Of a DNA stretch of 64,000 nucleotides, positions 1-64,000 are shown piece by piece. The notes under the pieces are model-generated. The model ran no database searches, was not told the DNA's origin, and worked only from the letters and a program-made list of their open reading frames with translations. Where the stretch lies: NCBI RefSeq assembly GCF_001678675.1, contig NZ_LZRN01000009.1, positions 62,001 through 126,000 on the forward strand. The letters run 5' to 3'. This stretch comes from Gelidibacter algens (lineage in GTDB: Bacteria; Bacteroidota; Bacteroidia; Flavobacteriales; Flavobacteriaceae). Position 1 is the first letter of the stretch. Every line of letters begins with the position of its first letter. Made by a program: the position numbers and the translations under genes.

Positions 1-5
1 TTTTG

Positions 6-26
6 TTTCTAGTTTCTAGTTTCTAG
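6..26. repeat. Three tandem TTTCTAG heptamers
   Basis: Three perfect direct copies of the heptamer TTTCTAG stand end to end, followed by a partial fourth. They lie in non-coding DNA downstream of the lipoprotein gene at 96-617. Short heptamer arrays of this kind occur in flavobacterial intergenic DNA; no function can be read from it. The array may continue beyond the left edge of the window. Confidence 0.6.
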
Positions 27-95
27 TTCAAGGAGGAGATTAAAACACTAAAGGCGTAATGCTGCCCCTTAAATCTCCTTCATACATCTAAACTC

Positions 96-617
96 CTACT
101 CTGTTCTCACGGGAATCTGAATTTGCTGTGCTTCTTTTTCAAACTTTTTATTCATTTGCAGTTTGAGATTCACATCTGCTAAAAGCAATTCTTTGATGGC
201 TTCCAACAACACTTTTTTCTTAATGTTATCAAGATTGGAAAGGTCTTGCAATCTTAGGAGAGTGGTTTCTAGGACCGTCATTCTCGATCTGATGGCTGGG
301 GTAACCACTATTGGAGGCTGCTGCGTGTTTAATTCTGTGATGAACGTTTGCATGATTTCTTTCTCAACTCTAAAAAAAGACAAGTTACCGCTTTTTAGGA
401 GTTCAATTTGAGTTTGCAGTTCTTGGTAATTTTGCCAATCTAAAATAGCCTCTGCACTTTCAGGACTCAAAATATAGTCAGTATACTCTAATTTTTCAAT
501 ATCCTCGGCTTTTATCGTATAGGACTTTTCTTGATTTTCGGAAATATTTTCTACAGATTCTGGTTCAGATTTACAGCCGATAAAAATTAAGACACTTAGT
601 AACAACAGCTGTTTCAT
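96..617 (-). CDS. Small lipoprotein of unknown function
   Basis: The 173-residue protein starts with a short hydrophobic segment ending in FIGC, a good lipobox, so the mature protein probably begins at Cys15 and is lipid-anchored. The rest is hydrophilic and mostly helical, rich in Lys, Glu and Leu, and looks like an extended helical bundle with no recognisable catalytic motif. It stands alone, transcribed away from the histidine kinase gene that begins 265 bp to the right. No family could be named from sequence reading; only export and lipidation are supported. Confidence 0.75.
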   Translation of the reverse strand: MKQLLLLSVLIFIGCKSEPESVENISENQEKSYTIKAEDIEKLEYTDYILSPESAEAILDWQNYQELQTQIELLKSGNLSFFRVEKEIMQTFITELNTQQPPIVVTPAIRSRMTVLETTLLRLQDLSNLDNIKKKVLLEAIKELLLADVNLKLQMNKKFEKEAQQIQIPVRTE

Positions 618-882
618 AACACAGGAACAATTAGGAATAAGAATTAAAGTTCAAAGGTAAATAAAAATTTTATTGAAATGAGGCATCCTTTAGGTTGAGG
701 AATCGAGTTCTTTGCCCTTCTGTTTGAATGGAATTTCGAAAATCGAAAACTGATGGTTTAATTCATTACTTCTGGAAAGCTATATCAGTTTGAGATAGCG
801 GTATTTTTTTCAGATAATAAAAATTAATATTCAACCTATCGCACGCATTTTTTATTCTTGCTTTGTCTTTACAATTATTTTT

Positions 883-3324
883 ATGAAAGCCTCCAATAGA
901 AAAATCACGTTTAAGGTCCTTTTTGGGTATATCGCACTCGGCATTTTAGCTGCAGTTTCAGGGTGGCTGGTGTTTTCTGAGCTGCGCAATTTCACATCGT
1001 CGCAAACTGATGACCTCAAAGAGCGGGATAAACTTATCAGAATTAGCGGTTTTGTGGCCGACATTTATGAAAACGAAAGCCTATCCAGAGCAGCACTGCA
1101 ACTCAATACTGAAGAACAATTCAACGCCTATCTTTTACAGAATGATAGTTTGATCACCACCATTGACACGCTGAGCAATTTGGTCAATAACGAGTATCAA
1201 AAGGCACTATTGGATAGCGTTAAGGTAATTTTTGCGAAAAAACAACGCGATTTAAACGAATTGCGCCGCCTTAAAGACAACAACAGTTCTGAAAACGCCA
1301 TTGAACAGACCATTACTAAACTAAAAACCATAGATCCTATTTTGGGAAAATTAACCCTAGAGGATTATGTAGAGAATCCAAAAACAGCCGATCCCAAAAC
1401 CAAAGAAATATTAGAACGCGTTATTACACGCCTAAATGAAGCAAGGGCCAAGGATTCTGTCAACAAAGTTGATCAAAAGCAGATTGATTCCATTGTGACC
1501 TCATCACGCGACATGCTCAATAAAATTCAGAGAGAGGCCGCTGTACAAAAACAATCTTTGATGCTTCAAGAGCGTGAACTGGCTGAAAATGATTTGATCA
1601 CCTCCAGACAATTACGAAACCTCCTCCGCACTTTGGAGCGTGAAATGGTGGCGTCTTCCCAAAGTATTATTGTACAACGTCAAGACGTTCTGGACAGGAG
1701 TACCGGCATAATTTACTTGGCAGCCTTAGTCAGCTTTATTTTAGTGGTGATTTTTTCAGTGGTCATTTTAAACGATTTTTGGAAAAGCCAGCAATACCGT
1801 GAAAAACTTGAAGCATCCAATGCCTATACCAATTCCCTATTAAAGAGCAGGGAGCAATTGATCAATATGGTAAGCCACGATTTGAGATCACCGTTGAGTA
1901 CCATTACTGGTTACAGCGAATTGCTTCATAAAACAGCCCAAAACGCAAAAGAGGGCAATTACTTGGACCATATTAAAAATGCATCTGGTTATATGAGCCA
2001 ATTGGTAGATGACCTTTTGGAATTCTCAAAACTGGAAGATGGTCATATTACAGTAGAAAGCATTCCCTTTAATCTTCGCTCTATTTTGGACGAAACAAGT
2101 TCGAATATTGAAGCGATTTATACAGATAAACCTATTGCGTTATACATTAAACACGACCCAAAGCTAGACCGGACTATTGTTTCAGACCCCTTCAGGATCA
2201 AGCAAGTTCTATATAACCTAATAGGAAACGCTTATAAGTTTACGGAGCAGGGGAGCATTACCATTAGCACCCAACTGCATTCCGTCAACAATAAACATAC
2301 GGTGAGCATTATGGTATCAGATACGGGTATTGGGATCAGCAAGGAGAAACAGGAAGATATATTTAATGCGTTTACCCAAGTCAACAAAACCAGCACTTCA
2401 AAACATTCAGGATTTGGATTAGGCTTGGCCATTTCAAAAAAATTGGTGCATATTTTGAAAGGGAAATTGTTCTTAAAGAGCATCCCTGGAAAGGGGAGTA
2501 CTTTTGAAATGTCATTCCCAGTTAAACTTTCTGATGTCATCTTGGAGACGAGCCCAATAGTTTCAGAAACTCCACTTTTTAAATTGAAAGCTGTTATTGT
2601 AGATGACGATGCCTCTTTACGACAGTTGATTACAGATGTTTTGGAGCAACATCACATTACCACTTATACTTTTGAAGATGCCAAAGCTGCACTTTCAGCA
2701 ATGGAGACAGTGCCCTTTGATGTGATCATTACAGATATCCAACTCCCAAAAATGAACGGTTTTCATTTTATGGAAACTGTAAAAAAGAGTCCATTTTATA
2801 AAGAGCAGCCTATTATTGCGATGACTGGCAGAACCGATATCGGTGCCGAAAACTACATTGAAAGCGGCTTTTCAAAAGTGGTTTTTAAACCGTTTACCGC
2901 GCACATTTGGTTTGATATTTTGAGTGAGCTATTTCCTGAAAGCATCATAAAACCTGAACAAAATACGAATAAAAATACCTCCTACCGCTGTGATTATTTT
3001 GACACCAATTCTATTGCAGGATTTTTAAACCATGATGAAGAGGCATTGAAATCACTGCTCGATATATTTTTGGAAGACACCAAAAAACACATGGCCGAGT
3101 TAAAAACAGCACATCAGCAAAAGGACCTTAAAACCATCACCGATTTGAGCCATAGAATGCTGACCATGTTTAAACAACTTAATGCAACCACGGTAGTGCC
3201 GCATTTAGAAGTATTAGAGAATACCACCGTTGTGGACAACGCTATTTTTGAAGACTTAGAATTAGAGCTCCACACTTTTTGCAAAGCCATGGACGCCTAT
3301 ATTACTCCAAATTATATTCCTTGA
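883..3324 (+). CDS. Hybrid sensor histidine kinase with receiver and HPt domains
   Basis: This 813-residue membrane protein has a first transmembrane helix at about 14-30, a roughly 240-residue largely helical extracytoplasmic region, and a second helix near 275-297. A HisKA domain follows with the phospho-acceptor in SHDLRSP (His about 332), then a HATPase domain with an N-box near 445 and the G1 motif DTGIGIS near 479. A receiver domain has the acidic cluster VDDD near 571 and the acceptor Asp in TDIQLP near 621. The C-terminus resembles an HPt module with a candidate His in LSHRML near 757. The layout predicts a His-Asp-His relay to a separate regulator. The obvious partner is the sigma-54 activator encoded convergently, whose 3' end overlaps this gene by 23 bp. 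The signal sensed is unknown. Confidence 0.93.
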   Translation: MKASNRKITFKVLFGYIALGILAAVSGWLVFSELRNFTSSQTDDLKERDKLIRISGFVADIYENESLSRAALQLNTEEQFNAYLLQNDSLITTIDTLSNLVNNEYQKALLDSVKVIFAKKQRDLNELRRLKDNNSSENAIEQTITKLKTIDPILGKLTLEDYVENPKTADPKTKEILERVITRLNEARAKDSVNKVDQKQIDSIVTSSRDMLNKIQREAAVQKQSLMLQERELAENDLITSRQLRNLLRTLEREMVASSQSIIVQRQDVLDRSTGIIYLAALVSFILVVIFSVVILNDFWKSQQYREKLEASNAYTNSLLKSREQLINMVSHDLRSPLSTITGYSELLHKTAQNAKEGNYLDHIKNASGYMSQLVDDLLEFSKLEDGHITVESIPFNLRSILDETSSNIEAIYTDKPIALYIKHDPKLDRTIVSDPFRIKQVLYNLIGNAYKFTEQGSITISTQLHSVNNKHTVSIMVSDTGIGISKEKQEDIFNAFTQVNKTSTSKHSGFGLGLAISKKLVHILKGKLFLKSIPGKGSTFEMSFPVKLSDVILETSPIVSETPLFKLKAVIVDDDASLRQLITDVLEQHHITTYTFEDAKAALSAMETVPFDVIITDIQLPKMNGFHFMETVKKSPFYKEQPIIAMTGRTDIGAENYIESGFSKVVFKPFTAHIWFDILSELFPESIIKPEQNTNKNTSYRCDYFDTNSIAGFLNHDEEALKSLLDIFLEDTKKHMAELKTAHQQKDLKTITDLSHRMLTMFKQLNATTVVPHLEVLENTTVVDNAIFEDLELELHTFCKAMDAYITPNYIP

Positions 3325-4645
3325 GTTTGTTATAAAGCGTTTTTCGTGAAAAATTAAGAAGTTTTGCAGCTTTCGTTTTGTTGTTGTTGACCTCATGAAG
3401 GGCTTTGACAATCAATTCCTTTTCGTTTGTTTTGGCGGAAAAAGAATGTGTTTGGCCTTCTTTTGTAGGGGCGGACAATTCGCGAGGCAGCACCTCTTTT
3501 TGGATGACCTCTCCAGTGGTCAATAATGTGGCGCGTTTGATGACGTTTGAAAGTTCACGCAAATTTCCTGGCCAAGAGTAGTTTTGGAAAATTTTAAGGA
3601 CTTCAGGTGAAAACCCGATAATGGATTTATTGAGCTGCTGATTTGCATTATCCAGAAAGAAATCGGCATAGAGGATCAAATCATCCCTACGTTCCTGCAA
3701 ATTAGGAACTTTAATTGAAAACTCATTCAGTCTATGGTAAAGATCTTCCCTGAAATCACCTTGCTCAACGGCATTCAACAAATCTTCATTAGTGGCGGTC
3801 AACAACCTGATGTCAACTTCAATTTCGTCATTGCTTCCAATAGGTTTGATACGTCTTTCCTGAAGTGCCCGTAACAACTGTATTTGATTTTCATAGGTTA
3901 AATTTCCTACTTCATCCAAAAAAAGTGTCCCGTGATTGGCTGCTTCAAAGTGGCCAATTTTATCGTTGATGGCGCCTGTAAAAGAGCCTTTTTTATGTCC
4001 GAAAAACTCACTGGCAGCAATTTCTTTCGGAATGGCACCACAATCTACCGCTATAAAAGGCTGTTGCTTTCTTGAACTTTTTAAATGAATAGCTTTGGCT
4101 ACCACTTCTTTACCGGTGCCGCTTTCACCAAAAATCAAAACAGACATATCTGTAGGTGCGACAAGGTTAATATGATCGTCTAGAACTTTGGAAGCGGCAC
4201 TAATACCTTTTACAACATTAGAAGCCGATTTTGATGGCGTGGCAACAGCAGGATTTGTTGAAGCTGTGGGTTTGGCTTCCTCCTTATGTTCCTGAAGTGC
4301 ATTTTTTACAACCTGTAGCACTTCTTCAGGATTAAATGGTTTTGAAATATAGTCAAAAGCACCCTGCTTCATGGCCTTTACGGCTGTAGACACCTCAGCA
4401 TAACCTGTCATCAAAACCACAGGAATGGACGTATCCTTACTTTTAATATGGTTCAATAAGTCAATTCCATCACCATCAGGAAGCCTGAGATCTGTAAATA
4501 CTAAATCGAACGGTGCATCTTTGAATTTTAATTTAGCATCTTCCAGTGTATAGGACAAGATCACTGAGTGCTGGTGACGTTCTAAAAAACGTTTCAACAT
4601 CTCAGAAAAGCTAACATCATCTTCAACCAAAAGAATGGTACTCAT
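3302..4645 (-). CDS. Sigma-54-dependent response regulator (NtrC family)
   Basis: The 447-residue protein has an N-terminal receiver domain (acidic DD at 9-10, acceptor Asp52 in TDLRLP, Thr80, Lys102). A roughly 45-residue linker leads to an AAA+ sigma-54 activator domain with Walker A GESGTGKE at 173-180, the sigma-54 contact loop as GSFTGA at 220-225 (GAFTGA with Ser in the second position), and Walker B LFLDE at 241-245. A Fis-type helix-turn-helix closes the protein (KAAKLLNFSRKTLYNKL). It is an enhancer-binding activator that opens sigma-54 promoters when phosphorylated. Its likely kinase is the convergent hybrid kinase, and the four small secreted proteins immediately upstream on the same strand are candidate targets. 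Confidence 0.95.
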   Translation of the reverse strand: MSTILLVEDDVSFSEMLKRFLERHQHSVILSYTLEDAKLKFKDAPFDLVFTDLRLPDGDGIDLLNHIKSKDTSIPVVLMTGYAEVSTAVKAMKQGAFDYISKPFNPEEVLQVVKNALQEHKEEAKPTASTNPAVATPSKSASNVVKGISAASKVLDDHINLVAPTDMSVLIFGESGTGKEVVAKAIHLKSSRKQQPFIAVDCGAIPKEIAASEFFGHKKGSFTGAINDKIGHFEAANHGTLFLDEVGNLTYENQIQLLRALQERRIKPIGSNDEIEVDIRLLTATNEDLLNAVEQGDFREDLYHRLNEFSIKVPNLQERRDDLILYADFFLDNANQQLNKSIIGFSPEVLKIFQNYSWPGNLRELSNVIKRATLLTTGEVIQKEVLPRELSAPTKEGQTHSFSAKTNEKELIVKALHEVNNNKTKAAKLLNFSRKTLYNKLKEYNLE

Positions 4646-4706
4646 GGGTTACTCATTTTTACAAAAATATTAAGTTAAACTCAGTAAACCCTCTAAAAAA
4701 AACAAT

Positions 4707-4740
4707 AAAAAAAGGACGTCTTTAAAAAACGTCCTTTTTT
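4707..4740. terminator. Rho-independent terminator, usable on both strands
   Basis: A nine-base perfect stem, AAAGGACGT/ACGTCCTTT, with a nine-base A/T-rich loop is flanked by an A run on the left and a T run on the right. It lies just downstream of the last of the four PepSY-like genes and upstream of the response regulator start, so it should end the PepSY-like transcript and insulate the regulator gene. Confidence 0.85.
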
Positions 4741-4758
4741 CTGCTAAAATGTGGATGA

Positions 4759-5061
4759 CTATTTCTTTTCGATCCAGTTTCCATCTTTATCAGCATATAC
4801 AGTTGATGCCGCTCCATCAACAGTAATATCCAATTTATATTCTTGCTTAGCATTCACGTAAGCTTTATCTAGAGTGGCGGTCTGAAAATCTGCTGCTAAG
4901 GCATCTTTTACGGCTTGTGGAAGCTCTTCAATTTTGACTTCTTTAAATTCTTCCTGAGCTGTCATTATAACTCCATCTGCTTGGTTCAATGTCATTGCTG
5001 ACGTTGCAAATGTTGACAATCCTCCTAGCACTATTGCTGCTGTTAAAACTACTTTTTTCAT
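4759..5061 (-). CDS. Secreted PepSY-like small protein, copy 1
   Basis: This 100-residue protein has a typical signal peptide (MKK, hydrophobic stretch, cleavage near residue 22-30) and a mature domain of about 70 residues that looks like one PepSY-like (DUF2874, beta-lactamase-inhibitor-like) unit: LPQAVKDAL helix, YKLDITVDG strands, then a closing ADKDGNW. Such domains are thought to bind and hold other exported proteins, but no partner is known here. It is the promoter-distal member of four tandem paralogues with about 60-bp spacers, all on the strand of the sigma-54 regulator that follows. Copies 1-3 are nearly colinear over their full length, indicating recent tandem duplication. Confidence 0.85.
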   Translation of the reverse strand: MKKVVLTAAIVLGGLSTFATSAMTLNQADGVIMTAQEEFKEVKIEELPQAVKDALAADFQTATLDKAYVNAKQEYKLDITVDGAASTVYADKDGNWIEKK

Positions 5062-5121
5062 AATTTTTGAATTTTTGAATTCTTGTTAATTGTATGTTGT
5101 GAAAATATTGAGAGTGAAACC

Positions 5122-5424
5122 CTAATCTTTTTTGATCCAGTTTCCATCTTTATCAGCGTGCACTGCATAGGCCTTTCCATCAACAGTAATTTCTAATTTA
5201 TATATTTCCTTAGCGTTTACGGAAGCTTTATCAAGAGTGGCTGCCTTAAAATCTTTTGCTAACGCATCTTTCACGGCTTGTGGAAGCTCTTCAACTTTAA
5301 CTTCTTTAAATTCTTCCTGAGCTGTCATGATAACTTTATCTGTTTGGTTCATCGCAAATGCTGATGATGCAAACGTTGATAATCCTCCTAATACTATTGC
5401 TGCTGTTAAAACTACTTTTTTCAT
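5122..5424 (-). CDS. Secreted PepSY-like small protein, copy 2
   Basis: A 100-residue paralogue of its neighbours. The signal peptide is almost identical to copy 1, which suggests strong conservation or gene conversion in the 5' part of the gene. The mature domain keeps the EELPQAVKDAL helix and a C-terminal ADKDGNW, but it differs in the central strands (ASVNAKEIYKLE in place of AYVNAKQEYKLD) and has His in place of Tyr before the last strand. This makes it the most divergent of copies 1-3 in the mature part. Function is unknown beyond likely export to the periplasm. Confidence 0.85.
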   Translation of the reverse strand: MKKVVLTAAIVLGGLSTFASSAFAMNQTDKVIMTAQEEFKEVKVEELPQAVKDALAKDFKAATLDKASVNAKEIYKLEITVDGKAYAVHADKDGNWIKKD

Positions 5425-5482
5425 AATATAATTATTTAATGTTTATTTGTTAATAGGTTGCGCTACTAGTTAAAGTAAAACC

Positions 5483-5785
5483 TTATTTTTTTTCAATCCA
5501 GTTACCTTCCTTATCAGCATATACTGTTGATGCTGTTCCGTCAATGGTAACGTCCAATTTGTATTCTTGCTCCGCATTTACGTAAGCTTTATCAAGAGTG
5601 GCGGTCTCAAAGTCTGATGCCAATGCATCTTTCACTGCTTGTGGAAGTGCTTCTAACTTGATTTCTTTATATTCTTCTTGTGCAATTATTTCAATTTTCT
5701 CTGTTTGGTTCATCGCAAATGCTGATGCTGCAAATGTTGATAATCCTCCTAATATGATTGCTGCTGTTAAAACTACTTTTTTCAA
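5483..5785 (-). CDS. Secreted PepSY-like small protein, copy 3
   Basis: A 100-residue paralogue with the same signal peptide type and a single PepSY-like unit. In the mature domain it is closest to copy 1: the segment ATLDKAYVNA and the ending GNWIEKK are shared. The spacers before copies 2 and 3 carry a short common AT-rich sequence (AATATAATTATTTAATG just upstream of the start), so the duplication unit probably included the 5' untranslated region. No separate promoter motif is visible upstream, which favours one transcript with the other copies. Confidence 0.85.
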   Translation of the reverse strand: MKKVVLTAAIILGGLSTFAASAFAMNQTEKIEIIAQEEYKEIKLEALPQAVKDALASDFETATLDKAYVNAEQEYKLDVTIDGTASTVYADKEGNWIEKK

Positions 5786-5855
5786 AATATAATTATTTAA
5801 TGTTTATTAGTTATTTCTTGTGTTGTTTTACTAATTAGGTATTTAGTATGGAACC

Positions 5856-6200
5856 TTATTCTTTAACAATCCAGTTTCCATATTCTTTTTCTTTAACAAT
5901 CCAGTTTCCGTCCTTGTCAGCATATACCTTGTCAGCGTATACATTGGATGTTACTTCTTGAACGGTAATGTCCAATTTGTATTCTTGCTTAGCATTTACA
6001 TAAGCTTTGTCTAGAGTGGCGGTCACAAAATCTGAGGCCAATGCATCTGTAACGGCTTTAGGAAGTTCTGATGTTTTGATTTCCTTATACTCTTCCTGTA
6101 CTGCTATTGCGATTTCATCCAATTGGTTCATTACAAATGATGTTGCATGTGTTGATAATCCCACAAATATCATCGCTGCTGTAAAAACTACTTTTTCCAT
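5856..6200 (-). CDS. Secreted PepSY-like small protein, copy 4, with C-terminal micro-duplications
   Basis: The first gene of the four-gene array encodes 114 residues, 14 more than its paralogues. The extra length comes from two short internal duplications near the C-terminus: VYAD is followed at once by a second VYADKDG, and GNWIVKE is repeated after a short KEYGN linker. The matching DNA shows near-identical tandem repeats of about 30 bp. The signal peptide differs (MEK start) and the mature part is the most diverged of the four. The candidate sigma-54 promoter at 6263-6278 would drive this gene and probably the whole array. Confidence 0.82.
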   Translation of the reverse strand: MEKVVFTAAMIFVGLSTHATSFVMNQLDEIAIAVQEEYKEIKTSELPKAVTDALASDFVTATLDKAYVNAKQEYKLDITVQEVTSNVYADKVYADKDGNWIVKEKEYGNWIVKE

Positions 6201-6262
6201 AATCTTGCACTTGATTAATTTTAAAATATATTTATTATTATACGTTTTTCTAATGTGTTAAA

Positions 6263-6278
6263 AGAAATAAACATGCCA
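6263..6278 (-). promoter_or_regulatory. Candidate sigma-54 promoter of the PepSY-like array
   Basis: On the minus strand the sequence TGGCATG-TTTA-TTTCT matches the sigma-54 consensus TGGCACG-N4-TTGCW except for one base in each element. The -24 GG is intact and correctly spaced from the -12 element, whose usual GC reads TC. A start about 12 bp downstream would leave a roughly 50-base leader before the ATG at 6200. The proximity of a sigma-54 activator gene makes the match more credible, but the degraded -12 element leaves it uncertain. Confidence 0.4.
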
Positions 6279-6509
6279 TTGAGATAATTAAAACGATATT
6301 AAGTATTATAAGATTGATCTTCAGGATATTAAAAATTTATTCTGATTCTTTGAATTTTTATAGAGTGTGTAAATATTCCATTTCTAGGGTACATACCGGG
6401 TAAAGATTATACGATTATCCATTAAAAGAGCGGTTTTTGAAAATTGTCACGTTATGAAAATGGAGACGGTCATTCTGCCAAATTCTATTTCCTTCAGAAA
6501 AAAACTTTG

Positions 6510-6517
6510 TATTTTTG
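6510..6517 (+). promoter_or_regulatory. Bacteroidota -7 promoter element (TATTTTTG)
   Basis: TATTTTTG fits the TAnnTTTG -7 consensus of the Bacteroidota housekeeping sigma factor and lies 18 bp before the ATG at 6536. It overlaps the in-frame TTG at 6515, which therefore cannot be the translation start. Confidence 0.6.
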
Positions 6518-6535
6518 CAGCTAAATCAAACAACA

Positions 6536-7498
6536 ATGGCTCAAAAGATTTTAATTATTGGTGCATGTGGTCAAATTGGCTCAGAACTAACCTATAAATT
6601 ACGCAGTATTCATGGTGATGAAAATGTGATTGCATCTGACATCAACTATAATAATCTCGACGTAGTCAATTCAGGTCTTTTTGAAATTGTTGATGCCCAA
6701 GATTATGGCTCTATCTTACTTTGTGTAGAAAAACACCAGATAGACACCATCTACTTAATGGCTGCCATGTTGAGCGCCACTGGCGAAAAATATCCTATGA
6801 AAGCTTGGGATTTGAATATGGACTCCTTATTTCATGTCTTGAATCTGGCAAAAGCCAAATTTATAAGCAAGGTATTTTGGCCCTCCAGCATTGCTGTTTT
6901 TGGACCAACAACACCTAAAGATGATACGCCACAACATACCATTATGGCGCCTACCACAGTTTACGGCATTACCAAACAGGTGGGAGAACGGTGGTGTGAA
7001 TATTACTTTGACAAATATGGTGTAGACGTGCGCAGTATACGCTATCCCGGAATTATCAGTTGGAAAACAATGCCAGGAGGTGGCACTACGGATTATGCCG
7101 TAGAAATTTTTCACAAGGCGATCACTGATGGACGGTATGAGAGTTTCCTTTCTGAAGACACACAACTCCCTATGATGTATATGGATGACGCTATTGATGC
7201 GACCATTCAGCTTATGAATGCGCCAGCCAACAAGCTGACGATACGGTCTTCTTATAATTTGGCCTCCCTTAGTTTTACACCTAAAGATATTGCCAATGAA
7301 ATTCAGAAGCATGTCAAGGATTTTATCATTTCGTACAACCCTGATTTCAGACAGCAAATTGCAGATACTTGGCCAAAATCTATTGATGATAGCGTAGCCA
7401 AGAAAGATTGGAATTGGAGCCCTAAGTTTAACCTTAAAAAGATGAGTGATGTCATGATGACTGAATTAGGCAAGAAATACGCGACTTCAGAAAAATAA
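6536..7498 (+). CDS. tdh: NAD-dependent L-threonine 3-dehydrogenase, SDR type
   Basis: The 320-residue protein is an extended short-chain dehydrogenase with the NAD-binding glycine motif GACGQIG at 9-15 and the catalytic pair YGITK with Tyr near 143 and Lys near 147. Much of it is recognisable as the SDR-type threonine dehydrogenase described from Flavobacterium, including WPSSIAVFGPTTPK, RYPGIISW, GGGTTDYAV and MMYMDDAIDATI. It oxidises L-threonine to 2-amino-3-ketobutyrate in the cytosol, which is then cleaved to glycine and acetyl-CoA. The ATG at 6536 is preferred over the in-frame TTG at 6515 because the TTG lies within a -7 promoter element. The gene is monocistronic with its own terminator. 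Confidence 0.95.
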   Translation: MAQKILIIGACGQIGSELTYKLRSIHGDENVIASDINYNNLDVVNSGLFEIVDAQDYGSILLCVEKHQIDTIYLMAAMLSATGEKYPMKAWDLNMDSLFHVLNLAKAKFISKVFWPSSIAVFGPTTPKDDTPQHTIMAPTTVYGITKQVGERWCEYYFDKYGVDVRSIRYPGIISWKTMPGGGTTDYAVEIFHKAITDGRYESFLSEDTQLPMMYMDDAIDATIQLMNAPANKLTIRSSYNLASLSFTPKDIANEIQKHVKDFIISYNPDFRQQIADTWPKSIDDSVAKKDWNWSPKFNLKKMSDVMMTELGKKYATSEK

Positions 7499-7574
7499 GT
7501 CTTCAAAAAGATGCTATTCTCAGGTTTGAGATAGTTGCCCATGTTGCTTTTAAATAATGGCAAAAAGAAATCAT

Positions 7575-7609
7575 AAAAAAAGGTTATACCAAAACGGGTA
7601 ACCTTTTTT
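7575..7609. terminator. Rho-independent terminator after threonine dehydrogenase
   Basis: An AAAAAAGGTTA arm pairs with TAACCTTTTTT across a short loop, giving an A-tail/stem/T-tail structure that can act on both strands. It is the only clear feature of the 321-bp gap 7499-7819; the rest of the gap is AT-rich leader for the next gene. Confidence 0.85.
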
Positions 7610-7819
7610 GTGTTTTCAAAGGCTCATTCAAACATACTTAAAAAATCAGGAGAAGGTTGCAGAAGCTTGAAATAAAATAAGATTAACCTGATTAGCAGTT
7701 TATTAACACTTATTAAGAGAATCCTATTAGAAAGTTAATGCTATCCCAAATAAGAATTCTTTAAGATAATATGGTGCCTGTTGCTTGTATCTTAGTAATC
7801 AACTTAAAAATCAAAACAT

Positions 7820-8293
7820 ATGAAAACCTCATTAGAAGAAGCCAGAGAACAAACACATAAAGACACTGTCAACGTTTTGCAAAACATTATAGAAAAGAAT
7901 TATGATGCTGAAAAAGGTTATAAGAAGGCGATGACGGACGCAAAAACACCAGCCTTAAAAAACTTTTTAAAAGAACAAGCGTTGCAAAGAAGTCATTTTG
8001 CTACTGCAATTGACAAAGAACTGCGTCAGTTAGGGGAAGCGCCAAAAGAAAGTGGAAGCGTTACAGGATCATTGCACCGTGCATGGATTGATATCAAAAG
8101 TTCACTCACCGGTGATGATGATGAAGCCGTACTTGAAGAAGTGATCCGTGGTGAGAAAGCAAGTGTTGATGAATATCAAGATGTGATAAAAAACAACACA
8201 TTGGAGCCGCACATCAATAGTGTGTTGGAATCACAATTAAGAGACATTCAAAGGACATTGGGCCGTGTAAAAACGCTTGAAGATATTGCCTAA
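7820..8293 (+). CDS. DUF2383/PA2169-type four-helix-bundle protein
   Basis: This 157-residue cytosolic protein is all-helical with the pattern of the DUF2383 (PA2169) ferritin-like family: an N-terminal helix with LQNIIEKNYDAEKGYKKA, a central AWIDIKSSLTGDDD segment and the EEVIRGEKASVDEYQDVI helix. These proteins resemble ferritin-like four-helix bundles and are often linked to stress responses, but no reaction is established and a full di-metal ligand set is not evident here. A terminator directly follows and the gene stands alone. The length matches the family. Confidence 0.85.
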   Translation: MKTSLEEAREQTHKDTVNVLQNIIEKNYDAEKGYKKAMTDAKTPALKNFLKEQALQRSHFATAIDKELRQLGEAPKESGSVTGSLHRAWIDIKSSLTGDDDEAVLEEVIRGEKASVDEYQDVIKNNTLEPHINSVLESQLRDIQRTLGRVKTLEDIA

Positions 8294-8316
8294 TTTTTGA
8301 TTCATATAAATTATTA

Positions 8317-8344
8317 GAAAGCCTCCTTTTAGGGAGGTTTTTTT
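8317..8344. terminator. Rho-independent terminator
   Basis: AAAGCCTCC pairs with GGGAGGTTTTTTT across a short TTTTA loop, 24 bp after the DUF2383 gene stop. The G/C-rich stem and long T run are typical of an intrinsic terminator for the plus-strand gene. Confidence 0.88.
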
Positions 8345-8503
8345 ATGTTATAAAAGGTCTCAGCAGTACTCGCATTTTTTATAATTTGAGCTACTAAAAC
8401 TCACCTTATCCTTAATATATAGGAATATCAAAATAGCGAGACTAAAATTTTCTTGAGGGTTTGACTACTAATAACACGTAGTATAAAAAAACACTCGGTA
8501 TCA

Positions 8504-10198
8504 TTACCAGCTCCCGCCTCCGCCTCCGCCAAAACCTCCTCCCGAAGAGCCACCTCCTGATGACCCACTACTACTGGGCGAACTGACCATTGTTGATGTG
8601 GCAGTAGACATTGTGTTTGCAAAAGAATTGGTGAAACTGCTCATCGTAAAATTAGTATGCGCCGCTGAACTATACCAACTGGGTGGTGGTATGTTTAACG
8701 CATCAAATTTATTAGCCCACTTGTCAAATAGGCCGAAGGCAAGCGCATAACCCATGGTCGTCTCAAAATAGGAAGGATCTTCAATAATGAGCATTTTCAA
8801 TTTATTGATTTCTGCCACTTTTATAAACTGCTTAAATCCCTTCAATTCAGAAAAGGCTGCGTTCCCTTTTGGATTCTTTTTAACCATAAACCTATTCATA
8901 ATAAGCAAAAGAACATTTAAAATGACTAGGGCGAACGTCGCAATAAATCCCCAGACAAACAACAGCACAGGTACCAATACAATGGTCACTAAAATAATGC
9001 TCCCATAAGTGATATTCCGCACACGTTTGGAACCTCCTTCATAATAAGGCTGCGCCTGCTTCTTTAAAACACTGCGTGCGCTGCTCATCTTGGTATAGAA
9101 TTTATCTTTTAAACTACTGATAAGCACTTCAGTATCATCTGGGCTAATAGAACTCCCAAACAATCCGCTAAAGATGGTCCTTTCATAACTTGAGGCCTCA
9201 TCAGGCAAGGCCTTTAGTGCTACCAGCTTCGTGTCAGAAGATGAGAACCATCCTTTTTTTGGAATCTCTTCAATTCTTAAAATCCCTTTCGAACCCCAAT
9301 ATGGAATCAAGGAAATTAGATCAGACGTGTCATCTGCATCATTCATTAAAAATCCCGCCATGGCAGGATCCATCCCTTTGGGTGGAAAATAACTAGTACT
9401 ACTAATCACTTCATCATCCTTACCATAACTTTTCCAAGTCATATAAAATCCTCCAAGGAGCGCAAGCAATACAAACACCCACCCATAATCCGTCCAAAAA
9501 GGCCAAAGGGGTTTTATTTCAGCAATAGCATTCGGCGGCAGATTAATGAGAATGGTCACACTTTGCCCTTCCTCAGACTCAAAGCCGGGTTGGCTCTTAC
9601 CTTCCACGACGCCATTCGCGATGGTAACGTCAAAGTTTCGACTCAAATCGGTCGTCGCACTTAATCCAGAATACACAAACACATCACTAGTATCCGCCGC
9701 TATTGAAGTTGGTAGATGTACGCTAAACACAATACTATTAAAAGTTGCCCGCCAGTTACTAGGCTTCAAATTCCAATAGAATTTAACCCCATCAGCTTCA
9801 TATAAAAAGGCATTCCATACCCGGTATCTGATTTTATAATGTTGCGCACCTGTAATGGACTTGTCGGCATCCCCTATTTTTATTTGAAAGGTTTCACTTA
9901 ACTTTTGTTCAAAGTTAGAAGGTGTTATAAACGTGCGTCCAGGCACCTCAACATTGCTGATCATAATTTTTCGAGTCTCCTGCTTCACTTCTTCGGTTAC
10001 TACATCATAACTGGTTTGGATATCCCTATAAATTCCGTGCTTTGGAAATGCAAAGGTAAGATCATAGCTTTCCACCACATCAAAATAACCTTCCTCATGG
10101 ATGGTAATATCTACAGCGTACTTATCAACCGTAAAGTCTTGAGCATACCCAAAACTAAGGCTCAAAAAAGCAAGGAGTAAAATTGGTATATGTTTCAT
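8504..10198 (-). CDS. DUF2207 membrane protein with Gly/Ser-rich tail
   Basis: The 564-residue protein has a signal peptide ending near AQD at 19-21 and an extracytoplasmic beta-rich DUF2207 region of about 200 residues (VVESYDLTFAFPKHGIYRDI is typical). A transmembrane helix lies near 235-255, a cytoplasmic stretch follows, and a pair of close helices lies near 395-440. The C-terminus is low-complexity and ends in SSGGGFGGGGGGSW, like the Gly-rich end seen across this family. Function is unknown; the family is commonly encoded next to LemA, as here, and the two probably act together at the inner membrane. The LemA gene lies 77 bp upstream on the same strand. Confidence 0.88.
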   Translation of the reverse strand: MKHIPILLLAFLSLSFGYAQDFTVDKYAVDITIHEEGYFDVVESYDLTFAFPKHGIYRDIQTSYDVVTEEVKQETRKIMISNVEVPGRTFITPSNFEQKLSETFQIKIGDADKSITGAQHYKIRYRVWNAFLYEADGVKFYWNLKPSNWRATFNSIVFSVHLPTSIAADTSDVFVYSGLSATTDLSRNFDVTIANGVVEGKSQPGFESEEGQSVTILINLPPNAIAEIKPLWPFWTDYGWVFVLLALLGGFYMTWKSYGKDDEVISSTSYFPPKGMDPAMAGFLMNDADDTSDLISLIPYWGSKGILRIEEIPKKGWFSSSDTKLVALKALPDEASSYERTIFSGLFGSSISPDDTEVLISSLKDKFYTKMSSARSVLKKQAQPYYEGGSKRVRNITYGSIILVTIVLVPVLLFVWGFIATFALVILNVLLLIMNRFMVKKNPKGNAAFSELKGFKQFIKVAEINKLKMLIIEDPSYFETTMGYALAFGLFDKWANKFDALNIPPPSWYSSAAHTNFTMSSFTNSFANTMSTATSTMVSSPSSSGSSGGGSSGGGFGGGGGGSW

Positions 10199-10275
10199 TA
10201 GCCCATAAATTGGAGGAGATGGCGCATCACAAATTAATCAATGGAAGGGTTTAAGTAGTGAAATAGACACGGTAT

Positions 10276-10833
10276 TTACGAAAAATCAACTTTCACGTTC
10301 TCTCTGCTGCCAGCATCCGCTTCAAAAAAGTCAAAGTGCTGATAACGTAGCATTCCAGCAAACAAGGCACCCGGTAGACTTTCACCATACGTATTATTTT
10401 CCCTTACCGTACCATTATAATAACGGCGACTCCGTTCAAGGTTTTCTTCAATTTCGCTTAGTTTGGCCTGTAAATCGAGGAAGTTGGTATTCGCTTTCAA
10501 ATCAGGATAGGCCTCACCCAAGGCAAAAATGCTCCTTAAACTATGCTGCAATTGGCTCTCTGCTTTTATCTGCGCATTGATATCGCCCTCTGGCACTTGC
10601 ATTGCGGTATTGCGCGCCTGAATGACTTTTTCTAAAGTTTCCTTTTCGTGCGTGGCATAGCCTTTTACGGTTTCTACTAAGTTTGGAATCAAATCATAGC
10701 GCCGCTTGAGCGCCACATCAATATTGCCCCAGGCATCCTTTACCAAATTTCTGTTTTTGGCAAAGCGGTTGAACGCACTTACCATCAAAACGCCAAGAAG
10801 GACAATAATGCCCAAAAGAATATAAATAATCAT
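10276..10833 (-). CDS. lemA: LemA family protein
   Basis: The 185-residue protein has one N-terminal membrane helix (about 2-20) followed by a helical cytoplasmic or periplasmic domain. It carries the LemA signature: NRNLVKDAWGNIDVALKRRYDLIPNLV at 27-53, then YATHEKETLE, and a C-terminal RRYYNGTVRENN. LemA proteins are widespread, of unresolved biochemical role, and usually lie beside DUF2207 or TPM-domain membrane proteins, as here. Full length for the family. It is probably the first gene of a two-gene operon. Confidence 0.95.
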   Translation of the reverse strand: MIIYILLGIIVLLGVLMVSAFNRFAKNRNLVKDAWGNIDVALKRRYDLIPNLVETVKGYATHEKETLEKVIQARNTAMQVPEGDINAQIKAESQLQHSLRSIFALGEAYPDLKANTNFLDLQAKLSEIEENLERSRRYYNGTVRENNTYGESLPGALFAGMLRYQHFDFFEADAGSRENVKVDFS

Positions 10834-11038
10834 AAACTGTTGATTTTTAAGATGAACCTGCTTTTAAAATAGGAAATTCATTCATTATAACACCCCAAGA
10901 TAGTCATTTTTGGAGTATCTTTATCAAGCAATCAAGCGTTCTATTGTCTATCAAAATCATACCTAAAAAACGGTTCGATCACGATACATCCCTACACCGA
11001 CAAAGCAGCGCATAGTTTTCATCTTCAAACTAATCATT

Positions 11039-13180
11039 ATGTTACAACCCACCTCACCCGGTGTTTATGTGGAAGAAGTTTCCACCACCACCCCAATTGT
11101 TGTTCAAGTAAATGGCAGCATTCCTGCCTTTGTGGGCATTACGGCACTTATTCCTCCAATTGGCTTCAACACCCCTTTACGGATAACTTCACTTTTGGAA
11201 TACGAAGCTCATTTTGGCAAAGCAAAATATCCCAATAATTTTCAGATTGAACTGGTCAATAATTCTGGCACCCTAAAAATAAAACAGATCTCTCAAGAAC
11301 CCGCGGCGCAACAAGCCATACTCTTTTATGCCATGCAACTCTATTTTATGAATGGTGGTGGCCCGTGTTATATCGTTCCAATTGAAACACCCATCAAGGC
11401 GCATTACATCCTAGGCATTGATGCGCTGGCCGCTGTTGATGAAGTCAGCTTGCTGGTTTTGCCAGATGCATGTTTGCTACTCAATACAGCAGACTACCAT
11501 GAGATCTGTAATAGTGCATTGCAACATTGTGGTAGCATTACCAACCGTTTTGCTATTTTAGATGTGCTTGACACCGCTAATGGTGTAAGGCAGTTTCGGA
11601 ATCAGGTGGTGACCAATTTAAGAGATGGCGCTGCGTATACACCACATTTAAAAACCAACTTCAGTTTTGACTATGATGAAAATGAAGTGCTAGTAACAAT
11701 TGACGCTGCAGCTCCCGTGAATATGAGTACGCTTGCCAGCAGTAGCAATTTGCATTACCGTTTTTTAAAAACAGCTTTGGAAAATAGTCCAAAAGTGACC
11801 TTGCCACCAAGTGCTGCCTTAGCAGGTATTTATGTGCGCACAGATAAAGAACGAGGCGTTTGGAAAGCCCCAGCCAATGCAAGTATCATCGGTATTACGG
11901 GAATTACAAGAGCGATAGCAGAGGACGAACAGACCACTTTGAATGTAGATCCTATTTCTGGAAAATCAATCAATGCCATTAGGAGTTTTCCTGGAAGGGG
12001 CATATTGGTTTGGGGCGCTCGCACTTTGGCCGGTAATGATAATGAGTATCGTTATGTTTCAGTACGAAGGTTTTTAAACGTTGTAGAGGCATCCGTTTAC
12101 AAGGCTTCTCGTTTTGTTGCGTTTGAAGTTAATGAGCAATCCACATGGAACCGTTTAAAAGTGATGACAGAAAACTATCTTCAAACCTTATGGCGGGCAG
12201 GAGCACTACAAGGAACCTCAGCAGAAAAGGCCTATTTTGTACAGGTCGGATTGGGATCAACGATGACGGAACAGGACATTTCAGACGGAAACGTGATCAT
12301 CCAGATTGGTTTGGCTGTTGTAAGATCTGCGGAATTTGTGATGATCAAAATCATACATCATCAAAAGAACCCATCACCAACGGACATCACGCCGCCAGAA
12401 ACAAAGTCTCTCACGTCAATTCAAACCAACATGGAATGGTCTGATTTGATTATAAATCCTGAGACGAAGCATCAATTGATGGATATTAGCCAATGGATTT
12501 CTCACAACAATACCTTGTTGAATGAATGGGGATTGGCCGGAAAGGTTCGGCAGAGTTTTAGCGCCCTATTTTATGGCCCGTCAGGCACCGGGAAGACTTT
12601 ATCAGCTGCCCTCATTGGGAAATCTGCAAAACGCTCTATTTACAAAGTAAAACTTTATGAAATATTAGGCAAATACATAGGTGAAACGGAGAAGAATCTG
12701 GATCAATTATTTCAGCGAGCTGAATTACAAGGCTCAATTTTATTCTTTGACGAGGCTGATGCACTTTTTGGCAAACGCACTGAAGTTAGAGATGCACATG
12801 ACCGTTATGCCAACGTAGAGGTTTCCTATTTACTTCAGCTGCTTGAAAAGCATTCAGGCCTCATTTTATTTGCCACCAACCATAAAGCTAATATTGATCC
12901 CGGTTTTACACGTCGTTTGGATATGCTTGTAGAATTCCCTATGCCTACGATAGACGAGCGCCTGCAGTTATGGAAACAAAATATCCCGACCAAAGCAATA
13001 CTGGCCGATACTATTGATTTAAAAACCTTAGCCGAAGCACATGAACTTACTGGTGGCGCTATATTGAATGTCATTTACTACGCTTGTTTGCAAGCACTGA
13101 AAAAAGCAACACATAGGATTGAGGAGTCGGACGTTTTAGAAGGCATTAGGAAGGAGCTTTCCAAACAGGAGACGGATTGA
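11039..13180 (+). CDS. Contractile-tail sheath protein fused to an AAA+ ATPase
   Basis: The 713-residue ORF has two clear parts. Residues 1 to about 440 are a complete tail-sheath protein of the contractile injection system type: the N-terminal SPGVYVEEV, a middle containing LPPSAALAGIYVRTDKERG and WKAPAN, then the conserved C-terminal sheath domain (RFVAFEVNE, LWRAGALQG, FVMIKI). After a Pro/Thr-rich linker (about 440-460), residues 461-713 are an AAA+ ATPase with Walker A GPSGTGKT near 512-519, Walker B ILFFDEAD near 567-574 and paired arginines in DPGFTRRLD. In known extracellular injection systems the sheath and the AAA+ protein are separate genes in a large cluster; here no tube, baseplate, spike or toxin gene lies nearby. 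The uninterrupted ORF suggests selection keeps it. A relic fused by deletion is possible. Confidence 0.85.
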   Translation: MLQPTSPGVYVEEVSTTTPIVVQVNGSIPAFVGITALIPPIGFNTPLRITSLLEYEAHFGKAKYPNNFQIELVNNSGTLKIKQISQEPAAQQAILFYAMQLYFMNGGGPCYIVPIETPIKAHYILGIDALAAVDEVSLLVLPDACLLLNTADYHEICNSALQHCGSITNRFAILDVLDTANGVRQFRNQVVTNLRDGAAYTPHLKTNFSFDYDENEVLVTIDAAAPVNMSTLASSSNLHYRFLKTALENSPKVTLPPSAALAGIYVRTDKERGVWKAPANASIIGITGITRAIAEDEQTTLNVDPISGKSINAIRSFPGRGILVWGARTLAGNDNEYRYVSVRRFLNVVEASVYKASRFVAFEVNEQSTWNRLKVMTENYLQTLWRAGALQGTSAEKAYFVQVGLGSTMTEQDISDGNVIIQIGLAVVRSAEFVMIKIIHHQKNPSPTDITPPETKSLTSIQTNMEWSDLIINPETKHQLMDISQWISHNNTLLNEWGLAGKVRQSFSALFYGPSGTGKTLSAALIGKSAKRSIYKVKLYEILGKYIGETEKNLDQLFQRAELQGSILFFDEADALFGKRTEVRDAHDRYANVEVSYLLQLLEKHSGLILFATNHKANIDPGFTRRLDMLVEFPMPTIDERLQLWKQNIPTKAILADTIDLKTLAEAHELTGGAILNVIYYACLQALKKATHRIEESDVLEGIRKELSKQETD

Positions 13181-13437
13181 ATGTAAGTTTTACCATTCTG
13201 GCGTTCTAAAACCAACCAATAAGACTCCTTGGGTACTTTCTGCTGTTTACTGTTCCATCCCAGCCAAAATCATTTGGTTTTAATTGAGTTATCAAATATC
13301 CATAATTAGAGCAATTTCCAATCGCACGGCTATTGTATGTGGTTCTTATGTCAATGGGTTTGATAAGCCTGTCCATGCTATTAATAACAGTATTTATAAG
13401 TATGACCAACTCATTAAGTCCTATTTGCAATTTTATT

Positions 13438-14229
13438 CTACCAATCTAAGCCAATTACATACTCTAAATTAATGTGTGTTTCCTTAACGGTAATGGTACC
13501 TGGTTTCGAATTTATATAATTTGACAATGGAATCAAACTTTGAAAAGGTGGACCCAACATGATATCTTGGGCTATGTTGCCGCCATCATCATCTGCAAAG
13601 GCAATATATGCTGTTAGTTCTGAAACATTGATGAATAATTCTTCATTTTGTAAATTCCAACTAAGGTCATTTTCATTTTCTCGAGTTTGAGATCTATACC
13701 AGAGCCATGAACTTGATGGCACTCTACTTCTTGTACCATCTAAGAAATTCAGCCTTGGTTTGAGGACACCAAAAAACACGTCTGCTAAATGATTTGGGTC
13801 TGTTGTTGCGTACTCACTATCCCAAGTGTTTCCCATATCAAAAAAAGAGTTGAGTTTTACACTTAGTAGTTGCACGGCATTACCTCTTTCAACAGTTACG
13901 CTTACAATATTATCCACAACATCGCCTGCGCTATTTTTAACTCTATAAATAATAGTTTTAGGACCAAGCGTATCAAAATCTAAATATAAATTAACTGTTG
14001 TATCGAAGGTTGAAGATGAAAATTCTGAGTCAAATGTTTCCCCGCCATCTTTAGAAAAGCTAATTTGATTTATCTTCTCGTTGGCAGTTGCAGTTAAGGT
14101 TAGTATTTGGTCAACTACGAGTGAAGTAGTACTTTGTGTCACTGAAACTTCAAAAGTTGAAGTGTCGGCGTCATCTGATGAATTGCAGGCAAAGCATAAA
14201 AACAAAAGGATGTAAGTTAGTTTTTTCAT
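13438..14229 (-). CDS. Lipoprotein with an Ig-like domain
   Basis: The 263-residue protein has a lipoprotein signal ending in FACN (Cys15). An acidic Ser/Asp linker leads to an Ig-like beta-sandwich of about 85 residues whose strands resemble those of surface adhesin-type modules (FEVSVTQSTTSLVVDQ, YRVKNSAGDVV). The C-terminal half (about 115-263) is a second beta-rich domain of unknown family with aromatic and acidic patches such as AFADDDGG. It stands alone between the sheath-AAA+ gene and degenerate DNA. A surface or periplasmic role is likely; no enzymatic motif was seen. Confidence 0.75.
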   Translation of the reverse strand: MKKLTYILLFLCFACNSSDDADTSTFEVSVTQSTTSLVVDQILTLTATANEKINQISFSKDGGETFDSEFSSSTFDTTVNLYLDFDTLGPKTIIYRVKNSAGDVVDNIVSVTVERGNAVQLLSVKLNSFFDMGNTWDSEYATTDPNHLADVFFGVLKPRLNFLDGTRSRVPSSSWLWYRSQTRENENDLSWNLQNEELFINVSELTAYIAFADDDGGNIAQDIMLGPPFQSLIPLSNYINSKPGTITVKETHINLEYVIGLDW

Positions 14230-14311
14230 TTTTTTTAAATAAAATTTCGTGATATGTCTCTAAACTTTCAGCAATTTACAAAGCTTTACCAGATAAATGC
14301 ATAATAGCTTT

Positions 14312-14540
14312 TTAGAGAAATGATTCTCCCTTATAAATAGGTTGAAAAATTTGAGTAACAATAACATCTTCAGCTCCTTTTCCAAAAGCACGATTTATGA
14401 ATTTGAATACTGTTTTACTTAGTACCTCATTACCGATATACCATCATTTTTCTCCAAAACGGATTTAAATTTAAGGACTATTTTAATCACGTCTTTGTTG
14501 ATGCAGTTACAATAATCGTTTTCGTTAATTTGAACGGGCC
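14312..14540 (-). pseudogene. Degenerate remnant of an unknown protein gene
   Basis: Two protein-like stretches appear in different minus-strand frames. The C-terminal one, 14312-14443, reads WYIGNEVL, then RAFGKGAEDVIVTQI and ends GESFL before a stop. The stretch to its right reads NENDYCNCINKDVIKI in another frame. Codon use and the non-repetitive composition look like former coding sequence broken by a frameshift. No start codon, signal or intact frame survives and the parent family was not recognised. Confidence 0.45.
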
Positions 14541-14549
14541 TCAAGCAAC

Positions 14550-14819
14550 TATAGGAATTGAAAATGTAATCACCGCTCAAGACAAACTTATCAAGAATTA
14601 TATGCTTAATCAGCTAAACCTGATGTTGCAACAAAAGAGGTTTTGCGTTACAGAGAGGCTTTAAAAATGGGTACTCAATTATTTAAGGATAAATGGTTTC
14701 TTAATACAAACGGAATTATTGCTATCCAAAAAGAATTAGAAGAAAATAACGCTGGATTGAGAAAGCTTACCGGAACGGCATTTTCAGTTACTCCACAACT
14801 TTTTGACTTGATCCTATAA
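14550..14819 (+). pseudogene. Fragment of a Fic-family gene
   Basis: One frame reads IGIENVITAQDKL. A second, shifted frame reads DVATKEVLRYREALKMG, then NTNGIIAIQKELEENN and AGLRKLTGTA before a stop at 14817. This is the N-terminal and linker region of Fic proteins (compare the usual EVLxYxxAL, IQxxLExNNAGxRKxPGT). The catalytic HPFxxGNGR core is missing and the frame is broken, so the gene is dead. It lies just outside the island border and is unrelated in position to the intact Fic gene at 16565-17692. Confidence 0.7.
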
Positions 14820-14864
14820 ACCCTTGTAAACACCGAGTAAAACCTAAAACTTCCCCAAAACAAA

Positions 14865-14892
14865 AAAGAGCTACATTTTCATGTAACTCTTT
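14865..14892. terminator. Terminator left of the truncated tRNA-Asn copy
   Basis: AAAGAG-CTACAT and ATGTA-ACTCTTT form a stem with a short TTTC loop and T/A-rich flanks. On the minus strand it lies directly after the 3' end of the partial tRNA-Asn at 14896-14939. It was probably the native terminator of the tRNA gene before the island inserted. Confidence 0.7.
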
Positions 14893-14895
14893 GTT

Positions 14896-14939
14896 TGCTC
14901 CTCCTCTTGGGCTCGAACCAAGGACCCTCTGATTAACAG
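14896..14939. repeat. Left attachment repeat: 3' part of tRNA-Asn
   Basis: These 44 bp are identical to 45355-45398 inside the intact tRNA-Asn and cover the anticodon loop to the 3' end of that gene (minus-strand sense). No 5' half of a tRNA follows, so this is a fragment left by site-specific integration. It marks the left end of the island; the integrase gene begins 219 bp to the right. Confidence 0.93.
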
Positions 14940-15054
14940 ACTCTCAAATTCAGTTTTCATTTATTTACTTTTAGCTTCTTATAATCTCATTATCAGTGTT
15001 TTATGACTTTTTATTTTGTTTCTGTTTGCATTTGATTTACCTTTAAAAGGCAAT

Positions 15055-15078
15055 TTGTTGTACATATGTTGTACTGAT
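15055..15078. repeat. Left-end arm-type repeat pair (GTTGTAC x2)
   Basis: Two GTTGTAC heptamers 11 bp apart (15057-15063 and 15068-15074) lie 116 bp inside the left attachment repeat. The 24-bp block matches 45284-45307 at the other end in all but one base and in the same orientation. A third GTTGTAC is at 15135-15141. Paired motifs inside both ends are expected of recombinase arm-binding sites. Confidence 0.65.
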
Positions 15079-15158
15079 TTTAGGCTATCTAAAGTAACAT
15101 CATTGTTGAGATTGTGAAGATATAATGCATAAATGTTGTACTAATTTATTCAAAACCT

Positions 15159-16368
15159 ATGGCAACCGTAAAAACCGTATTAAGAAAAAGAAAACTAGCT
15201 GAAGGAAGTTACCCCATCTCTTTGAGGGTGTGTAAAGATAGAAAATCGAAATATTTTCAAACAATATTTAGAGCATTCCCGATGGAGTGGAATCAAGCAA
15301 AGGGTAACTTCACTGGCAAGAATTCCAATAATATCCAAAATAACAGATTACTACTTAAATTCAAGGATAGGGCTTTGAAAATCCTTTCGGATTTGGAAAT
15401 GGAGAAAAGTGATTTCACGCTAAAGGATTTTGAAAATCGTTTTAGAATAATCCACAATCCGGTACAACAAAACGTTTTCTACTTCTGGAATGAGATTATG
15501 GAAGAATTTATTTTTGCAGGGAGAACAGGAAATGCCAGAGCTAATAAAGGCTGTTATAATTCCTTAAAAAAATTTAATAAAAGCACCCAACTTAACTTTA
15601 AAGAAATTACCCCATCTTTTTTATTATAAGTATGAAGCTTTTTTAAGGTCTCGAGGGGGAAGCGACGGTGGTATAGGTGTGCGGATGAGGACCATTAGAG
15701 CATTATACAACTTTGCCATTGAAAGAAAAATAGCCAAAGAACTGGAATATCCCTTTAAAATCTATAAGGTCTCAAAACTAAAAGGTAGAAGTCTCAAAAA
15801 GGCATTAACATTAGAGGAAGTGCTCAAAATTAGAAATCTGGACTTGAAAAAATATCCATGGTTGGTGAATACACGACACTATTTCATCTTTAGTTTTTAC
15901 ACTAGAGGTATGAATTTTGCGGATATGATGAAACTTGAGTGGAAAGATACTGACCAGGACAAAATTTATTATAAGAGATCCAAAACGAAGGGTAATTTTA
16001 AAATTAAAATTGTACTCCCTGTTCAGGAGATATTGAATCATTATAAGGAGTTTGCCATTGATACAAAATATGTGTTTCCTATTCTATTAAATAACAATAT
16101 GACGCCACCACAATTAGAAAACAGAAAACATAAAACGCTTATACGCTATAATAAAGAATTAAAAGAAATTGCAGTTATATGTGGTATTGATAAAAACCTA
16201 ACCAGTTATGTCGCCCGACATAGTTTTGCAAACTGCTTAAAACAAAAAGGAGTTGCTACGGATATAATTAGCGAATCTATGGGACATCAAAATCTTGCTG
16301 TAACGCAAGCTTATCTCAAAGAATTTGACAATTCCGTTTTGGATGATGCGATTGAAATATTGGTTTAA
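15159..16368 (+). pseudogene. int: Tyrosine recombinase (integrase), split by a +1 frameshift
   Basis: The first frame (15159-15629) encodes the Arm-DNA-binding and SAM-like N-terminal part and stops after ITPSFLL. The shifted frame resumes at about 15625 with YKYEAFLRSRGG and runs to 16368, carrying the catalytic domain: box I Arg in YTRGMNFAD, box II VARHSFANCL, MGH, and the nucleophile Tyr in QAYLKEF. The whole region is 1210 nt, one more than a multiple of three, so a single extra base in or near the T-rich run at 15617-15626 explains the break; restored, the protein would have 402 residues. The type matches phage-integrase-like recombinases of Bacteroidota elements. The frameshift could be a true mutation or a homopolymer read error. 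Confidence 0.88.
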
Positions 16369-16564
16369 CATTACTGTATGCATGGTACTTTTGCATTTTC
16401 TTATTTGTTGTTAGGTAATGTTCTATACAGGAGATAAGTGTCTAAAGTTTAACTAAATTATTTAAATTTTATTTTCCCAATCACTTGATGTCACTTGGTT
16501 TCCAAAGGATGAATGTCTAAAACCGATTTGGTTTAGCTAAACTTCCATCTAAACAGATTTTTTA

Positions 16565-17692
16565 TTAAGAGGTATAAAGATTCAAATAGTCTTTAAACAC
16601 GTAAATTTTTCCGCGTTTTGCACCAGTAACTTCTTTTAATATTTCTAAATTTTCTAAATCAGCTATTAAACTATAGGCAGTACGTTGCGAAACCTCTGTA
16701 ATTTCGATGACTTTGTTAACCTCTATCATTGGATGTTTTAATAAATAGTGCAATATTTTTTGAGCATTATTTGCTCTAGACCCTAAAGTTTGAATTTTAA
16801 GTTCTGAATTTTGCTTCAATTTTAAAACTTCGTCAAATGTGTCCACTCCCTTTTTAGCCGTCTCTATAATGCCCACTAGAAAAAACTTAAGCCATTGCTT
16901 TAAATTGTCATGAGTTCTAACACGCATTAAATTATCGTAATACAAGGTTTTATTGCGTTCAAAAAAATCTGAAAGGTATAATATGGGTTTTTTTAAAATC
17001 CCTTTATTTACTAAATATAAGGTTATTAATAATCTCCCAACTCTGCCATTACCATCCAAAAAGGGATGAATGGTTTCAAACTGATAATGGATAATTCCAA
17101 TCTTGAGTAAATCTGGAAAAAAAAGTTCTTCGTTATGGGTAAATTTTTCTAAATCACTCATCAAATCTCCTATACTGTTATGCACAGGCGGTATAAAAAC
17201 GGCATCGTTGATAGATGCGCCTCCGATCCAATTTTGACTTGTACGGAATTGACCTGGCATTTTATATTCACCTCGCACGCCTTGCAATAGCATTTTATGC
17301 GTTTCCTTAATCAAACGACTTGAAAATGGTATTTGCTCTAACATACCAATAGCCTTTTGCAAGGCTGTTATATAGTTTTGAACTTCTTCCCAGTCATCTC
17401 TTTTTTCATTACTAACATCTTCTTTGTTTAATAACGCCTCTTCCATATTTGTTTGCGTACCCTCAATTTTACTACTTTGTGTAGCTTCTTTAAGTACATG
17501 CATACTAATAAACAACTCAATATCAGGTATATGTTCACTATACATATCTAGCCGTCCCACTTGTCTATCTGCCTTTGAAAGCAACGCTATCAATTCCATA
17601 TCAGTTAATAACCATTGCTTATTTATTTCTTCTGGTTGGAAACTTTTATAATAACCTTGATTTATATATTTTCCGGCTTTAAAGTCTTGCAT
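16565..17692 (-). CDS. Fic-family protein with C-terminal winged helix
   Basis: The 375-residue protein has an N-terminal Fic_N region, the complete Fic core HPFLDGNGRVGR at 209-220, and a C-terminal winged-helix-like domain (about 300-375, VIEITEVSQRTAYSLIADLE). The catalytic His, acidic residue and Arg are intact, so it is probably an active nucleotidyl (AMP) transferase. The N-terminal SSKIEG at 73-78 fits the (S/T)xxxE(G/N) inhibitory motif of class II Fic proteins that block their own ATP site. Cytosolic; the target is unknown. It stands alone within the island, and an inverted-repeat array upstream (17721-17840) may be its own operator. No antitoxin-like gene adjoins it. Confidence 0.9.
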   Translation of the reverse strand: MQDFKAGKYINQGYYKSFQPEEINKQWLLTDMELIALLSKADRQVGRLDMYSEHIPDIELFISMHVLKEATQSSKIEGTQTNMEEALLNKEDVSNEKRDDWEEVQNYITALQKAIGMLEQIPFSSRLIKETHKMLLQGVRGEYKMPGQFRTSQNWIGGASINDAVFIPPVHNSIGDLMSDLEKFTHNEELFFPDLLKIGIIHYQFETIHPFLDGNGRVGRLLITLYLVNKGILKKPILYLSDFFERNKTLYYDNLMRVRTHDNLKQWLKFFLVGIIETAKKGVDTFDEVLKLKQNSELKIQTLGSRANNAQKILHYLLKHPMIEVNKVIEITEVSQRTAYSLIADLENLEILKEVTGAKRGKIYVFKDYLNLYTS

Positions 17693-17720
17693 TTTTTTTC
17701 AAGAATTTTAGTTTAAAACT

Positions 17721-17840
17721 TTTCTTATTGCAAATTAAAGATAAAATTTACAATAGAGCACGTGTTATTGTAATTTTTTGTATTTTTTTGCAATAGTGTT
17801 CGGTCTATTGCAAAACTCCAAGATTTTTTTGATTTCTTTT
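17721..17840. promoter_or_regulatory. Degenerate 40-bp repeats with TATTGCAA/TTGCAATA sites upstream of fic
   Basis: Three 40-bp units show TATTGcAA-like sites at exact 40-bp spacing (17725, 17765, 17805) and CAATAG at 17751 and 17791. The last pair forms a perfect 11-bp inverted repeat (TTTTGCAATAG at 17786-17796, CTATTGCAAAA at 17805-17815, eight-base spacer). The array lies 30-150 bp upstream of the Fic start, where an operator is expected; the Fic winged-helix domain is a candidate binder. Confidence 0.5.
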
Positions 17841-17887
17841 TTTCTGCCCGTCCTGCCAAACGGAGTCAAACAGTCGGGCGACAGAAA
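17841..17887. repeat. GC-rich imperfect inverted repeat
   Basis: TTTCTG-CCCG at the left pairs with CGGG-CGA-CAGAAA at the right, a three-base bulge apart, around a centre with CCTGCC and CAAACAG. It is markedly richer in G/C than its surroundings. It looks like a palindromic intergenic repeat or the remnant of a small non-autonomous element. The rest of the 511-bp gap 17693-18203 holds the fic upstream repeats and otherwise AT-rich DNA without a supported gene. Confidence 0.5.
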
Positions 17888-18203
17888 GGTTAATAGCCTT
17901 TTTTAAAAATGTATTCTTTTGTCTATATGCCGAATGGTAAAATAGATTATTCTTTTTAAAACTCAATAATAAAATGACAAAATCACAATACTGGATTTAG
18001 CACATGTACTCATTCATATTGAACCGAAGGAATAAAGATTAAAGCGATCCATTCAAAAAATTTATAGTTGCTTATTTCCCACTCTTGATTAATACAAACA
18101 ACACTCAAATCACAAAGCAGCACTATAAATATATAGCTAAGATTTAATAGTTAGGTAAAATGAATCCAATTCACTATTCCTTAAAGATTTAAACAATAAT
18201 CTA

Positions 18204-18380
18204 TCAATCAATAGTCACGAAATATTCTAAAAACTTAAAAAACAACGTAAAGCAAATCAAAAGAATAACAACCACTAGAATACTAATCCATAGTATTTTA
18301 TCCCTTTTAGTAATGGCCGTTTTTTCAGTTTGCTCTTTCTTTTTTTCCTTCTGACGTCTTTCCCGTCTATTTTCTGGCAT
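18204..18380 (-). CDS. 58-residue single-span membrane protein next to the metal P-ATPase (copy 1)
   Basis: An ORF of 58 codons, short enough to be missed by usual gene callers, starts at ATG 18380, 27 bp after the P-ATPase stop on the same strand. It has a very basic N-terminus (MPENRRERRQKEKKK), the motif ITKRDKILWI, a hydrophobic span at about 29-48, and the ending FLEYFVTID. It aligns without gaps to the 58-residue ORF at 29031-29207, with 27 identical residues, including ERR/RR at the start, KxxI-KR-KI-WI before the span and FLExF-D at the end. Such matching of two independent copies, each beside a metal exporter, is strong evidence for a real gene. Likely topology is N-in with a short outer tail. 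Function unknown; an accessory or regulator of the exporter is a guess. Confidence 0.8.
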   Translation of the reverse strand: MPENRRERRQKEKKKEQTEKTAITKRDKILWISILVVVILLICFTLFFKFLEYFVTID

Positions 18381-18407
18381 ATTATGGTTTTTTAGTTATA
18401 AATCTGT

Positions 18408-20378
18408 CTAGTTCTTCCAATCCATCTTCTGCAACCGAACCGCATTCAAAATAGCCAACAAAGCTACGCCAACATCAGCAAAGACTGCTTCCCACATTGT
18501 GGCAAGACCACCTGCACCCAAGACCAAAACCACCGCTTTCACACCAAATGCCAATCCAATATTTTGCCAAATTATTCTACGTGTGGAACGTCCTATTTTT
18601 ATTGCTTTTGCAATCTTGCTCGGTTGATCGGTTTGTATAATAACGTCAGCGGTTTCAATGGCCACATCACTACCTAAACCACCCATTGCTATACCGACAT
18701 CACTTGCTGCCAACACTGGAGCATCGTTGATACCATCGCCAATAAAAGCTACTTTATTATCGGTTTCGGACATCAATTTTTCAACTTCGGCCAATTTATC
18801 TTCTGGCAACAAACCACCTTTAGCCCAATCGACGCCCATTTCTTTTGCGACTTGTTGCGTAATAGAATCTTTATCACCAGAAAGCATTATGATTGTTTTA
18901 ATGCCAGATTCACGTATTTGTTTTATCGCCTCGTGAGCATCATCCTTTAATTCATCTGCAATGATTACATAACCAGCGAATTTACCTTCTATGGCAACCA
19001 TTACAATAGATTCCACAATAGTATCAGTTTCAGATGGCACTTCCATGTTGTTTGAAGTCATCAAAGGTTTATTTCCAACTAAAACGGTTTTACCATTGAC
19101 GGTGCCTTTCAATCCCTTTCCTGCAATTTCAGATACATTGGTCGCCGAAAAATCTTCACCATCGGCTTTATATGCCATAATCGCCTTGGCAATAGGATGG
19201 GTAGATTGTTCTTCCATCGCCATTAAGTATTTCATCATTTCGGCTTCGCTCAAGGACCTATTTTCTTTATCGCTTATAACAATAGATTTAATTTTAAAAA
19301 CACCTTTAGTGACGGTTCCGGTTTTATCCATTACGACAGTAGTCACTTTGGTCATTTCATCTAAAAATGAAGCACCTTTAAAGAGGATTCCATTTTTTGA
19401 AGCGGCTCCCAATCCGCCGAAATAACCTAACGGAATGGAGATAACTAAAGCACACGGACAGGAAATAACCAAGAAAATCAAGGCTCGGTACAACCATTCC
19501 TGAAATATATAGTCATCTACAAAAAAGTATGGTAAAAATGTCAACGCAATTGCAAGGAATACGACAATTGGGGTGTAAACCCTCGCAAATTTCCTGATAA
19601 ACAATTCGGTTTTTGATTTCCTCGCGGTGGCGTTCTGCACCATATCAAGAATTCTGGCAATAGAGCTGTCCTTGAATTCTTTGGTAGTTTCGATTTCGAC
19701 AACGCCATCCATATTGATGCTTCCCGCAAATACTTTTTCACCTTTTGCAATAGTATCTGGTTTGCTTTCACCCGTTAAGGCAGCTGTATTGAAAGAGCCT
19801 TTTTCAGAAAGTAAAATACCATCTAAAGGTATTTTTTCTCCCACGCGGACTTGCACTTTCTCGCCAATGTTGACGGTTTCTGGATTCACTGAAATGTAAT
19901 CATTGTCGCGATATACCAACGCCTCATTCGGCCTTACATCCAACAACGCTTTGATGTTTGATTTTGCCCTGTTAACGGCTGCGTTTTGAAACAGTTCTCC
20001 AACGGCATAAAACAGCATTACTGCAACACCTTCAGGATATTGACCAATGGCAAACGCACCTATTGTGGCTATGGACATCAAAAGAAATTCAGTAAAGAAC
20101 TCGCCTTTCATAATGCTTTGCAATCCCTCTTTTACAACTGGTAATCCAACAGGAATATAAGCAATCCCATACCAAACGATGCGAACCCAATCTTTAAAAA
20201 ATGGAACCTCATAGTAATCCATCGCAATTCCAGCAATGAGCATTACAAAGCTGAAAATTGCTGGTAAATATGTTTTGAAGGTGGCTTTCTCTGTTCCGTG
20301 GGAATGCCCATCATCGTGGGAATGTTCACCTTTAAGTTTTTGGGTATCTAAATCCCGAAGGTTTTCTTTTTTCTTCAT
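18408..20378 (-). CDS. Zn/Cd/Pb-type P1B ATPase exporter
   Basis: The 656-residue protein has all P-type ATPase marks: TGES at 202-205, the transmembrane metal site CPC at 307-309, the phosphorylation motif DKTGT at 351-355, an HP motif in STHPIAKA, and GDGIND. The last membrane pair keeps a Lys (GVKAVVL) and an Asp (FADVG), residues typical of the zinc/cadmium/lead subgroup (ZntA/CadA type). The cytosolic N-terminus has no HMA domain but a His/Asp-rich stretch (HSHDDGHSHG at 19-28) that may bind metal. It pumps divalent soft metals from cytosol to periplasm with ATP. It is the last large gene of the metal operon that begins with the RND-TolC gene at 27302; the tiny 58-residue gene follows it. 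Confidence 0.95.
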   Translation of the reverse strand: MKKKENLRDLDTQKLKGEHSHDDGHSHGTEKATFKTYLPAIFSFVMLIAGIAMDYYEVPFFKDWVRIVWYGIAYIPVGLPVVKEGLQSIMKGEFFTEFLLMSIATIGAFAIGQYPEGVAVMLFYAVGELFQNAAVNRAKSNIKALLDVRPNEALVYRDNDYISVNPETVNIGEKVQVRVGEKIPLDGILLSEKGSFNTAALTGESKPDTIAKGEKVFAGSINMDGVVEIETTKEFKDSSIARILDMVQNATARKSKTELFIRKFARVYTPIVVFLAIALTFLPYFFVDDYIFQEWLYRALIFLVISCPCALVISIPLGYFGGLGAASKNGILFKGASFLDEMTKVTTVVMDKTGTVTKGVFKIKSIVISDKENRSLSEAEMMKYLMAMEEQSTHPIAKAIMAYKADGEDFSATNVSEIAGKGLKGTVNGKTVLVGNKPLMTSNNMEVPSETDTIVESIVMVAIEGKFAGYVIIADELKDDAHEAIKQIRESGIKTIIMLSGDKDSITQQVAKEMGVDWAKGGLLPEDKLAEVEKLMSETDNKVAFIGDGINDAPVLAASDVGIAMGGLGSDVAIETADVIIQTDQPSKIAKAIKIGRSTRRIIWQNIGLAFGVKAVVLVLGAGGLATMWEAVFADVGVALLAILNAVRLQKMDWKN

Positions 20379-20385
20379 TATCTAT

Positions 20386-20739
20386 TTATTTATTTAACCA
20401 AATTAATGCTTCGTCTTTCTCGGTTAACTCAAAATATTTTACTTCAGAACCTGTGAAGAAATTGGTTGCCTTAGCGGCCCATTCCTGCCATTTCTTTTCG
20501 CCAACTTATGCTATTTTCCCATAATCTGAGAGGTGCGAAGCATCAACTTTCAACTCTGCCCATAAACCTTTGAGATCGTATCCGTGAAAATCGTGCATCT
20601 CAAAATAGAAATCTGTCTTTTTTCCTTGTTTAGTAATTTTGTCGGTAAGTGGATGTATTTTTTCAACATCACTTTTCGATATTTTGCCTTCCAATTTTAC
20701 GGCAATTAGAGTGTATTTCTGTGTTTCAAAAAGATGTAT
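20386..20739 (-). pseudogene. SpoIIAA/STAS-like protein gene with internal stop
   Basis: The reading frame from about 20739 encodes IHLFETQKY, GKISKSDVEKIHPL, HDFHGYDLKGLWAELK and HLSDYGKIA, then a TAA, and continues in the same frame with VGEKKWQEWA, FFTGSEVKYF to a stop at 20386. This is the full SpoIIAA-like (STAS-fold) family pattern of about 120 residues interrupted by one nonsense codon. No ATG is present at the expected start (ATA stands there); only a TTG at 20694 is available. Small STAS-like proteins of this kind are of unclear function. It lies between the Fur-family gene and the P-ATPase gene on the same strand. Confidence 0.75.
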
Positions 20740-20795
20740 TATAACCTTAGATTTTTAAATAATCTAATGATTTTATAGATGCAATGGAAGTGCAT

Positions 20796-21212
20796 TTAGT
20801 GTCCGCTACACTTTTCACATAACCCTTTGATTACCAAATTTACATTTTCTGCCAAATAGCCTTCTGGTAAATTGATGTGTGGGATTTTGTATTCCGTTAA
20901 ACAAACGGTTTCATCACAGTTATTACAGTAAAAATGTAAATGCAGGTCTTGTTCTAATTCACAATTGCAATTTTCTTCACAAACAGCATATTTAATTGTT
21001 CCTGTGCCATCGTCAATTTGGTGGACAATCCCGTTTTCCTCAAAGGTCTTTAAGGTTCTATATAAAGTAGTCCTTTCAGAATTGTCGAAATATTCCTCGA
21101 TGTTTGTGAGGCTTACTGCAACTTTCTTTTGCAACAGGAATTTTAAAACCAACAATCGCATAGCAGTTGGCCTAACAGTTCTTGATTCAAGAGTTTTCTC
21201 CAATTTGTCCAT
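20796..21212 (-). CDS. Fur-family metalloregulator
   Basis: The 138-residue protein has the Fur winged helix (RPTAMRLLVLKFLL, then SERTTLYRTLKTFEENGIVHQI) and a dimerisation half with the HLHFYCNNCDETVCL segment and a terminal CEKCSGH, giving two CxxC pairs for a structural zinc. Several extra Cys at ENCNCEL add to the metal-binding look. It probably senses a metal (zinc or a related divalent ion) and represses the surrounding efflux or an uptake system. It starts three bases after the PII-like gene stop, so both are in one transcript within the metal operon. The exact metal cannot be read from sequence. Confidence 0.92.
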   Translation of the reverse strand: MDKLEKTLESRTVRPTAMRLLVLKFLLQKKVAVSLTNIEEYFDNSERTTLYRTLKTFEENGIVHQIDDGTGTIKYAVCEENCNCELEQDLHLHFYCNNCDETVCLTEYKIPHINLPEGYLAENVNLVIKGLCEKCSGH

Positions 21213-21215
21213 TTT

Positions 21216-21554
21216 TCACAAGGTATTGCCTTTTAAGGATTCTCCCGTTTTAATCTGAAACGCATCTTCAATGTTGGCAACGTAGATGATTCCGTCTCCT
21301 GGCTCTTCAGTTTTGCCATTTTTTATAATGATATCAATTGCGGTTTGGGCTTCTTCATTTTGGCAAACCAATTCCAATTTTACTACGGGACTTTCTGTTA
21401 TATGAAAATCCAAGGATGGTCTTGCACCTTTCGCCTTAAAAGCTCCTGTCCCTTCTGATTGTGATAAGGTCATACTCTTGAAACCATTATCGGTAAGGGC
21501 ATCGATTACTTTCTGAATCCTGTTTGGTTTTATAAATGCTTTTATTTCTTTCAT
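21216..21554 (-). CDS. PII-like signalling protein in the metal operon
   Basis: The 112-residue protein has the PII fold pattern: MKEIKAFIKPNRIQKVIDAL at the start, a T-loop region at about 36-54 (SEGTGAFKAKG), VKLELVCQNE, and the C-terminal B-loop GDGIIYVANIEDAFQI. The usual uridylylated Tyr of GlnB is not evident in the T-loop, so it is not a standard nitrogen PII. PII homologues occur beside RND metal efflux genes in Bacteroidota, where they may sense a ligand such as a nucleotide or metal. Here it sits between the adaptor and Fur genes. A trimeric cytosolic sensor is likely; its target is unknown. Confidence 0.88.
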   Translation of the reverse strand: MKEIKAFIKPNRIQKVIDALTDNGFKSMTLSQSEGTGAFKAKGARPSLDFHITESPVVKLELVCQNEEAQTAIDIIIKNGKTEEPGDGIIYVANIEDAFQIKTGESLKGNTL

Positions 21555-21576
21555 AATTCTGATTTTCTGTTTATTT

Positions 21577-21609
21577 AGACCTCACAGGCTTTAAAAACCT
21601 GTGAGGTCT
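21577..21609. repeat. Strong inverted repeat between adaptor and PII genes
   Basis: A perfect 12-bp stem, AGACCTCACAGG/CCTGTGAGGTCT, with a nine-base A/T loop and a T run on the plus-strand side. It sits in the 82-bp gap inside the metal operon. It could act as an attenuator or mRNA stabiliser that separates expression of the efflux pump genes from PII/Fur/P-ATPase genes, or be a dispersed palindromic repeat. Confidence 0.75.
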
Positions 21610-21636
21610 TTATTTTCTTTTCAGTGATTAGAGAAC

Positions 21637-22869
21637 TTAATGGCTGTGTTCCAATTCGCCTTTCATCATTTCTGACGATAGCGTATAGGCGCCCTTGGTA
21701 ACCACTTTTACGTCTGCTGCAATTTCTTTTGGAAGATTGACTTCCACATACCCCAAATCGGAAATCCCAATGGTTACAGGTATCATTTTAAATTTCATTC
21801 TATTTGCTTCCTTCTCGCCACTTTCATCTAAAATAAAAATAAACGCTTGCGCCCTCTCTTTGATTATCGCATCTTCAGGAACCGCGAATGCCATTTTTTC
21901 ATCTTGGATTATCCGGCCTTCCACATACATTCCGGGAAGCAACTCTTTATCTTCGTTGTGAACGTCTGCGTGTACGTGCAACGCTTTTGGGTCGGTTTCA
22001 AATGTTTTACCTACGGCGTGGATTTTTGCCTTTAAAAGCTCGTCTGGTTTTGAGGCCACCGTAAAATAAATTTCCTGTCCCTTCTTGACCTTTCTGATAT
22101 CCTTTTCATAGACTTTAAAATCTGCGTGTATTTCAGAATTATCGCTCACCGTAAACATTTTGGTCTGTGGTGCCACGTAATCTCCAATGCTCACCATCAC
22201 TTCATCTACATACCCACTTATCGGTGTTGTAATAGCGATTGCAGAAAAAATCTGCCCTTGCAAAACCTTATCGGTGTTTATCCCCAATAATTTCAACTTT
22301 GAACGCAACCCATTTACCGACGACGTGGTGGAACGAAATTTTGATTGTGCCATTTGAAAATCTTTACCAGAGGAAACGCCTTTGTCAAAAAGGATTTGTT
22401 TACGTTCAAAATCCTGTTTCAAGAACGCGAGCTCGTTATTTTTTTCCTGATATTCCTGCTGCATTGTTATAATATCTGGATGCTCCAAATATGCCATTAC
22501 TTGACCTTTGTTTACTTTATCACCTTCAATAACCTTAATGGAACGCACGTTGCCGCCCACAAAAGGACTGATATTTGCTCGGTCTTGCGGAAACAATTCC
22601 AACTGCCCTGTCACTTTTATGGTATTGCCCAAACTCTTTTTTTCCAAAGGTTTCATTTCAAGACCAATTGTTTCGGCCTGTTGTTCTGTAATTTCCACGA
22701 CACTTTCTTCATCACTATGGCCTTCTTCGTGGTGAGAATCTTCGCCGTTTTCCGTAGATTCGGAAGTAGTTTCATTGTGTCCCATTTCTCCCTTCGCTTT
22801 CTCATTACAAGAAGCGAGTACCAAAGTCAAGGCCAAAAATAGGGTTACTGCTATTGCTTTATTTTTCAT
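21637..22869 (-). CDS. RND efflux periplasmic adaptor lipoprotein (system 1)
   Basis: The 410-residue protein has a lipoprotein signal ending LASC (Cys21). A His/Glu-rich metal-binding-like stretch (about 45-60, SHHEEGHSDEE) is followed by HlyD/CusB-type domains: a barrel-sandwich with GQLELFPQDRANISPFVGG, a helical hairpin (about 130-195) and membrane-proximal barrels, with GYVDEVMVSIGDYV returning to the lipoyl half. It bridges the inner-membrane pump and the outer-membrane channel encoded 17 bp upstream. The acidic/His-rich N-terminus may capture divalent metal. It ends in ELEHSH, another His-bearing tail. Full length for the family. Confidence 0.93.
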   Translation of the reverse strand: MKNKAIAVTLFLALTLVLASCNEKAKGEMGHNETTSESTENGEDSHHEEGHSDEESVVEITEQQAETIGLEMKPLEKKSLGNTIKVTGQLELFPQDRANISPFVGGNVRSIKVIEGDKVNKGQVMAYLEHPDIITMQQEYQEKNNELAFLKQDFERKQILFDKGVSSGKDFQMAQSKFRSTTSSVNGLRSKLKLLGINTDKVLQGQIFSAIAITTPISGYVDEVMVSIGDYVAPQTKMFTVSDNSEIHADFKVYEKDIRKVKKGQEIYFTVASKPDELLKAKIHAVGKTFETDPKALHVHADVHNEDKELLPGMYVEGRIIQDEKMAFAVPEDAIIKERAQAFIFILDESGEKEANRMKFKMIPVTIGISDLGYVEVNLPKEIAADVKVVTKGAYTLSSEMMKGELEHSH

Positions 22870-22886
22870 TTCTATAGTTTTTTATA

Positions 22887-25800
22887 TTATAAATTGCCCA
22901 ATTGGTACTGCACCTCAATGGCCTGTTGGTTATATTGATTGATATATTGTAAATGTGTTTGTTTAATCCTAATGGCACTATTTAGGATAGTGATATAGTT
23001 TACATAATCTATTTCGCCTTCCTTTGATGCTAATTGCGCGGTGGCTATTTGTTCTTCCGCCAAAAGCAAAGCCCCTTCTTCGTAATACGTTAATGTCTTT
23101 TGCGTTTTTTCGAGGGATTTGAGCAGTTGCGAAACATGGCTTTCGGTAATCGCCTTATGTTCCAAATATTGATTTTCTGCGACCATAACATCTGCCTTGG
23201 CTGCTTTTACCCTTGATTTCTGCGGAAAAAACCACAAGGGAATACTAATTCCTGCCTGATAGGTATTAAAGCCTGAAACATCTGCTACCACTTGCCGTCC
23301 GTATGAAAAGTTAAGTTTTGGTAAAAACTCCGATTTTTCAACGCCTACATTGGCTTTGCTGACTTCCACATTTTGCAGTGAATATTGCAAAATCGGATTG
23401 TTTGCTACAGAAGTTGAATCCATCAACGTATTCAAATTCAATGGCTCATAGCGAACTGAAACCGTTTCAATAGAACCATCCGTTCCCAAAAATTGCTTTA
23501 AGGCACGTTTAGTAATTTCAATATCATCATAAGCCTGTTGCCGTAATACTTGAACCTGTTGGTATTCCGAAGAAGCAGAAATAAATTCCAACTTGCCCGT
23601 TTCTCCAGTATCATAGCGCAACTGTGCAGCGTTTTTAAAATTGCCATACACACTGTCCAATTGTTCCGCAAAAAGTAATTGTGCCTTGTTGTAGTTTATT
23701 TGGTCGTAGGCTTGCATCACATTGCGCACCAATTCTTGCTCATTTACGGCATAGAACTTTTCGCCCAGAGCCACACGTTGTTTATGGAACTTCGATTTTG
23801 AAAAACCCGAAAGCAAATCGATATTCGCTTGCTGAACACCAATGGTGGTTTGAACCCCTGGAAGGTTATTTCCATATTCCTCCTTTCCTGTATAAATATG
23901 CGTACTTCCCAAGTCAAAACTTGTGCCTTTCAGTGCTTTTTCACGCGCTATAAAGGCTTGGCCTTCTTTAAGGGACGGATAATTCAGCTTTGCCATTGCA
24001 ATGGCTTCTTCCAAAGTAATTGTTTTTGAAATTGTCTTTTCCCGATTTACTTCTTGTGCAAAAGTATTTCCAGATGTGAACACACCTCCCAACAATAATA
24101 CTATAGTAATTATTGTAGTGCTTTTATTGATATAGCTTACAGTACCACCATTACTTTTCCGCTCTTTTCGTGATTCCAGCCAATAATATAAAATAGGAAT
24201 AACCACCAATGTCAAAAATGTTGCCGTGAGCATTCCTCCAATAACTACCGTTGCCAACGGGCGTTGGACTTCGGCACCTCCAGAAGTGGAAACCGCCATT
24301 GGAATAAAGCCCATAATTGTTGTAATGGCGGTCAATAAAATGGGACGCAAACGTTCATGTGTCGCTTCGTAAATACGTTTTTTTAAATCTGTCATGCCAC
24401 TTTCTTTTAATTCGTTGAATTTATTGATAAGAATTAATCCATTTAGAACAGCGACTCCGAAGAGGACGATAAACCCGACTCCCGCTGAAATACTGAAAGG
24501 CATCCCACGAAGCCATAAAACGAGAATGCCCCCAATGATGGCCAAAGGCACTGCGATATAAATCATTAAGGCTTGTGTAAATGAGTTTAAAGCAAAGTAT
24601 AGCAGAATAAGGATTAATAAAAGAACGATTGGTACCACTATAATTAATCGGTCTGTGGCGCGTTCTAAATTTTCGAAAGACCCACCGTAAGTGACGTAAT
24701 AACCAGCTGGCAATTTAACTTCGGTTTCCAATTTCTGCTGAATTTCTTCCACCATCGTCTTTACATCGCGTCCACGTACATTTACCCCAACCGAAACGCG
24801 ACGGTAGGTATTGTCCCTTGAAATTTGCATAGGGCCAGGTTTGTAGCTGATATCAGCTACTTCCTTTAATGGCACTTGTGCACCGTTTGGCAAATCAATA
24901 AAAAGATTCTTAAGACTGTTGATGTCTGTTCTAAATGCTTTGTCTAAACGGATGACCAGATCGAATCTTTTTTCGCCTTCAAAAATTACCCCAGCTTTTT
25001 CTCCAGCAAAAGCGGCACTTACATAATCGTTCAATTTATCGACGGTTACGCCATATTGTGCCATTTTTGCCCGATTGTATACCACCGTCATTTGAGGCAA
25101 ACCGCTAGTAGCTTCCACATTGAGATCTGCCGCTCCTGGAACCGTTCTGATGACTGCTGCGATTTCCTCAATCTTCTCAGCCAAAACTCCCAAATCCTCT
25201 CCATATAATTTTATGGCAACATCTTCCCGCACGCCGGTTAACAATTCATTAAAACGAAGTTCTACAGGTTGCGTGAATACAAAGTTAACCCCTGGAATGA
25301 CTGAAATTTTCTCTTGAATTTTTTCTATGAGTTCTTCTTTACTGCTTGCCGAAGTCCATTTGCTTTTATCCTTCTCCAATATTATATAACAGTCGGCTAT
25401 ATCCATTGGCATTGGGTCAGTGGGAATTTCGGCAACCCCAAATCTTGATACCATCGTTTTTACCTCTGGAAACTGTTTAACTAAATTTTCAATTTTTTTT
25501 GAAGTTTCGATGGATTGGGTAAGACTGCTTCCGGGTTTCATCAATGCCTGCATGGCGATATCACCCTCATCAAATTTGGGTATAAATTCGGCTCCCATAG
25601 TGCTAAAGATATATGCGGCAAGCAAGAATAGCGCGACTGTCCCAATAATGACCCCTGCTTTAAAACGCAGTGCAAAATTCAATAAGGGTACGTAGGCACG
25701 ATTTAAAACGCGCATAATTTTATCACTGAACCTATCAATTCCGTTTTCGAGTTTGACAAACCAACCATTTTGATTTTTTGCTGGTTTTAGGACTAAAGCG

Positions 25801-27302
25801 GAAACCATTGGCACATAAGTAAGACAAAGAATAATGGCTCCCAAGACGGCAAATCCAAAAGTGAATGCCATTGGGCGAAACATTTTTCCTTCCACACCTG
25901 TTAAGAACAGTATAGGCGTAAAAACAATGAGAATGATCAATTGTCCGAAAAAAGCCGAATTCATCATCTTACTTGCTGAATTGTATGCTATTTCATCCAT
26001 TTCTGTCTGGTCAATAACTGATGTGCTTTTTTTCATTCGTTGATGGATATGGAACACCATTCCTTCCACGACGATGACCGCACCATCCACAATAATCCCA
26101 AAGTCAATTGCACCCAAGGACATGAGGTTGGCCCAAACACCAAATTGTTTCATTAAAATAAAGGCAAACAATAAACATAAAGGGATAACCGAAGCTGTGA
26201 TCAAGCCCCCACGGACACTCCCCAAGAGAAGCACCAATACGAAAATCACAATCAAAGCCCCTTCTATTAGATTTTTTGCAACGGTACTGGTCGTTCTTTC
26301 TATGAGGTCACTTCGTTTTAAAAAAGGTTCAATGTAAACCCCATCAGGTAACGATTTCTGTATAGAAATCAAACGTTTCTCTACATTTTTAACCACATTG
26401 CTGGCACTTTCACCTTTTAACATAAATATTTGTCCACCTACAGCTTCCTGGCCATCTTGTGTAAAAGCACCATAACGTACTTGACTGCCGTAGCCAACTT
26501 TTTCAGCCACATCACGTATTAAAACAGGACTCCCGTTTTGCGTAGTAACAACCGTGTTTTCTATATCGGAAATGCTACGTGCCAAGCCTTCCCCTCGGAT
26601 AAAATTGGCCTGGTGATTTTTCTCGATATAGGCACCACCAGTATTCGCATTATTGGCTTTCAAGGCTTCAAAAACTTGATGCATTGTAATCCCAAAACTT
26701 TTAAGTTTATTTGGATTGATCGCAACTTCATATTGTTTTACAAATCCTCCCAACGCATTGACCTCAACAACACCGGGCACCAAAGCCATTTGTCGTTTTA
26801 CAATCCAATCTTGGATGGTACGAAGTTCCATGGCATCATATTTATCTTCGTAACCTTCTTTTACTTTCAGGGTGTATTGGTAGATTTCTCCCAAGCCCGT
26901 AGTAATGGGTGCCATAAAAGGTTTGCCAAATCCTTCGGGAATTTCCTCACTTACTTCTGATAGTTTCTCTTGCACAAGCTGACGCGGTAGATACGTTCCG
27001 GCTTCGTCTTTAAAAACAATGGTAACCACGGAAAGACCAAAACGGGAAACGGAACGCAACTCAATAACATCGGGCAAATTGGCCATTGCCAATTCCACAG
27101 GATAGGTAACAAATTGTTCAATATCCTCCGTTCCCAAATTCGGGGCGGTTGTTATAACTTGTACTTGATTGTTAGTAATATCGGGTACAGAACCCAAGTT
27201 TATCGTAGCCATAGAATAAATGCCTGTGCCAATAAGCGCCACGATAAATAGCCCAATAATAAATTTGTTATTAATGGAAAATGAAATGATTTTATTAATC
27301 AT
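22887..27302 (-). CDS. CzcA-type RND metal pump fused to a TolC-like outer membrane channel (system 1)
   Basis: The 1471-residue protein joins two proteins. Residues 1 to about 1040 are an RND heavy-metal pump (start MINKIISFSINNK, motif DFGIIVDGAV near 400 and the repeat halves with twelve spans); the DFGxxxDGAV signature is that of the Zn/Co/Cd (CzcA) kind rather than the Cu/Ag kind. Residues about 1075-1471 are a TolC-family outer membrane factor with paired coiled-coil repeats. Between them is a hydrophobic stretch (TTIITIVLLLGGVF) followed by TFAQE, which looks like an internal signal peptide with a cleavage site. The pump is driven by proton flow and works with the adaptor encoded after it. 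RND-TolC fusions are common in Bacteroidota metal loci. Confidence 0.93.
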   Translation of the reverse strand: MINKIISFSINNKFIIGLFIVALIGTGIYSMATINLGSVPDITNNQVQVITTAPNLGTEDIEQFVTYPVELAMANLPDVIELRSVSRFGLSVVTIVFKDEAGTYLPRQLVQEKLSEVSEEIPEGFGKPFMAPITTGLGEIYQYTLKVKEGYEDKYDAMELRTIQDWIVKRQMALVPGVVEVNALGGFVKQYEVAINPNKLKSFGITMHQVFEALKANNANTGGAYIEKNHQANFIRGEGLARSISDIENTVVTTQNGSPVLIRDVAEKVGYGSQVRYGAFTQDGQEAVGGQIFMLKGESASNVVKNVEKRLISIQKSLPDGVYIEPFLKRSDLIERTTSTVAKNLIEGALIVIFVLVLLLGSVRGGLITASVIPLCLLFAFILMKQFGVWANLMSLGAIDFGIIVDGAVIVVEGMVFHIHQRMKKSTSVIDQTEMDEIAYNSASKMMNSAFFGQLIILIVFTPILFLTGVEGKMFRPMAFTFGFAVLGAIILCLTYVPMVSALVLKPAKNQNGWFVKLENGIDRFSDKIMRVLNRAYVPLLNFALRFKAGVIIGTVALFLLAAYIFSTMGAEFIPKFDEGDIAMQALMKPGSSLTQSIETSKKIENLVKQFPEVKTMVSRFGVAEIPTDPMPMDIADCYIILEKDKSKWTSASSKEELIEKIQEKISVIPGVNFVFTQPVELRFNELLTGVREDVAIKLYGEDLGVLAEKIEEIAAVIRTVPGAADLNVEATSGLPQMTVVYNRAKMAQYGVTVDKLNDYVSAAFAGEKAGVIFEGEKRFDLVIRLDKAFRTDINSLKNLFIDLPNGAQVPLKEVADISYKPGPMQISRDNTYRRVSVGVNVRGRDVKTMVEEIQQKLETEVKLPAGYYVTYGGSFENLERATDRLIIVVPIVLLLILILLYFALNSFTQALMIYIAVPLAIIGGILVLWLRGMPFSISAGVGFIVLFGVAVLNGLILINKFNELKESGMTDLKKRIYEATHERLRPILLTAITTIMGFIPMAVSTSGGAEVQRPLATVVIGGMLTATFLTLVVIPILYYWLESRKERKSNGGTVSYINKSTTIITIVLLLGGVFTSGNTFAQEVNREKTISKTITLEEAIAMAKLNYPSLKEGQAFIAREKALKGTSFDLGSTHIYTGKEEYGNNLPGVQTTIGVQQANIDLLSGFSKSKFHKQRVALGEKFYAVNEQELVRNVMQAYDQINYNKAQLLFAEQLDSVYGNFKNAAQLRYDTGETGKLEFISASSEYQQVQVLRQQAYDDIEITKRALKQFLGTDGSIETVSVRYEPLNLNTLMDSTSVANNPILQYSLQNVEVSKANVGVEKSEFLPKLNFSYGRQVVADVSGFNTYQAGISIPLWFFPQKSRVKAAKADVMVAENQYLEHKAITESHVSQLLKSLEKTQKTLTYYEEGALLLAEEQIATAQLASKEGEIDYVNYITILNSAIRIKQTHLQYINQYNQQAIEVQYQLGNL

Positions 27303-27422
27303 AAATAGAGTGTTAATTCAGTTGAAATGATTAATCCACGCGAAAACGTGAACTAAAATTAAAGCAATGCTTAAATTAAAAAACATCACATTAGGATATA
27401 GCTATCCCTTAAAAAAACTGAA

Positions 27423-27815
27423 TTATGCTCTTGGGGGTTGGAAAAGAGATTCCAGATATCTGGAATTTAATTGAAAAGTGTAAGAATTAAATTGTTTTCC
27501 CTCTTCAATCTTTAATCGATCGAGTAGAATAGAATTGGCTTCTATAATAAATACTAAAGGATGACAACATTGCTGATGAGCATGAACAGGCATATTCTCC
27601 TTATCCTGATTGTTATGATGCCCTTCATTTTTTGCATCATTATCAACGTAATCTTCCACTACATAGTCAAAGAAAGAGTCACCATAAATTTTATGGTCTT
27701 GATAGTGGGTAATAAAATTTGAAATTTTCTGAATTGGCTCGCATAGGTCCACATCTTGGCTAATTCCTTGAAAAAGGAATAGAAATGACATGGATATGGA
27801 AAGGAGTATTTTCAT
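27423..27815 (-). CDS. Small secreted His-rich protein upstream of RND pump 1
   Basis: The start is taken as ATG 27815 (MKILLSISMS), giving 130 residues; an in-frame TTG at 27827 lies within a promoter element. A clear signal peptide ends near GISQD. The mature part has a His/Asn/Asp-rich middle (EGHHNNQDKENMPVHAHQQCCHP) and ends in FQPPRA. Short exported proteins with His clusters and a PP-containing end lie ahead of RND metal pumps in this window twice (compare 39373-39810). A periplasmic metal-binding or sensing role is plausible. The CC-H pair is a candidate metal site. Confidence 0.72.
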   Translation of the reverse strand: MKILLSISMSFLFLFQGISQDVDLCEPIQKISNFITHYQDHKIYGDSFFDYVVEDYVDNDAKNEGHHNNQDKENMPVHAHQQCCHPLVFIIEANSILLDRLKIEEGKQFNSYTFQLNSRYLESLFQPPRA

Positions 27816-27824
27816 TAATTTTGA

Positions 27825-27832
27825 CAAAGATA
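27825..27832 (-). promoter_or_regulatory. -7 promoter element (TATCTTTG) of metal operon 1
   Basis: The minus-strand TATCTTTG fits TAnnTTTG and lies 10 bp upstream of the ATG at 27815, implying a very short leader. It would drive the His-rich protein and the downstream pump, adaptor, PII, Fur and P-ATPase genes. The rest of the gap to 28086 is AT-rich with no gene seen. Confidence 0.55.
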
Positions 27833-28086
27833 CAAATTAATGAATGCAATGGTTGTGCAAAACTCAAGCTAAAAATAGATACACTTTCGTCTTTAATTGA
27901 AAAATTCAACTCAAAAAGATAACCTGCAATAACTTCAATATTTTGGTTTTTAGATCAGACTGTAATTAATAGCGAGCAACCAATAAGGTCTCGTATCCCA
28001 ATTCGAAATCTATAGACATATATCAATACCAAAGTAATTTACTTTACTTACTAATTTTTAACTTACAAAATTCATTAAATATTCCT

Positions 28087-28590
28087 CTATTTAACAAATT
28101 CCGAGCAATCGTCAGTCGGTTTATAAGTTCCCGCACCTTGCTGGTACACCAAGGATGCTCCCAAATGCCCTGTATAAAGCAAACCTAAAAGTGCAATAAT
28201 TAATAAGCAGAAGTTGATTGGTTTAATTACATTTAAATATTTGAGAGTAATAAATTTAGGAATTATTTTAAGGCTCAATGCAACTGAATAAACAATCAAA
28301 GTGGCATAAGACCACCATTGATGCTCTTGAAGAACTTTCGGGTCGCAAATTTTTCTAACTTCTATTGAATAAGCCAATTCGCCTGTATAAATAGCAAGCC
28401 AACCACTAAACACGCCAATAATCAACATTACAAAAGTCATCTGTTTTACAAACAGATGATAGACCTTATTTTTAACAGCTAAACATAAGATAGCTGCAAC
28501 AGAAGCCAAAAGCAGTGCGACTATTGGTAAGTGTACAGAAAGTGGATGCCATACTTCTTCTCTCCAGAGTGAAGGAATTTCAGCAGTCAT
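28087..28590 (-). CDS. DUF2231-type four-span membrane protein
   Basis: The 167-residue protein starts with WREEVWHPLSVHLPIVALLL, a hallmark of DUF2231 proteins (a His in the first span, VHLPI), and has four predicted spans at about 17-37, 47-67, 88-107 and 122-142. A VCDP-like KICDPKVLQEHQWW loop lies between spans two and three. DUF2231 members are suspected quinone- or heme-linked membrane proteins, but no reaction is proven. It follows the small lipoprotein gene by four bases on the same strand, indicating co-transcription within the metal island. Confidence 0.82.
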   Translation of the reverse strand: MTAEIPSLWREEVWHPLSVHLPIVALLLASVAAILCLAVKNKVYHLFVKQMTFVMLIIGVFSGWLAIYTGELAYSIEVRKICDPKVLQEHQWWSYATLIVYSVALSLKIIPKFITLKYLNVIKPINFCLLIIALLGLLYTGHLGASLVYQQGAGTYKPTDDCSEFVK

Positions 28591-28594
28591 TTAG

Positions 28595-28915
28595 TTAATC
28601 TAAAGTTTTCACTGATATAGGCACATTTTTATTACCTTTTTTCTCAACTGTTATTTCAACTTTACCATTTTCTTTTAATGCATCAAAAGTGGAAGCTTGT
28701 CCATCATTTGTCATCACTTTGGTCTCATTTGTAAAATACAATTCAATGAGTTTATCATCCGCAGTTCTAACATAAATTTCTTTTTCACCCGCTTCTACTT
28801 TTTCTGCAACGCCTTGATAAGTTCCTGAATCTACAACATCAGTTTTTTTATTTTCACCACAAGAATTTAGCAAGAATGCAAATCCTAATACTAGTCCTAA
28901 TACTAATTTTTTCAT
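28595..28915 (-). CDS. Small lipoprotein of unknown function
   Basis: The 106-residue protein has a lipoprotein signal ending LNSC (Cys19), then a compact beta-rich domain of about 75 residues (TYQGVAEKVEAGEKEIYVRT, KLIELYFTNETKVMT, GKVEITVEKKG) resembling an OB-like fold of the kind found in small periplasmic metal-related proteins. It is the partner of the DUF2231 gene four bases downstream. Metal binding is not evident from residues (no His/Cys cluster). Confidence 0.72.
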   Translation of the reverse strand: MKKLVLGLVLGFAFLLNSCGENKKTDVVDSGTYQGVAEKVEAGEKEIYVRTADDKLIELYFTNETKVMTNDGQASTFDALKENGKVEITVEKKGNKNVPISVKTLD

Positions 28916-29030
28916 TTTTAAGGTTCTTCAAATTTAAAAAATATAATTTGTCTTTTCGAGTTAAACCGTTTTTAACTTGCTGGCAACTGCGATTATTTCA
29001 ATGTTTTTTTATGCTATTTACACGCTTTTA

Positions 29031-29207
29031 TCAATCTACTATTATAAAATGTTCTAAAAATTGAAGAGAAAGTAATGAACTGAATAGCAAGACGGAAATA
29101 ACTATAATCCCTATCCAAATTATCTTACTTCGTTTAGAAATAGTGCTTTTTTCGGATTGATTTATATTTCGATTTTTAATACGTCTGTTTCTACGCTTTT
29201 CTGACAT
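29031..29207 (-). CDS. 58-residue single-span membrane protein next to the CDF transporter (copy 2)
   Basis: A 58-codon ORF starts at ATG 29207, 78 bp after the CDF transporter stop, on the same strand. It reads MSEKRRNRRIKNRN at the start, then ISKRSKIIWIGII, a hydrophobic span at about 29-48, and ends QFLEHFIIVD. It is the ungapped paralogue of 18204-18380 (27 of 58 identical). Both are directly downstream of a metal exporter gene. Not called by usual gene finders because of its length. Function unknown; it may be a small regulator or stabilising subunit of the exporter. Confidence 0.8.
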   Translation of the reverse strand: MSEKRRNRRIKNRNINQSEKSTISKRSKIIWIGIIVISVLLFSSLLSLQFLEHFIIVD

Positions 29208-29285
29208 AATTGTTTCTATTTAATTAGAACCTTATTTCTTCTCTTTAATTCATATAATTTTTAATCACCATTACAATTACCTTTT

Positions 29286-30155
29286 TTATTCATTCGGTTC
29301 AATATGAATCAATACGTGTCCCAAACTCGGTATGTTATTTCGTAAATGATCCTTTAGGTTATGAGAAATATCATGCCCAACCTTTACTGTAATCTCACTA
29401 TTAACAATGACGTGTAAATCCACATGAAATTTCATGCCAGATTTTCTAATAAAACATTTCTCGGTTCCCAGAACACCTTGTACTTCCAAAGATTTTTCTC
29501 TAATTTCAATGATCAGGTCATCATAAAGCTGCTCGTCCATAACTTCACCTAAAGCTGGTCTTAAAATTAAGTAGCTATTGTATAGAATAAAAGCAGAAGC
29601 AAATAAGGCTGCCCAATCATCAGCAGTTTCATACCCTTTTCCAAATATAATGGCAATAGTAATTCCTATAAATGCCATAACCGAAGTTATGGCATCACTT
29701 CTATGATGCCAAGCATCTGCTTTAAGTGAAGAACTATTTGTTTGTTTGCTTTTTTTAATTACAATTTGAAACGAAATTTCTTTCCAAACTATTATTAGAC
29801 CTAACACAATCAAAGTCCAAGATTTTGGGGTTTTATGTGGTGTCTGAATATTTTGAATACTTTCGTATGCAATTATTGTAGCAGAAACAACAAGAAAAGC
29901 AACTACGCCAAACGTGATTAAGGGTTCAATTTTCCCGTGTCCGTAAGGATGATTTTCATCTGCTGGACGTTTCGCGTATTTAAAACCTAATAAAACTAAA
30001 AATGAAGCGAAAATATCTGTTGTGGATTCAATAGCGTCTGCAATTAAAGCATAAGAATTACCAAAAAAACCGGCAAGTCCTTTTATAAGGGCTAAAACAG
30101 TATTTCCAATGATGCTGAAATATGTTGTTCGTATGGCAGTTTGTTCGTTATTCAT
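29286..30155 (-). CDS. Cation diffusion facilitator (CDF) metal exporter
   Basis: The 289-residue protein has six membrane spans with CDF signatures: span 2 ALIADAIESTTDIFAS (Asp-Glu-Asp site), the cytosolic HPYGHGK loop after span 3, and span 5 ADAWHHRSDA with HxxxD. A C-terminal cytosolic domain of about 80 residues (DLHVIVNSEITVKVGHDIS) fits the ferredoxin-like metal-binding domain. It exchanges a divalent cation such as zinc, cobalt or iron for protons across the inner membrane. The unusual Glu in the span-2 site makes the exact metal uncertain. It follows the 82-residue ferredoxin-like gene by 80 bp. Confidence 0.94.
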   Translation of the reverse strand: MNNEQTAIRTTYFSIIGNTVLALIKGLAGFFGNSYALIADAIESTTDIFASFLVLLGFKYAKRPADENHPYGHGKIEPLITFGVVAFLVVSATIIAYESIQNIQTPHKTPKSWTLIVLGLIIVWKEISFQIVIKKSKQTNSSSLKADAWHHRSDAITSVMAFIGITIAIIFGKGYETADDWAALFASAFILYNSYLILRPALGEVMDEQLYDDLIIEIREKSLEVQGVLGTEKCFIRKSGMKFHVDLHVIVNSEITVKVGHDISHNLKDHLRNNIPSLGHVLIHIEPNE

Positions 30156-30235
30156 TCTATTTTAATGTAATACCCATAAAAGTAGTATTATTAAATTTTA
30201 AAGTGTAATTATGAAATCTACAAGAATTGAAATGC

Positions 30236-30484
30236 CTATTTATTCAAAATATGCTTTTTAACTATGGTTCCTAAATCTTTCTCCGAAAACCAAATATCCT
30301 CTGGATGCAAATGAAGAACAGGCGCTTGTTCACATTTATTGTTGCAATCCATTTGTTCAACGTCAATTTTATTTTTTAGTTTGTATTTTTTTATATAGTA
30401 ATCTAAAAGCTTTCCTTTTTTCTTTCTGCAGTTTGCACCGTCACATCTGTAAATGATGGATTTATTATTTTTAGAATCTTCCAT
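30236..30484 (-). CDS. (2Fe-2S) ferredoxin-like small protein
   Basis: The 82-residue protein has a thioredoxin-like ferredoxin pattern: CDGANC near the N-terminus (Cys at 14 and 19) and CNNKCEQAP in the second half, four Cys spaced as in NuoE-type or Shethna-type [2Fe-2S] proteins. HLHPEDIWF resembles the family's conserved C-terminal stretch. It is probably a small electron carrier or cluster sensor. Its place between the MFS and CDF genes, on the same strand, puts it in the same transcript with both. Confidence 0.82.
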   Translation of the reverse strand: MEDSKNNKSIIYRCDGANCRKKKGKLLDYYIKKYKLKNKIDVEQMDCNNKCEQAPVLHLHPEDIWFSEKDLGTIVKKHILNK

Positions 30485-30519
30485 AGTGTTATTGTTGATG
30501 ATTTTTGTGAGTTCAGGAT

Positions 30520-31767
30520 TTAATTTTCAGATAAGGTGTTAATTGGTTGTTTTGTTTTTGGTCTTAAAAAACCAACCACCAGAATCAGCAATACTATTGA
30601 AATTATACCTCCATACAAAAAACTTTGGTCTGGGAATGTTGTTCCCAAAAAGCCAGCTAGTGGATACGCAAATGCCCACCATAGGTGTGAAAATGCAAAA
30701 TGCGACCCATAAACTTTCCCCTGTTCTTTAATCGGAACGGTTTCGCCGATAAGGGTTTCGGAAGGAATTTCCGCGAGACTTTGTCCGAGTCCTGCAACTA
30801 TCCACACTAAAAATAGCATTGAAAAATTGAGATAATTAGCAAAGCTGATGGCGATTCCTAAAATTAATACCCCCAAAATTAGTGAGATGCGTCTTGATTT
30901 GGATTTGTCAACTGCTCCAGAAACGAATGCTGCAATGGTGGCACCTATGGCAAAAGCTGCCATTATGATTCCATAATCTCTATCTGTAAGCTGTAATCCT
31001 CCTTTTACCAAAACAATGGTATTAACCAAAATCATTGCGCCTGCAACCGCAGACACCAATTCAATAAGTAATGCAAAGCGCACATAATGATTTGAAAACA
31101 ACAAGCGTATGCCTTTCAAAACATCTTGCCAAGTGGACTGTGCAACGGTATCGTCATCTTTCTTTTGTGTTACATCCAATGCACTTTTGGGAAGGCTCAC
31201 TAATAAAATTCCTGCGATAACAAAGGTTGCGGCATCAACAAGAAATATTTCCCTCGCACCTAACCAAATTGCCATTATACCTGCGAGTCCTGGACCCAAA
31301 ACTCCTAATAATTGATAGGTCGCTGCGGATAGTCCGATAGCTTGTCTGTATAATGATTTCTCCACAATTTGCGGAATTATGGAACGGTAGGTTGGACTAA
31401 AAAATGCATTAAATACATTCATAAGAAAAACAAGCACATAAATTTGCCACTCTTCTGTTACAAAGGGTAAGCATCCTACAATTCCCATTCTTATAAAATG
31501 TGTGATGTACAATATTTTCTTTCGGGACACTCTATCTGCCAAAACCCCTGCAAAAGGCGAAAAAATAATAAATGCCGTGACCCTTAACGTTAGAGCTGTC
31601 GCCAATATGATGGCAGCTTTTTCTTCTCCAAATTGATATGCCAAAAGTGCCAAACCAACCCATGTAAAAGCATCTCCCAATAAACTGATGGTTTGCGCCA
31701 AATATAGTTTTGCAAATAATTTGTTGCGAAGGGCTTGGAATGGTTCTAATAATTTTGACAGTGTCAT
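30520..31767 (-). CDS. MFS transporter
   Basis: The 415-residue protein has twelve predicted spans and major facilitator motifs, including motif A in the loop after span 2 (GVLADRVSRKK) and its degenerate equivalent later (SGAVDKSKSRR). It belongs to the drug/metal-efflux-like group of MFS carriers (annotated broadly as enterobactin- or multidrug-type). In this place a role in moving a metal chelate or toxic compound out of the cell is reasonable, but the substrate cannot be read from sequence. No fusion or truncation is seen. Confidence 0.9.
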   Translation of the reverse strand: MTLSKLLEPFQALRNKLFAKLYLAQTISLLGDAFTWVGLALLAYQFGEEKAAIILATALTLRVTAFIIFSPFAGVLADRVSRKKILYITHFIRMGIVGCLPFVTEEWQIYVLVFLMNVFNAFFSPTYRSIIPQIVEKSLYRQAIGLSAATYQLLGVLGPGLAGIMAIWLGAREIFLVDAATFVIAGILLVSLPKSALDVTQKKDDDTVAQSTWQDVLKGIRLLFSNHYVRFALLIELVSAVAGAMILVNTIVLVKGGLQLTDRDYGIIMAAFAIGATIAAFVSGAVDKSKSRRISLILGVLILGIAISFANYLNFSMLFLVWIVAGLGQSLAEIPSETLIGETVPIKEQGKVYGSHFAFSHLWWAFAYPLAGFLGTTFPDQSFLYGGIISIVLLILVVGFLRPKTKQPINTLSEN

Positions 31768-31829
31768 CTTTTTTTAAGAAATAGGTTTTTTTAATTATAA
31801 GTTAACTCTTATCATGAACTAATTAGTGC

Positions 31830-31863
31830 CTACCCAATGGAAGCTAATTTCAATTGGGCGTAG
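31830..31863. terminator. Imperfect hairpin upstream of the MFS gene
   Basis: CTA-CCCAAT pairs with ATTGGG-CG-TAG around a 14-base loop, with a two-base bulge. It lies in the 125-bp gap between the membrane-anchor gene (31893) and the MFS gene (31767) and may end transcription from the HupE group. No strong T run follows, so it is a weak terminator or another RNA structure. Confidence 0.4.
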
Positions 31864-31892
31864 AAATTTACCTTCCATTTCAAGACATATTG

Positions 31893-32525
31893 TTATAATG
31901 CATATTGACCTTTAAGTCTCAAATTTACTACTACGTCCTTGTCACTCGTATTTCTAAAAAACCATCCGTGCTTCCCTTCATAAGGTGCATAAAAAGTGCC
32001 TACCATATTATTGGAATTGGCAATGGTGTAACTTTCAAAGTAAACTTCCTTTACCTCTTCTTCCTGTTTTACCTCGCCGTGAAAATCGAAATAGAGAACC
32101 TCCCCATTCGAGGTAGTCCATTCGTATTTCATTTTTCCGTGTTTGAGCATATCTATTTTGAATTCGATTCCTTTTCCAGCAGGAACAATCACTTTGGTTT
32201 CATCTTCACGTGAACTTAATTGTGTGGTTGGAGGTGGATTATCGGCCTCTTCAGGTCTTTCTACATCAGGCCCAGAACCTGCTTTTTCGAGTTTGATTGT
32301 TTGAGTTGAAGAATTTGACACCATAGCTCCCAGACCCGTATCCCCTGCTTCTTCTGGAACATAAAGTTTGCTAAATCCAAACAATTCTCCTGCACCCGTT
32401 GGGTCCATTCCGTATTCTGCTGGCAATACTGCTACTACCAATAATATCCCACCTACAATAAATGATATGATGGTTGCTTTTATAATTTTACTTTTTTCCA
32501 ATATTGGATGTTTCATTTCTGACAT
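31893..32525 (-). CDS. Membrane-anchored protein of unknown function (HupE-linked)
   Basis: The 210-residue protein has one N-terminal span (about 15-35, IIKATIISFIVGGILLVVAV) and a large periplasmic beta-rich domain with WTTSNGEVLYFDFHGE and GTFYAPYEGKHGWFFRNTSD. It resembles proteins labelled 'transmembrane anchor protein' that are found beside HupE/UreJ genes in metal-related loci, and the HupE gene lies 13 bp upstream. The acid-rich EAGD/PDVERPEEADNPPPT linker is of low complexity. No reaction known. Confidence 0.75.
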   Translation of the reverse strand: MSEMKHPILEKSKIIKATIISFIVGGILLVVAVLPAEYGMDPTGAGELFGFSKLYVPEEAGDTGLGAMVSNSSTQTIKLEKAGSGPDVERPEEADNPPPTTQLSSREDETKVIVPAGKGIEFKIDMLKHGKMKYEWTTSNGEVLYFDFHGEVKQEEEVKEVYFESYTIANSNNMVGTFYAPYEGKHGWFFRNTSDKDVVVNLRLKGQYAL

Positions 32526-32538
32526 AATAATTCTTTTT

Positions 32539-33228
32539 TTAAGATGTAAAATAGCCTGTTAATTGGAAGCCGAGCAATAAAAACCCAGCGGCCATAAGTG
32601 CTGTATTTGTAATTGTTGAAAATTTCATAAAACTGGGTTGCCTTCTCCAAATAGTTATGAGGATTAACACAACTGCTAAAGCAATAAATTGTCCTATTTC
32701 GACTCCTATATTGAAACCAATTAGGTTAGTAAAAAGGCCGTCTTTATCAAATTTGAATTCCTGCAATTTACTGGCAAGACCAAAACCGTGGAACAGTCCG
32801 AATATTAAAACTGCTGCTTTCGTATTAGGCTGTTTACCAAAGAAACGTTTAAAGCCACCCAAATTATCGAATCCCTTATAAACGATAGATAGCGCAATGA
32901 TAGCATCTATTAAATATGCATTTATATTTATATCGGCCAAAACACCTAATAGCAACGTGGTACTATGGCCAATGGTAAAAAAGCTAACATATAAAAGCAC
33001 CTCTTTCGGTTTATACAAAAAGAAAATAACACCAACCAAAAACAGTAGATGGTCATAACCGGTAATCATATGTTTTGCTCCTATATAAAGAAAGGGACCA
33101 AATGCAACACCGCTATTTCCTAAAAGGAATGTTTGCGTGTCTTCATCTACTCCGTGCGCATACGCCATTGAATCAAATGCTCCGCAAAGAAACAGAATTA
33201 GAAAGGCATATATATTTTTGATTTTCAT
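32539..33228 (-). CDS. HupE/UreJ-type membrane protein
   Basis: The 229-residue protein has a signal peptide (ending YAHGVDED) and about six spans with the HupE/UreJ_2 pattern: GAKHMITGYDHLLFLVGVIFFLY (with the H-x5-D/H region of a nickel/metal site), TIGHSTTLLLG, and the FGLFHGFGLASKLQEF segment, where His are conserved. HupE/UreJ proteins are thought to move nickel or cobalt, mostly near hydrogenase or urease genes; no such enzymes are here, so the metal may be another divalent cation. It is the first gene of a pair with the anchor protein. Confidence 0.88.
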   Translation of the reverse strand: MKIKNIYAFLILFLCGAFDSMAYAHGVDEDTQTFLLGNSGVAFGPFLYIGAKHMITGYDHLLFLVGVIFFLYKPKEVLLYVSFFTIGHSTTLLLGVLADININAYLIDAIIALSIVYKGFDNLGGFKRFFGKQPNTKAAVLIFGLFHGFGLASKLQEFKFDKDGLFTNLIGFNIGVEIGQFIALAVVLILITIWRRQPSFMKFSTITNTALMAAGFLLLGFQLTGYFTS

Positions 33229-33241
33229 ATTTTATTTGTTT

Positions 33242-33275
33242 AAGTCCCATTGGACATTGTAGTACAATGGGACTT
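33242..33275. terminator. Strong hairpin between the HupE and small lipoprotein genes
   Basis: An 11-bp perfect stem, AAGTCCCATTG/CAATGGGACTT, with a 12-base loop. It follows the stop of the 71-residue lipoprotein (33282) on the minus strand and precedes the HupE start, so it probably ends or attenuates the RND system 2 transcript. Confidence 0.65.
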
Positions 33276-33281
33276 TGATTA

Positions 33282-33497
33282 TTAATGGGCGTGCCCGTGA
33301 GATTTGACCTGTTGGATGCTATCCATTACGCGATTTTCTTCTCTTACTATTTTCAAGCTATCTTCCCTTTGGCGCATTTCTTCAGGGCTTAAGGTAGTTT
33401 CAGTATTTTGCTCCTCCATATTTTCAACTTTCTTGTTTTCTCTACAAGATGCTAATAACGTTAAGCTAATGGTTGCGATAAAAAGTACTTTTTTCAT
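33282..33497 (-). CDS. Small lipoprotein with His tail
   Basis: The 71-residue protein has a lipoprotein signal ending LASC (Cys18), a Glu/Arg-rich charged helix (EEMRQREDSLKIVREENRVM), and the ending SHGHAH, a small metal-binding-like tail. It follows the adaptor of RND system 2 by 32 bp. A periplasmic metal chaperone or sensor is a plausible role but cannot be shown. Too short for family assignment. Confidence 0.7.
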   Translation of the reverse strand: MKKVLFIATISLTLLASCRENKKVENMEEQNTETTLSPEEMRQREDSLKIVREENRVMDSIQQVKSHGHAH

Positions 33498-33529
33498 AAT
33501 GTTTGATTTATATAGTTATTAATTTTAAA

Positions 33530-34729
33530 TTATTCTTCTTCTTCGGAATTCCGTAATGCAGATAAGATGGAATACGCGTTTTTGACCACAGGTTTAAAAT
33601 TTTGAATAGTAGCACCTTCAGCAAAAGTTATAGCGGTGTATCCTTCCTGTTCGATTCCTTTTTTAACCTGTTCAAACTTGAATGTATAGCCGCCTTCAGT
33701 TTCTTCTGTTTGTAGGATTACGAAATCTTTTCCTTGATATTGAACGATAGCTTCTGAAGGGATTGCATTTTGCTTATTTGTACCGCTTTCTACCCAAGCC
33801 TTAACGTACATACCTGGCAAAAGACCTTTTTCGTTCTCTTTGTTTATATGGCAATGAACTGGCGTCATACGGTCACTTCCTGTGGCTTTTCCAATTAGGA
33901 AAATCTCGGCAGTACGATTGAAGGTATTGTCGTCGGAAAGCGAAAATTTAACGGTTTGACCAATCTCCAACTTTTCCAAATCTTTTTCAAAGGCATTCAA
34001 TGCCAAATGAATATCGTTTAAATCGACAATTTCAAAAAGCACATCCTGTGGCGAAACATAATCGCCAATATTTACATTACTCTCTTTTATAAAACCTGAA
34101 ATTGGCGCATAAAGATTCGCGGTTCGGGTTATATTGCCATTTTGGACAGAACTCCTACTGATTCCCGCAAGGGCAAGTTGTTGTTCGTATGCCTTCACGC
34201 TACCTTGTGTAATCTTATAATCAGAAGAGACCTGTTGAAATGTTTTTGCTGAATTGATGTCTTGCTCTCTCAATTTTTTCTGGCGATTAAATTCTTGTTC
34301 TAGAAATTGAAGTCTGCTTAAACTTTCCAAATAGCCTTGTTGGATTTGGATAAATTCAGGATTCTCAATGGTTGCCAAGATTTGCCCTTTTTTAATCTCT
34401 TCACCAGGAAGCCGCCCGGCCGTTTTTAAGTACCCTCCTAAAGGTGCAGATACCGATGCCATACTTTCAGGCTCTACGTCTACGGTTCCATTTAGTTTTA
34501 TGATGTTACTTAAATTTCTCATTTCAATCGCACCGGTTTCAATTCCCGCAAGATTGTATTGGTCTCTGGTAAAAGTGATTTGTTTGGTTCCAGTTGCAAC
34601 TGGTTGTTCTTCTTTCATCGAACTTTCTTCGGAAGCTTCCGTTTTTTCGGAATCCTTATTGCCACAAGCCACCATAAATAAGGCGGATAAAATGAGCAGC
34701 GAACTTTTTTTATTGAATTGAATTTTCAT
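33530..34729 (-). CDS. RND efflux periplasmic adaptor lipoprotein (system 2)
   Basis: The 399-residue protein has a lipobox (FMVACG, Cys22), a short charged linker, and CusB/HlyD-type domains: GTVDVEPESMASVSAPLGG (barrel-sandwich), a helical hairpin with IENPEFIQIQQGYLESLSRLQFLEQE, and APISGFIKESNVNIGDYVS. It is the same family as system 1's adaptor but lacks the long His-rich N-terminus. It links the CzcA-type pump with the outer membrane channel encoded 33 bp upstream. Full length and apparently intact. Confidence 0.93.
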   Translation of the reverse strand: MKIQFNKKSSLLILSALFMVACGNKDSEKTEASEESSMKEEQPVATGTKQITFTRDQYNLAGIETGAIEMRNLSNIIKLNGTVDVEPESMASVSAPLGGYLKTAGRLPGEEIKKGQILATIENPEFIQIQQGYLESLSRLQFLEQEFNRQKKLREQDINSAKTFQQVSSDYKITQGSVKAYEQQLALAGISRSSVQNGNITRTANLYAPISGFIKESNVNIGDYVSPQDVLFEIVDLNDIHLALNAFEKDLEKLEIGQTVKFSLSDDNTFNRTAEIFLIGKATGSDRMTPVHCHINKENEKGLLPGMYVKAWVESGTNKQNAIPSEAIVQYQGKDFVILQTEETEGGYTFKFEQVKKGIEQEGYTAITFAEGATIQNFKPVVKNAYSILSALRNSEEEE

Positions 34730-34762
34730 CTTTTTATATTTTAATTTGAAATCAATAGTTTT

Positions 34763-37700
34763 TTATAGACCCAATAAGGCTTCAATCACTATGATAGACT
34801 GGTTATATTGATATAGTGTATTTAAATACTCCGTTTGAATGCTGTTCGCCAAAGTGAGGTTTTGTAAATATTGCGTATAAGAAACATCTCCGCTTTTAAA
34901 GCTCTTTTCCGAATTATCAATAATAAGTTCCGCTTGTGGCAAGGCTTCATTTTGATAGTAATCTAAAGTACCTTGAAGTTTATAATATTCTTGTAGCAAA
35001 TTTTGTAGTTCCCCTTGCAATTGCGTCTGGTTCAACTCAATTCGAGATTGGGCGATATCCTCTTCAATTTTTGCCGCTTCAATTTTGGCACGATGCCCAC
35101 CCGGAAAAATGGGTATTGCAACACCTACCTGAAAGAATGAAAACCGGTCATCATCATTAAAATTTTGGTTTGCTATACCGCTATTTTGAGCCCCATTAAA
35201 TGTTTGGGTATTATAGCCGAACATTATATCTGGCAACACATTATTCCTCTCTACATTGGTCTCCCGTTTCCTAACTTCCAACTGTTGTTTTAAATAAACG
35301 AAAAACGGACTTTGCTCTAAAGACTGACTTTCAATATCTAAATCTATTTCGCGACGAACAAGTTCACTATCTACAATACTAATGTCATCATTTGTGTTCA
35401 AAACTACCTGAAGCTTCTTTTTGGCGATTCTCATATCGGCTTCGTTTTGTTGAAGCTTGTTTTTTATTTGCATCGATTGGGTTGCAGAGGTTACACTTTC
35501 CAGTTTTGTGGATTCTCCAGATTCATAACGCATAGAACTTGAACGGTTGAGATTGCCATATAGGCTATCTTGACGTTGCAACAATTGTTTGTTCTGCAAT
35601 AAAAACACATATCTGGAATAGGCAGCTTTTACATCAGCAATCAGGTTATTTTCTTCTATAACCTTTAGCTGTTCACTGCTACTAACTCTTGCTTTTGCCA
35701 GTTTGAACTGACTGGTATAAACTGTAGGAAAATTTATCCTTTGGGTCACTCCGTATTGATTATCCCTTACCGTAGGTGTATTAAATTCGCCACTTTGATA
35801 TGAAAATTCTGTTCTCGGAATAGTTATAGCACCGTACTTTCCTTTTTCTTCAACCTCTATTTCATATTGGGCAATCTTAATACGGTTATTGTTCTGAAGT
35901 GCCATTTCAATAGCCTGCTGCAAAGTAATTGTACGCTCCTGCACCAGATTTGTTTCTTGTGCTTGAAGTTGCATCGCCGGAAAGAATAAACCACCAATCA
36001 CTATTAAAGTGGTAACAATTTTCTTTTTTCCTAAATTGAATTTTACTTTTCCTTCAGTAAAATAGATATACAAGATTGGTAGGACAATAAGCGTTAATGC
36101 AGTCGCTGTAATCAAGCCACCAATAACTACTGTAGCCAATGGTCGTTGTACCTCTGCACCTGATGAATTTGACAATGCCATAGGTAAAAAACCTAAAGCA
36201 GCCACAGTCGCGGTCATTAATACAGGTCTCAATCTCACACGAGTTCCTTTGATGACACGTTCATAGATATTTGTAACACCTTCTTTATCCAGCCTATTGA
36301 ATTCTGCCACCAATACAATTCCATTCAAAACCGCCACACCAAATAAGGCAATAAATCCAATTCCTGCTGAAATACTAAATGGTATGTCTCTTATGATTAG
36401 TGCAAAAACACCACCAATGGCAGATAAAGGGATTGCCGTAAAAATGAGCAAACTTTGTTTCATTGAACCAAAAGTGAAATAAAGAAGTACTAAAATAAGC
36501 AACAAAGCTACGGGCAAAGCAATCATTAATCGTTGGTTAGCCTCTTGCAAGTTCTGAAATTGACCGCCATAGGTTACATAATAACCTGCTGGCATATCAA
36601 CTTTCGAATTCATAATTTGCTTTATGTCCTCAATAATACTTTGTACATCCCTGTCACGCACGTTGAAACCGACAATAATTCGCCGCTTTGCATTGTCACG
36701 CTGAATTTGTACAGGTCCCGGTTCAAATGAAATGCTCGCCACCTGACTTAACGGAATTTGATTGCCTTGTGGTGTGCTAACATATAGATTCTGAACATCT
36801 GTAATATCGGTTCGGAAATCTTTGGCCAGTCTCACTACAAGATCAAATCTGCGCTCTCCTTCATAAACAAGTCCTGCCGAAGTGCCAGCAAAGGCAGTTT
36901 CGATCGTATTATTTATATCCTCGATATTCATTCCATATTGAGAAATCTTATCACGGTTCATTTGAATATTAATCTGTGGTAGTCCAGTCACTTCTTCCAC
37001 GTACAAATCTTCAACACCTTCTACCGATTTTATTTTGCTCCCCACATTACCAGCCAAATCTGAAAGAATATTGAGGTCTTCGCCATAAATTTTAATTACA
37101 ACATCTTGTTTAGCACCGGTTAAAAGTTCATTAAAACGCATTTGTATTGGTTGTTGAAAACTAAAAGTAGCATTCGGTATTATTGACAGGGATTCTTTCA
37201 TCACCGCAGCCAGTTCTTCTCTTCCGCCAGCTTTTGTCCATTCCGATTTTGGGCTTAAAATAACCATCATATCGCCAGCTTCAATGGGCATAGGGTCTGT
37301 TGGAATTTCCCCTGAACCGATTTTATTAACAACTTGCAATACTTCATCTGGATATTCATTTAATAAGATGGTCTGCGCCTTTTGAGAAACATCAATCATC
37401 TGGTCGATGGAGCTTCCGACGGGCACTCGGGTTTCAACCGCAAAATCCCCTTCGTCCAATTGGGGAATAAACTCACCACCCATATTTGCAAAAACTATCA
37501 GCGTTATTACAAATAATCCTACTGCCAATCCAAGTACCAATAGTTTTGCGTGTAGGGCAGCTTCTAAAATAGGTTGGTAGATACGCTGAAAGAAATCCAT
37601 CATTTTATCTGAAAAATTCCGTTTATGTTCCGTCTTGCGACCCAGTGCAAGGGCAGACATCATTGGAACGTAGGTAAGTGATAAAATTAATGCTCCCAAA

Positions 37701-39163
37701 ATAGCGAACATTACCGTTTGAGCCATTGGATGGAACATTTTTCCTGCAACGCCGGTCAAAGCCAAAATAGGCACGTAAACGATTAATATTATGATTTGTC
37801 CAAAGGCAGCGGAATTCATCATTTTTCCGGCAGAGTGCCTTACCTCGATATCCATTTGTGCAGACGATAGTTTTGCAACGCCTGCGTACTTCTTTTTACT
37901 GGTATGAATCCCGAACATTACAGATTCTACAACAATTACCGCCCCATCTACAATAAGACCAAAATCTATGGCGCCCAGACTCATTAGATTGCCAGAAACA
38001 CCAAAGAGGTTCATCATCGCGATTGCAAAAAGCATTGAGAGCGGAATGACCGAAGCCACTATCAATCCACCTCTTAAATTTCCGAGAAATAGGATTAGCA
38101 CAAAAATGACTATTAAAGCACCTTCCGTAAGATTTGTGGTTACAGTTCCTATTGCACGGTCTACCAAACCTTTCCTATCCAGATATGGCTCAATGGTTAC
38201 GCCTTCGGGCAAAGTTTCTTTAATTTGCTCAATTTTAGCTTTTACATCATTGATTACCGCGGAAGAGTTTGCTCCTTTTAGCATCATTACAATGCCCGTA
38301 ACAACTTCGCCTTCACCATTTCGCGTAGCCGCTCCATAGCGTACACCGTGACCAAACTGTACTTTGGCAACGTCCCTTACAAGTACTGGTGTCCCATTAT
38401 TTAATTTAACAGCTATCTTTTCCAGCTCTTGTAGATTGTTAACCAGACCTTCGCTACGGATGAAATAGGCATTAGGACCTTTATCTATATAAGCGCCACC
38501 CGTGTTTTGATTGTTTTTTTCCAGCGCACTAAAAATATCTTCAATAGTAACATTCAAACTTTGAAGTTTATCTGGGTCTATGGCAATTTCATATTGTTTG
38601 ACCAAACCACCAAAACCACTTACTTCTGCAACACCAGGTGTTCCCAATAGTTGTCTTTTGATAATCCAGTCCTGAATAGTTCTTAATTCGGTGGCATCAT
38701 ATTCATCTTCATAACCTTTTTCGGTATGAATTACATATTGATAAATTTCACCCAAGCCTGTAGTAACGGGTCCCATTTCGGGTTTTCCGATGCCTTCAGG
38801 AATGTCTTTGGAAGCTATTGACAAGCGTTCTTGAACTTGTTGTCTTGCCCAATATAAATCGACACTTTCCTCAAAAACAATAGTTACAATGGAAAGTCCG
38901 AAACGAGAAAAGGAACGCATATCCTTAATTCCTGGAATGCTTACCATTGTTTGTTCTACTGGAAACGTAACTAATTGTTCTACTTCTTGTGCCGCTAAAG
39001 TGGGTGATATGGTAATAACCATAACTTGATTGTCTGTGATGTCTGGCACTGCATCAATGGGTAACTGTGTTAGCGAATAAGCTCCCCACCCAATTAAAGC
39101 CAGCGTAAATAATCCGATAACAAGTTTATTGTTAATCGAAAATGCGATGATTTTGTCTAACAT
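34763..39163 (-). CDS. CzcA-type RND metal pump fused to a TolC-like outer membrane channel (system 2)
   Basis: The start is set at ATG 39163 (MLDKIIAFSINNK), which matches the start of pump 1 and gives 1466 residues; the upstream in-frame codons lack the family's sequence. Pump residues carry DFGLIVDGAV, the Zn/Co/Cd-type motif, and the twin RND halves. The C-terminal TolC domain (about 1070-1466) has two coiled-coil repeats. As in pump 1, a hydrophobic segment (VTTLIVIGGLFFPAMQL) followed by QAQE separates the two halves and reads like an internal signal peptide. The two fusions are diverged throughout, so they are old duplicates rather than recent copies. Confidence 0.93.
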   Translation of the reverse strand: MLDKIIAFSINNKLVIGLFTLALIGWGAYSLTQLPIDAVPDITDNQVMVITISPTLAAQEVEQLVTFPVEQTMVSIPGIKDMRSFSRFGLSIVTIVFEESVDLYWARQQVQERLSIASKDIPEGIGKPEMGPVTTGLGEIYQYVIHTEKGYEDEYDATELRTIQDWIIKRQLLGTPGVAEVSGFGGLVKQYEIAIDPDKLQSLNVTIEDIFSALEKNNQNTGGAYIDKGPNAYFIRSEGLVNNLQELEKIAVKLNNGTPVLVRDVAKVQFGHGVRYGAATRNGEGEVVTGIVMMLKGANSSAVINDVKAKIEQIKETLPEGVTIEPYLDRKGLVDRAIGTVTTNLTEGALIVIFVLILFLGNLRGGLIVASVIPLSMLFAIAMMNLFGVSGNLMSLGAIDFGLIVDGAVIVVESVMFGIHTSKKKYAGVAKLSSAQMDIEVRHSAGKMMNSAAFGQIIILIVYVPILALTGVAGKMFHPMAQTVMFAILGALILSLTYVPMMSALALGRKTEHKRNFSDKMMDFFQRIYQPILEAALHAKLLVLGLAVGLFVITLIVFANMGGEFIPQLDEGDFAVETRVPVGSSIDQMIDVSQKAQTILLNEYPDEVLQVVNKIGSGEIPTDPMPIEAGDMMVILSPKSEWTKAGGREELAAVMKESLSIIPNATFSFQQPIQMRFNELLTGAKQDVVIKIYGEDLNILSDLAGNVGSKIKSVEGVEDLYVEEVTGLPQINIQMNRDKISQYGMNIEDINNTIETAFAGTSAGLVYEGERRFDLVVRLAKDFRTDITDVQNLYVSTPQGNQIPLSQVASISFEPGPVQIQRDNAKRRIIVGFNVRDRDVQSIIEDIKQIMNSKVDMPAGYYVTYGGQFQNLQEANQRLMIALPVALLLILVLLYFTFGSMKQSLLIFTAIPLSAIGGVFALIIRDIPFSISAGIGFIALFGVAVLNGIVLVAEFNRLDKEGVTNIYERVIKGTRVRLRPVLMTATVAALGFLPMALSNSSGAEVQRPLATVVIGGLITATALTLIVLPILYIYFTEGKVKFNLGKKKIVTTLIVIGGLFFPAMQLQAQETNLVQERTITLQQAIEMALQNNNRIKIAQYEIEVEEKGKYGAITIPRTEFSYQSGEFNTPTVRDNQYGVTQRINFPTVYTSQFKLAKARVSSSEQLKVIEENNLIADVKAAYSRYVFLLQNKQLLQRQDSLYGNLNRSSSMRYESGESTKLESVTSATQSMQIKNKLQQNEADMRIAKKKLQVVLNTNDDISIVDSELVRREIDLDIESQSLEQSPFFVYLKQQLEVRKRETNVERNNVLPDIMFGYNTQTFNGAQNSGIANQNFNDDDRFSFFQVGVAIPIFPGGHRAKIEAAKIEEDIAQSRIELNQTQLQGELQNLLQEYYKLQGTLDYYQNEALPQAELIIDNSEKSFKSGDVSYTQYLQNLTLANSIQTEYLNTLYQYNQSIIVIEALLGL

Positions 39164-39372
39164 TCTGTTTAAAATATTTTTAGTCGTAATTACTGAAATT
39201 GAAAATACCATACAGGTTATCAATGAGTTTGAATGATACAAAACCAGTGATTAATTTTTAAAAAATATATATGGTAAAATGGTAATTATAGCGAAGCTTG
39301 CTATTACCAAGGCTTAATAAAATTGTAGATACTATTATTGTATCTATAACAATTTATTAAACTAAAGAAAAT

Positions 39373-39810
39373 TTAACAGGTAGGTGGGCCTCGCGAATCG
39401 AGGTCTGAGAGATAAGAATTGAAATAATTATTGGGTGAATTATAAACCGCTACTTTTTCAGAATCTTCATCATCATAGTTTATACAAATGCTATAACGAT
39501 TAAGAAAAACGGGCGTTTTTACGTCTTTTTTAACCTTTAATTGCTTGACACTACTTTCGTGAGCTGCTAATATTTCATTAGAAACAACAGAATGAACGTG
39601 AACCTCCAAAAATAAATCAAAAAGCCCTTTTTTAGAATTTTCTTTCTCTGGAACATCGTGATGTTGGCTGTGACTGTCGCTATTGGCGACAGCTTTATGC
39701 GAGTGCTCAATTTCGTGTAAATGATGTAAATGAGGCATTACCTGATGCAAAAGCAATAGGCTGAATATACCTAAAAAGAAAAGTGCTTTTATGTTGTTGT
39801 GTTTTTGCAT
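39373..39810 (-). CDS. Small secreted His-rich protein upstream of RND pump 2
   Basis: The 145-residue protein has a signal-like N-terminus with HH clusters (PHLHHLHEIEHSHK at about 26-39), a further His run (SDSHSQHHD), a central charged helix and the ending LDSRGPPTC. The high His content suggests binding of a soft metal in the periplasm. Like the protein before pump 1 it lies ahead of an RND-TolC fusion and ends in a PP pair, but the two sequences are not closely alike. It may be a metal sensor or buffer. Confidence 0.7.
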   Translation of the reverse strand: MQKHNNIKALFFLGIFSLLLLHQVMPHLHHLHEIEHSHKAVANSDSHSQHHDVPEKENSKKGLFDLFLEVHVHSVVSNEILAAHESSVKQLKVKKDVKTPVFLNRYSICINYDDEDSEKVAVYNSPNNYFNSYLSDLDSRGPPTC

Positions 39811-40111
39811 AGTCCACGAAAATAAATAATTTAAAGACCAAAAGAAAACTTTTTATTGAATTTCGTCTGTACCGATTCCAAAAGGAAGTAAATTATAATT
39901 TAAACCCCATAAAATAAAATATAAGCTATAATTGAAATACTTTTTCGTAAACAACCTTTTCAGAAATACAATAAAAGTAATAATTACATTAATTTTTAAA
40001 CAAGTGTAAATTTTGCCAATAATTACTATTATTTGCGTAAAGATTACTTTATTGATTAATTTGAAATCGATGACATAATTTAAATAGCGATTATTATTTA
40101 AATCATGCTTT
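39811..40111. other. AT-rich gap of 301 bp without a supported gene
   Basis: The stretch separates the efflux cargo from the mobilization genes. It is very AT-rich with short A and T runs, holds no ORF of convincing composition, and no clear -7 element or hairpin was found. It probably contains the promoter for the His-rich gene at 39373-39810. Confidence 0.5.
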
Positions 40112-40426
40112 TTATCTCAATAAAAATAGTAACACACATACAAACCCAAAAATCAAACTCACAATAAAAACTATTACAGCCCAATTGGGATAAATCTTTG
40201 CCTGCTTTATCTTGCTCTCAAACCGACTTTCAAAACTCTCAATATTTTTTATACAGCATTTCATTTGTTGCTGATGGGTTTCGATGCTAGCTTTATATTC
40301 GGTTAAATCCATCTTGATTTTCGTATCCGCTAAATGGGCATTAATCTTCTCCAGTTTTTCTACGGCACTTTTAAAGTCATTGATCTCATTGACCAATAAT
40401 GCAGTGAGTTCTTCAAGTTTTGTCAT
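40112..40426 (-). CDS. Small coiled-coil protein with C-terminal membrane span
   Basis: The 104-residue protein has a long charged helix likely to form a coiled coil (about 1-75, ALLVNEINDFKSAVEKLEKI) and a C-terminal membrane span (about 82-103, WAVIVFIVSLIFGFVCVLLF). It follows the relaxase gene by 11 bp on the same strand. Small proteins of this shape often follow MobA/MobC genes of Bacteroidota mobilizable elements and may anchor the relaxosome to the membrane; that is inference from position. Confidence 0.7.
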   Translation of the reverse strand: MTKLEELTALLVNEINDFKSAVEKLEKINAHLADTKIKMDLTEYKASIETHQQQMKCCIKNIESFESRFESKIKQAKIYPNWAVIVFIVSLIFGFVCVLLFLLR

Positions 40427-40437
40427 GATCCATGTGT

Positions 40438-41295
40438 TTAATAAGAGAGTCCATGTTGTATTGTTTTTTTGATAATGAACTTGGTCAGCTTTAAGGCTAA
40501 TTGTGGCGCCAGACCTACTGTTTTACCTGCAAGCGTTACGCCCACCGTATTATTCTTTAGAATCTTTGCCCCTTCAAGACTACTCATTTGTTTGCCTATA
40601 TTTCCTATCGACATGCTACGGTGCACTTCACTGCCCTTTAAATTATGTCCATCAAATTGAAACCGAAACCCTTGCAAATTATTCTGATTATTTATTGCAG
40701 GAATCACTTTAACACCATTGGTCTCCATGTATTTTATATAGTCCTCAAATGATTTTGGCTTAAATTGATTCATGGTCAGGTCATGCCTACGCTTGATTTC
40801 GATTCGTATTTCCTTCAGATTGAATTCCTTTTCAAACTGAACTTGTTTAACAGTGGTCAGTCCCATTTGTTCTGCTACTCTTTCTGCAGCCAACTGGCTC
40901 CGCTTTCCTATAAAACTGTCATTATAGGCCACGCCCTTAAAATCAATCCGATTGACATATAAATGGATGTGCTTATGTTCTTTGTCCTTATGGACAAAGG
41001 CAACGGCCTGACGTGCGCCCAATTTCATTTCATGGATGAAGCGTTTTGATATTTCTTCCAGTTTGCTTTTGTCCAACCGCTTGCCGTCCTCTATCGTTGG
41101 GCTTATAATAAATGACAAGGTGTTTTTGGTACAATTGAAATTCTGGTCCTGGAGCATTTTAAATTCTTGGGTGATTTCAGCAGGGGAATCCCCATGCAAA
41201 AATTCCTTCAGCACAATTTCAGCATCTTTTTCTTGATCCCAACCATAGGACATCGACACCTTTGTATGTGATATACTTTTGCCCTTTCCTATCAT
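40438..41295 (-). CDS. mob: Relaxase (MobA/VirD2-like mobilization nuclease)
   Basis: The 285-residue protein has the relaxase three-His motif HKDKEHKHIHLYVNR at 102-116, which binds the catalytic metal, and an N-terminal region with a candidate nucleophile Tyr in SMSYGWD at 17-20. It nicks one strand at the origin of transfer of the element so that a helper system can move it. It overlaps the MobC-type gene by four bases (ATGA). No long C-terminal domain is present, as in other short Bacteroidota relaxases. The oriT should lie near, probably upstream of the MobC-type gene, but could not be fixed. Confidence 0.9.
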   Translation of the reverse strand: MIGKGKSISHTKVSMSYGWDQEKDAEIVLKEFLHGDSPAEITQEFKMLQDQNFNCTKNTLSFIISPTIEDGKRLDKSKLEEISKRFIHEMKLGARQAVAFVHKDKEHKHIHLYVNRIDFKGVAYNDSFIGKRSQLAAERVAEQMGLTTVKQVQFEKEFNLKEIRIEIKRRHDLTMNQFKPKSFEDYIKYMETNGVKVIPAINNQNNLQGFRFQFDGHNLKGSEVHRSMSIGNIGKQMSSLEGAKILKNNTVGVTLAGKTVGLAPQLALKLTKFIIKKTIQHGLSY

Positions 41296-41804
41296 GATTG
41301 AAAATTTTTAAGATGCGACTTGATTTCATTGGCAATGTCGTAAACAGCCTCGGTCAGTTTAGGATCTCGTTTTCGGTACATGTTGCCGATCGCCTTAAAA
41401 TTGTTATGGTATTTGATCAGCATTTTGTAAAGTTGAATATGCTCTTCCGTAAAACGTTCCGTGATTTCCTTTTCAAATACGCTACGTCTTATGTATGCGC
41501 TTAGACTCAATCCACAGCGTGATGCTTTAATGTTCAAAAGCTTCTTTTCATAGATGGAACATCTAAACTTAACCAGATCACTTTTCCCCTTAAACACTCC
41601 TTTTTTTTCTTTGCGACCTTCGGGAGCAAACAAGAATGTGTCCACAGACACACATCTTGAATTCCTACCCAGAATAATTTTCGTTCCAGTTGAATCTGTT
41701 TCCAAATCCAATTCCAGACTATCGGAATTAATCAGTAATTCAGTAGAAATCTTTAGATACTGCTTCGGATTAACCTCTGCCTTAAAATTTTCATTTTCTT
41801 TCAT
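41292..41804 (-). CDS. MobC-type relaxosome accessory protein
   Basis: The 170-residue protein has a ribbon-helix-helix-like region (VKFRCSIYEKKLLNIKASRCGLSLSAYIRRSVFEKEI, about 79-115), the form of MobC/MbpA-type proteins that bind oriT and help the relaxase. Its ends overlap the primase gene by 14 bp and the relaxase gene by four bp, so the three are translationally coupled. Function by analogy to plasmid mobilization proteins. Confidence 0.87.
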   Translation of the reverse strand: MKENENFKAEVNPKQYLKISTELLINSDSLELDLETDSTGTKIILGRNSRCVSVDTFLFAPEGRKEKKGVFKGKSDLVKFRCSIYEKKLLNIKASRCGLSLSAYIRRSVFEKEITERFTEEHIQLYKMLIKYHNNFKAIGNMYRKRDPKLTEAVYDIANEIKSHLKNFQS

Positions 41805-42654
41805 CGCACAAATAATCGTTTAAGTCTTTATGGTTTTTATAGCTACCACTTTCATCCATGACATGACTAAATTTTTTTGTCAGATACAGTGTTGCATTTT
41901 GACCAGCTGAATCTTGGTCTAAATAGAGATGTACCAATTGATAATTCGAAATAAGTAATTCAATATTTTTTATAAATGAAATGGAATTTAAAATCAAGAC
42001 ATCTGAATTTTTCAATAACGTTTCGTTTAAGACCGCCAAGGACAACAAATCAAACATGCCTTCGAGAATTATTAATTGGCTACAATTCCTTTGAATTTGC
42101 GTATACGATTTCGGACTGCTACTATTCTTGAAAATCTTGTTGCGCAATTCCCAACCGTTTCTGTTATTCTGCAAACCAACAGCGAAAAATTGTTTATCCT
42201 TAAAAGTGTACCAAACTTCGCTACAATAAGAATTGGCAATCTGTAATGGAATCTCTCTAAAGTTTAGGTATTGAACCAATGCGGGATGGATGATGTTTTT
42301 AATTTTGGTAATGATTATTCCTGTTTCATTTTTACTGAAAAGTCGCTGCTGATGAAAAGAAAAACAGTCACTTTCTGTTTCCAAATAGATCAATGCTTCC
42401 TTTACATGGCAATTTAAAATCCTACAGACCAAATCGATTACATTACCTCCAACACCTTCGCCATGGTCATACCATCGGTTTTTGTTTTTAGAGACTTTAA
42501 AAGAGGCTTGGGTTTCTGACCTGAAAGGACTCATAAACCAAGCTTCTTTTTCCGCTGTTTTAGTTGGAAAGTGCCCGAGTGTTGCCAGCGCTTTTTCGAT
42601 GGGAAAAGCTTTGGCTCTTTCGCACGACAGCCTGATTGTTCTTTCTACTTTCAT
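41791..42654 (-). CDS. Toprim-domain primase (DnaG/CHC2-like)
   Basis: The 287-residue protein has an N-terminal region like a DnaG zinc-binding fold (SPFRSETQASFKVSKNKN, WYDHGEGVGGNVIDLVC) with few Cys, and a Toprim domain (LIILEGMFDLLSL with the Glu motif near 200, LYLDQDSAGQNA with the DxD motif near 246). It makes RNA primers, probably for replication of the element after transfer or excision. It stands upstream of MobC and downstream of the helicase gene; iteron-like repeats lie between. Its zinc ligands seem partly lost. Confidence 0.82.
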   Translation of the reverse strand: MKVERTIRLSCERAKAFPIEKALATLGHFPTKTAEKEAWFMSPFRSETQASFKVSKNKNRWYDHGEGVGGNVIDLVCRILNCHVKEALIYLETESDCFSFHQQRLFSKNETGIIITKIKNIIHPALVQYLNFREIPLQIANSYCSEVWYTFKDKQFFAVGLQNNRNGWELRNKIFKNSSSPKSYTQIQRNCSQLIILEGMFDLLSLAVLNETLLKNSDVLILNSISFIKNIELLISNYQLVHLYLDQDSAGQNATLYLTKKFSHVMDESGSYKNHKDLNDYLCDERK

Positions 42655-42678
42655 ATCCTATTATTTTATCCGAATTTT

Positions 42679-42906
42679 TGTCATCGTTTTTATTTTGATG
42701 ACAGAATGATGACAAAACGATGACGGTTCAAATCCTTATTCTCATTGGTCTTAACGCTATCTGTCATCATTTCATCAAAAAAAGTATGAGTTGTAAGTTG
42801 TTTTTTCTTTTCATCAGCGATTTTTTTTTACCGAATGATGAGAATTGGTCGTACTCCCTGTAAACATTAGGTTTCTGTGTCATCGCTTTATCATCGTTTC
42901 ATCGTT
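42679..42906. repeat. Iteron-like GATGACA repeats in inverted blocks
   Basis: Three 11-bp units beginning GATGAC run at 42697-42726 at exact 11-bp period. An inverted TGTCATC at 42679-42685 faces them. A second block of TCATC units at 42878-42906 runs in the opposite sense (spacings 11 and 8), and further TCATC units lie near 42762-42775. The repeats fill the 255-bp gap between the primase and helicase genes. Iterons beside replication genes suggest an origin or a control site of the element. Confidence 0.55.
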
Positions 42907-42909
42907 TGG

Positions 42910-44106
42910 TTATTCTTCCCCGAAATGTTCCATCAGAAAATCTCTTTTTATGGAATAGTACCTTCCCTTCGCATCAGTCAGCCCCATTCCGCCTTCTTGC
43001 CAAATCATCAATTTACTATACATCATAGAGTTATCCTGATTTCGAAGCTTCCAGTCCTTTTTAAATATATGCCGCAGTTGGGTAAGATCCGTTTTGATCC
43101 GAGTTCGATTTAATAAGTGAAGTGCATCTAGGGGACATATTTGAACCTCCTCCAAGTCCAAGGTTTCCATGGCACTGAGAATGACACTCGCAAGTTCTTT
43201 TTCTACGCGGTTTCGATTGTTCTGCATCAAGTTCTCCAAGGCTTGTGTTCTGATTTGGGATGGCGAGAACCACATTCGGGTACTTTGGAGGCTTTTCAGT
43301 TTTCGGTGTTGTAAGTGATAGAGGAATGCCGGCACTTCTGCTTCCAAATATTCCAGAAATCGTGTTTCCTCCTTTTTCAGGGAAGGAATCTTCAAAACCC
43401 AAAAACGTGTTTCGTTAGTATCAATTTTTATAAAGTTGTCCTCATTGTTACTACAAAGAATGAACTTTCCAAAGAATTCCACCTCTCTTTTATCTTTGCC
43501 CTTGGCTTCAAGTTTATTGAAATTGGTCGTACTTAAGTATTTGATCCGTTCGGTCAATTCTTCTTTGTTGAACAGAACCTCGTCGATACAGATCAAAAGC
43601 TTGTTGGCCCAATCTGCATTAAATTGGCTACTGAAACTATCATTGGTCAGATAAGTTAAATTATTGTCGAAAACCATTTTTAACCATTTAAGAAAAGTAG
43701 TCTTTCCTGTAGATCGTTCCTTGGACACCAAACACAGAATTGGCAATATCTGGATTGGTTTTAAATACAGTAGCTGTAAATAATCCATACCTAAATTAAG
43801 CTGCTCACCGAAAATATGTTCCAATAGTTGTGAAGTGGATGGAAAGTCGCCTTCTTTAAGTTTATGAGGTAATGGCGCATAGGTATTATAGAAACCATGG
43901 CAATCTCTTTTAAAGTCGACATGGCTTGGGAGACAGGTAAAGCCATCAAATCTTTTGATTGATCCAATAAAACTCCTGCCATGATCATTGCGTATCGTTT
44001 CCAATGTCCATAGCACAATGATTTCGTTGAATTGTCCAGCAATAGTTGGAACTTGGACCAATTTATAATAAGAGGTACCCACCCGAATGTAAATTGCGTC
44101 TTTCAT
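42910..44106 (-). CDS. Primase-helicase family protein (SF3-like ATPase)
   Basis: The 398-residue protein has a P-loop ATPase core with GKTTFLKWL (Walker A near 130), an Asp/Glu Walker B in LLICIDEVLF, and a CSNNED segment with an Arg finger-like region, fitting the DUF5906/SF3 group of element-encoded helicases. The N-terminus (about 1-100) has an unassigned region beginning YIRVGTSYYKL. Its ATG overlaps the last base of the HTH gene stop (TAATG), showing coupled translation. It probably unwinds the origin of the element with the downstream primase. Confidence 0.85.
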   Translation of the reverse strand: MKDAIYIRVGTSYYKLVQVPTIAGQFNEIIVLWTLETIRNDHGRSFIGSIKRFDGFTCLPSHVDFKRDCHGFYNTYAPLPHKLKEGDFPSTSQLLEHIFGEQLNLGMDYLQLLYLKPIQILPILCLVSKERSTGKTTFLKWLKMVFDNNLTYLTNDSFSSQFNADWANKLLICIDEVLFNKEELTERIKYLSTTNFNKLEAKGKDKREVEFFGKFILCSNNEDNFIKIDTNETRFWVLKIPSLKKEETRFLEYLEAEVPAFLYHLQHRKLKSLQSTRMWFSPSQIRTQALENLMQNNRNRVEKELASVILSAMETLDLEEVQICPLDALHLLNRTRIKTDLTQLRHIFKKDWKLRNQDNSMMYSKLMIWQEGGMGLTDAKGRYYSIKRDFLMEHFGEE

Positions 44107-44402
44107 TATCCAGATTTTTTATTCATCAGCAACTGTTCATTGAATTGTCGCTCTAAAAATTCATCAGATACATTAGGTTCTCCCAGAAGCCAAGCATCGA
44201 TTTCTTCTTTGTTGAAGAACAGTTGACGGATATGCCTGTTGTTTCCTGTAGGTATCAGTTTTAATTGGGAGAGTTTGTAAATCTTGCTTTTGGATAAGCC
44301 TGTGTATTTGACAAGGTCGTCGATGTTAAATACTTTTTTGGTGAGGGACAGCAGGCCTCTGATATCCTGAAGTAATTCCACAACATTTTCTTGCTCATTC
44401 AT
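44106..44402 (-). CDS. Small helix-turn-helix protein (excisionase-like)
   Basis: The 98-residue protein has a MerR/Xis-type winged HTH (VFNIDDLVKYTGLSKSKIYKLSQLKLIPT and FFNKEEIDAWL) typical of element-encoded excisionases and replication starters of Bacteroidota. It may direct excision of the island by bending att DNA, or regulate the helicase gene to which it is translationally coupled. Confidence 0.85.
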   Translation of the reverse strand: MNEQENVVELLQDIRGLLSLTKKVFNIDDLVKYTGLSKSKIYKLSQLKLIPTGNNRHIRQLFFNKEEIDAWLLGEPNVSDEFLERQFNEQLLMNKKSG

Positions 44403-44558
44403 AATCTTTATATTTTAAGAATTAGTAATGAGTAAAAGGCCTTTTACTTTTATTGAACGTGACAAACATATGACGTTACATACAACAGAAACAATAGAGC
44501 AATGACGATTGCTTTAGGATTGCCCTAAATTTTCTTTATAAATATTGACTTTGAAGAA

Positions 44559-45242
44559 TTATTTGGAAATACCAAGAGCTTTTAAGACATCTTTTCGCAC
44601 GTCGTCATAAGTACCGTCGTGAGTCGATGAACACCATTTAGAATAACTTGAAGGAAGTGTTCCTGAATTGATTTCGGAATTCTGAAACGTAAACCGTTCC
44701 GATATAAGCATATTTAATGATTCTTTGGGTTTTGTATCCATCCTAAATATTCCTCCACGAACAATCAAATCCAATAAGGTAAATAGGAATCGGATATTTC
44801 CTGTTTGTTTGTTTTTAGGGGTTTCCCTAATTACGATCTTTTGCTGTTTGGGCAACCCATTAATCAGCCTAAGAAGATTTTCTACATCTTTACTATCAAA
44901 ACCGAAAAAGACGGTATCGATTCTGGACGACGACAACAGCAAGAAAGAAAAACCCTGAACATTATTCTTGAATAGTTCTTCGGACTTGAACCATGTAATC
45001 ACCAGCAATAAGGACAAACTGAACAATAACGTAACAAATATATAGGTTGCTACGATTTGAGTAACGGAATAACTAGTACCTGAAATTAAATAATAAAGGG
45101 TCAGCGGTACTATCCCGAAAATTACGACTACTAAGAAAGAAAGTCTGTTGGTGGTCAAAGCGGTATGCTTCAACCATAATAGTTTCAACTCTCTTCTACT
45201 TTGATATAGCCAACTCGCAAATATTTCAGCTAAGCGTTCCAT
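44559..45242 (-). CDS. Two-span membrane protein of unknown function
   Basis: The 227-residue protein has two membrane spans (about 33-53 and 63-85) and a cytosolic C-terminal domain rich in charged residues (LRLINGLPKQQKIVIRETPKNK). No family was recognised. It is the last gene before the right end of the island; an entry-exclusion or maintenance role is only a guess. No signal peptide. Confidence 0.65.
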   Translation of the reverse strand: MERLAEIFASWLYQSRRELKLLWLKHTALTTNRLSFLVVVIFGIVPLTLYYLISGTSYSVTQIVATYIFVTLLFSLSLLLVITWFKSEELFKNNVQGFSFLLLSSSRIDTVFFGFDSKDVENLLRLINGLPKQQKIVIRETPKNKQTGNIRFLFTLLDLIVRGGIFRMDTKPKESLNMLISERFTFQNSEINSGTLPSSYSKWCSSTHDGTYDDVRKDVLKALGISK

Positions 45243-45283
45243 ATCTTAAAGATAAGAATAAATGAAAGGAAAAGAAAGATGAA

Positions 45284-45307
45284 TTGTTGTACAGATGTTG
45301 TACTGAT
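45284..45307. repeat. Right-end arm-type repeat pair (GTTGTAC x2)
   Basis: Two GTTGTAC units 11 bp apart (45286-45292 and 45297-45303) lie 47 bp inside the right attachment repeat. The 24-bp block equals 15055-15078 except for one base and has the same orientation and spacing. Candidate recombinase arm-type sites. Confidence 0.65.
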
Positions 45308-45317
45308 GTAAAAAACA

Positions 45318-45344
45318 AAAGCCACTCAATTTCTTGAATGGCTT
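45318..45344. terminator. Terminator of tRNA-Asn supplied by the island
   Basis: AAAGCCA/TGGCTTT plus TCAA/TTGA form a stem with a TTTC loop, 13 bp after the tRNA 3' end on the minus strand. It differs in sequence from the terminator at 14865-14892 but has the same place relative to its tRNA copy, so the island appears to carry its own terminator for the rebuilt tRNA gene. Confidence 0.7.
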
Positions 45345-45354
45345 TGTCTCACTG

Positions 45355-45398
45355 TGCTCCTCCTCTTGGGCTCGAACCAAGGACCCTCTGATTAACAG
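45355..45398. repeat. Right attachment repeat within intact tRNA-Asn
   Basis: The 44-bp twin of 14896-14939, covering the anticodon loop to just past the 3' end of tRNA-Asn. After integration, the 3' part of the gene comes from the element while the 5' part (45399-45430) is chromosomal, so the tRNA stays functional. Confidence 0.93.
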
Positions 45399-45430
45399 TC
45401 AGATGCTCTAACCAACTGAGCTAAGGAGGA
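45357..45430 (-). tRNA. tRNA-Asn (anticodon GUU)
   Basis: On the minus strand a 74-base cloverleaf starts with TCCTCCT and ends with AGGAGGA and discriminator G. It has a D-arm region TAGCTCAGTTGGTTAGAGC, an anticodon loop CTGTTAATC with anticodon GTT, and the T-arm GGTTCGAGCC. CCA is not encoded. Its 3' part is the right attachment repeat of the island. It is followed by a terminator and transcribed toward the island. Confidence 0.97.
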
Positions 45431-45503
45431 AGGTATAATGCCTTTTTTGAGGATGCAAATATATTCTATTTTTTATCTTGAACAAAACTATTTTCAACTA
45501 TTT

Positions 45504-46844
45504 TTAATCCGTTATTGCTTTAAAAATATCATTCCCATTGGCGAACAACACTAACATAATGAGAATCACGAATCCAACCAATTGTGCACCTTCCAAAAAC
45601 TTTTCTGAAGGCTTGCGTCCCGATATCATTTCGTACAATAAGAACATCACATGGCCGCCGTCTAACGCTGGTATTGGCAATAAATTTAGCACGCCCAACA
45701 TGATTGATAAAAATGCTGTAATGCCCCAGAAATATTCCCAGCTCCAATTACTTGGGAAGACATCAAATATGGCCTTAAAACCACCAACACCTTTATAGGC
45801 GCCCGTACTCGGACTAAAAATTAATTTTAACTGTGTAAAATAACCCGTTATTTGACTAGTGAACCTTTCATAACCAACACCAAAGCTTTCACTAAGTGTA
45901 TACTTTTTTGTTATAATGTCAAAATAACCTAACTCTGCAATATCTTTATATGACCCACCAAGTTCAACACCTAATTTGCCCCTATCATCAACTTGTAGAT
46001 TAATAATTTTGATTTCACCATCTCTTACAATTTCAGTTGCAACGGTTTGTCCTTTAAATGATTCTAGAACTCCTTCAGCTTGGTCAAAATATTCTATGGA
46101 TTTGCCGTTAATGGATTTTAAAAGATCTCCTTTTTTTAAATCTGCCGATTTATTTAATGAACTATCACTTACTGCACTGACTATAAATGGCGTTCTTATA
46201 TCGAAAAGTGTTCTGTCTTTACTTGTAGACAATTGCCCTAAAAAATCTTCAGGTAAGGTTATTGTTTGTTCAACCCCATCGCGATTAATCGTCACCGTTT
46301 CAGCCCCTATGATATTCGTCCTCACATCAGAATAGTTGACAACATTGGCATTTCCAACCTTTACGATGTCATCCCCCGTTTGGAACCCTAAATCGGTTAA
46401 CAATGGGTTGTCAATTAAATAACCATCTTTTATACTTTCTGCTGAAATATCTGTATCCCCATATGCAAATGCCATAATAATATAAATGACTAGGGCCAAA
46501 ATAAAATTAACCGTAACCCCACCCAACATAATAATCAAACGTTGCCATGTAGGTTTGGCACGAAACTCCCATGGCTGCGGTGGCAGAGCCATTTGCTCCT
46601 TGTCCATGCTTTCATCAATCATTCCTGCTATTTTCACGTAGCCACCAAGAGGCAACCACCCAATACCATAGACGGTATCGCCAATTTTTTTCTTAAATAA
46701 GCTATACTTGATATCAAAAAATAAATAGAATTTTTCAACACGTGTTTTAAATAACCTTGCCGGTATAAAGTGCCCTAGTTCGTGCAGCACGATTAGTAGG
46801 GACAAACTCAATAAAAATTGAGAAATTTTAATTACAAACTCCAT
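45504..46844 (-). CDS. rseP: RIP metalloprotease RseP (site-2 protease)
   Basis: The start is set at ATG 46844 (MEFVIKISQ), giving 446 residues; the longer frame from 46877 adds a segment without family likeness. The protein has the zinc HELGH at 21-25 in the first span, the NLLPIPALDGG motif (LDG ligand) near the C-terminal spans, and two PDZ domains in between. It cleaves within the inner membrane, for example anti-sigma factor stubs or remnant signal peptides. Full length for the family. It stands beside tRNA-Asn just outside the island. Confidence 0.95.
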   Translation of the reverse strand: MEFVIKISQFLLSLSLLIVLHELGHFIPARLFKTRVEKFYLFFDIKYSLFKKKIGDTVYGIGWLPLGGYVKIAGMIDESMDKEQMALPPQPWEFRAKPTWQRLIIMLGGVTVNFILALVIYIIMAFAYGDTDISAESIKDGYLIDNPLLTDLGFQTGDDIVKVGNANVVNYSDVRTNIIGAETVTINRDGVEQTITLPEDFLGQLSTSKDRTLFDIRTPFIVSAVSDSSLNKSADLKKGDLLKSINGKSIEYFDQAEGVLESFKGQTVATEIVRDGEIKIINLQVDDRGKLGVELGGSYKDIAELGYFDIITKKYTLSESFGVGYERFTSQITGYFTQLKLIFSPSTGAYKGVGGFKAIFDVFPSNWSWEYFWGITAFLSIMLGVLNLLPIPALDGGHVMFLLYEMISGRKPSEKFLEGAQLVGFVILIMLVLFANGNDIFKAITD

Positions 46845-46923
46845 TGATCTCTTTTCAAAAAAAATTATAAGGCACAAAAGTAACGTTTTAACCTCATTTA
46901 GAAAACTAATACGATTCTATTCG

Positions 46924-48855
46924 CTAGTTTTTTAACAGCGATTTATTAAGGCGGCCCTTATTGGTTTGGAGTTCTATAAAAAACAGACCGGAAGAAAATG
47001 AAGACACATCAATAGATGTAGTCCAACCAGAAGTATAGATAAGCTGACCAAGCGTATTATATATGTTTATGCCATCAACAGTAATCTGGTCTGGTTTTCT
47101 TATGGTAATGCTATGTGAAGCTGGGTTGGGATACATCAATACTTCAGCATCCAAATTGGGTTCATCTGCACTCAAGACCACCACATTGTTCTTTGACACG
47201 ATATCAAATTCAGGATTTATCACCACCTCAGCAACTGTAAAATTTACTGACTTTATGAAATTTTCCTGATTGACGGTATGATCTAAAACCACATCCATAG
47301 TTTCTCCTATAGTACCAATAAGCCTTACAGGCAATAGCGTCTCAAAAAATGACACTGCAGGATGACTCTGGGTTTGTTTCAAAATGAATTTTATTTCTTT
47401 TGGATTGGGTTGGTACCATTGTAAGTCAAAACTTGGATATCCTTCGCCATACACCCAATCTTCAAAAAACTCAGTTAAATCTTGGTTGCTCACAGATTCC
47501 ATAATCGCCCTAAAATCTTCTGTTTTGGCATAGCCATAAGCATGTTCAGGATCATTTAGATAGGACTTCAAACCATCAAAGAACACGGTATTTCCTAATT
47601 TTTTTCTCAACATATGCAAAACCATTGCCCCTTTGTTATAAGACAAGCGGTTATTAAAAACACGATTCACACTCAGCGTATCTGCATCTTTTATATAAAC
47701 AGAACCGCCATTAGCCGAAGTTATCGAATTAATTGTCTGTTGCTTCCAGGTTTTAAATGGCGTATTCCCATCTAAGTTTTCTACAACCAGTCCTGACAGA
47801 TACGTTGCAAAACCTTCATTGAGCCAAATATCCTTCCAACTGCCGCACGTCACTTTATTTCCAAACCATTGATGGGCCAGTTCGTGTGCAATTAAGTTCC
47901 GGCCAAAGCTTCCCATAAAAGACACCGTGGTATGTTCCATGCCGCCATTCCAACCAAATTGTGCATGGCCATACTTTTCATCAGCAAACGGATACTCTCC
48001 AAATAGGTTGCTGTAAAGATTCATAACATCAACCGTTACTGGTGTAGCTGCTTGTATAACAGCCAAATTTTCTGGATACACATAATTGACAATTTCAAAA
48101 GGCTTGCCATTATTGGGTACGGTATCGGAATATACTGCATAATTGGTAACCGCAATGGCGACCAAATATGCTGGAATGGGGTACCTATGTTTAAAATGGG
48201 TTGTTTTATTGGCGCCATTCACAGCTTGGGATTGCTCCAATCCGTTAGAAACGGCTACATACAAATCGCCATCAGGATTTATTAATGGTGCTGTAATAAA
48301 TACATCAATACTATCAATTTTATCAATGAGATCTTGTTTACACGGCCACCATCCTTTGGCACCATAGGGTTCAGAAAGTGTCCATAATACTGGTTTTCCA
48401 TTGTGTTTATTCACCTCGAAAGATCCAAAACCGGAACTAACAGGATTTCCTGAGTACCTTATGGTTAAGGAATCCAAAACCCCCGAAGGTTGTTCTTGAG
48501 CTAGCGTAATCACTAGTTCATCTGTATTGTTATGTGTAAACACTAAAGGAGTGCCACGTTGTAAAACTTGTGACACACTCATGTTTTTTGCTAAATCGAA
48601 AGTAATTTGACTCAAGGGTGATTTCGCTTCAAAATAGGTAGTCACTGCGCCATTTATTCGCGCTACTGATGGGTCTACTTCCAATTCAAGACGATGGTAT
48701 TTCACATCATAATTACCGGTATTGACATTAGTACGGAACGCCATGCGCTTTACACCTGATTTCAGTTCTGCTTCTTTGAGGGTATTCAGTTGCTCATCTT
48801 GGGCATGTAAGAAAGAAAAAACAAACAACGTAAGTAGAAATACAATGTTTTTCAT
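46924..48855 (-). CDS. Secreted M1-family aminopeptidase with type IX sorting domain
   Basis: Start at ATG 48855 (MKNIVFLLTL, a good signal peptide) is preferred to the one nine bases upstream. The M1 catalytic motif HELAHQWFGN (near 317-326) with the distal Glu in NEGFATYLSG gives the zinc site, and NGGMEH precedes it. The C-terminal 70 residues (LMYPNPASHSITI, IYNTLGQLIYT, GLFFIELQT) are a type A T9SS sorting domain, so the enzyme is exported across the outer membrane. It removes N-terminal residues from peptides outside the cell or at its surface. About 643 residues. Confidence 0.95.
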   Translation of the reverse strand: MKNIVFLLTLFVFSFLHAQDEQLNTLKEAELKSGVKRMAFRTNVNTGNYDVKYHRLELEVDPSVARINGAVTTYFEAKSPLSQITFDLAKNMSVSQVLQRGTPLVFTHNNTDELVITLAQEQPSGVLDSLTIRYSGNPVSSGFGSFEVNKHNGKPVLWTLSEPYGAKGWWPCKQDLIDKIDSIDVFITAPLINPDGDLYVAVSNGLEQSQAVNGANKTTHFKHRYPIPAYLVAIAVTNYAVYSDTVPNNGKPFEIVNYVYPENLAVIQAATPVTVDVMNLYSNLFGEYPFADEKYGHAQFGWNGGMEHTTVSFMGSFGRNLIAHELAHQWFGNKVTCGSWKDIWLNEGFATYLSGLVVENLDGNTPFKTWKQQTINSITSANGGSVYIKDADTLSVNRVFNNRLSYNKGAMVLHMLRKKLGNTVFFDGLKSYLNDPEHAYGYAKTEDFRAIMESVSNQDLTEFFEDWVYGEGYPSFDLQWYQPNPKEIKFILKQTQSHPAVSFFETLLPVRLIGTIGETMDVVLDHTVNQENFIKSVNFTVAEVVINPEFDIVSKNNVVVLSADEPNLDAEVLMYPNPASHSITIRKPDQITVDGINIYNTLGQLIYTSGWTTSIDVSSFSSGLFFIELQTNKGRLNKSLLKN

Positions 48856-48904
48856 AGAACGCAATTTTAGGATTAAAAATACCTTTTTTGACGCTTATCT
48901 ATCG

Positions 48905-48912
48905 TATTTTTG
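48905..48912 (+). promoter_or_regulatory. -7 promoter element (TATTTTTG) of the SCO gene
   Basis: TATTTTTG matches TAnnTTTG and lies 37 bp before the ATG at 48950. Its position rules out the upstream in-frame start codons from 48722, which lie within the divergent aminopeptidase gene. Confidence 0.6.
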
Positions 48913-48949
48913 CAAACAAATCGCACAAAGATCCTCAAAATCATTAAAA

Positions 48950-49615
48950 ATGCTCTCATTTTTTAAGGAATATAAGTATTTCGGAATCGTTCTACTCATC
49001 CTATCCGCTATTATTATTACCATTATTTATAGCATTCTGAAACCTGAAAAAGTACTGCCCATATACCAACCCTCTATGGTGAATTTTGAAATGGTGGACA
49101 GCACCGTGCAGTATAAAAGTAAGTATCATAAGATTGCCGATTTTAGTTTGATCAACCAAAACGGCGAAACCATTACACAAAAAGATTATCAAGATAAGAT
49201 TTACGTGGCCGATTTTTTCTTTACGACCTGTCAAACCATTTGCCCTATCATGACAGACCATATGGTGCAAATTCAAAAAGAAATCATGAATGATGATGAG
49301 CTCATGCTCCTCTCCCATTCCGTGACCCCCGGTATTGACGATGTGGCGCAATTGAAGCGTTATGCTATTGAAAAAGGTGTGAATGACACCAAGTGGAATC
49401 TGGTCACTGGCGATAAAAAACAAATTTATGAGTTGGCCAGAAAAAGCTATTTAGCTGTCAAAACAGACGGTAACGGAGACGAATATGACATGATCCATAC
49501 TGAAAATTTTATGCTAATTGACAAGAAGCGCCAAATTAGAGGGTATTATGACGGCACCAAACCTGAAGATATTGAGCAATTATTGAAAGACATAAAGGTG
49601 TTGAAAAAAGATTAA
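48950..49615 (+). CDS. SCO family protein (copper-linked thioredoxin fold)
   Basis: The 221-residue protein starts at ATG 48950, after the -7 element, and has one N-terminal span (about 9-29), then a thioredoxin-like domain with the copper-binding CQTIC (Cys near 94 and 98) and the distal His in HTENFMLID. SCO proteins deliver copper to cytochrome oxidase or keep thiols in the right state at the outer face of the inner membrane. The DxFFTTCxxxCPxM segment is intact. It is divergent from the aminopeptidase gene. Confidence 0.93.
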   Translation: MLSFFKEYKYFGIVLLILSAIIITIIYSILKPEKVLPIYQPSMVNFEMVDSTVQYKSKYHKIADFSLINQNGETITQKDYQDKIYVADFFFTTCQTICPIMTDHMVQIQKEIMNDDELMLLSHSVTPGIDDVAQLKRYAIEKGVNDTKWNLVTGDKKQIYELARKSYLAVKTDGNGDEYDMIHTENFMLIDKKRQIRGYYDGTKPEDIEQLLKDIKVLKKD

Positions 49616-49713
49616 ATCGCCATCTGAAATTGAAGTCAAATAGCTATTAAACAATAGAAACTTACAGCAATAAATCCTGATATTGCTTAAAAAGCAAAGT
49701 TTGAACCCTAAAC

Positions 49714-49745
49714 TTTGAACCTGAAATATATTTCCCTTACTTTTG
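49714..49745 (+). promoter_or_regulatory. Promoter of feoAB (-33 TTTG, -7 TACTTTTG)
   Basis: TTTG at 49714-49717, a 20-bp spacer and TACTTTTG at 49738-49745 fit the Bacteroidota promoter consensus in sequence and spacing. It lies 27 bp upstream of the FeoA start. A candidate DtxR operator follows at 49751-49766. Confidence 0.75.
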
Positions 49746-49750
49746 CTTCT

Positions 49751-49766
49751 TTAAAATCAATCTAAA
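49751..49766. promoter_or_regulatory. Candidate DtxR-type operator before feoA
   Basis: TTAAAA-TCAA-TCTAAA keeps the exact TCTAAA half-site and four of six bases of the left half of the 53187-53202 palindrome. It lies just after the promoter, over the expected transcription start, where a repressor would block initiation. Confidence 0.4.
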
Positions 49767-49771
49767 TAAGC

Positions 49772-49999
49772 TTGCAACTTACAGTCGCACATTTAAAACG
49801 AGGGCAACGCGGTATTATTACTGACGTATCGTCTATTTATATCCCGTTAAAACTTTTAGAAATGGGCTGTTTACCGGGCAATTATGTGGAGCTAGTGCAA
49901 GTAGCACATTTTTCTGATCCGATGTATCTCAACATCAATGGCACCCACTTGGCCATCAGAAAGGAAACTGCACTTCATATTTTTATAGAGATCTTATAA
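49772..49999 (+). CDS. feoA: FeoA, ferrous iron transport accessory protein
   Basis: The 75-residue SH3-like protein has the family core LKRGQRGIITDV, LLEMGCLPGN and the C-terminal AIRKETALHIFI. It begins with a TTG codon at 49772, in line with the family start, and no ATG is available. FeoA aids FeoB-driven ferrous iron uptake from the cytosolic side. Its TAA is immediately followed by the feoB ATG, so the two are co-translated. Confidence 0.92.
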   Translation: MQLTVAHLKRGQRGIITDVSSIYIPLKLLEMGCLPGNYVELVQVAHFSDPMYLNINGTHLAIRKETALHIFIEIL

Positions 50000-52099
50000 A
50001 TGAGTAAACAAATCAATGTTGCCTTAATAGGAAATCCCAATACAGGTAAAACTTCAGTTTTTAATGCACTCACCGGATTGAACCAAAAGGTAGGAAACTA
50101 CCCGGGTATTACCGTTGAAAAAAAAGAAGGCATCTGTAAACTTCCTCGTGGTGTAAAGGCTCATATAATTGATTTGCCCGGAACTTATAGTTTGAATGCC
50201 TCTTCTTTAGATGAAAATGTGGTCATAGAATTATTGCTTAATAAAAACGATAAGGATTTTCCAGATGTGGCCGTTGTGGTGAGTGATGTAGAAAACCTGA
50301 AACGTAATCTACTCCTTTTTACACAAATTAAAGATTTAGAGATTCCGGCTATTTTGGTCATCAACATGGCTGACAGGATGCGCTACAAGGGTATTTCTTT
50401 AGATATTCCTCATTTGGAAGAACAGCTAAACACTAAAATTGCACTCGTAAGCACCCGTAAAAAAAATGGAATTGTTGAATTAAAAGAACTGATTTCCAAT
50501 TATAAAGACTTATCCACAACGCCTTGTATGAATGCGTCTGAAATTGATAGGGAATATTTTGACAATTTACGAAAAGCGTTTCCTAACCAATTGCTGTACA
50601 AACTTTGGTTGGTTATTACCCAAGATGTCAATTTTGGAAAGACCGATAGAAATGAAATTGATGCCGTTGCCAATTTTAAGACCAAAACCAAAGCCGATTT
50701 AAAACGCCTACAGCAAAAGGAAACCATTAAGCGGTATCAATTTATAAACAACACGCTTAAAAAAGGGCAAACCATAGATTTAAATACGGCCAAGGACCTA
50801 CGGATTAAATTGGACCGTATTTTAACACACAAAGTTTGGGGCTATGTTATTTTCTTTGTCATTTTATTGACCATTTTTCAAGCCATTTATGATTGGTCGA
50901 GCGTGCCAATGGATTTCATTGATTCTTCATTCGTATCATTGAGTGAATGGACCAAGAACGGACTTCCTGAAGGCGCTTTTACCAGTTTATTAGCTGAAGG
51001 GATTATTCCAGGATTGGGTGGGATTGTTATTTTTATACCACAAATCGCATTTTTGTTCCTTTTTATTTCAGTACTAGAGGAAAGCGGGTATATGAGCCGC
51101 GTCGTTTTTTTAATGGACAGAGGCATGCGACGGTTTGGACTGAGCGGAAAAAGTATTGTACCCCTAATTTCTGGGACGGCTTGTGCCATTCCCGCTATTA
51201 TGGCTACCCGAAATATTGAAAACTGGAAAGAGCGCCTAATTACCATTCTTGTCACGCCCTTTACCACGTGTTCCGCACGCTTGCCTGTGTATCTGATTAT
51301 TATTTCGTTGGTCATTCCTGAGGGTCGGTTTTTAGGATTAGGCTATCAGGCCATGACCCTGATGCTCTTGTATTTAATTGGTTTTGGAGCCGCTTTAGTA
51401 TCAGCCATGATCTTAAACAAAATCCTCAAAATCAAAAGCAAAACCTTTTTTGTGGTAGAAATGCCAAATTATAAGCTGCCATTGTTCAAAAATGTCGTGC
51501 TGACCGTTATTGAAAAAACAAAAGCTTTCGTTTTTGGTGCCGGAAAGATCATTTTGGCAATTTCCATTATCCTATGGTTCTTGGCATCTTATGGTCCGGG
51601 AGATGATTTTAACAAAGCGGAGGAAATTATCAGTACTGAATACGCCAACCAAAACCTAACCGAAGATGAGGTAAATGAACATGTCGCTTCCTATAAATTA
51701 GAGCACTCCTTTCTTGGCATTACGGGTCGCGCCATTGAACCAGCTATCAGACCTTTGGGGTACGATTGGAAAATTGGCATCGCCCTTGTGAGCTCTTTTG
51801 CTGCCCGCGAAGTATTTGTAGGCACCTTGGCAACAATTTACAGTGTTGGTAGTGATGATGAAGAAACCATTAAAAACCGAATGGCCGGAGAGGTAAATCC
51901 TATTTTGGGCGGACCTTTGTTTACATTTGCCTCAGGAATTTCTTTGTTGCTATTTTACGCCTTTGCCATGCAGTGCATGAGTACGCTAGCCATTGTACAA
52001 CGGGAAACAAATTCATGGAAATGGCCGATACTACAGCTTGTTATTATGAGTGGTTTTGCGTATCTTATAGCATTGATTGCCTTCCAGCTTTTGAAGTAG
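50000..52099 (+). CDS. feoB: FeoB ferrous iron transporter
   Basis: The 699-residue protein has an N-terminal G domain with GNPNTGKTS (10-18), the G3 motif DLPG (near 57) and NMAD (near 121), a GDI-like region, and the membrane half with Gate motifs (GTACAIPAIMATR, FTTCSARLPVYLIII) of about eight to ten spans. It imports ferrous iron through the inner membrane under low iron. It forms an operon with FeoA and is followed by a small Cys-bearing membrane protein at 52161. Full length. Confidence 0.97.
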   Translation: MSKQINVALIGNPNTGKTSVFNALTGLNQKVGNYPGITVEKKEGICKLPRGVKAHIIDLPGTYSLNASSLDENVVIELLLNKNDKDFPDVAVVVSDVENLKRNLLLFTQIKDLEIPAILVINMADRMRYKGISLDIPHLEEQLNTKIALVSTRKKNGIVELKELISNYKDLSTTPCMNASEIDREYFDNLRKAFPNQLLYKLWLVITQDVNFGKTDRNEIDAVANFKTKTKADLKRLQQKETIKRYQFINNTLKKGQTIDLNTAKDLRIKLDRILTHKVWGYVIFFVILLTIFQAIYDWSSVPMDFIDSSFVSLSEWTKNGLPEGAFTSLLAEGIIPGLGGIVIFIPQIAFLFLFISVLEESGYMSRVVFLMDRGMRRFGLSGKSIVPLISGTACAIPAIMATRNIENWKERLITILVTPFTTCSARLPVYLIIISLVIPEGRFLGLGYQAMTLMLLYLIGFGAALVSAMILNKILKIKSKTFFVVEMPNYKLPLFKNVVLTVIEKTKAFVFGAGKIILAISIILWFLASYGPGDDFNKAEEIISTEYANQNLTEDEVNEHVASYKLEHSFLGITGRAIEPAIRPLGYDWKIGIALVSSFAAREVFVGTLATIYSVGSDDEETIKNRMAGEVNPILGGPLFTFASGISLLLFYAFAMQCMSTLAIVQRETNSWKWPILQLVIMSGFAYLIALIAFQLLK

Positions 52100-52160
52100 T
52101 ATAAGAGTGACTGGCGACCGATCATTAGGGCTGAAATTGAATGATTAAAATAGAGAAGAA

Positions 52161-52301
52161 ATGAATGAGATAATTCAAACCATACTAGTTTTTATAGCGC
52201 TCGGACTTGCAGTAAGTTTCATGATCAAGAAATTCTCTTGGAAAAAACCGAAAACAAAAAAGGCCTTTAGTGATGCTCATGATTGTGATAAGTGCCATTA
52301 G
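52161..52301 (+). CDS. FeoB-associated small Cys-containing membrane protein
   Basis: A 46-residue ORF starts 61 bp after feoB: MNEIIQTILVFIALGLA as a membrane span, a Lys-rich segment and the ending AHDCDKCH with a CxxC pair. Tiny proteins of this form are known after feoB in Bacteroidota and may help iron handling. It is too short for most gene callers. Confidence 0.8.
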   Translation: MNEIIQTILVFIALGLAVSFMIKKFSWKKPKTKKAFSDAHDCDKCH

Positions 52302-52479
52302 CGCTTTTTGAACAAATTAAAATTTCTATCGCTATCTGACATTTCCTATCCTTTTCAAACCTAGCCAAAATATGCGCTACCTTACTAATGTAATTGTTAA
52401 GTTTCTTTTCTATACCATGAGAGGCTCCAGGAATTTCCACCAATACCGGTTCATTTTTTGAACTTTAAGCGTTGAACCC

Positions 52480-53136
52480 TTAAACCTCTTTCAAAAACAA
52501 ATTTTTACCTACAGTTTGAGAGACCATCAGCTCTCTTCCATTTAATCTAATTTTAATGGAATGGTCAAAAGGCTCCTTATGCACAATTTCCATCCTTGTT
52601 CCTAAAGAAATCGCATTGTTATCTAAATATTTTAGAAAATCAACCGAACTGTCATTAACACCAACGCACATATACACGATACCTACTTTTGCACTGGCCA
52701 AACTTAATTTTTCAATGTGAATGAACTTACCAGATTTGTCCGGAATGGGATCGCCGTGAGGGTCATGTGTTGGAAAGCCCAAAAACGCATCCAATTCATC
52801 GATGAGTTTTTGAGACTTGATGTGCTCCAATTGCTCGGCTACATCATGAACCTGATCCCAAGTAAAGTTCAGTTTCTCAACCAAAAAGACTTCCCATAAA
52901 CGGTGCTTTCTAATAATATTAACGGCCACACGCTTTCCATCCTCGGTTAAACTGACCCCTTGATACTTTTTGTAGTTGGCATAGTTTTTTTCTGCCAGTT
53001 TCTTTATCATATCAGTTGCAGATGAGGCTTTGGTGCTCATAGCCTCGGCCAATGCATTGGTATTGACCGTCTCTGATCCTTGTTTTCCCAAGTGAAAAAT
53101 GGCCTTTATGTAATTTTCTTCTGTTAGTGTGATCAT
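52480..53136 (-). CDS. DtxR/MntR-family metal-dependent repressor
   Basis: The 218-residue protein has an N-terminal winged HTH (EENYIKAIFHLGKQ, TKASSATDMIKKLAE), a dimerisation domain with metal-ligand-type residues (RKHRLWEVFLVEKL, HDVAEQLEHI) and a C-terminal SH3/FeoA-like domain (about 140-218). Such repressors bind Fe(II) or Mn(II) and shut off uptake genes. It is divergent from a TonB receptor, with a palindromic operator (53187-53202) between. The likely regulon includes itself, the TonB/ABC cluster and feoAB. Confidence 0.95.
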   Translation of the reverse strand: MITLTEENYIKAIFHLGKQGSETVNTNALAEAMSTKASSATDMIKKLAEKNYANYKKYQGVSLTEDGKRVAVNIIRKHRLWEVFLVEKLNFTWDQVHDVAEQLEHIKSQKLIDELDAFLGFPTHDPHGDPIPDKSGKFIHIEKLSLASAKVGIVYMCVGVNDSSVDFLKYLDNNAISLGTRMEIVHKEPFDHSIKIRLNGRELMVSQTVGKNLFLKEV

Positions 53137-53153
53137 GGTTTTGCAATCTAAAA

Positions 53154-53161
53154 CAAATATA
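53154..53161 (-). promoter_or_regulatory. -7 promoter element of the DtxR-family gene
   Basis: Minus-strand TATATTTG, a perfect TAnnTTTG, lies 18 bp before the ATG at 53136. The palindromic operator at 53187-53202 sits at about the -33 region of this promoter, so the regulator may control itself. Confidence 0.65.
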
Positions 53162-53186
53162 ACGATATAAACAAATTAAATATATT

Positions 53187-53202
53187 TTTAGACTTATCTA
53201 AA
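53187..53202. promoter_or_regulatory. DtxR-type operator palindrome (TTTAGACTTATCTAAA)
   Basis: A perfect inverted repeat with TTTAGA and TCTAAA arms and a CTTA centre matches the DtxR/MntR box form (TTTAGG-N4-CCTAAA and variants). It lies between the divergent promoters of the regulator and the TonB receptor, upstream of both -7 boxes (53154-53161 minus, 53211-53218 plus). Confidence 0.7.
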
Positions 53203-53210
53203 TATATATT

Positions 53211-53218
53211 TATATTTG
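53211..53218 (+). promoter_or_regulatory. -7 promoter element (TATATTTG) of the TonB receptor
   Basis: TATATTTG fits TAnnTTTG and lies 17 bp upstream of the TTG start at 53236. The palindromic operator lies just ahead of it, so a bound repressor would occlude the -33 region. Confidence 0.65.
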
Positions 53219-53235
53219 TATAAAAATTATTTCAA

Positions 53236-55530
53236 TTGAAACTAATAACTACTCTTCTTTTAATTTCTTTTGTAGCTCAGGGGCAACAAACTTACGAGGT
53301 GAGTGGTCAGGTGACTTCTGAAAAAAAATCACTTCCCTTTGCAAATGTCTATCTCGAAAGTAGTTCAAAAGGCATCATGACTGACAGCAATGGTAATTAT
53401 AAACTCACCAAGATTGAACCAGGAACGTACACCATAATCGCTTCCTTTGCAGGCTATAGAACACAACAGCAGAAATTTACAATCACTGATAAAAACAAAA
53501 CCTTACACTTTAATCTTGATAATGAAGCTCTTGACGAAATTGTCATAACAGGAACACGAACTGAAAAGCGCAAAACGGATTCTCCTGTGATTGTAAACCT
53601 GATCAACAGTCAAACTCTTGAACAAGTTGTTGCAACAGACCTCTCTGATGGTTTGCGCTTCCAACCTGGTTTGCGGGTGGAAACTAATTGCCAAACCTGC
53701 AATTATACACAAATCAGAATGAACGGACTTCAAGGTGGCTATTCTCAAATTCTTGTTAATGGACGTCCAATTTTTAGTCCGTTGACAGGCCTTTATGGTT
53801 TGGAACAAATTCCGGTGAACATGATTGAGCGTATTGAAGTGGTTCGTGGTGGTGTTTCTGCACTATATGGCTCAAGTGCTATCGGCGGAACTGTTAATGT
53901 AATTACAAAAATTCCTAAGCAAAACAATTACAGTGTAGGCTATACTTTTGAATCCATTGATGGAGACGCTACCCAAAATATCACCAACGGTAACGCTACT
54001 GTAGTCAGCAAGGATTATAACTCAGGTGCTAATTTCTTTGTAAGCAATCGCAAGCGGACTGCCTATGATGCCAACGGCGATAATTTTTCAGAACTGCCAG
54101 AATTAAAGGACAATTCTTTCGGGGTGAACGCCTTTTATTTGCCTACCGAGAATTCGAAGTTGGAATTGAGCTTGAGCAGTCTTTTTGAATATCGTTATGG
54201 CGGCGAGATTGTAGACAAACCAGCGTATTTGGCCCAACAATCTGAAGAACGATACCATCATGTGCTCATGGCAAGTTTAGATTATCAAATTAATTTTAAT
54301 GATGATAAAAGCGCATTAATTCTTTACTATGGCGGCCAACGTACAGATCGGGACCATTATACAGGTATTATTCCTGATGACAGTTTTGATCAACAAGCCT
54401 TTTTTGCTGATCCTCCTTACGGCACCTCTGAAGTTACAACCCATCAGGGCGGTGCGCAAATCAACCAAAAAATAGACGATTTTATAGTAGGAAAAACGGT
54501 TCTCACAGCTGGTACGGAATTTGTTTATGACGCTGTTTTTGATGAGATCACCGCCTATAATTATTTGATCAATCAAACCACGCGCAATCTTGGAGTATTT
54601 GTTCAAAATGATTGGGACATTTCAGAAGCATTGAACTTTCTTTCCGGATTCAGAATTGACAAACATAACCTTGTGGACCATGCTATTTTAAGTCCAAGGT
54701 TATCACTATTGTATAAATTAAAAAAAAACGCCCAATTCCGTTTAGGTTGGGGCACCGGGTTTAGAGCGCCACAAGCTTTTGATACAGATTTGCATATTAC
54801 CTTTGCTGGTGGTGGGGTTTCAAGAATTACACTTGCCGACGACTTATTTGAGGAACGCTCCAATAGCTACACGGCTTCCATCAATTATGATAATGCAACT
54901 GAGCACTTCATTGCCGGCTTTACTTTGGAAGGCTTCTACACCCAGCTTAGAGATGCTTTTTATCAAGCCCCAATGGGTGAGGATGCCTTTGGACAACGCT
55001 TTGAAAAACGGAATGGTAGCGACGCCACTGTAAAAGGTTTTACTTTGGAAGCACGTGCAAATTTTGATTATGTGTTTGAAGTAGAAGCTGGTTTCACATT
55101 ACAGTCAAGTTTATTTGACGAAGCTGTTGAAAATATTATAGGATTAGAATCAAAGCGCGAATTTTTGCGTACCCCAGATGATTATGGCTATGCAACATTG
55201 ACCTACACACCGACTAAAAAATTCAATTTGAGTGCCAACTTTGTTTACACCGGGCAAATGGACATTGCTCATTTTGCTGGAGAGGATACCGGTCAAAATG
55301 TTGATGAATATTACAAAACCCCATCTTTTACCGAATTGAGTTTAAGAGCAGGTTACAATTTCGATATTACAAGAGTAAGCACCAATTTAGAAGTTTTTGG
55401 AGGGATCAAAAACATAACCAACAGTTACCAAGACGATTTTGATATTGGAAAAAACAGGGATAGCAATTATGTATATGGACCTAGAGCACCACGATCCGTG
55501 TTTGTTGGTCTCAAAATAAAATCGCTTTAA
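53236..55530 (+). CDS. TonB-dependent outer membrane receptor for a metal or chelate
   Basis: The 764-residue protein starts at TTG 53236 (no ATG nearby) with a signal peptide (about 1-16). A carboxypeptidase-like N-terminal domain (about 18-105, SGQVTSEKKSLPFANVYLES) leads to the plug (GTRTEKRKTDSPV, RNGLQ-like QIRMNGLQGGYSQILVNG, IERIEVVRGGVSALYGSSAIGGTVNVITK), and the beta-barrel runs to the C-terminal aromatic end. The CQTC pair at about 150-153 in the plug is seen in metal/heme-linked receptors. It takes up a bound metal or complex by TonB energy. First gene of the uptake cluster, divergent from the DtxR-type regulator. Confidence 0.95.
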   Translation: MKLITTLLLISFVAQGQQTYEVSGQVTSEKKSLPFANVYLESSSKGIMTDSNGNYKLTKIEPGTYTIIASFAGYRTQQQKFTITDKNKTLHFNLDNEALDEIVITGTRTEKRKTDSPVIVNLINSQTLEQVVATDLSDGLRFQPGLRVETNCQTCNYTQIRMNGLQGGYSQILVNGRPIFSPLTGLYGLEQIPVNMIERIEVVRGGVSALYGSSAIGGTVNVITKIPKQNNYSVGYTFESIDGDATQNITNGNATVVSKDYNSGANFFVSNRKRTAYDANGDNFSELPELKDNSFGVNAFYLPTENSKLELSLSSLFEYRYGGEIVDKPAYLAQQSEERYHHVLMASLDYQINFNDDKSALILYYGGQRTDRDHYTGIIPDDSFDQQAFFADPPYGTSEVTTHQGGAQINQKIDDFIVGKTVLTAGTEFVYDAVFDEITAYNYLINQTTRNLGVFVQNDWDISEALNFLSGFRIDKHNLVDHAILSPRLSLLYKLKKNAQFRLGWGTGFRAPQAFDTDLHITFAGGGVSRITLADDLFEERSNSYTASINYDNATEHFIAGFTLEGFYTQLRDAFYQAPMGEDAFGQRFEKRNGSDATVKGFTLEARANFDYVFEVEAGFTLQSSLFDEAVENIIGLESKREFLRTPDDYGYATLTYTPTKKFNLSANFVYTGQMDIAHFAGEDTGQNVDEYYKTPSFTELSLRAGYNFDITRVSTNLEVFGGIKNITNSYQDDFDIGKNRDSNYVYGPRAPRSVFVGLKIKSL

Positions 55531-55541
55531 ATTTGAATGAC

Positions 55542-56012
55542 ATGTGGAGAATTTGTGTTACTATTTTTGTCTTTACATGGGTCATGACCGCTTTTTCACA
55601 ACAGGAAAAGTCGGTACAATGGTTAACTTTTGAACAACTGTCAGTTGCTCTTCAAAACCATCCAAAAAAAGTATTTATTGATTTTTATGCCGATTGGTGT
55701 GCTCCCTGTTTAAAAATGCAACGAGAAGTTTTTACGGATTCAAAGGTCATTGAAGTACTCAACAAAAATTATTATGCAGTCCAAATGAATGTTGAAACTA
55801 CAGACACCATTCAGTTTGGGAAGCAAATTTTCGTCAATAAACGCATTAACAGACGTAATCCTATCCACGAAATTGCCCTACTAATGGCAAGCCAGAAAAA
55901 TAAACCATTTTCTTTACCTGCGCTCGTTTTTTTAGATGAGAATTTTAAACCAACAGCACGCTACTTTCAATATTTAAATACCGATCAATTTTTGGAGATC
56001 ATCACCTATTGA
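55542..56012 (+). CDS. Exported thioredoxin-like protein
   Basis: The 156-residue protein is started at ATG 55542 (MWRICVTIFVFTW, signal peptide); the TTG nine bases earlier is less likely. A thioredoxin-like fold with DFYADWCAPCLKMQ carries the CAPC redox pair, and LPALVFLDENFKPT resembles the family's cis-Pro stretch. It probably maintains thiols of the periplasm for the neighbouring receptor and binding protein. It follows the receptor by 11 bp. Confidence 0.88.
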   Translation: MWRICVTIFVFTWVMTAFSQQEKSVQWLTFEQLSVALQNHPKKVFIDFYADWCAPCLKMQREVFTDSKVIEVLNKNYYAVQMNVETTDTIQFGKQIFVNKRINRRNPIHEIALLMASQKNKPFSLPALVFLDENFKPTARYFQYLNTDQFLEIITY

Positions 56013-56057
56013 TCTTAGAAATCGTTAATTATCAGTGGGCCATCCTCAATTTTTTAG

Positions 56058-56065
56058 TACTTTCG
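56058..56065 (+). promoter_or_regulatory. -7-like promoter element (TACTTTCG)
   Basis: TACTTTCG differs from TAnnTTTG by one base and lies 18 bp upstream of the binding-protein ATG. A candidate operator half-site follows at 56075-56090. Confidence 0.45.
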
Positions 56066-56074
56066 TAACTTATA

Positions 56075-56090
56075 TTTAGACTTATGAAAA
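56075..56090. promoter_or_regulatory. Candidate DtxR-type operator over the start codon
   Basis: TTTAGA-CTTA-TGAAAA equals the first ten bases of the 53187-53202 palindrome exactly and matches four of six in the right arm. It spans the ATG at 56084, where binding could hinder transcript elongation. Confidence 0.4.
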
Positions 56091-56995
56091 AAATAGTTTT
56101 CATTCTATTAACTTTTGTATTCATTTCTGCTTGCAAAGATTCTGAACCTAGCAACGGCAACCTCAATATCGTTACCACAACCACCATGATTACAGATTTG
56201 GTAACACATATTGGTGGTGATAAATTGAATATTCAAGGGTTGATGGGAAGTGGTGTAGATCCGCATTTATATAAAGCCAGTGAAGGTGATGTCTCTAAAT
56301 TGGCAAATGCCGATTTGATTTTTTATGGAGGCCTGCATTTGGAAGGAAAACTTGTAGAAGTTTTTCAAAAAATGGAAAGCCAACATATTAAAACTATAGC
56401 TGTTTCTGACGCATTGGACACCAAAACATTGATTGGCTCTGAATATTTTGCGTCTAATTATGATCCACATATTTGGTTTGATGTCAACAATTGGGAATTG
56501 ATTACCAATTTTGTAGTTCAAAAACTATCTGAAGCAAATCCAGAAAACAAAGCCCTATTTGAAGAGAACGGCAAAACTTATCTTGAGGAATTAAAATCGT
56601 TGGACGCAGATATCAAATCTATCATCAGCACACTTCCAGAAGAGAAAAGAATATTGGTCACTGCACATGATGCCTTTAATTATTTTGGACAGGCCTACGG
56701 ATTTGAAGTGGTAGGTTTACAAGGATTGTCAACTGCCACAGAAGCTGGTGTACAAGATGTTCAAAATTTGGCTACTTTTATTATCGATAAAAAAGTAAAA
56801 GCCGTTTTTGTTGAAAGCTCAGTACCAAAACGTACCATTGAAGCACTTCAGGCTGCGGTGAACTCCAAAAATCACAATGTAGAAATTGGAGGCACTTTAT
56901 ATTCTGATGCTTTAGGAAATGCCGGTACTCCTGAAGGCACTTATATAGGCATGTTTCGGTATAATGTCAACACCATTGTGAGTGCGCTTAAATAA
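56084..56995 (+). CDS. Metal ABC transporter substrate-binding lipoprotein (TroA/MntA type)
   Basis: The 303-residue protein has a lipobox FISAC (Cys17), then a cluster A-I binding fold: VTTTTMITDLVTHI, GVDPHLYKAS (first His ligand), DPHIWFD (second ligand, about 126-132), VTAHDAFNYFG (third) and a late Glu/Asp in FVESSV. No long His-rich loop of the ZnuA kind is present, so it may favour manganese or iron over zinc. It captures the metal in the periplasm and hands it to the permeases encoded downstream. Confidence 0.93.
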   Translation: MKKIVFILLTFVFISACKDSEPSNGNLNIVTTTTMITDLVTHIGGDKLNIQGLMGSGVDPHLYKASEGDVSKLANADLIFYGGLHLEGKLVEVFQKMESQHIKTIAVSDALDTKTLIGSEYFASNYDPHIWFDVNNWELITNFVVQKLSEANPENKALFEENGKTYLEELKSLDADIKSIISTLPEEKRILVTAHDAFNYFGQAYGFEVVGLQGLSTATEAGVQDVQNLATFIIDKKVKAVFVESSVPKRTIEALQAAVNSKNHNVEIGGTLYSDALGNAGTPEGTYIGMFRYNVNTIVSALK

Positions 56996-57341
56996 AGATG
57001 GCAGTGTCAAGTCATAGTGGGCAGTAACCTAGGAGGTTTAACAAAAATAATACAATTAATTATTTGAAGCTATTCCTGCTATCCGCTATATCTTTTTTGA
57101 AGAAAAATCAAAAAAGGATGCCGCTCCTATCAGGGCTAAAACCTGTGCTATCGGTAAAGCTCAAGTGACGAAAAGTCTCTAGCAGTCGTGAAAATTTTAA
57201 TACCAATTACGCCCATATTTTCAGGGAACTAGTGAATCTGTGAAAATTCGTGAAATCCGTGTCAAAATTTTTGGAAGTCAAAGTGAGATGCCCTAAAGTA
57301 CATAGTTTTTACTTAATTTGAGACCAATAAAAGCCATATTG
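56996..57341. other. Gap of 346 bp between the binding protein and ATPase genes
   Basis: No ORF of good composition is present. It holds short dispersed repeat motifs such as GTGAAAATTCGTGAAATCCGTG (several GTG/CGTG units, 57238-57264) like ones seen at 58215-58230, and TTTTTTGAAG/AATCAAAAAA inverted bits near 57090-57115. A TTAATTTG near 57313 could be a weak -7 box for the ATPase gene. Confidence 0.4.
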
Positions 57342-58106
57342 ATGGATGATAACATGAAAGAATCAAATGCATCAACCGCATTTGCCGTTAAAGTTGATGA
57401 CTTGACAGTGGCTTACAACTATAAGCCTGTGCTTTGGGATATAGATCTTGAAATTCCTGAAGGTGTGCTGATGGCCATTGTTGGCCCAAATGGTGCTGGA
57501 AAATCTACCTTGATCAAAGCCATTTTGGGTATTCTCAAACCTATTGCAGGAAGTGTCAGTATTTATGGAAAACCCTATAAAAAACAGCGTTCGCTTGTAG
57601 CTTACGTACCACAAAAAGGAAGTGTGGATTGGGATTTCCCCACCATTGCGCTAGACGTGGTGATGATGGGTACTTATGGAAGTTTGGGATGGATCAAACG
57701 CCCTGGAGCAAAAGAAAAGAAAGCAGCCTTGGAAGCCTTGGAAAAAGTGGGCATGCTCCCCTTTAAAAACAGACAGATCAGCCAGCTTTCTGGCGGACAA
57801 CAGCAACGCATTTTTTTGGCAAGAGCATTGGTACAGGACGCCTCTATCTATTTTATGGATGAACCCTTTCAAGGTGTAGATGCTACTACCGAAATTGCCA
57901 TTATCAATATTTTAAAAGAATTGCGAAAAGAAGGAAAAACAGTTGTAGTTGTGCATCATGATTTGCAAACGGTTCCAGAATATTTTGATTGGGTGACTTT
58001 TTTGAACGTTAAAAAAATCGCTACAGGTCCGGTTAAAGATATTTTTAATGATGATAACTTGACGAAGACTTATGGAATTAATTATAAGGTGAGTGTGCAG
58101 AAGTAG
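57342..58106 (+). CDS. Metal ABC transporter ATP-binding protein
   Basis: The start is ATG 57342 (MDDNMKES), because the upstream TTG at 57318 lies within a promoter-like element; ATG 57354 is another option. The 254-residue ATPase has Walker [12 protein letters not shown]-loop [13 protein letters not shown], the signature LSGGQQQR, Walker [13 protein letters not shown] and the H-loop VVHHDL. The Q-loop context is typical of Mn/Zn/Fe ABC importers (family TroB/ZnuC). It powers the two permeases that follow. Confidence 0.94.
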
Positions 58107-58122
58107 AGAAGGCAGTAGTATG

Positions 58123-58146
58123 CAGTCAACAGTTGGCAGTTGACTG
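58123..58146. repeat. Inverted repeat CAGTCAAC/GTTGACTG
   Basis: Eight-base arms with an eight-base spacer lie 17 bp after the ATPase stop, with flanking GGCAGT heptamer-like units. Likely a dispersed palindromic repeat; it could also be a weak transcription stop. The rest of the 226-bp gap 58107-58332 is AT-rich with no gene. Confidence 0.55.
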
Positions 58147-58332
58147 ACATTATGTTTGACCCATAACGTTTCAAAATGCTGAAAAGGTTTGCAAAATGAG
58201 AACTATAAAAAAACATTCGTGTATTCGTGGCAAAAAAAATATACGTTAAGATTTAAATAAGCTAGAAGTTTTCAGACTCAAAACCTGAAAAATTATAATA
58301 AAAAAAGATTCCTGCCTACGGAGGAATGCGCT

Positions 58333-59460
58333 ATGAATTTACAAGAGTACTTTTCTTTAGTTTTCAGTGATTACACCTTGCGAACCATCACGCTAGGCAC
58401 CGCTATTTTAGGCGCTGTCACCGGAATGCTCGGTAGTTTTGCGGTGCTGCGGAAACAAAGTTTGCTAGGAGACGCCATTTCGCATGCCGCCCTACCAGGA
58501 ATTGCTCTGGCTTTTTTAATCACCGGCGCAAAAGATAGCAACACGTTATTGCTTGGTGCTTTGGTCAGTGGACTTATTGGCACCTTTTGGATCAGGGGCA
58601 TCATCAGTAAAACACACCTAAAATCAGATACCGCTTTAGGACTCATCCTTTCCTTATTCTTCGGATTCGGGATGCTATTGCTCACCTTTATCCAAAAACA
58701 ACCCAACGCAAATCAAGCGGGATTGGACAAATATCTCTTTGGACAAGCCGCTACATTAGTGGAAAGCGACGTGTGGTTGATGGCTATAGTAACCGGAATT
58801 TGTGTGGTGGTCATGCTGTTGTTTTGGAAGGAATTCAAATTGCTGCTCTTTGATGCAGATTACACTAAAACTTTAGGCTTCAATACCAAATTTATTGATA
58901 TTTTAATCACAACCTTTATTGTGTTGGCCATTGTTTTAGGCCTGCAGACGGTGGGGGTGGTACTTATGAGCGCTATGTTATTGGCACCTGCCGCAGCGGC
59001 AAGGCAGTGGACAAATAGCCTAAGCAAGATGGTGCTTTTAGCTGCAATTTTCGGGGCCTTCTCCGGTGTTTTTGGAACAGCCATCAGCGCCAGCCAAAAC
59101 AACCTATCAACAGGTCCAGTGATTGTTATTGTCGCTTCCGTATTTGTGGTCTTCTCATTCATTTTCTCACCCAGTCGTGGATTGTTGTTTCGTCAAATCC
59201 GGTTTATCAATAACCGAAGAGATTTGGAACTTCAAAAAACGCTCTCCTTCATGTATCGCATCGCAGAGACCCATGACGATATTTCACATCCTCACGCCAT
59301 TAAAATATTGAACAATTTTCAAGGGTTTACAAAAAAAACCCTTCAGAAATTGGTCAACAAAAACTATGTAACCATTGATGGTACTATGTGGAGCTTAACA
59401 GAAGAAGGTTTTGAAACCGCAGCCAATTTATATAACCAAAACTTCAAAGCAGATGTCTAG
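58333..59460 (+). CDS. Metal ABC transporter permease 1 with C-terminal winged helix
   Basis: The 375-residue protein has about eight spans with the ABC-3 permease pattern (GSFAVLRKQSLLGDAISHAALPGI, VGVVLMSAMLLAPAAAARQW). A C-terminal cytosolic extension of about 85 residues (LQKTLSFMYRIAETHDDISHPHAI, NNFQGFTKKTLQKLVNKNYV, WSLTEEGFE) reads like a DtxR-type winged helix. Such an extension is longer than in TroC-type permeases and might sense metal. Its stop overlaps the next permease start by eight bases (ATGTCTAG). Confidence 0.92.
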   Translation: MNLQEYFSLVFSDYTLRTITLGTAILGAVTGMLGSFAVLRKQSLLGDAISHAALPGIALAFLITGAKDSNTLLLGALVSGLIGTFWIRGIISKTHLKSDTALGLILSLFFGFGMLLLTFIQKQPNANQAGLDKYLFGQAATLVESDVWLMAIVTGICVVVMLLFWKEFKLLLFDADYTKTLGFNTKFIDILITTFIVLAIVLGLQTVGVVLMSAMLLAPAAAARQWTNSLSKMVLLAAIFGAFSGVFGTAISASQNNLSTGPVIVIVASVFVVFSFIFSPSRGLLFRQIRFINNRRDLELQKTLSFMYRIAETHDDISHPHAIKILNNFQGFTKKTLQKLVNKNYVTIDGTMWSLTEEGFETAANLYNQNFKADV

Positions 59461-60613
59461 TGCACAATTGGAAATACAACTCATCGCGAGTATAGTGGCC
59501 GTGGCCTGTGCCATTCCAGGTACTTTTTTGGTGCTCCGTAAAATGGCCATGATCAGTGATGCCATTAGTCATTCCATATTACCAGGAATTGTGGTTGGTT
59601 TTTTTATTACCCAAGACCTCAACTCCCCACTTCTCATCTTATTGGCCGCTCTAACTGGAGTGATCACCGTAGCTTTAGTAGAACGGATTCAAAAAACAGG
59701 ATTGGTAAAGGAGGATACTGCTATTGGATTAGTATTTCCTGTCTTATTTAGTATAGGCGTCATCATGATCGCCAAAAATGCAAACGACGTGCATTTAGAC
59801 ATTGACGCCGTGTTATTGGGTGAATTAGCTTTTGCACCCTTTGACCGGCTCACGGTTGGAGGAACAGACATTGGCCCAAAATCATTATGGGTTATTGGCA
59901 CTATTTTGCTCATCACCATTGCGCTGCTGATTGCATTTTTTAAAGAATTAAAAGTGAGCACTTTTGATGCTGGTTTATCAGCCTCTCTCGGATTTTCACC
60001 AATCATTATCCATTATGGACTGATGACCGTTGCTTCTGTTACCACTGTTGGTGCTTTTGATGCGGTTGGTGCAATATTGGTGGTAGCCTTGATGATTGCC
60101 CCAGCGGCCTGTGCATATCTACTGACCACCGACTTAAAAAAAATGCTCGGGCTCGCCATATTTTTCGGAGTGTTTAGCGCCATTGCTGGATACTGGGTAG
60201 CACATTGGTTGGATGCCTCAATTGCTGGATCAATTACGACGACCCTTGGAGTGGTGTTTTTTATCATTTACTTATTTGCGCCAAGTAAAGGACTTATAGC
60301 CGTGACATACAGAGAAAAGCAACAACGTATTGAAGTTTCTTTACTGACGTTTTTACTGCACCTTAAAAATCATAGCGAAGAACGGGAAAGACACGTCAAT
60401 CATCTCAACGAACATATCAATTGGCAAAAAGTGAGAAGCAAGACTGTTTTGGATCTAGCACTTAAAAACAACATGATTCTTATTAACAATAGCATCGTTT
60501 CCCTTACTGAAAAAGGAGATGCGTTTACGTCTCAAGCCATCAACTATATCGTTACCAATGAGGATGCCCAAATTGAAGATATGAAAGAAGATTTCTTTTT
60601 GTTCAGGGGTTAG
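59453..60613 (+). CDS. Metal ABC transporter permease 2 with C-terminal winged helix
   Basis: Start at ATG 59453 (MSSAQLEIQL), within the tail of permease 1, giving 386 residues. It has the ABC-3 permease pattern (PGTFLVLRKMAMISDAISHSILPGIV, GAFDAVGAILVVALMIAPAACAYLL) and a C-terminal extension (about 300-386, LLTFLLHLKNHSEERE, IVSLTEKGDAF) that looks like a winged helix, diverged from permease 1's. The two permeases form the membrane channel as a heterodimer with the ATPase and TroA-like protein. Confidence 0.92.
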   Translation: MSSAQLEIQLIASIVAVACAIPGTFLVLRKMAMISDAISHSILPGIVVGFFITQDLNSPLLILLAALTGVITVALVERIQKTGLVKEDTAIGLVFPVLFSIGVIMIAKNANDVHLDIDAVLLGELAFAPFDRLTVGGTDIGPKSLWVIGTILLITIALLIAFFKELKVSTFDAGLSASLGFSPIIIHYGLMTVASVTTVGAFDAVGAILVVALMIAPAACAYLLTTDLKKMLGLAIFFGVFSAIAGYWVAHWLDASIAGSITTTLGVVFFIIYLFAPSKGLIAVTYREKQQRIEVSLLTFLLHLKNHSEERERHVNHLNEHINWQKVRSKTVLDLALKNNMILINNSIVSLTEKGDAFTSQAINYIVTNEDAQIEDMKEDFFLFRG

Positions 60614-60647
60614 TTTTACCAATTTCTTTAGGACCAAATAATTTCGC

Positions 60648-60655
60648 TAACTTTG
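60648..60655 (+). promoter_or_regulatory. -7 promoter element (TAACTTTG) of the amidase gene
   Basis: TAACTTTG fits TAnnTTTG exactly. It lies 21 bp upstream of the ATG at 60677 and includes the in-frame TTG at 60653, ruling that codon out as the start. Confidence 0.6.
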
Positions 60656-60676
60656 ATTTCTACCAAATGTTCAACA

Positions 60677-61345
60677 ATGAAATATACCCTCTTTAGTATT
60701 AGCATGCTTTTATTTTTTGCTTGTGGCGGTTTTAAAGAAATAGTGGACAAACCCATTATTTTTGATGAAGAACGCATCCAACTTACCAAAGACTATTTGT
60801 TAACCCGTTATGGTTTGGAGCAAGACAATTCCACCATCGTACCAAAAATGATCGTATTGCACTGGACGGAAATCCCAACGCTCCAACAATCGTTTAATGC
60901 GTTTTATAAATCTGAATTGCCAAGCAGGCCTGATATTGCCACCGCAAGCAGTCTAAATGTTTCTTCGCAATTTTTAGTGGATTTGGATGGTACCATTTAC
61001 CGTTTAATGCCCGAAACCACAATGGCACGGCATGTCATCGGTTTAAACCACGTAGCCATTGGTGTTGAAAATGTTGGAGGAACTGCAGATGTGCCTCTAA
61101 CCAAAGCTCAGATAAAATCGAACATTTGGTTGGTCAATTATTTAAGCAAAAAGTATCCTATTGAATACCTCATTGGTCATTTTGAATATACTAATTTTGA
61201 AGGTCATGAGTTATGGCTTGAGAAAGATGACGGTTATAGAACAGAAAAAGTTGATCCAGGAGAAGACTTTATGAAGGCCGTTAAAAAAGGCACTAAAAAA
61301 TTCAATTTGAAATCAGCTCCGGCCAAAATTAATAGAGCATTATAA
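60677..61345 (+). CDS. N-acetylmuramoyl-L-alanine amidase (Amidase_2) lipoprotein
   Basis: The 222-residue protein starts at ATG 60677 (MKYTLFSISML) with a lipobox LFFACG (Cys14). The amidase_2/PGRP-type fold shows the zinc ligands in IVLHWTE and FEGHELW and the NHVAIGVENVGG stretch. It hydrolyses the amide bond between muramic acid and the stem peptide of peptidoglycan, in the periplasm. It follows the ABC permease gene, but with its own promoter, so it is probably independent. Confidence 0.9.
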   Translation: MKYTLFSISMLLFFACGGFKEIVDKPIIFDEERIQLTKDYLLTRYGLEQDNSTIVPKMIVLHWTEIPTLQQSFNAFYKSELPSRPDIATASSLNVSSQFLVDLDGTIYRLMPETTMARHVIGLNHVAIGVENVGGTADVPLTKAQIKSNIWLVNYLSKKYPIEYLIGHFEYTNFEGHELWLEKDDGYRTEKVDPGEDFMKAVKKGTKKFNLKSAPAKINRAL

Positions 61346-61451
61346 AATGGTCTAATCATATTTGGGAAACCAACCGACATGATAATTAAGGCAATCACCC
61401 GACTGAACGGAACGGACAGGTTTGTCAATAAAAAACACTAAAAATTAACAA

Positions 61452-62915
61452 ATGAAATCTATTTTCACCTTAGTCCTTGCCATTGTTTCATTCTCTGCAA
61501 TGGCACAAGTTAATTCTATGACTACCAATCTTTACGACAGCTACTCAAAATATAAAGAGGCAAGTCTGGACAATCGTCGTATCAAACATGACGACATCCA
61601 ACCGCTGATTATGAAGCTCGAAAGCGATCCTAAGTATACCGTTCAGAAAGTGGGCGAGAGTATAAAAGGAAAAAAAATCAGCTTGATCAGTATCGGAACT
61701 GGAGATACCAGCGTTTTTTTGTGGTCTCAAATGCATGGGGACGAACCCACCGCCACCCAAGCCATTTTTGACATTTTTAATTTTTTGAACAGCGCTGATT
61801 TCAAATCGGAAAAAGAAGAACTTTTAAGCAAGGTCACGCTTCATTTTTTACCTATGCTCAATCCTGATGGTGCTGAGGTATTTACCAGACGTAACGTTTT
61901 GGGTGTTGACATCAACAGAGACGCACTGATGTTGCAATCTCCAGAAAGCAAAATCCTTAAACGCATCAGAGACAGTCTGGATGCTGATTTTGGATTCAAT
62001 CTTCATGACCAAAGCACCTATTACAATGCTGAGCGCACAGCTAAACCTGCTACTATTTCCTATTTAGCGCCTGCCTACAATTATGAAAAGGACATCAATG
62101 ATGTTCGCGGAAACGCCATGAAAGTGATTGTGTATATGAACAGCATTATCCAAAAATATGCACCAGGACAAGTAGGACGTTACAACGATGATTTTGAGCC
62201 ACGCGCTTTTGGTGACAACATCCAACTGTGGGGCACAAGTGCCATTTTGATTGAATCTGGTGGTTATAAAAACGATGTTGAAAAACAAGAAATCAGAAAG
62301 CTTAATTTTGTCTCTATTTTATCTGCGTGTTACATAATTGCCACCGGAGAATACAAAAGTATTCCCTTGGAAGATTATGAAAAAATACCAGAAAACGATC
62401 GCAAATTATTCGATTTAAAAATAGAACGTTTTACCCATAAACTTTTAGGAAATGATTATATTTTGGACATTGGTATCAATCATTTGGAAGTTGAGGACAA
62501 AAATCACGAGACCTTCTACAATGTAGGAAGTATTGTTGAAAAAGGCGATTTATCAACCTTTTATGGTTACGAAACTTTGGATGCTACGGGCTATCGTTTG
62601 ATAGAAGGAAAAGTATATCCTGAAATCGTTCAAACCATGACCGATTTGGAGGCTATGGACATTTATGGCTTATTAAAATCAGGATACACCTATGTGCGAT
62701 TGGCGCAATTTTCTCAAAAGGACAAAGACGTTTCCGTGCCCATTAATATTTTGAGCAAAGATCAAAAGGTACCAGGGTTTTATGTGAATATTGGCAACAA
62801 TCCTAATTTTGTCCTCCAAAAAGATGGTAGCGTGGACTACGCCGTTGTGAACGGATTCTTGATCAACTTACAAACCAAAAAAAGCAATTTTAAGAATGCC
62901 ATTTTCTATAAGTAA
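61452..62915 (+). CDS. Secreted M14-family zinc carboxypeptidase
   Basis: The 487-residue protein has a signal peptide ending AMAQVN, then a carboxypeptidase fold with the HxxE ligand in MHGDEPTAT (about 95-98) and a later His in FNLHDQSTY (about 183), the Arg in NPDGAEVFTRRN and the catalytic Glu in LIESGGYKN. It is the M14 type that removes terminal amino acids, perhaps from peptides or cell wall material outside. A C-terminal region of 200 residues is beta-rich and of unknown role (about 290-487). Confidence 0.92.
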   Translation: MKSIFTLVLAIVSFSAMAQVNSMTTNLYDSYSKYKEASLDNRRIKHDDIQPLIMKLESDPKYTVQKVGESIKGKKISLISIGTGDTSVFLWSQMHGDEPTATQAIFDIFNFLNSADFKSEKEELLSKVTLHFLPMLNPDGAEVFTRRNVLGVDINRDALMLQSPESKILKRIRDSLDADFGFNLHDQSTYYNAERTAKPATISYLAPAYNYEKDINDVRGNAMKVIVYMNSIIQKYAPGQVGRYNDDFEPRAFGDNIQLWGTSAILIESGGYKNDVEKQEIRKLNFVSILSACYIIATGEYKSIPLEDYEKIPENDRKLFDLKIERFTHKLLGNDYILDIGINHLEVEDKNHETFYNVGSIVEKGDLSTFYGYETLDATGYRLIEGKVYPEIVQTMTDLEAMDIYGLLKSGYTYVRLAQFSQKDKDVSVPINILSKDQKVPGFYVNIGNNPNFVLQKDGSVDYAVVNGFLINLQTKKSNFKNAIFYK

Positions 62916-62928
62916 GCACAAGTTGAGA

Positions 62929-64000
62929 CTAGTAGTGATCTCTCAAATATTCGAAAATAAGTTGCATTTGCTCCTTAACTTTGGTTGAAGATGTCGTGTA
63001 ATGGTTGTTCATAAAACTAAAAATCAATACCTCGCCAGAGCTGGTCAATAAATACCCACTTAAGCAGTAATTATTTCCTACAGTGCCTGATTTTGCGTAA
63101 ATATAGGGGCCTTTATCGCTTCCATACCAGTTTTTTAAAGTGCCAATATTTCCTCCAACGGGAAAGTAATTGAACAAACGCTTTCTTGGAATTTCGGTAT
63201 AGAGCTTCTCAAGAACCTGTACAAAGGATAACGGCGTAAAGAGGTTGTAGCGGCTTAATCCGGAGCCATCCACCCAACGGGGTTGCTGCTTGAGATGTTT
63301 GAGCTGGTTGTCAAGAATGGATTTACGTATGGTATCAGCATCTAAAGTATCAGACACTGTTGAAGAGGCTAAAATCAACAGTTGTTCAGCCAAAAAATTA
63401 TCACTTACCTGCATCATCCGTTTGTATAAACTGTCTGACGGAATACTGTAAAGAATCTTATCAGTGTTTGCGCTGGTATAGGGAATGATCTCAACCTTAT
63501 TAGGAAGCAAATTATCCCAAAGTTGTTTCACCATAGTGGTATCCATAACAAATGGCACTTCAATGGTATCTTTGTCGGTAAGTTTATAAAAGAAATTGTT
63601 GGCATTAAAATCTCGGCGCTTGTCCATTAAGGTGTAAGTTGTCTGCGCTTTTAAAAACTCTGGAGAAGTCTTTAAATCTGTAGTATTAGAAACTTTCAAT
63701 ACATTACCATACATGGGGAATGCACTGCGTTCTGGACTATAATAGGTGTCATAATCTTCCCACGCCCACCCCGGTCCAAATTTTTCATTATTGTAATTAT
63801 TCGTAACAAGTTTTATGGCGCTGAAATTCTTCATAAAATTAATGGCGGTGCTGTCTTTAAAAAAAGGATGCAGAAAACTTGGGTCTCCCGTTCCTTTAAC
63901 AATCAGCGTGTCCTGATGGATGGCGTATTTAAAAGCCGGAATTTTTTCAGGCAAATACTGTAGCGCGGTAAATAAAGTGAAAATTTTGGTGTTGCTGGCC
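62929..64000 (-). CDS. PBP4-type D-Ala-D-Ala carboxypeptidase, N-terminus cut by window edge
   Basis: The visible part, about 357 residues, includes the S13 catalytic SNTK (SxxK) next to the window edge, the SGLSRYN segment (SxN-like) in the middle and KSGTVGN (KTG-like) near the C-terminus, in the right order for a penicillin-binding protein 4/DacB carboxypeptidase-endopeptidase. The N-terminal signal and first part lie beyond the right edge of the window. It trims peptidoglycan stem peptides. It converges on the M14 gene with a 13-bp gap. Confidence 0.92.
   Translation of the reverse strand, partial: ASNTKIFTLFTALQYLPEKIPAFKYAIHQDTLIVKGTGDPSFLHPFFKDSTAINFMKNFSAIKLVTNNYNNEKFGPGWAWEDYDTYYSPERSAFPMYGNVLKVSNTTDLKTSPEFLKAQTTYTLMDKRRDFNANNFFYKLTDKDTIEVPFVMDTTMVKQLWDNLLPNKVEIIPYTSANTDKILYSIPSDSLYKRMMQVSDNFLAEQLLILASSTVSDTLDADTIRKSILDNQLKHLKQQPRWVDGSGLSRYNLFTPLSFVQVLEKLYTEIPRKRLFNYFPVGGNIGTLKNWYGSDKGPYIYAKSGTVGNNYCLSGYLLTSSGEVLIFSFMNNHYTTSSTKVKEQMQLIFEYLRDHY

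Follow-up and report, generated by a model that had tools for sequence, protein, structure and literature searches.

Which genes does a perfect palindrome serve when it lies between a DtxR/MntR-type regulator gene and a divergently transcribed TonB receptor gene, in a neighborhood that also holds feoAB and an ABC importer? The question is raised by a 64,000-nt stretch of Gelidibacter algens DNA (here called the window), which belongs to a genome assembly of 4.5 Mb in 140 contigs. A preliminary description proposed that feoAB, the TonB receptor, and the ABC importer are jointly controlled by a DtxR-type protein, which would act at this palindrome and at two weaker echoes of it, one at feoA and one at the start of the binding-protein gene. 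Comparison with related loci established the position of the palindrome, its conservation, symmetry, and promoter spacing, its co-variation with the regulator, and its linkage to importers. We consider it highly probable that the palindrome is the single main operator of the adjacent MntR-like repressor; the regulator, the TonB receptor, and the ABC importer would form one unit, and feoAB would lie outside it, with a Fur box.

The palindrome and its neighborhood

The genes run in the order feoA-feoB (+ strand), regulator (- strand), and then, on the + strand, TonB receptor, thioredoxin-like protein, binding protein, ABC ATPase, and two ABC-3 permeases. feoA (49772..49999, +; TTG start assumed) was identified by its Pfam FeoA match and feoB (50000..52099, +) by TIGR00437 (498.6 bits). 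The 218-aa regulator (52480..53136, -), whose closest named relatives are from Gelidibacter (Flavobacteriaceae), has the DNA-binding and metal/dimerization domains of its family (PF01325, 3.4e-14; PF02742, 1.7e-32) and a C-terminal FeoA-like domain (PF04023). The divergent transcript opens with the TonB-dependent receptor (53236..55530, +; Pfam plug and barrel), followed by the thioredoxin-like protein (55533..56012, +; Pfam) and a metal-binding lipoprotein of the ZnuA/TroA family (56084..56995, +). This lipoprotein matches PF01297 (6e-79) and can be aligned over its length to its closest solved structure, TroA (1toa, 4.6e-83), as expected of a cluster A-I binding protein of the TroA/PsaA type. 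Downstream are an ABC ATPase of the Mn/Fe type (57339..58106, +; Pfam and NCBIfam profile matches) and two permeases that match PF00950 (58333..59460 and 59453..60613, both +), with C-terminal tails of about 90 aa, which is conserved, and about 107 aa, respectively. The tails, encoded at 59188-59457 and 60290-60610, have a faintly winged-helix-like look and recall chlamydial YtgCR, a permease-repressor fusion; hhalign compared the first tail with the regulator at a probability of 31.6, and its predicted fold has a mean pLDDT of 61 (low confidence).

The predicted operator, TTTAGACTTATCTAAA (53187-53202), is a 16-bp, even-centered palindrome with the arms TTTAGA and TCTAAA around CTTA, and both 6-bp arms are perfect, just as the preliminary description had reported for the space between the divergent regulator and TonB receptor genes. 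It is the only exact TTTAGA-N4-TCTAAA in the window, where matches with up to three mismatches number 105 against a chance mean of 86 (5 of 100 shuffles reach 105). The genome-wide search for this pattern, which had been suggested as a check, found five exact sites in the organism's own genome and, with at most one mismatch, 69 sites against 60 for a reversed-pattern control, so that by count it is uninformative and the number of sites alone proves nothing. A tighter consensus with up to two mismatches was likewise not enriched in this genome (18 sites against 19 in the control). The four further exact sites (L001, L003, L004, and L005), two inside open reading frames and two outside predicted frames, gave no metal-uptake lead.

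Promoter boxes of the -7 type flank the palindrome at set distances. One, TATATTTG, lies 8 nt off the palindrome toward the TonB receptor (53211..53218, +), and another copy of TATATTTG lies 25 nt off it toward the regulator (53154..53161, -); both were identified by sequence and spacing. Among the 198 loci examined, 116 have a TAnnTTTG box on the divergent side, and in 102 of these it begins 8 to 9 nt past the palindrome (base-shuffled divergent-side sequence yields a box in 16 loci). On the regulator side of the same 198 loci, the box lies 24 to 28 nt from the palindrome in 151 of the 189 loci that have one. Such spacing would place the palindrome over the receptor promoter's -33 region and abutting the regulator promoter, a layout that suggests repression in both directions. 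PMC5609570 mentions the -7/-33 type of promoter for this bacterial group.

Importers adjoin the palindrome in most relatives. The survey covered 151 loci that were long enough, all from clade 1 (regulators about 48% or more identical to that of the window). An ABC or ZIP importer adjoins in 131 of them: an ABC importer on the divergent side in 62, defined by a binding protein within 4.5 kb; an ABC importer behind the regulator in 23; and a ZIP gene behind the regulator in 46. The other 20 loci have no importer in the expected place, with a ZIP gene elsewhere in 4 and neither type in 16. The divergent gene itself encodes a TonB receptor in 113 of the 151 loci, a Phenol_MetA_deg-type barrel in 5, a binding protein in 2, and another or unidentified product in 31. 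These tallies indicate that importers have been rearranged yet stay attached to the palindrome. At two Bizionia loci (L060 and L084), the binding-protein gene starts no more than 350 nt from the regulator, with the palindrome between them.

Individual loci illustrate other arrangements. At L046-L048, L240, L245, and L249-L251, a Phenol_MetA_deg-type outer-membrane barrel (assigned by Pfam on L046 and L240 only) replaces the TonB receptor between the regulator and the binding protein. At L112, L113, L117, L118, L120-L122, and L124, which gave no ABC binding protein, a ZIP gene lies directly behind the regulator; these loci are among the 46 of 151.

Co-variation of operator and regulator

The palindrome is strongly conserved in front of the regulator gene. 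Across the window and 80 named genomes (81 loci), the best site within 200 nt upstream is exact in 64, has one mismatch in 15, and has two in 2, while base-shuffled versions of these upstream regions contained no exact site and a one-mismatch site in 0.65 loci on average. A larger set comprised 223 regulator loci (214 distinct), made up of the named loci and most of the matches listed by a regulator homologue search; its counts rest on the matches listed, which are part of all matches. Perfect 6-bp arms with a spacer of 4 occur in 157 of the 223 upstream regions, compared with 39.6 expected from dinucleotide shuffles. The odd spacers 3 and 5 fall below expectation (24 and 30 of 223, with about 42 expected), and even spacers other than 4 are also raised, as expected from concentric symmetry.

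The sequence of the palindrome changes with the identity of the regulator. TTTAGN-N4-NCTAA is present within 160 nt upstream in 198 of 210 clade-1 loci, leaving 12 without it. Regulators that are 36 to 48% identical to the window's have GTTAG-N6-CTAAC in 6 of 7 loci, and regulators below 36% identity (clade 2) have TTTAAG-N4-CTTAAA in 6 of 6. A second search, for which a clade-2 regulator was the query, found exact TTTAAG-N4-CTTAAA in 30 of 30 loci; the two clade-2 sets overlap in four genomes and together hold 32 distinct genomes. The palindromes of these alternative clades are also 16 bp long and even-centered. The commonest residues at positions 35 to 43 of the recognition helix are T-K-[AP]-S-S-x-T-D-M in clade 1, I-S-N-A-A-A-T-D-M in clade 2, and x-S-P-A-S-V-N-N-M in the third group. 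A palindrome that changes along with the clade of its regulator behaves as that regulator's operator should, though the loci are related, and operator classes that track clades amount to about two switches and so to few independent events. None of the three operators is found in 13 of the 223 upstream regions, in some of which the regulator is perhaps not the first gene or its start is misplaced.

Elsewhere in the loci, exact TTTAGA operators are rare, with 4 of 95 lying away from the regulator or receptor; over the distance tested, none was found at feoA or at the binding protein. Some one-mismatch variants differ at the sixth arm base, giving TTTAGG or CCTAAA, which resemble the DtxR boxes TTAGG...CCTAA. 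A palindromic operator at the promoter of the regulator or of the importer is typical of the DtxR/MntR family. The palindrome at 53187-53202 is a genuine site and appears to be functional.

The echo at the binding-protein start is of a different kind. Here, 56075-56085 repeats 11 palindrome bases, as the preliminary description had partly seen, and the left arm, TTTAGA (56075..56080, +), lies at -9 of the binding protein, behind an internal -7 type box, TACTTTCG (56058..56065, +). The right side of the site reads ATGAAAA, that is, the start codon and a lysine codon, so that the left arm alone is independent evidence and the proposal of a second operator stays unproven. A matrix trained on relatives gives this site 8.12 bits and the palindrome 22.6; the site ranks second in the window, on a par with one at 39995 that is unrelated (8.11), and falls under the lowest training site (12.75). 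What does stand is a conserved half-site. TTTAGA occupies -9 of the binding protein in 35 of 83 clade-1 loci and occurs elsewhere in -60..-1 just 6 times, and a promoter-like box, TTTAGTA-N(1-2)-TT[AC], precedes the binding protein in 48 of the 83 loci, among them all 35 with the half-site. At -9 of other metal genes, TTTAGA was seen at none except 1 of 211 regulators. The notion that TTTAGA is a general feature of start sites was rejected: it lies at -9 in 38 of 1124 long open reading frames and at about 33 binding-protein starts. A regulatory role for the conserved half-site before the binding protein is likely but unproven.

The feoA element and Fur

Does the same operator system extend to feoAB? 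The model of the preliminary description, in which a single operator family of varying strength puts feoAB, the TonB receptor, and the ABC importer under one DtxR-type protein, draws on real features of the locus. The regulator adjoins feoAB in many relatives (in 104 of 151 loci, with an FeoB of more than 60% identity), the half-site TCTAAA is common to the palindrome and feoA (49761-49766), and on the operator matrix the feoA site is the eighth best of the window. The conserved element at feoA is nevertheless one base longer than had been noted. It is a Fur-box-like 17-mer, TTTAAAATCAATCTAAA (49750..49766, +), directly after a -7 type box for feoAB identified by sequence, TACTTTTG (49738..49745, +), and its spacer is 5 bp long. 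The window copy has TTTAAA and TCTAAA around ATCAA, with an A in the left arm in place of the G of the Fur box; most feoA leaders likewise have A for G at one arm base.

Across 108 feoA leaders, TTTARA/TYTAAA arms stand at a spacer of 5 in 91 and of 4 in none, so that the symmetry is odd-centered, and none of the three regulator operators was found in any of the 108. The element is the same in kind at 4 of 4 clade-2 loci, where the regulator's own operator is TTTAAG-N4-CTTAAA. In the organism's own genome, the short pattern TTTAGA-N5-TCTAAA is not enriched (56 sites, compared with 101 for the control); the feoA motif, taken as a 20-nt pattern, was found at 61 places in 37 of 59 relative genomes and nowhere in the control. 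Thirty loci with this 20-nt motif comprise 16 before feoA, 7 at an AraC-type gene of one family, 1 at an iron-type binding protein, and 6 without an assigned gene. Twenty-one genomes have no clear regulator homologue among the matches listed; 20 of them carry the Fur-type motif, and feoA was the gene at 7 of 20 loci examined; one of the 21 (G123) has a marginal regulator match and none with the clade-2 query.

The element also has a published counterpart. In two reports on Riemerella anatipestifer, a member of the same bacterial order, the Fur box is given as ATTTAGAATTATTCTAAAT and Fur bound promoters in gel shifts (PMC5609570), and feoAB is described with a Fur box and iron/Fur regulation (PMC10434265). 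That box is odd-centered, TTTAGA-N5-TCTAAA, and lies in the feoAB leader; the window copy differs in its TTTAAA left arm and is known here from sequence. The two sources also contain observations that are less easily placed. In PMC5609570, feoAB is among the iron-induced genes, a direction that is hard to reconcile, and is missing from the table of Fur boxes consulted; PMC10434265 reports feo as upregulated under Mn excess, the opposite of repression by a Mn-loaded regulator. In Porphyromonas gingivalis, the MntR orthologue PgMntR binds the promoter of the Mn-type feoB2 and not that of the iron-type feoB1 (PMC4805248), a choice that fits the separation of feoAB from the importer in the window.

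A spacer of 5 and never 4, constancy at clade-2 loci, presence before feoA in 7 of the genomes that gave no clear regulator homologue, recurrence of the element at further iron or heme loci, and the promoter choice of PgMntR (PMC4805248) together make the single operator family very improbable. The reading of the feoA site as a weak operator of the regulator, with its spacer shifted, was likewise rejected, given the 0 of 108 leaders with spacer 4 and the genomes in which no clear regulator homologue turned up. Joint control by the DtxR-type protein is thus upheld for the regulator, TonB receptor, and ABC importer by conservation, co-variation, promoters, and linkage; for feoAB it is contradicted by the symmetry of the element, its match to the Fur box, its constancy, and the genomes in which no clear regulator homologue was found. 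The simplest reading is that the feoA element is a Fur box, with feoAB most likely under Fur. Since feoA carries a different site, one that matches Fur, the metal importer and feoAB are probably under separate control.

Could a Fur-family protein also bind the palindrome itself, with the DtxR-type regulator a mere passenger? The half-site TTTAGA is identical to that of the Fur box, and the genome has two Fur-family genes that might encode such a protein: the main Fur gene (93 bits), on a different contig from the window, and the gene at 20877-21176. We regard this as very unlikely, as the palindrome has a spacer of 4 rather than 5, follows the clade of the DtxR-type regulator while the Fur box stays constant, and has one-mismatch arm variants (TTTAGG/CCTAAA) that resemble DtxR boxes. 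The second Fur-family gene, inside the window on the - strand, scores 31 bits.

The Fur-type element outlines a wider iron regulon. It was seen at an AraC-type regulator gene beside a HemA-like gene, at a DUF4856 lipoprotein gene (in a related form), and at iron-type binding proteins; examples are L128 (1498-1515), L008 (1490-1526), L203, L386, and L396. The AraC-type family was assigned by reading and Pfam, and the HemA-like neighbor is that of the window's genome. Upstream of the DUF4856 lipoprotein gene (L008), a second near-match of the tighter palindrome consensus has flanks (TCTAAATAAGC) that resemble the feoA element; this site may be better read as Fur-type.

The metal, the mechanism, and wider meaning

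MntR has the primary metal ligands Asp8/Glu/Glu/His, and DtxR has Met10/Cys/Glu/His. In the window regulator, the ligands Glu101, Glu104, His105, and His78 are invariant and resemble those of Mn sensors, whereas residue 8 is Asn in 10 of 10 aligned proteins from two clades and departs from the Asp or Met of characterized members. The closest solved chains are 5zr4, ScaR (3hrs), and 8pvt, and SloR is also among the closest relatives; ScaR and SloR are Mn sensors. The top NCBIfam model for the regulator is the manganese MntR (NF047407), at 149.1 bits against a cut-off of 350, and for this reason we call the regulator MntR-like only. Manganese is our best guess for the metal.

The same circuit with a regulator that senses iron or zinc, and hence a ferrous-iron or zinc uptake unit, is somewhat unlikely. 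Among NCBIfam names, the best one for the binding protein belongs to a zinc protein, AztC, although the score is below the cut-off; position 8 has the unusual Asn; and TroA-like binding proteins and ZIP can serve Zn, Mn, or Fe. On the other side, Glu101 stands where the iron-sensing DtxR has Cys, MntR is the top NCBIfam model even if below its cut-off, the closest solved relatives include the Mn sensors, and iron is already served by the Fur box system.

Compared with known systems, the regulator shares with DtxR/MntR/SirR repressors a winged-helix domain, a metal/dimerization domain, and a C-terminal domain, along with a palindrome at or beside the promoter; it differs in its Asn at ligand 8 and in having a TonB receptor in the unit. 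SirR, too, adjoins a metal ABC importer (sir-box; PMC1764749), and the Corynebacterium diphtheriae DtxR box is similar, TTAGG-N4-CCTAA, by our reading of the sites tabulated in PMC524172. The arms of the flavobacterial operators differ from DtxR-type boxes by ending in A (TTTAGA) or AAG (TTTAAG) and not GG. PgMntR is likewise a Bacteroidota MntR with a FeoA-like C-terminal domain that acts at a Mn transporter promoter and not at the iron feoB1; it differs in having two FeoA domains, a Cys in the metal site, and an FeoB2-type target instead of an ABC/ZIP importer with a TonB receptor (PMC4805248).

From here on we infer: that the regulator binds and represses, which metal it senses, and that the importer is transcribed from the promoter of the TonB receptor. 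When metal (most likely Mn) is plentiful, a regulator dimer would bind the palindrome, cover the -33 part of the TonB-receptor promoter, and abut the regulator promoter, thereby repressing transcription in both directions. The repressed units would be the regulator itself and the series from the TonB receptor through the thioredoxin-like and binding proteins to the ABC importer. At the internal promoter before the binding protein, the half-site may provide a second, weaker grip. feoAB would be separate, with a Fur box in its leader that overlaps or just follows the presumed transcription start.

A literature search, to which subscription journals were mostly inaccessible, found no published account of this operator in flavobacteria. 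We tentatively propose a broader picture, which is possible but somewhat less than an even bet. Flavobacterial MntR-like repressors may fall into at least three DNA recognition classes (TTTAGA-N4-TCTAAA, TTTAAG-N4-CTTAAA, and GTTAG-N6-CTAAC) that are tied to recognition-helix residues 35 to 42, with geometry fixed; they may control TonB-dependent or porin-like outer-membrane entry paired with an exchangeable ABC or ZIP importer, and, as TTTAGA is shared with the Fur box, a one-base change in spacing may be what separates the iron and manganese circuits.

Half-site echoes should be read with caution and not as a single regulon. Two metal circuits could be kept apart by one half-site whose spacer is either 4 or 5, and the natural regulator-operator pairs offer material for a recognition code. 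For metal uptake in marine flavobacteria, the analysis provides an operator and a regulon that are concrete and testable, and it predicts that manganese, or some other divalent metal, has a receptor in the outer membrane.
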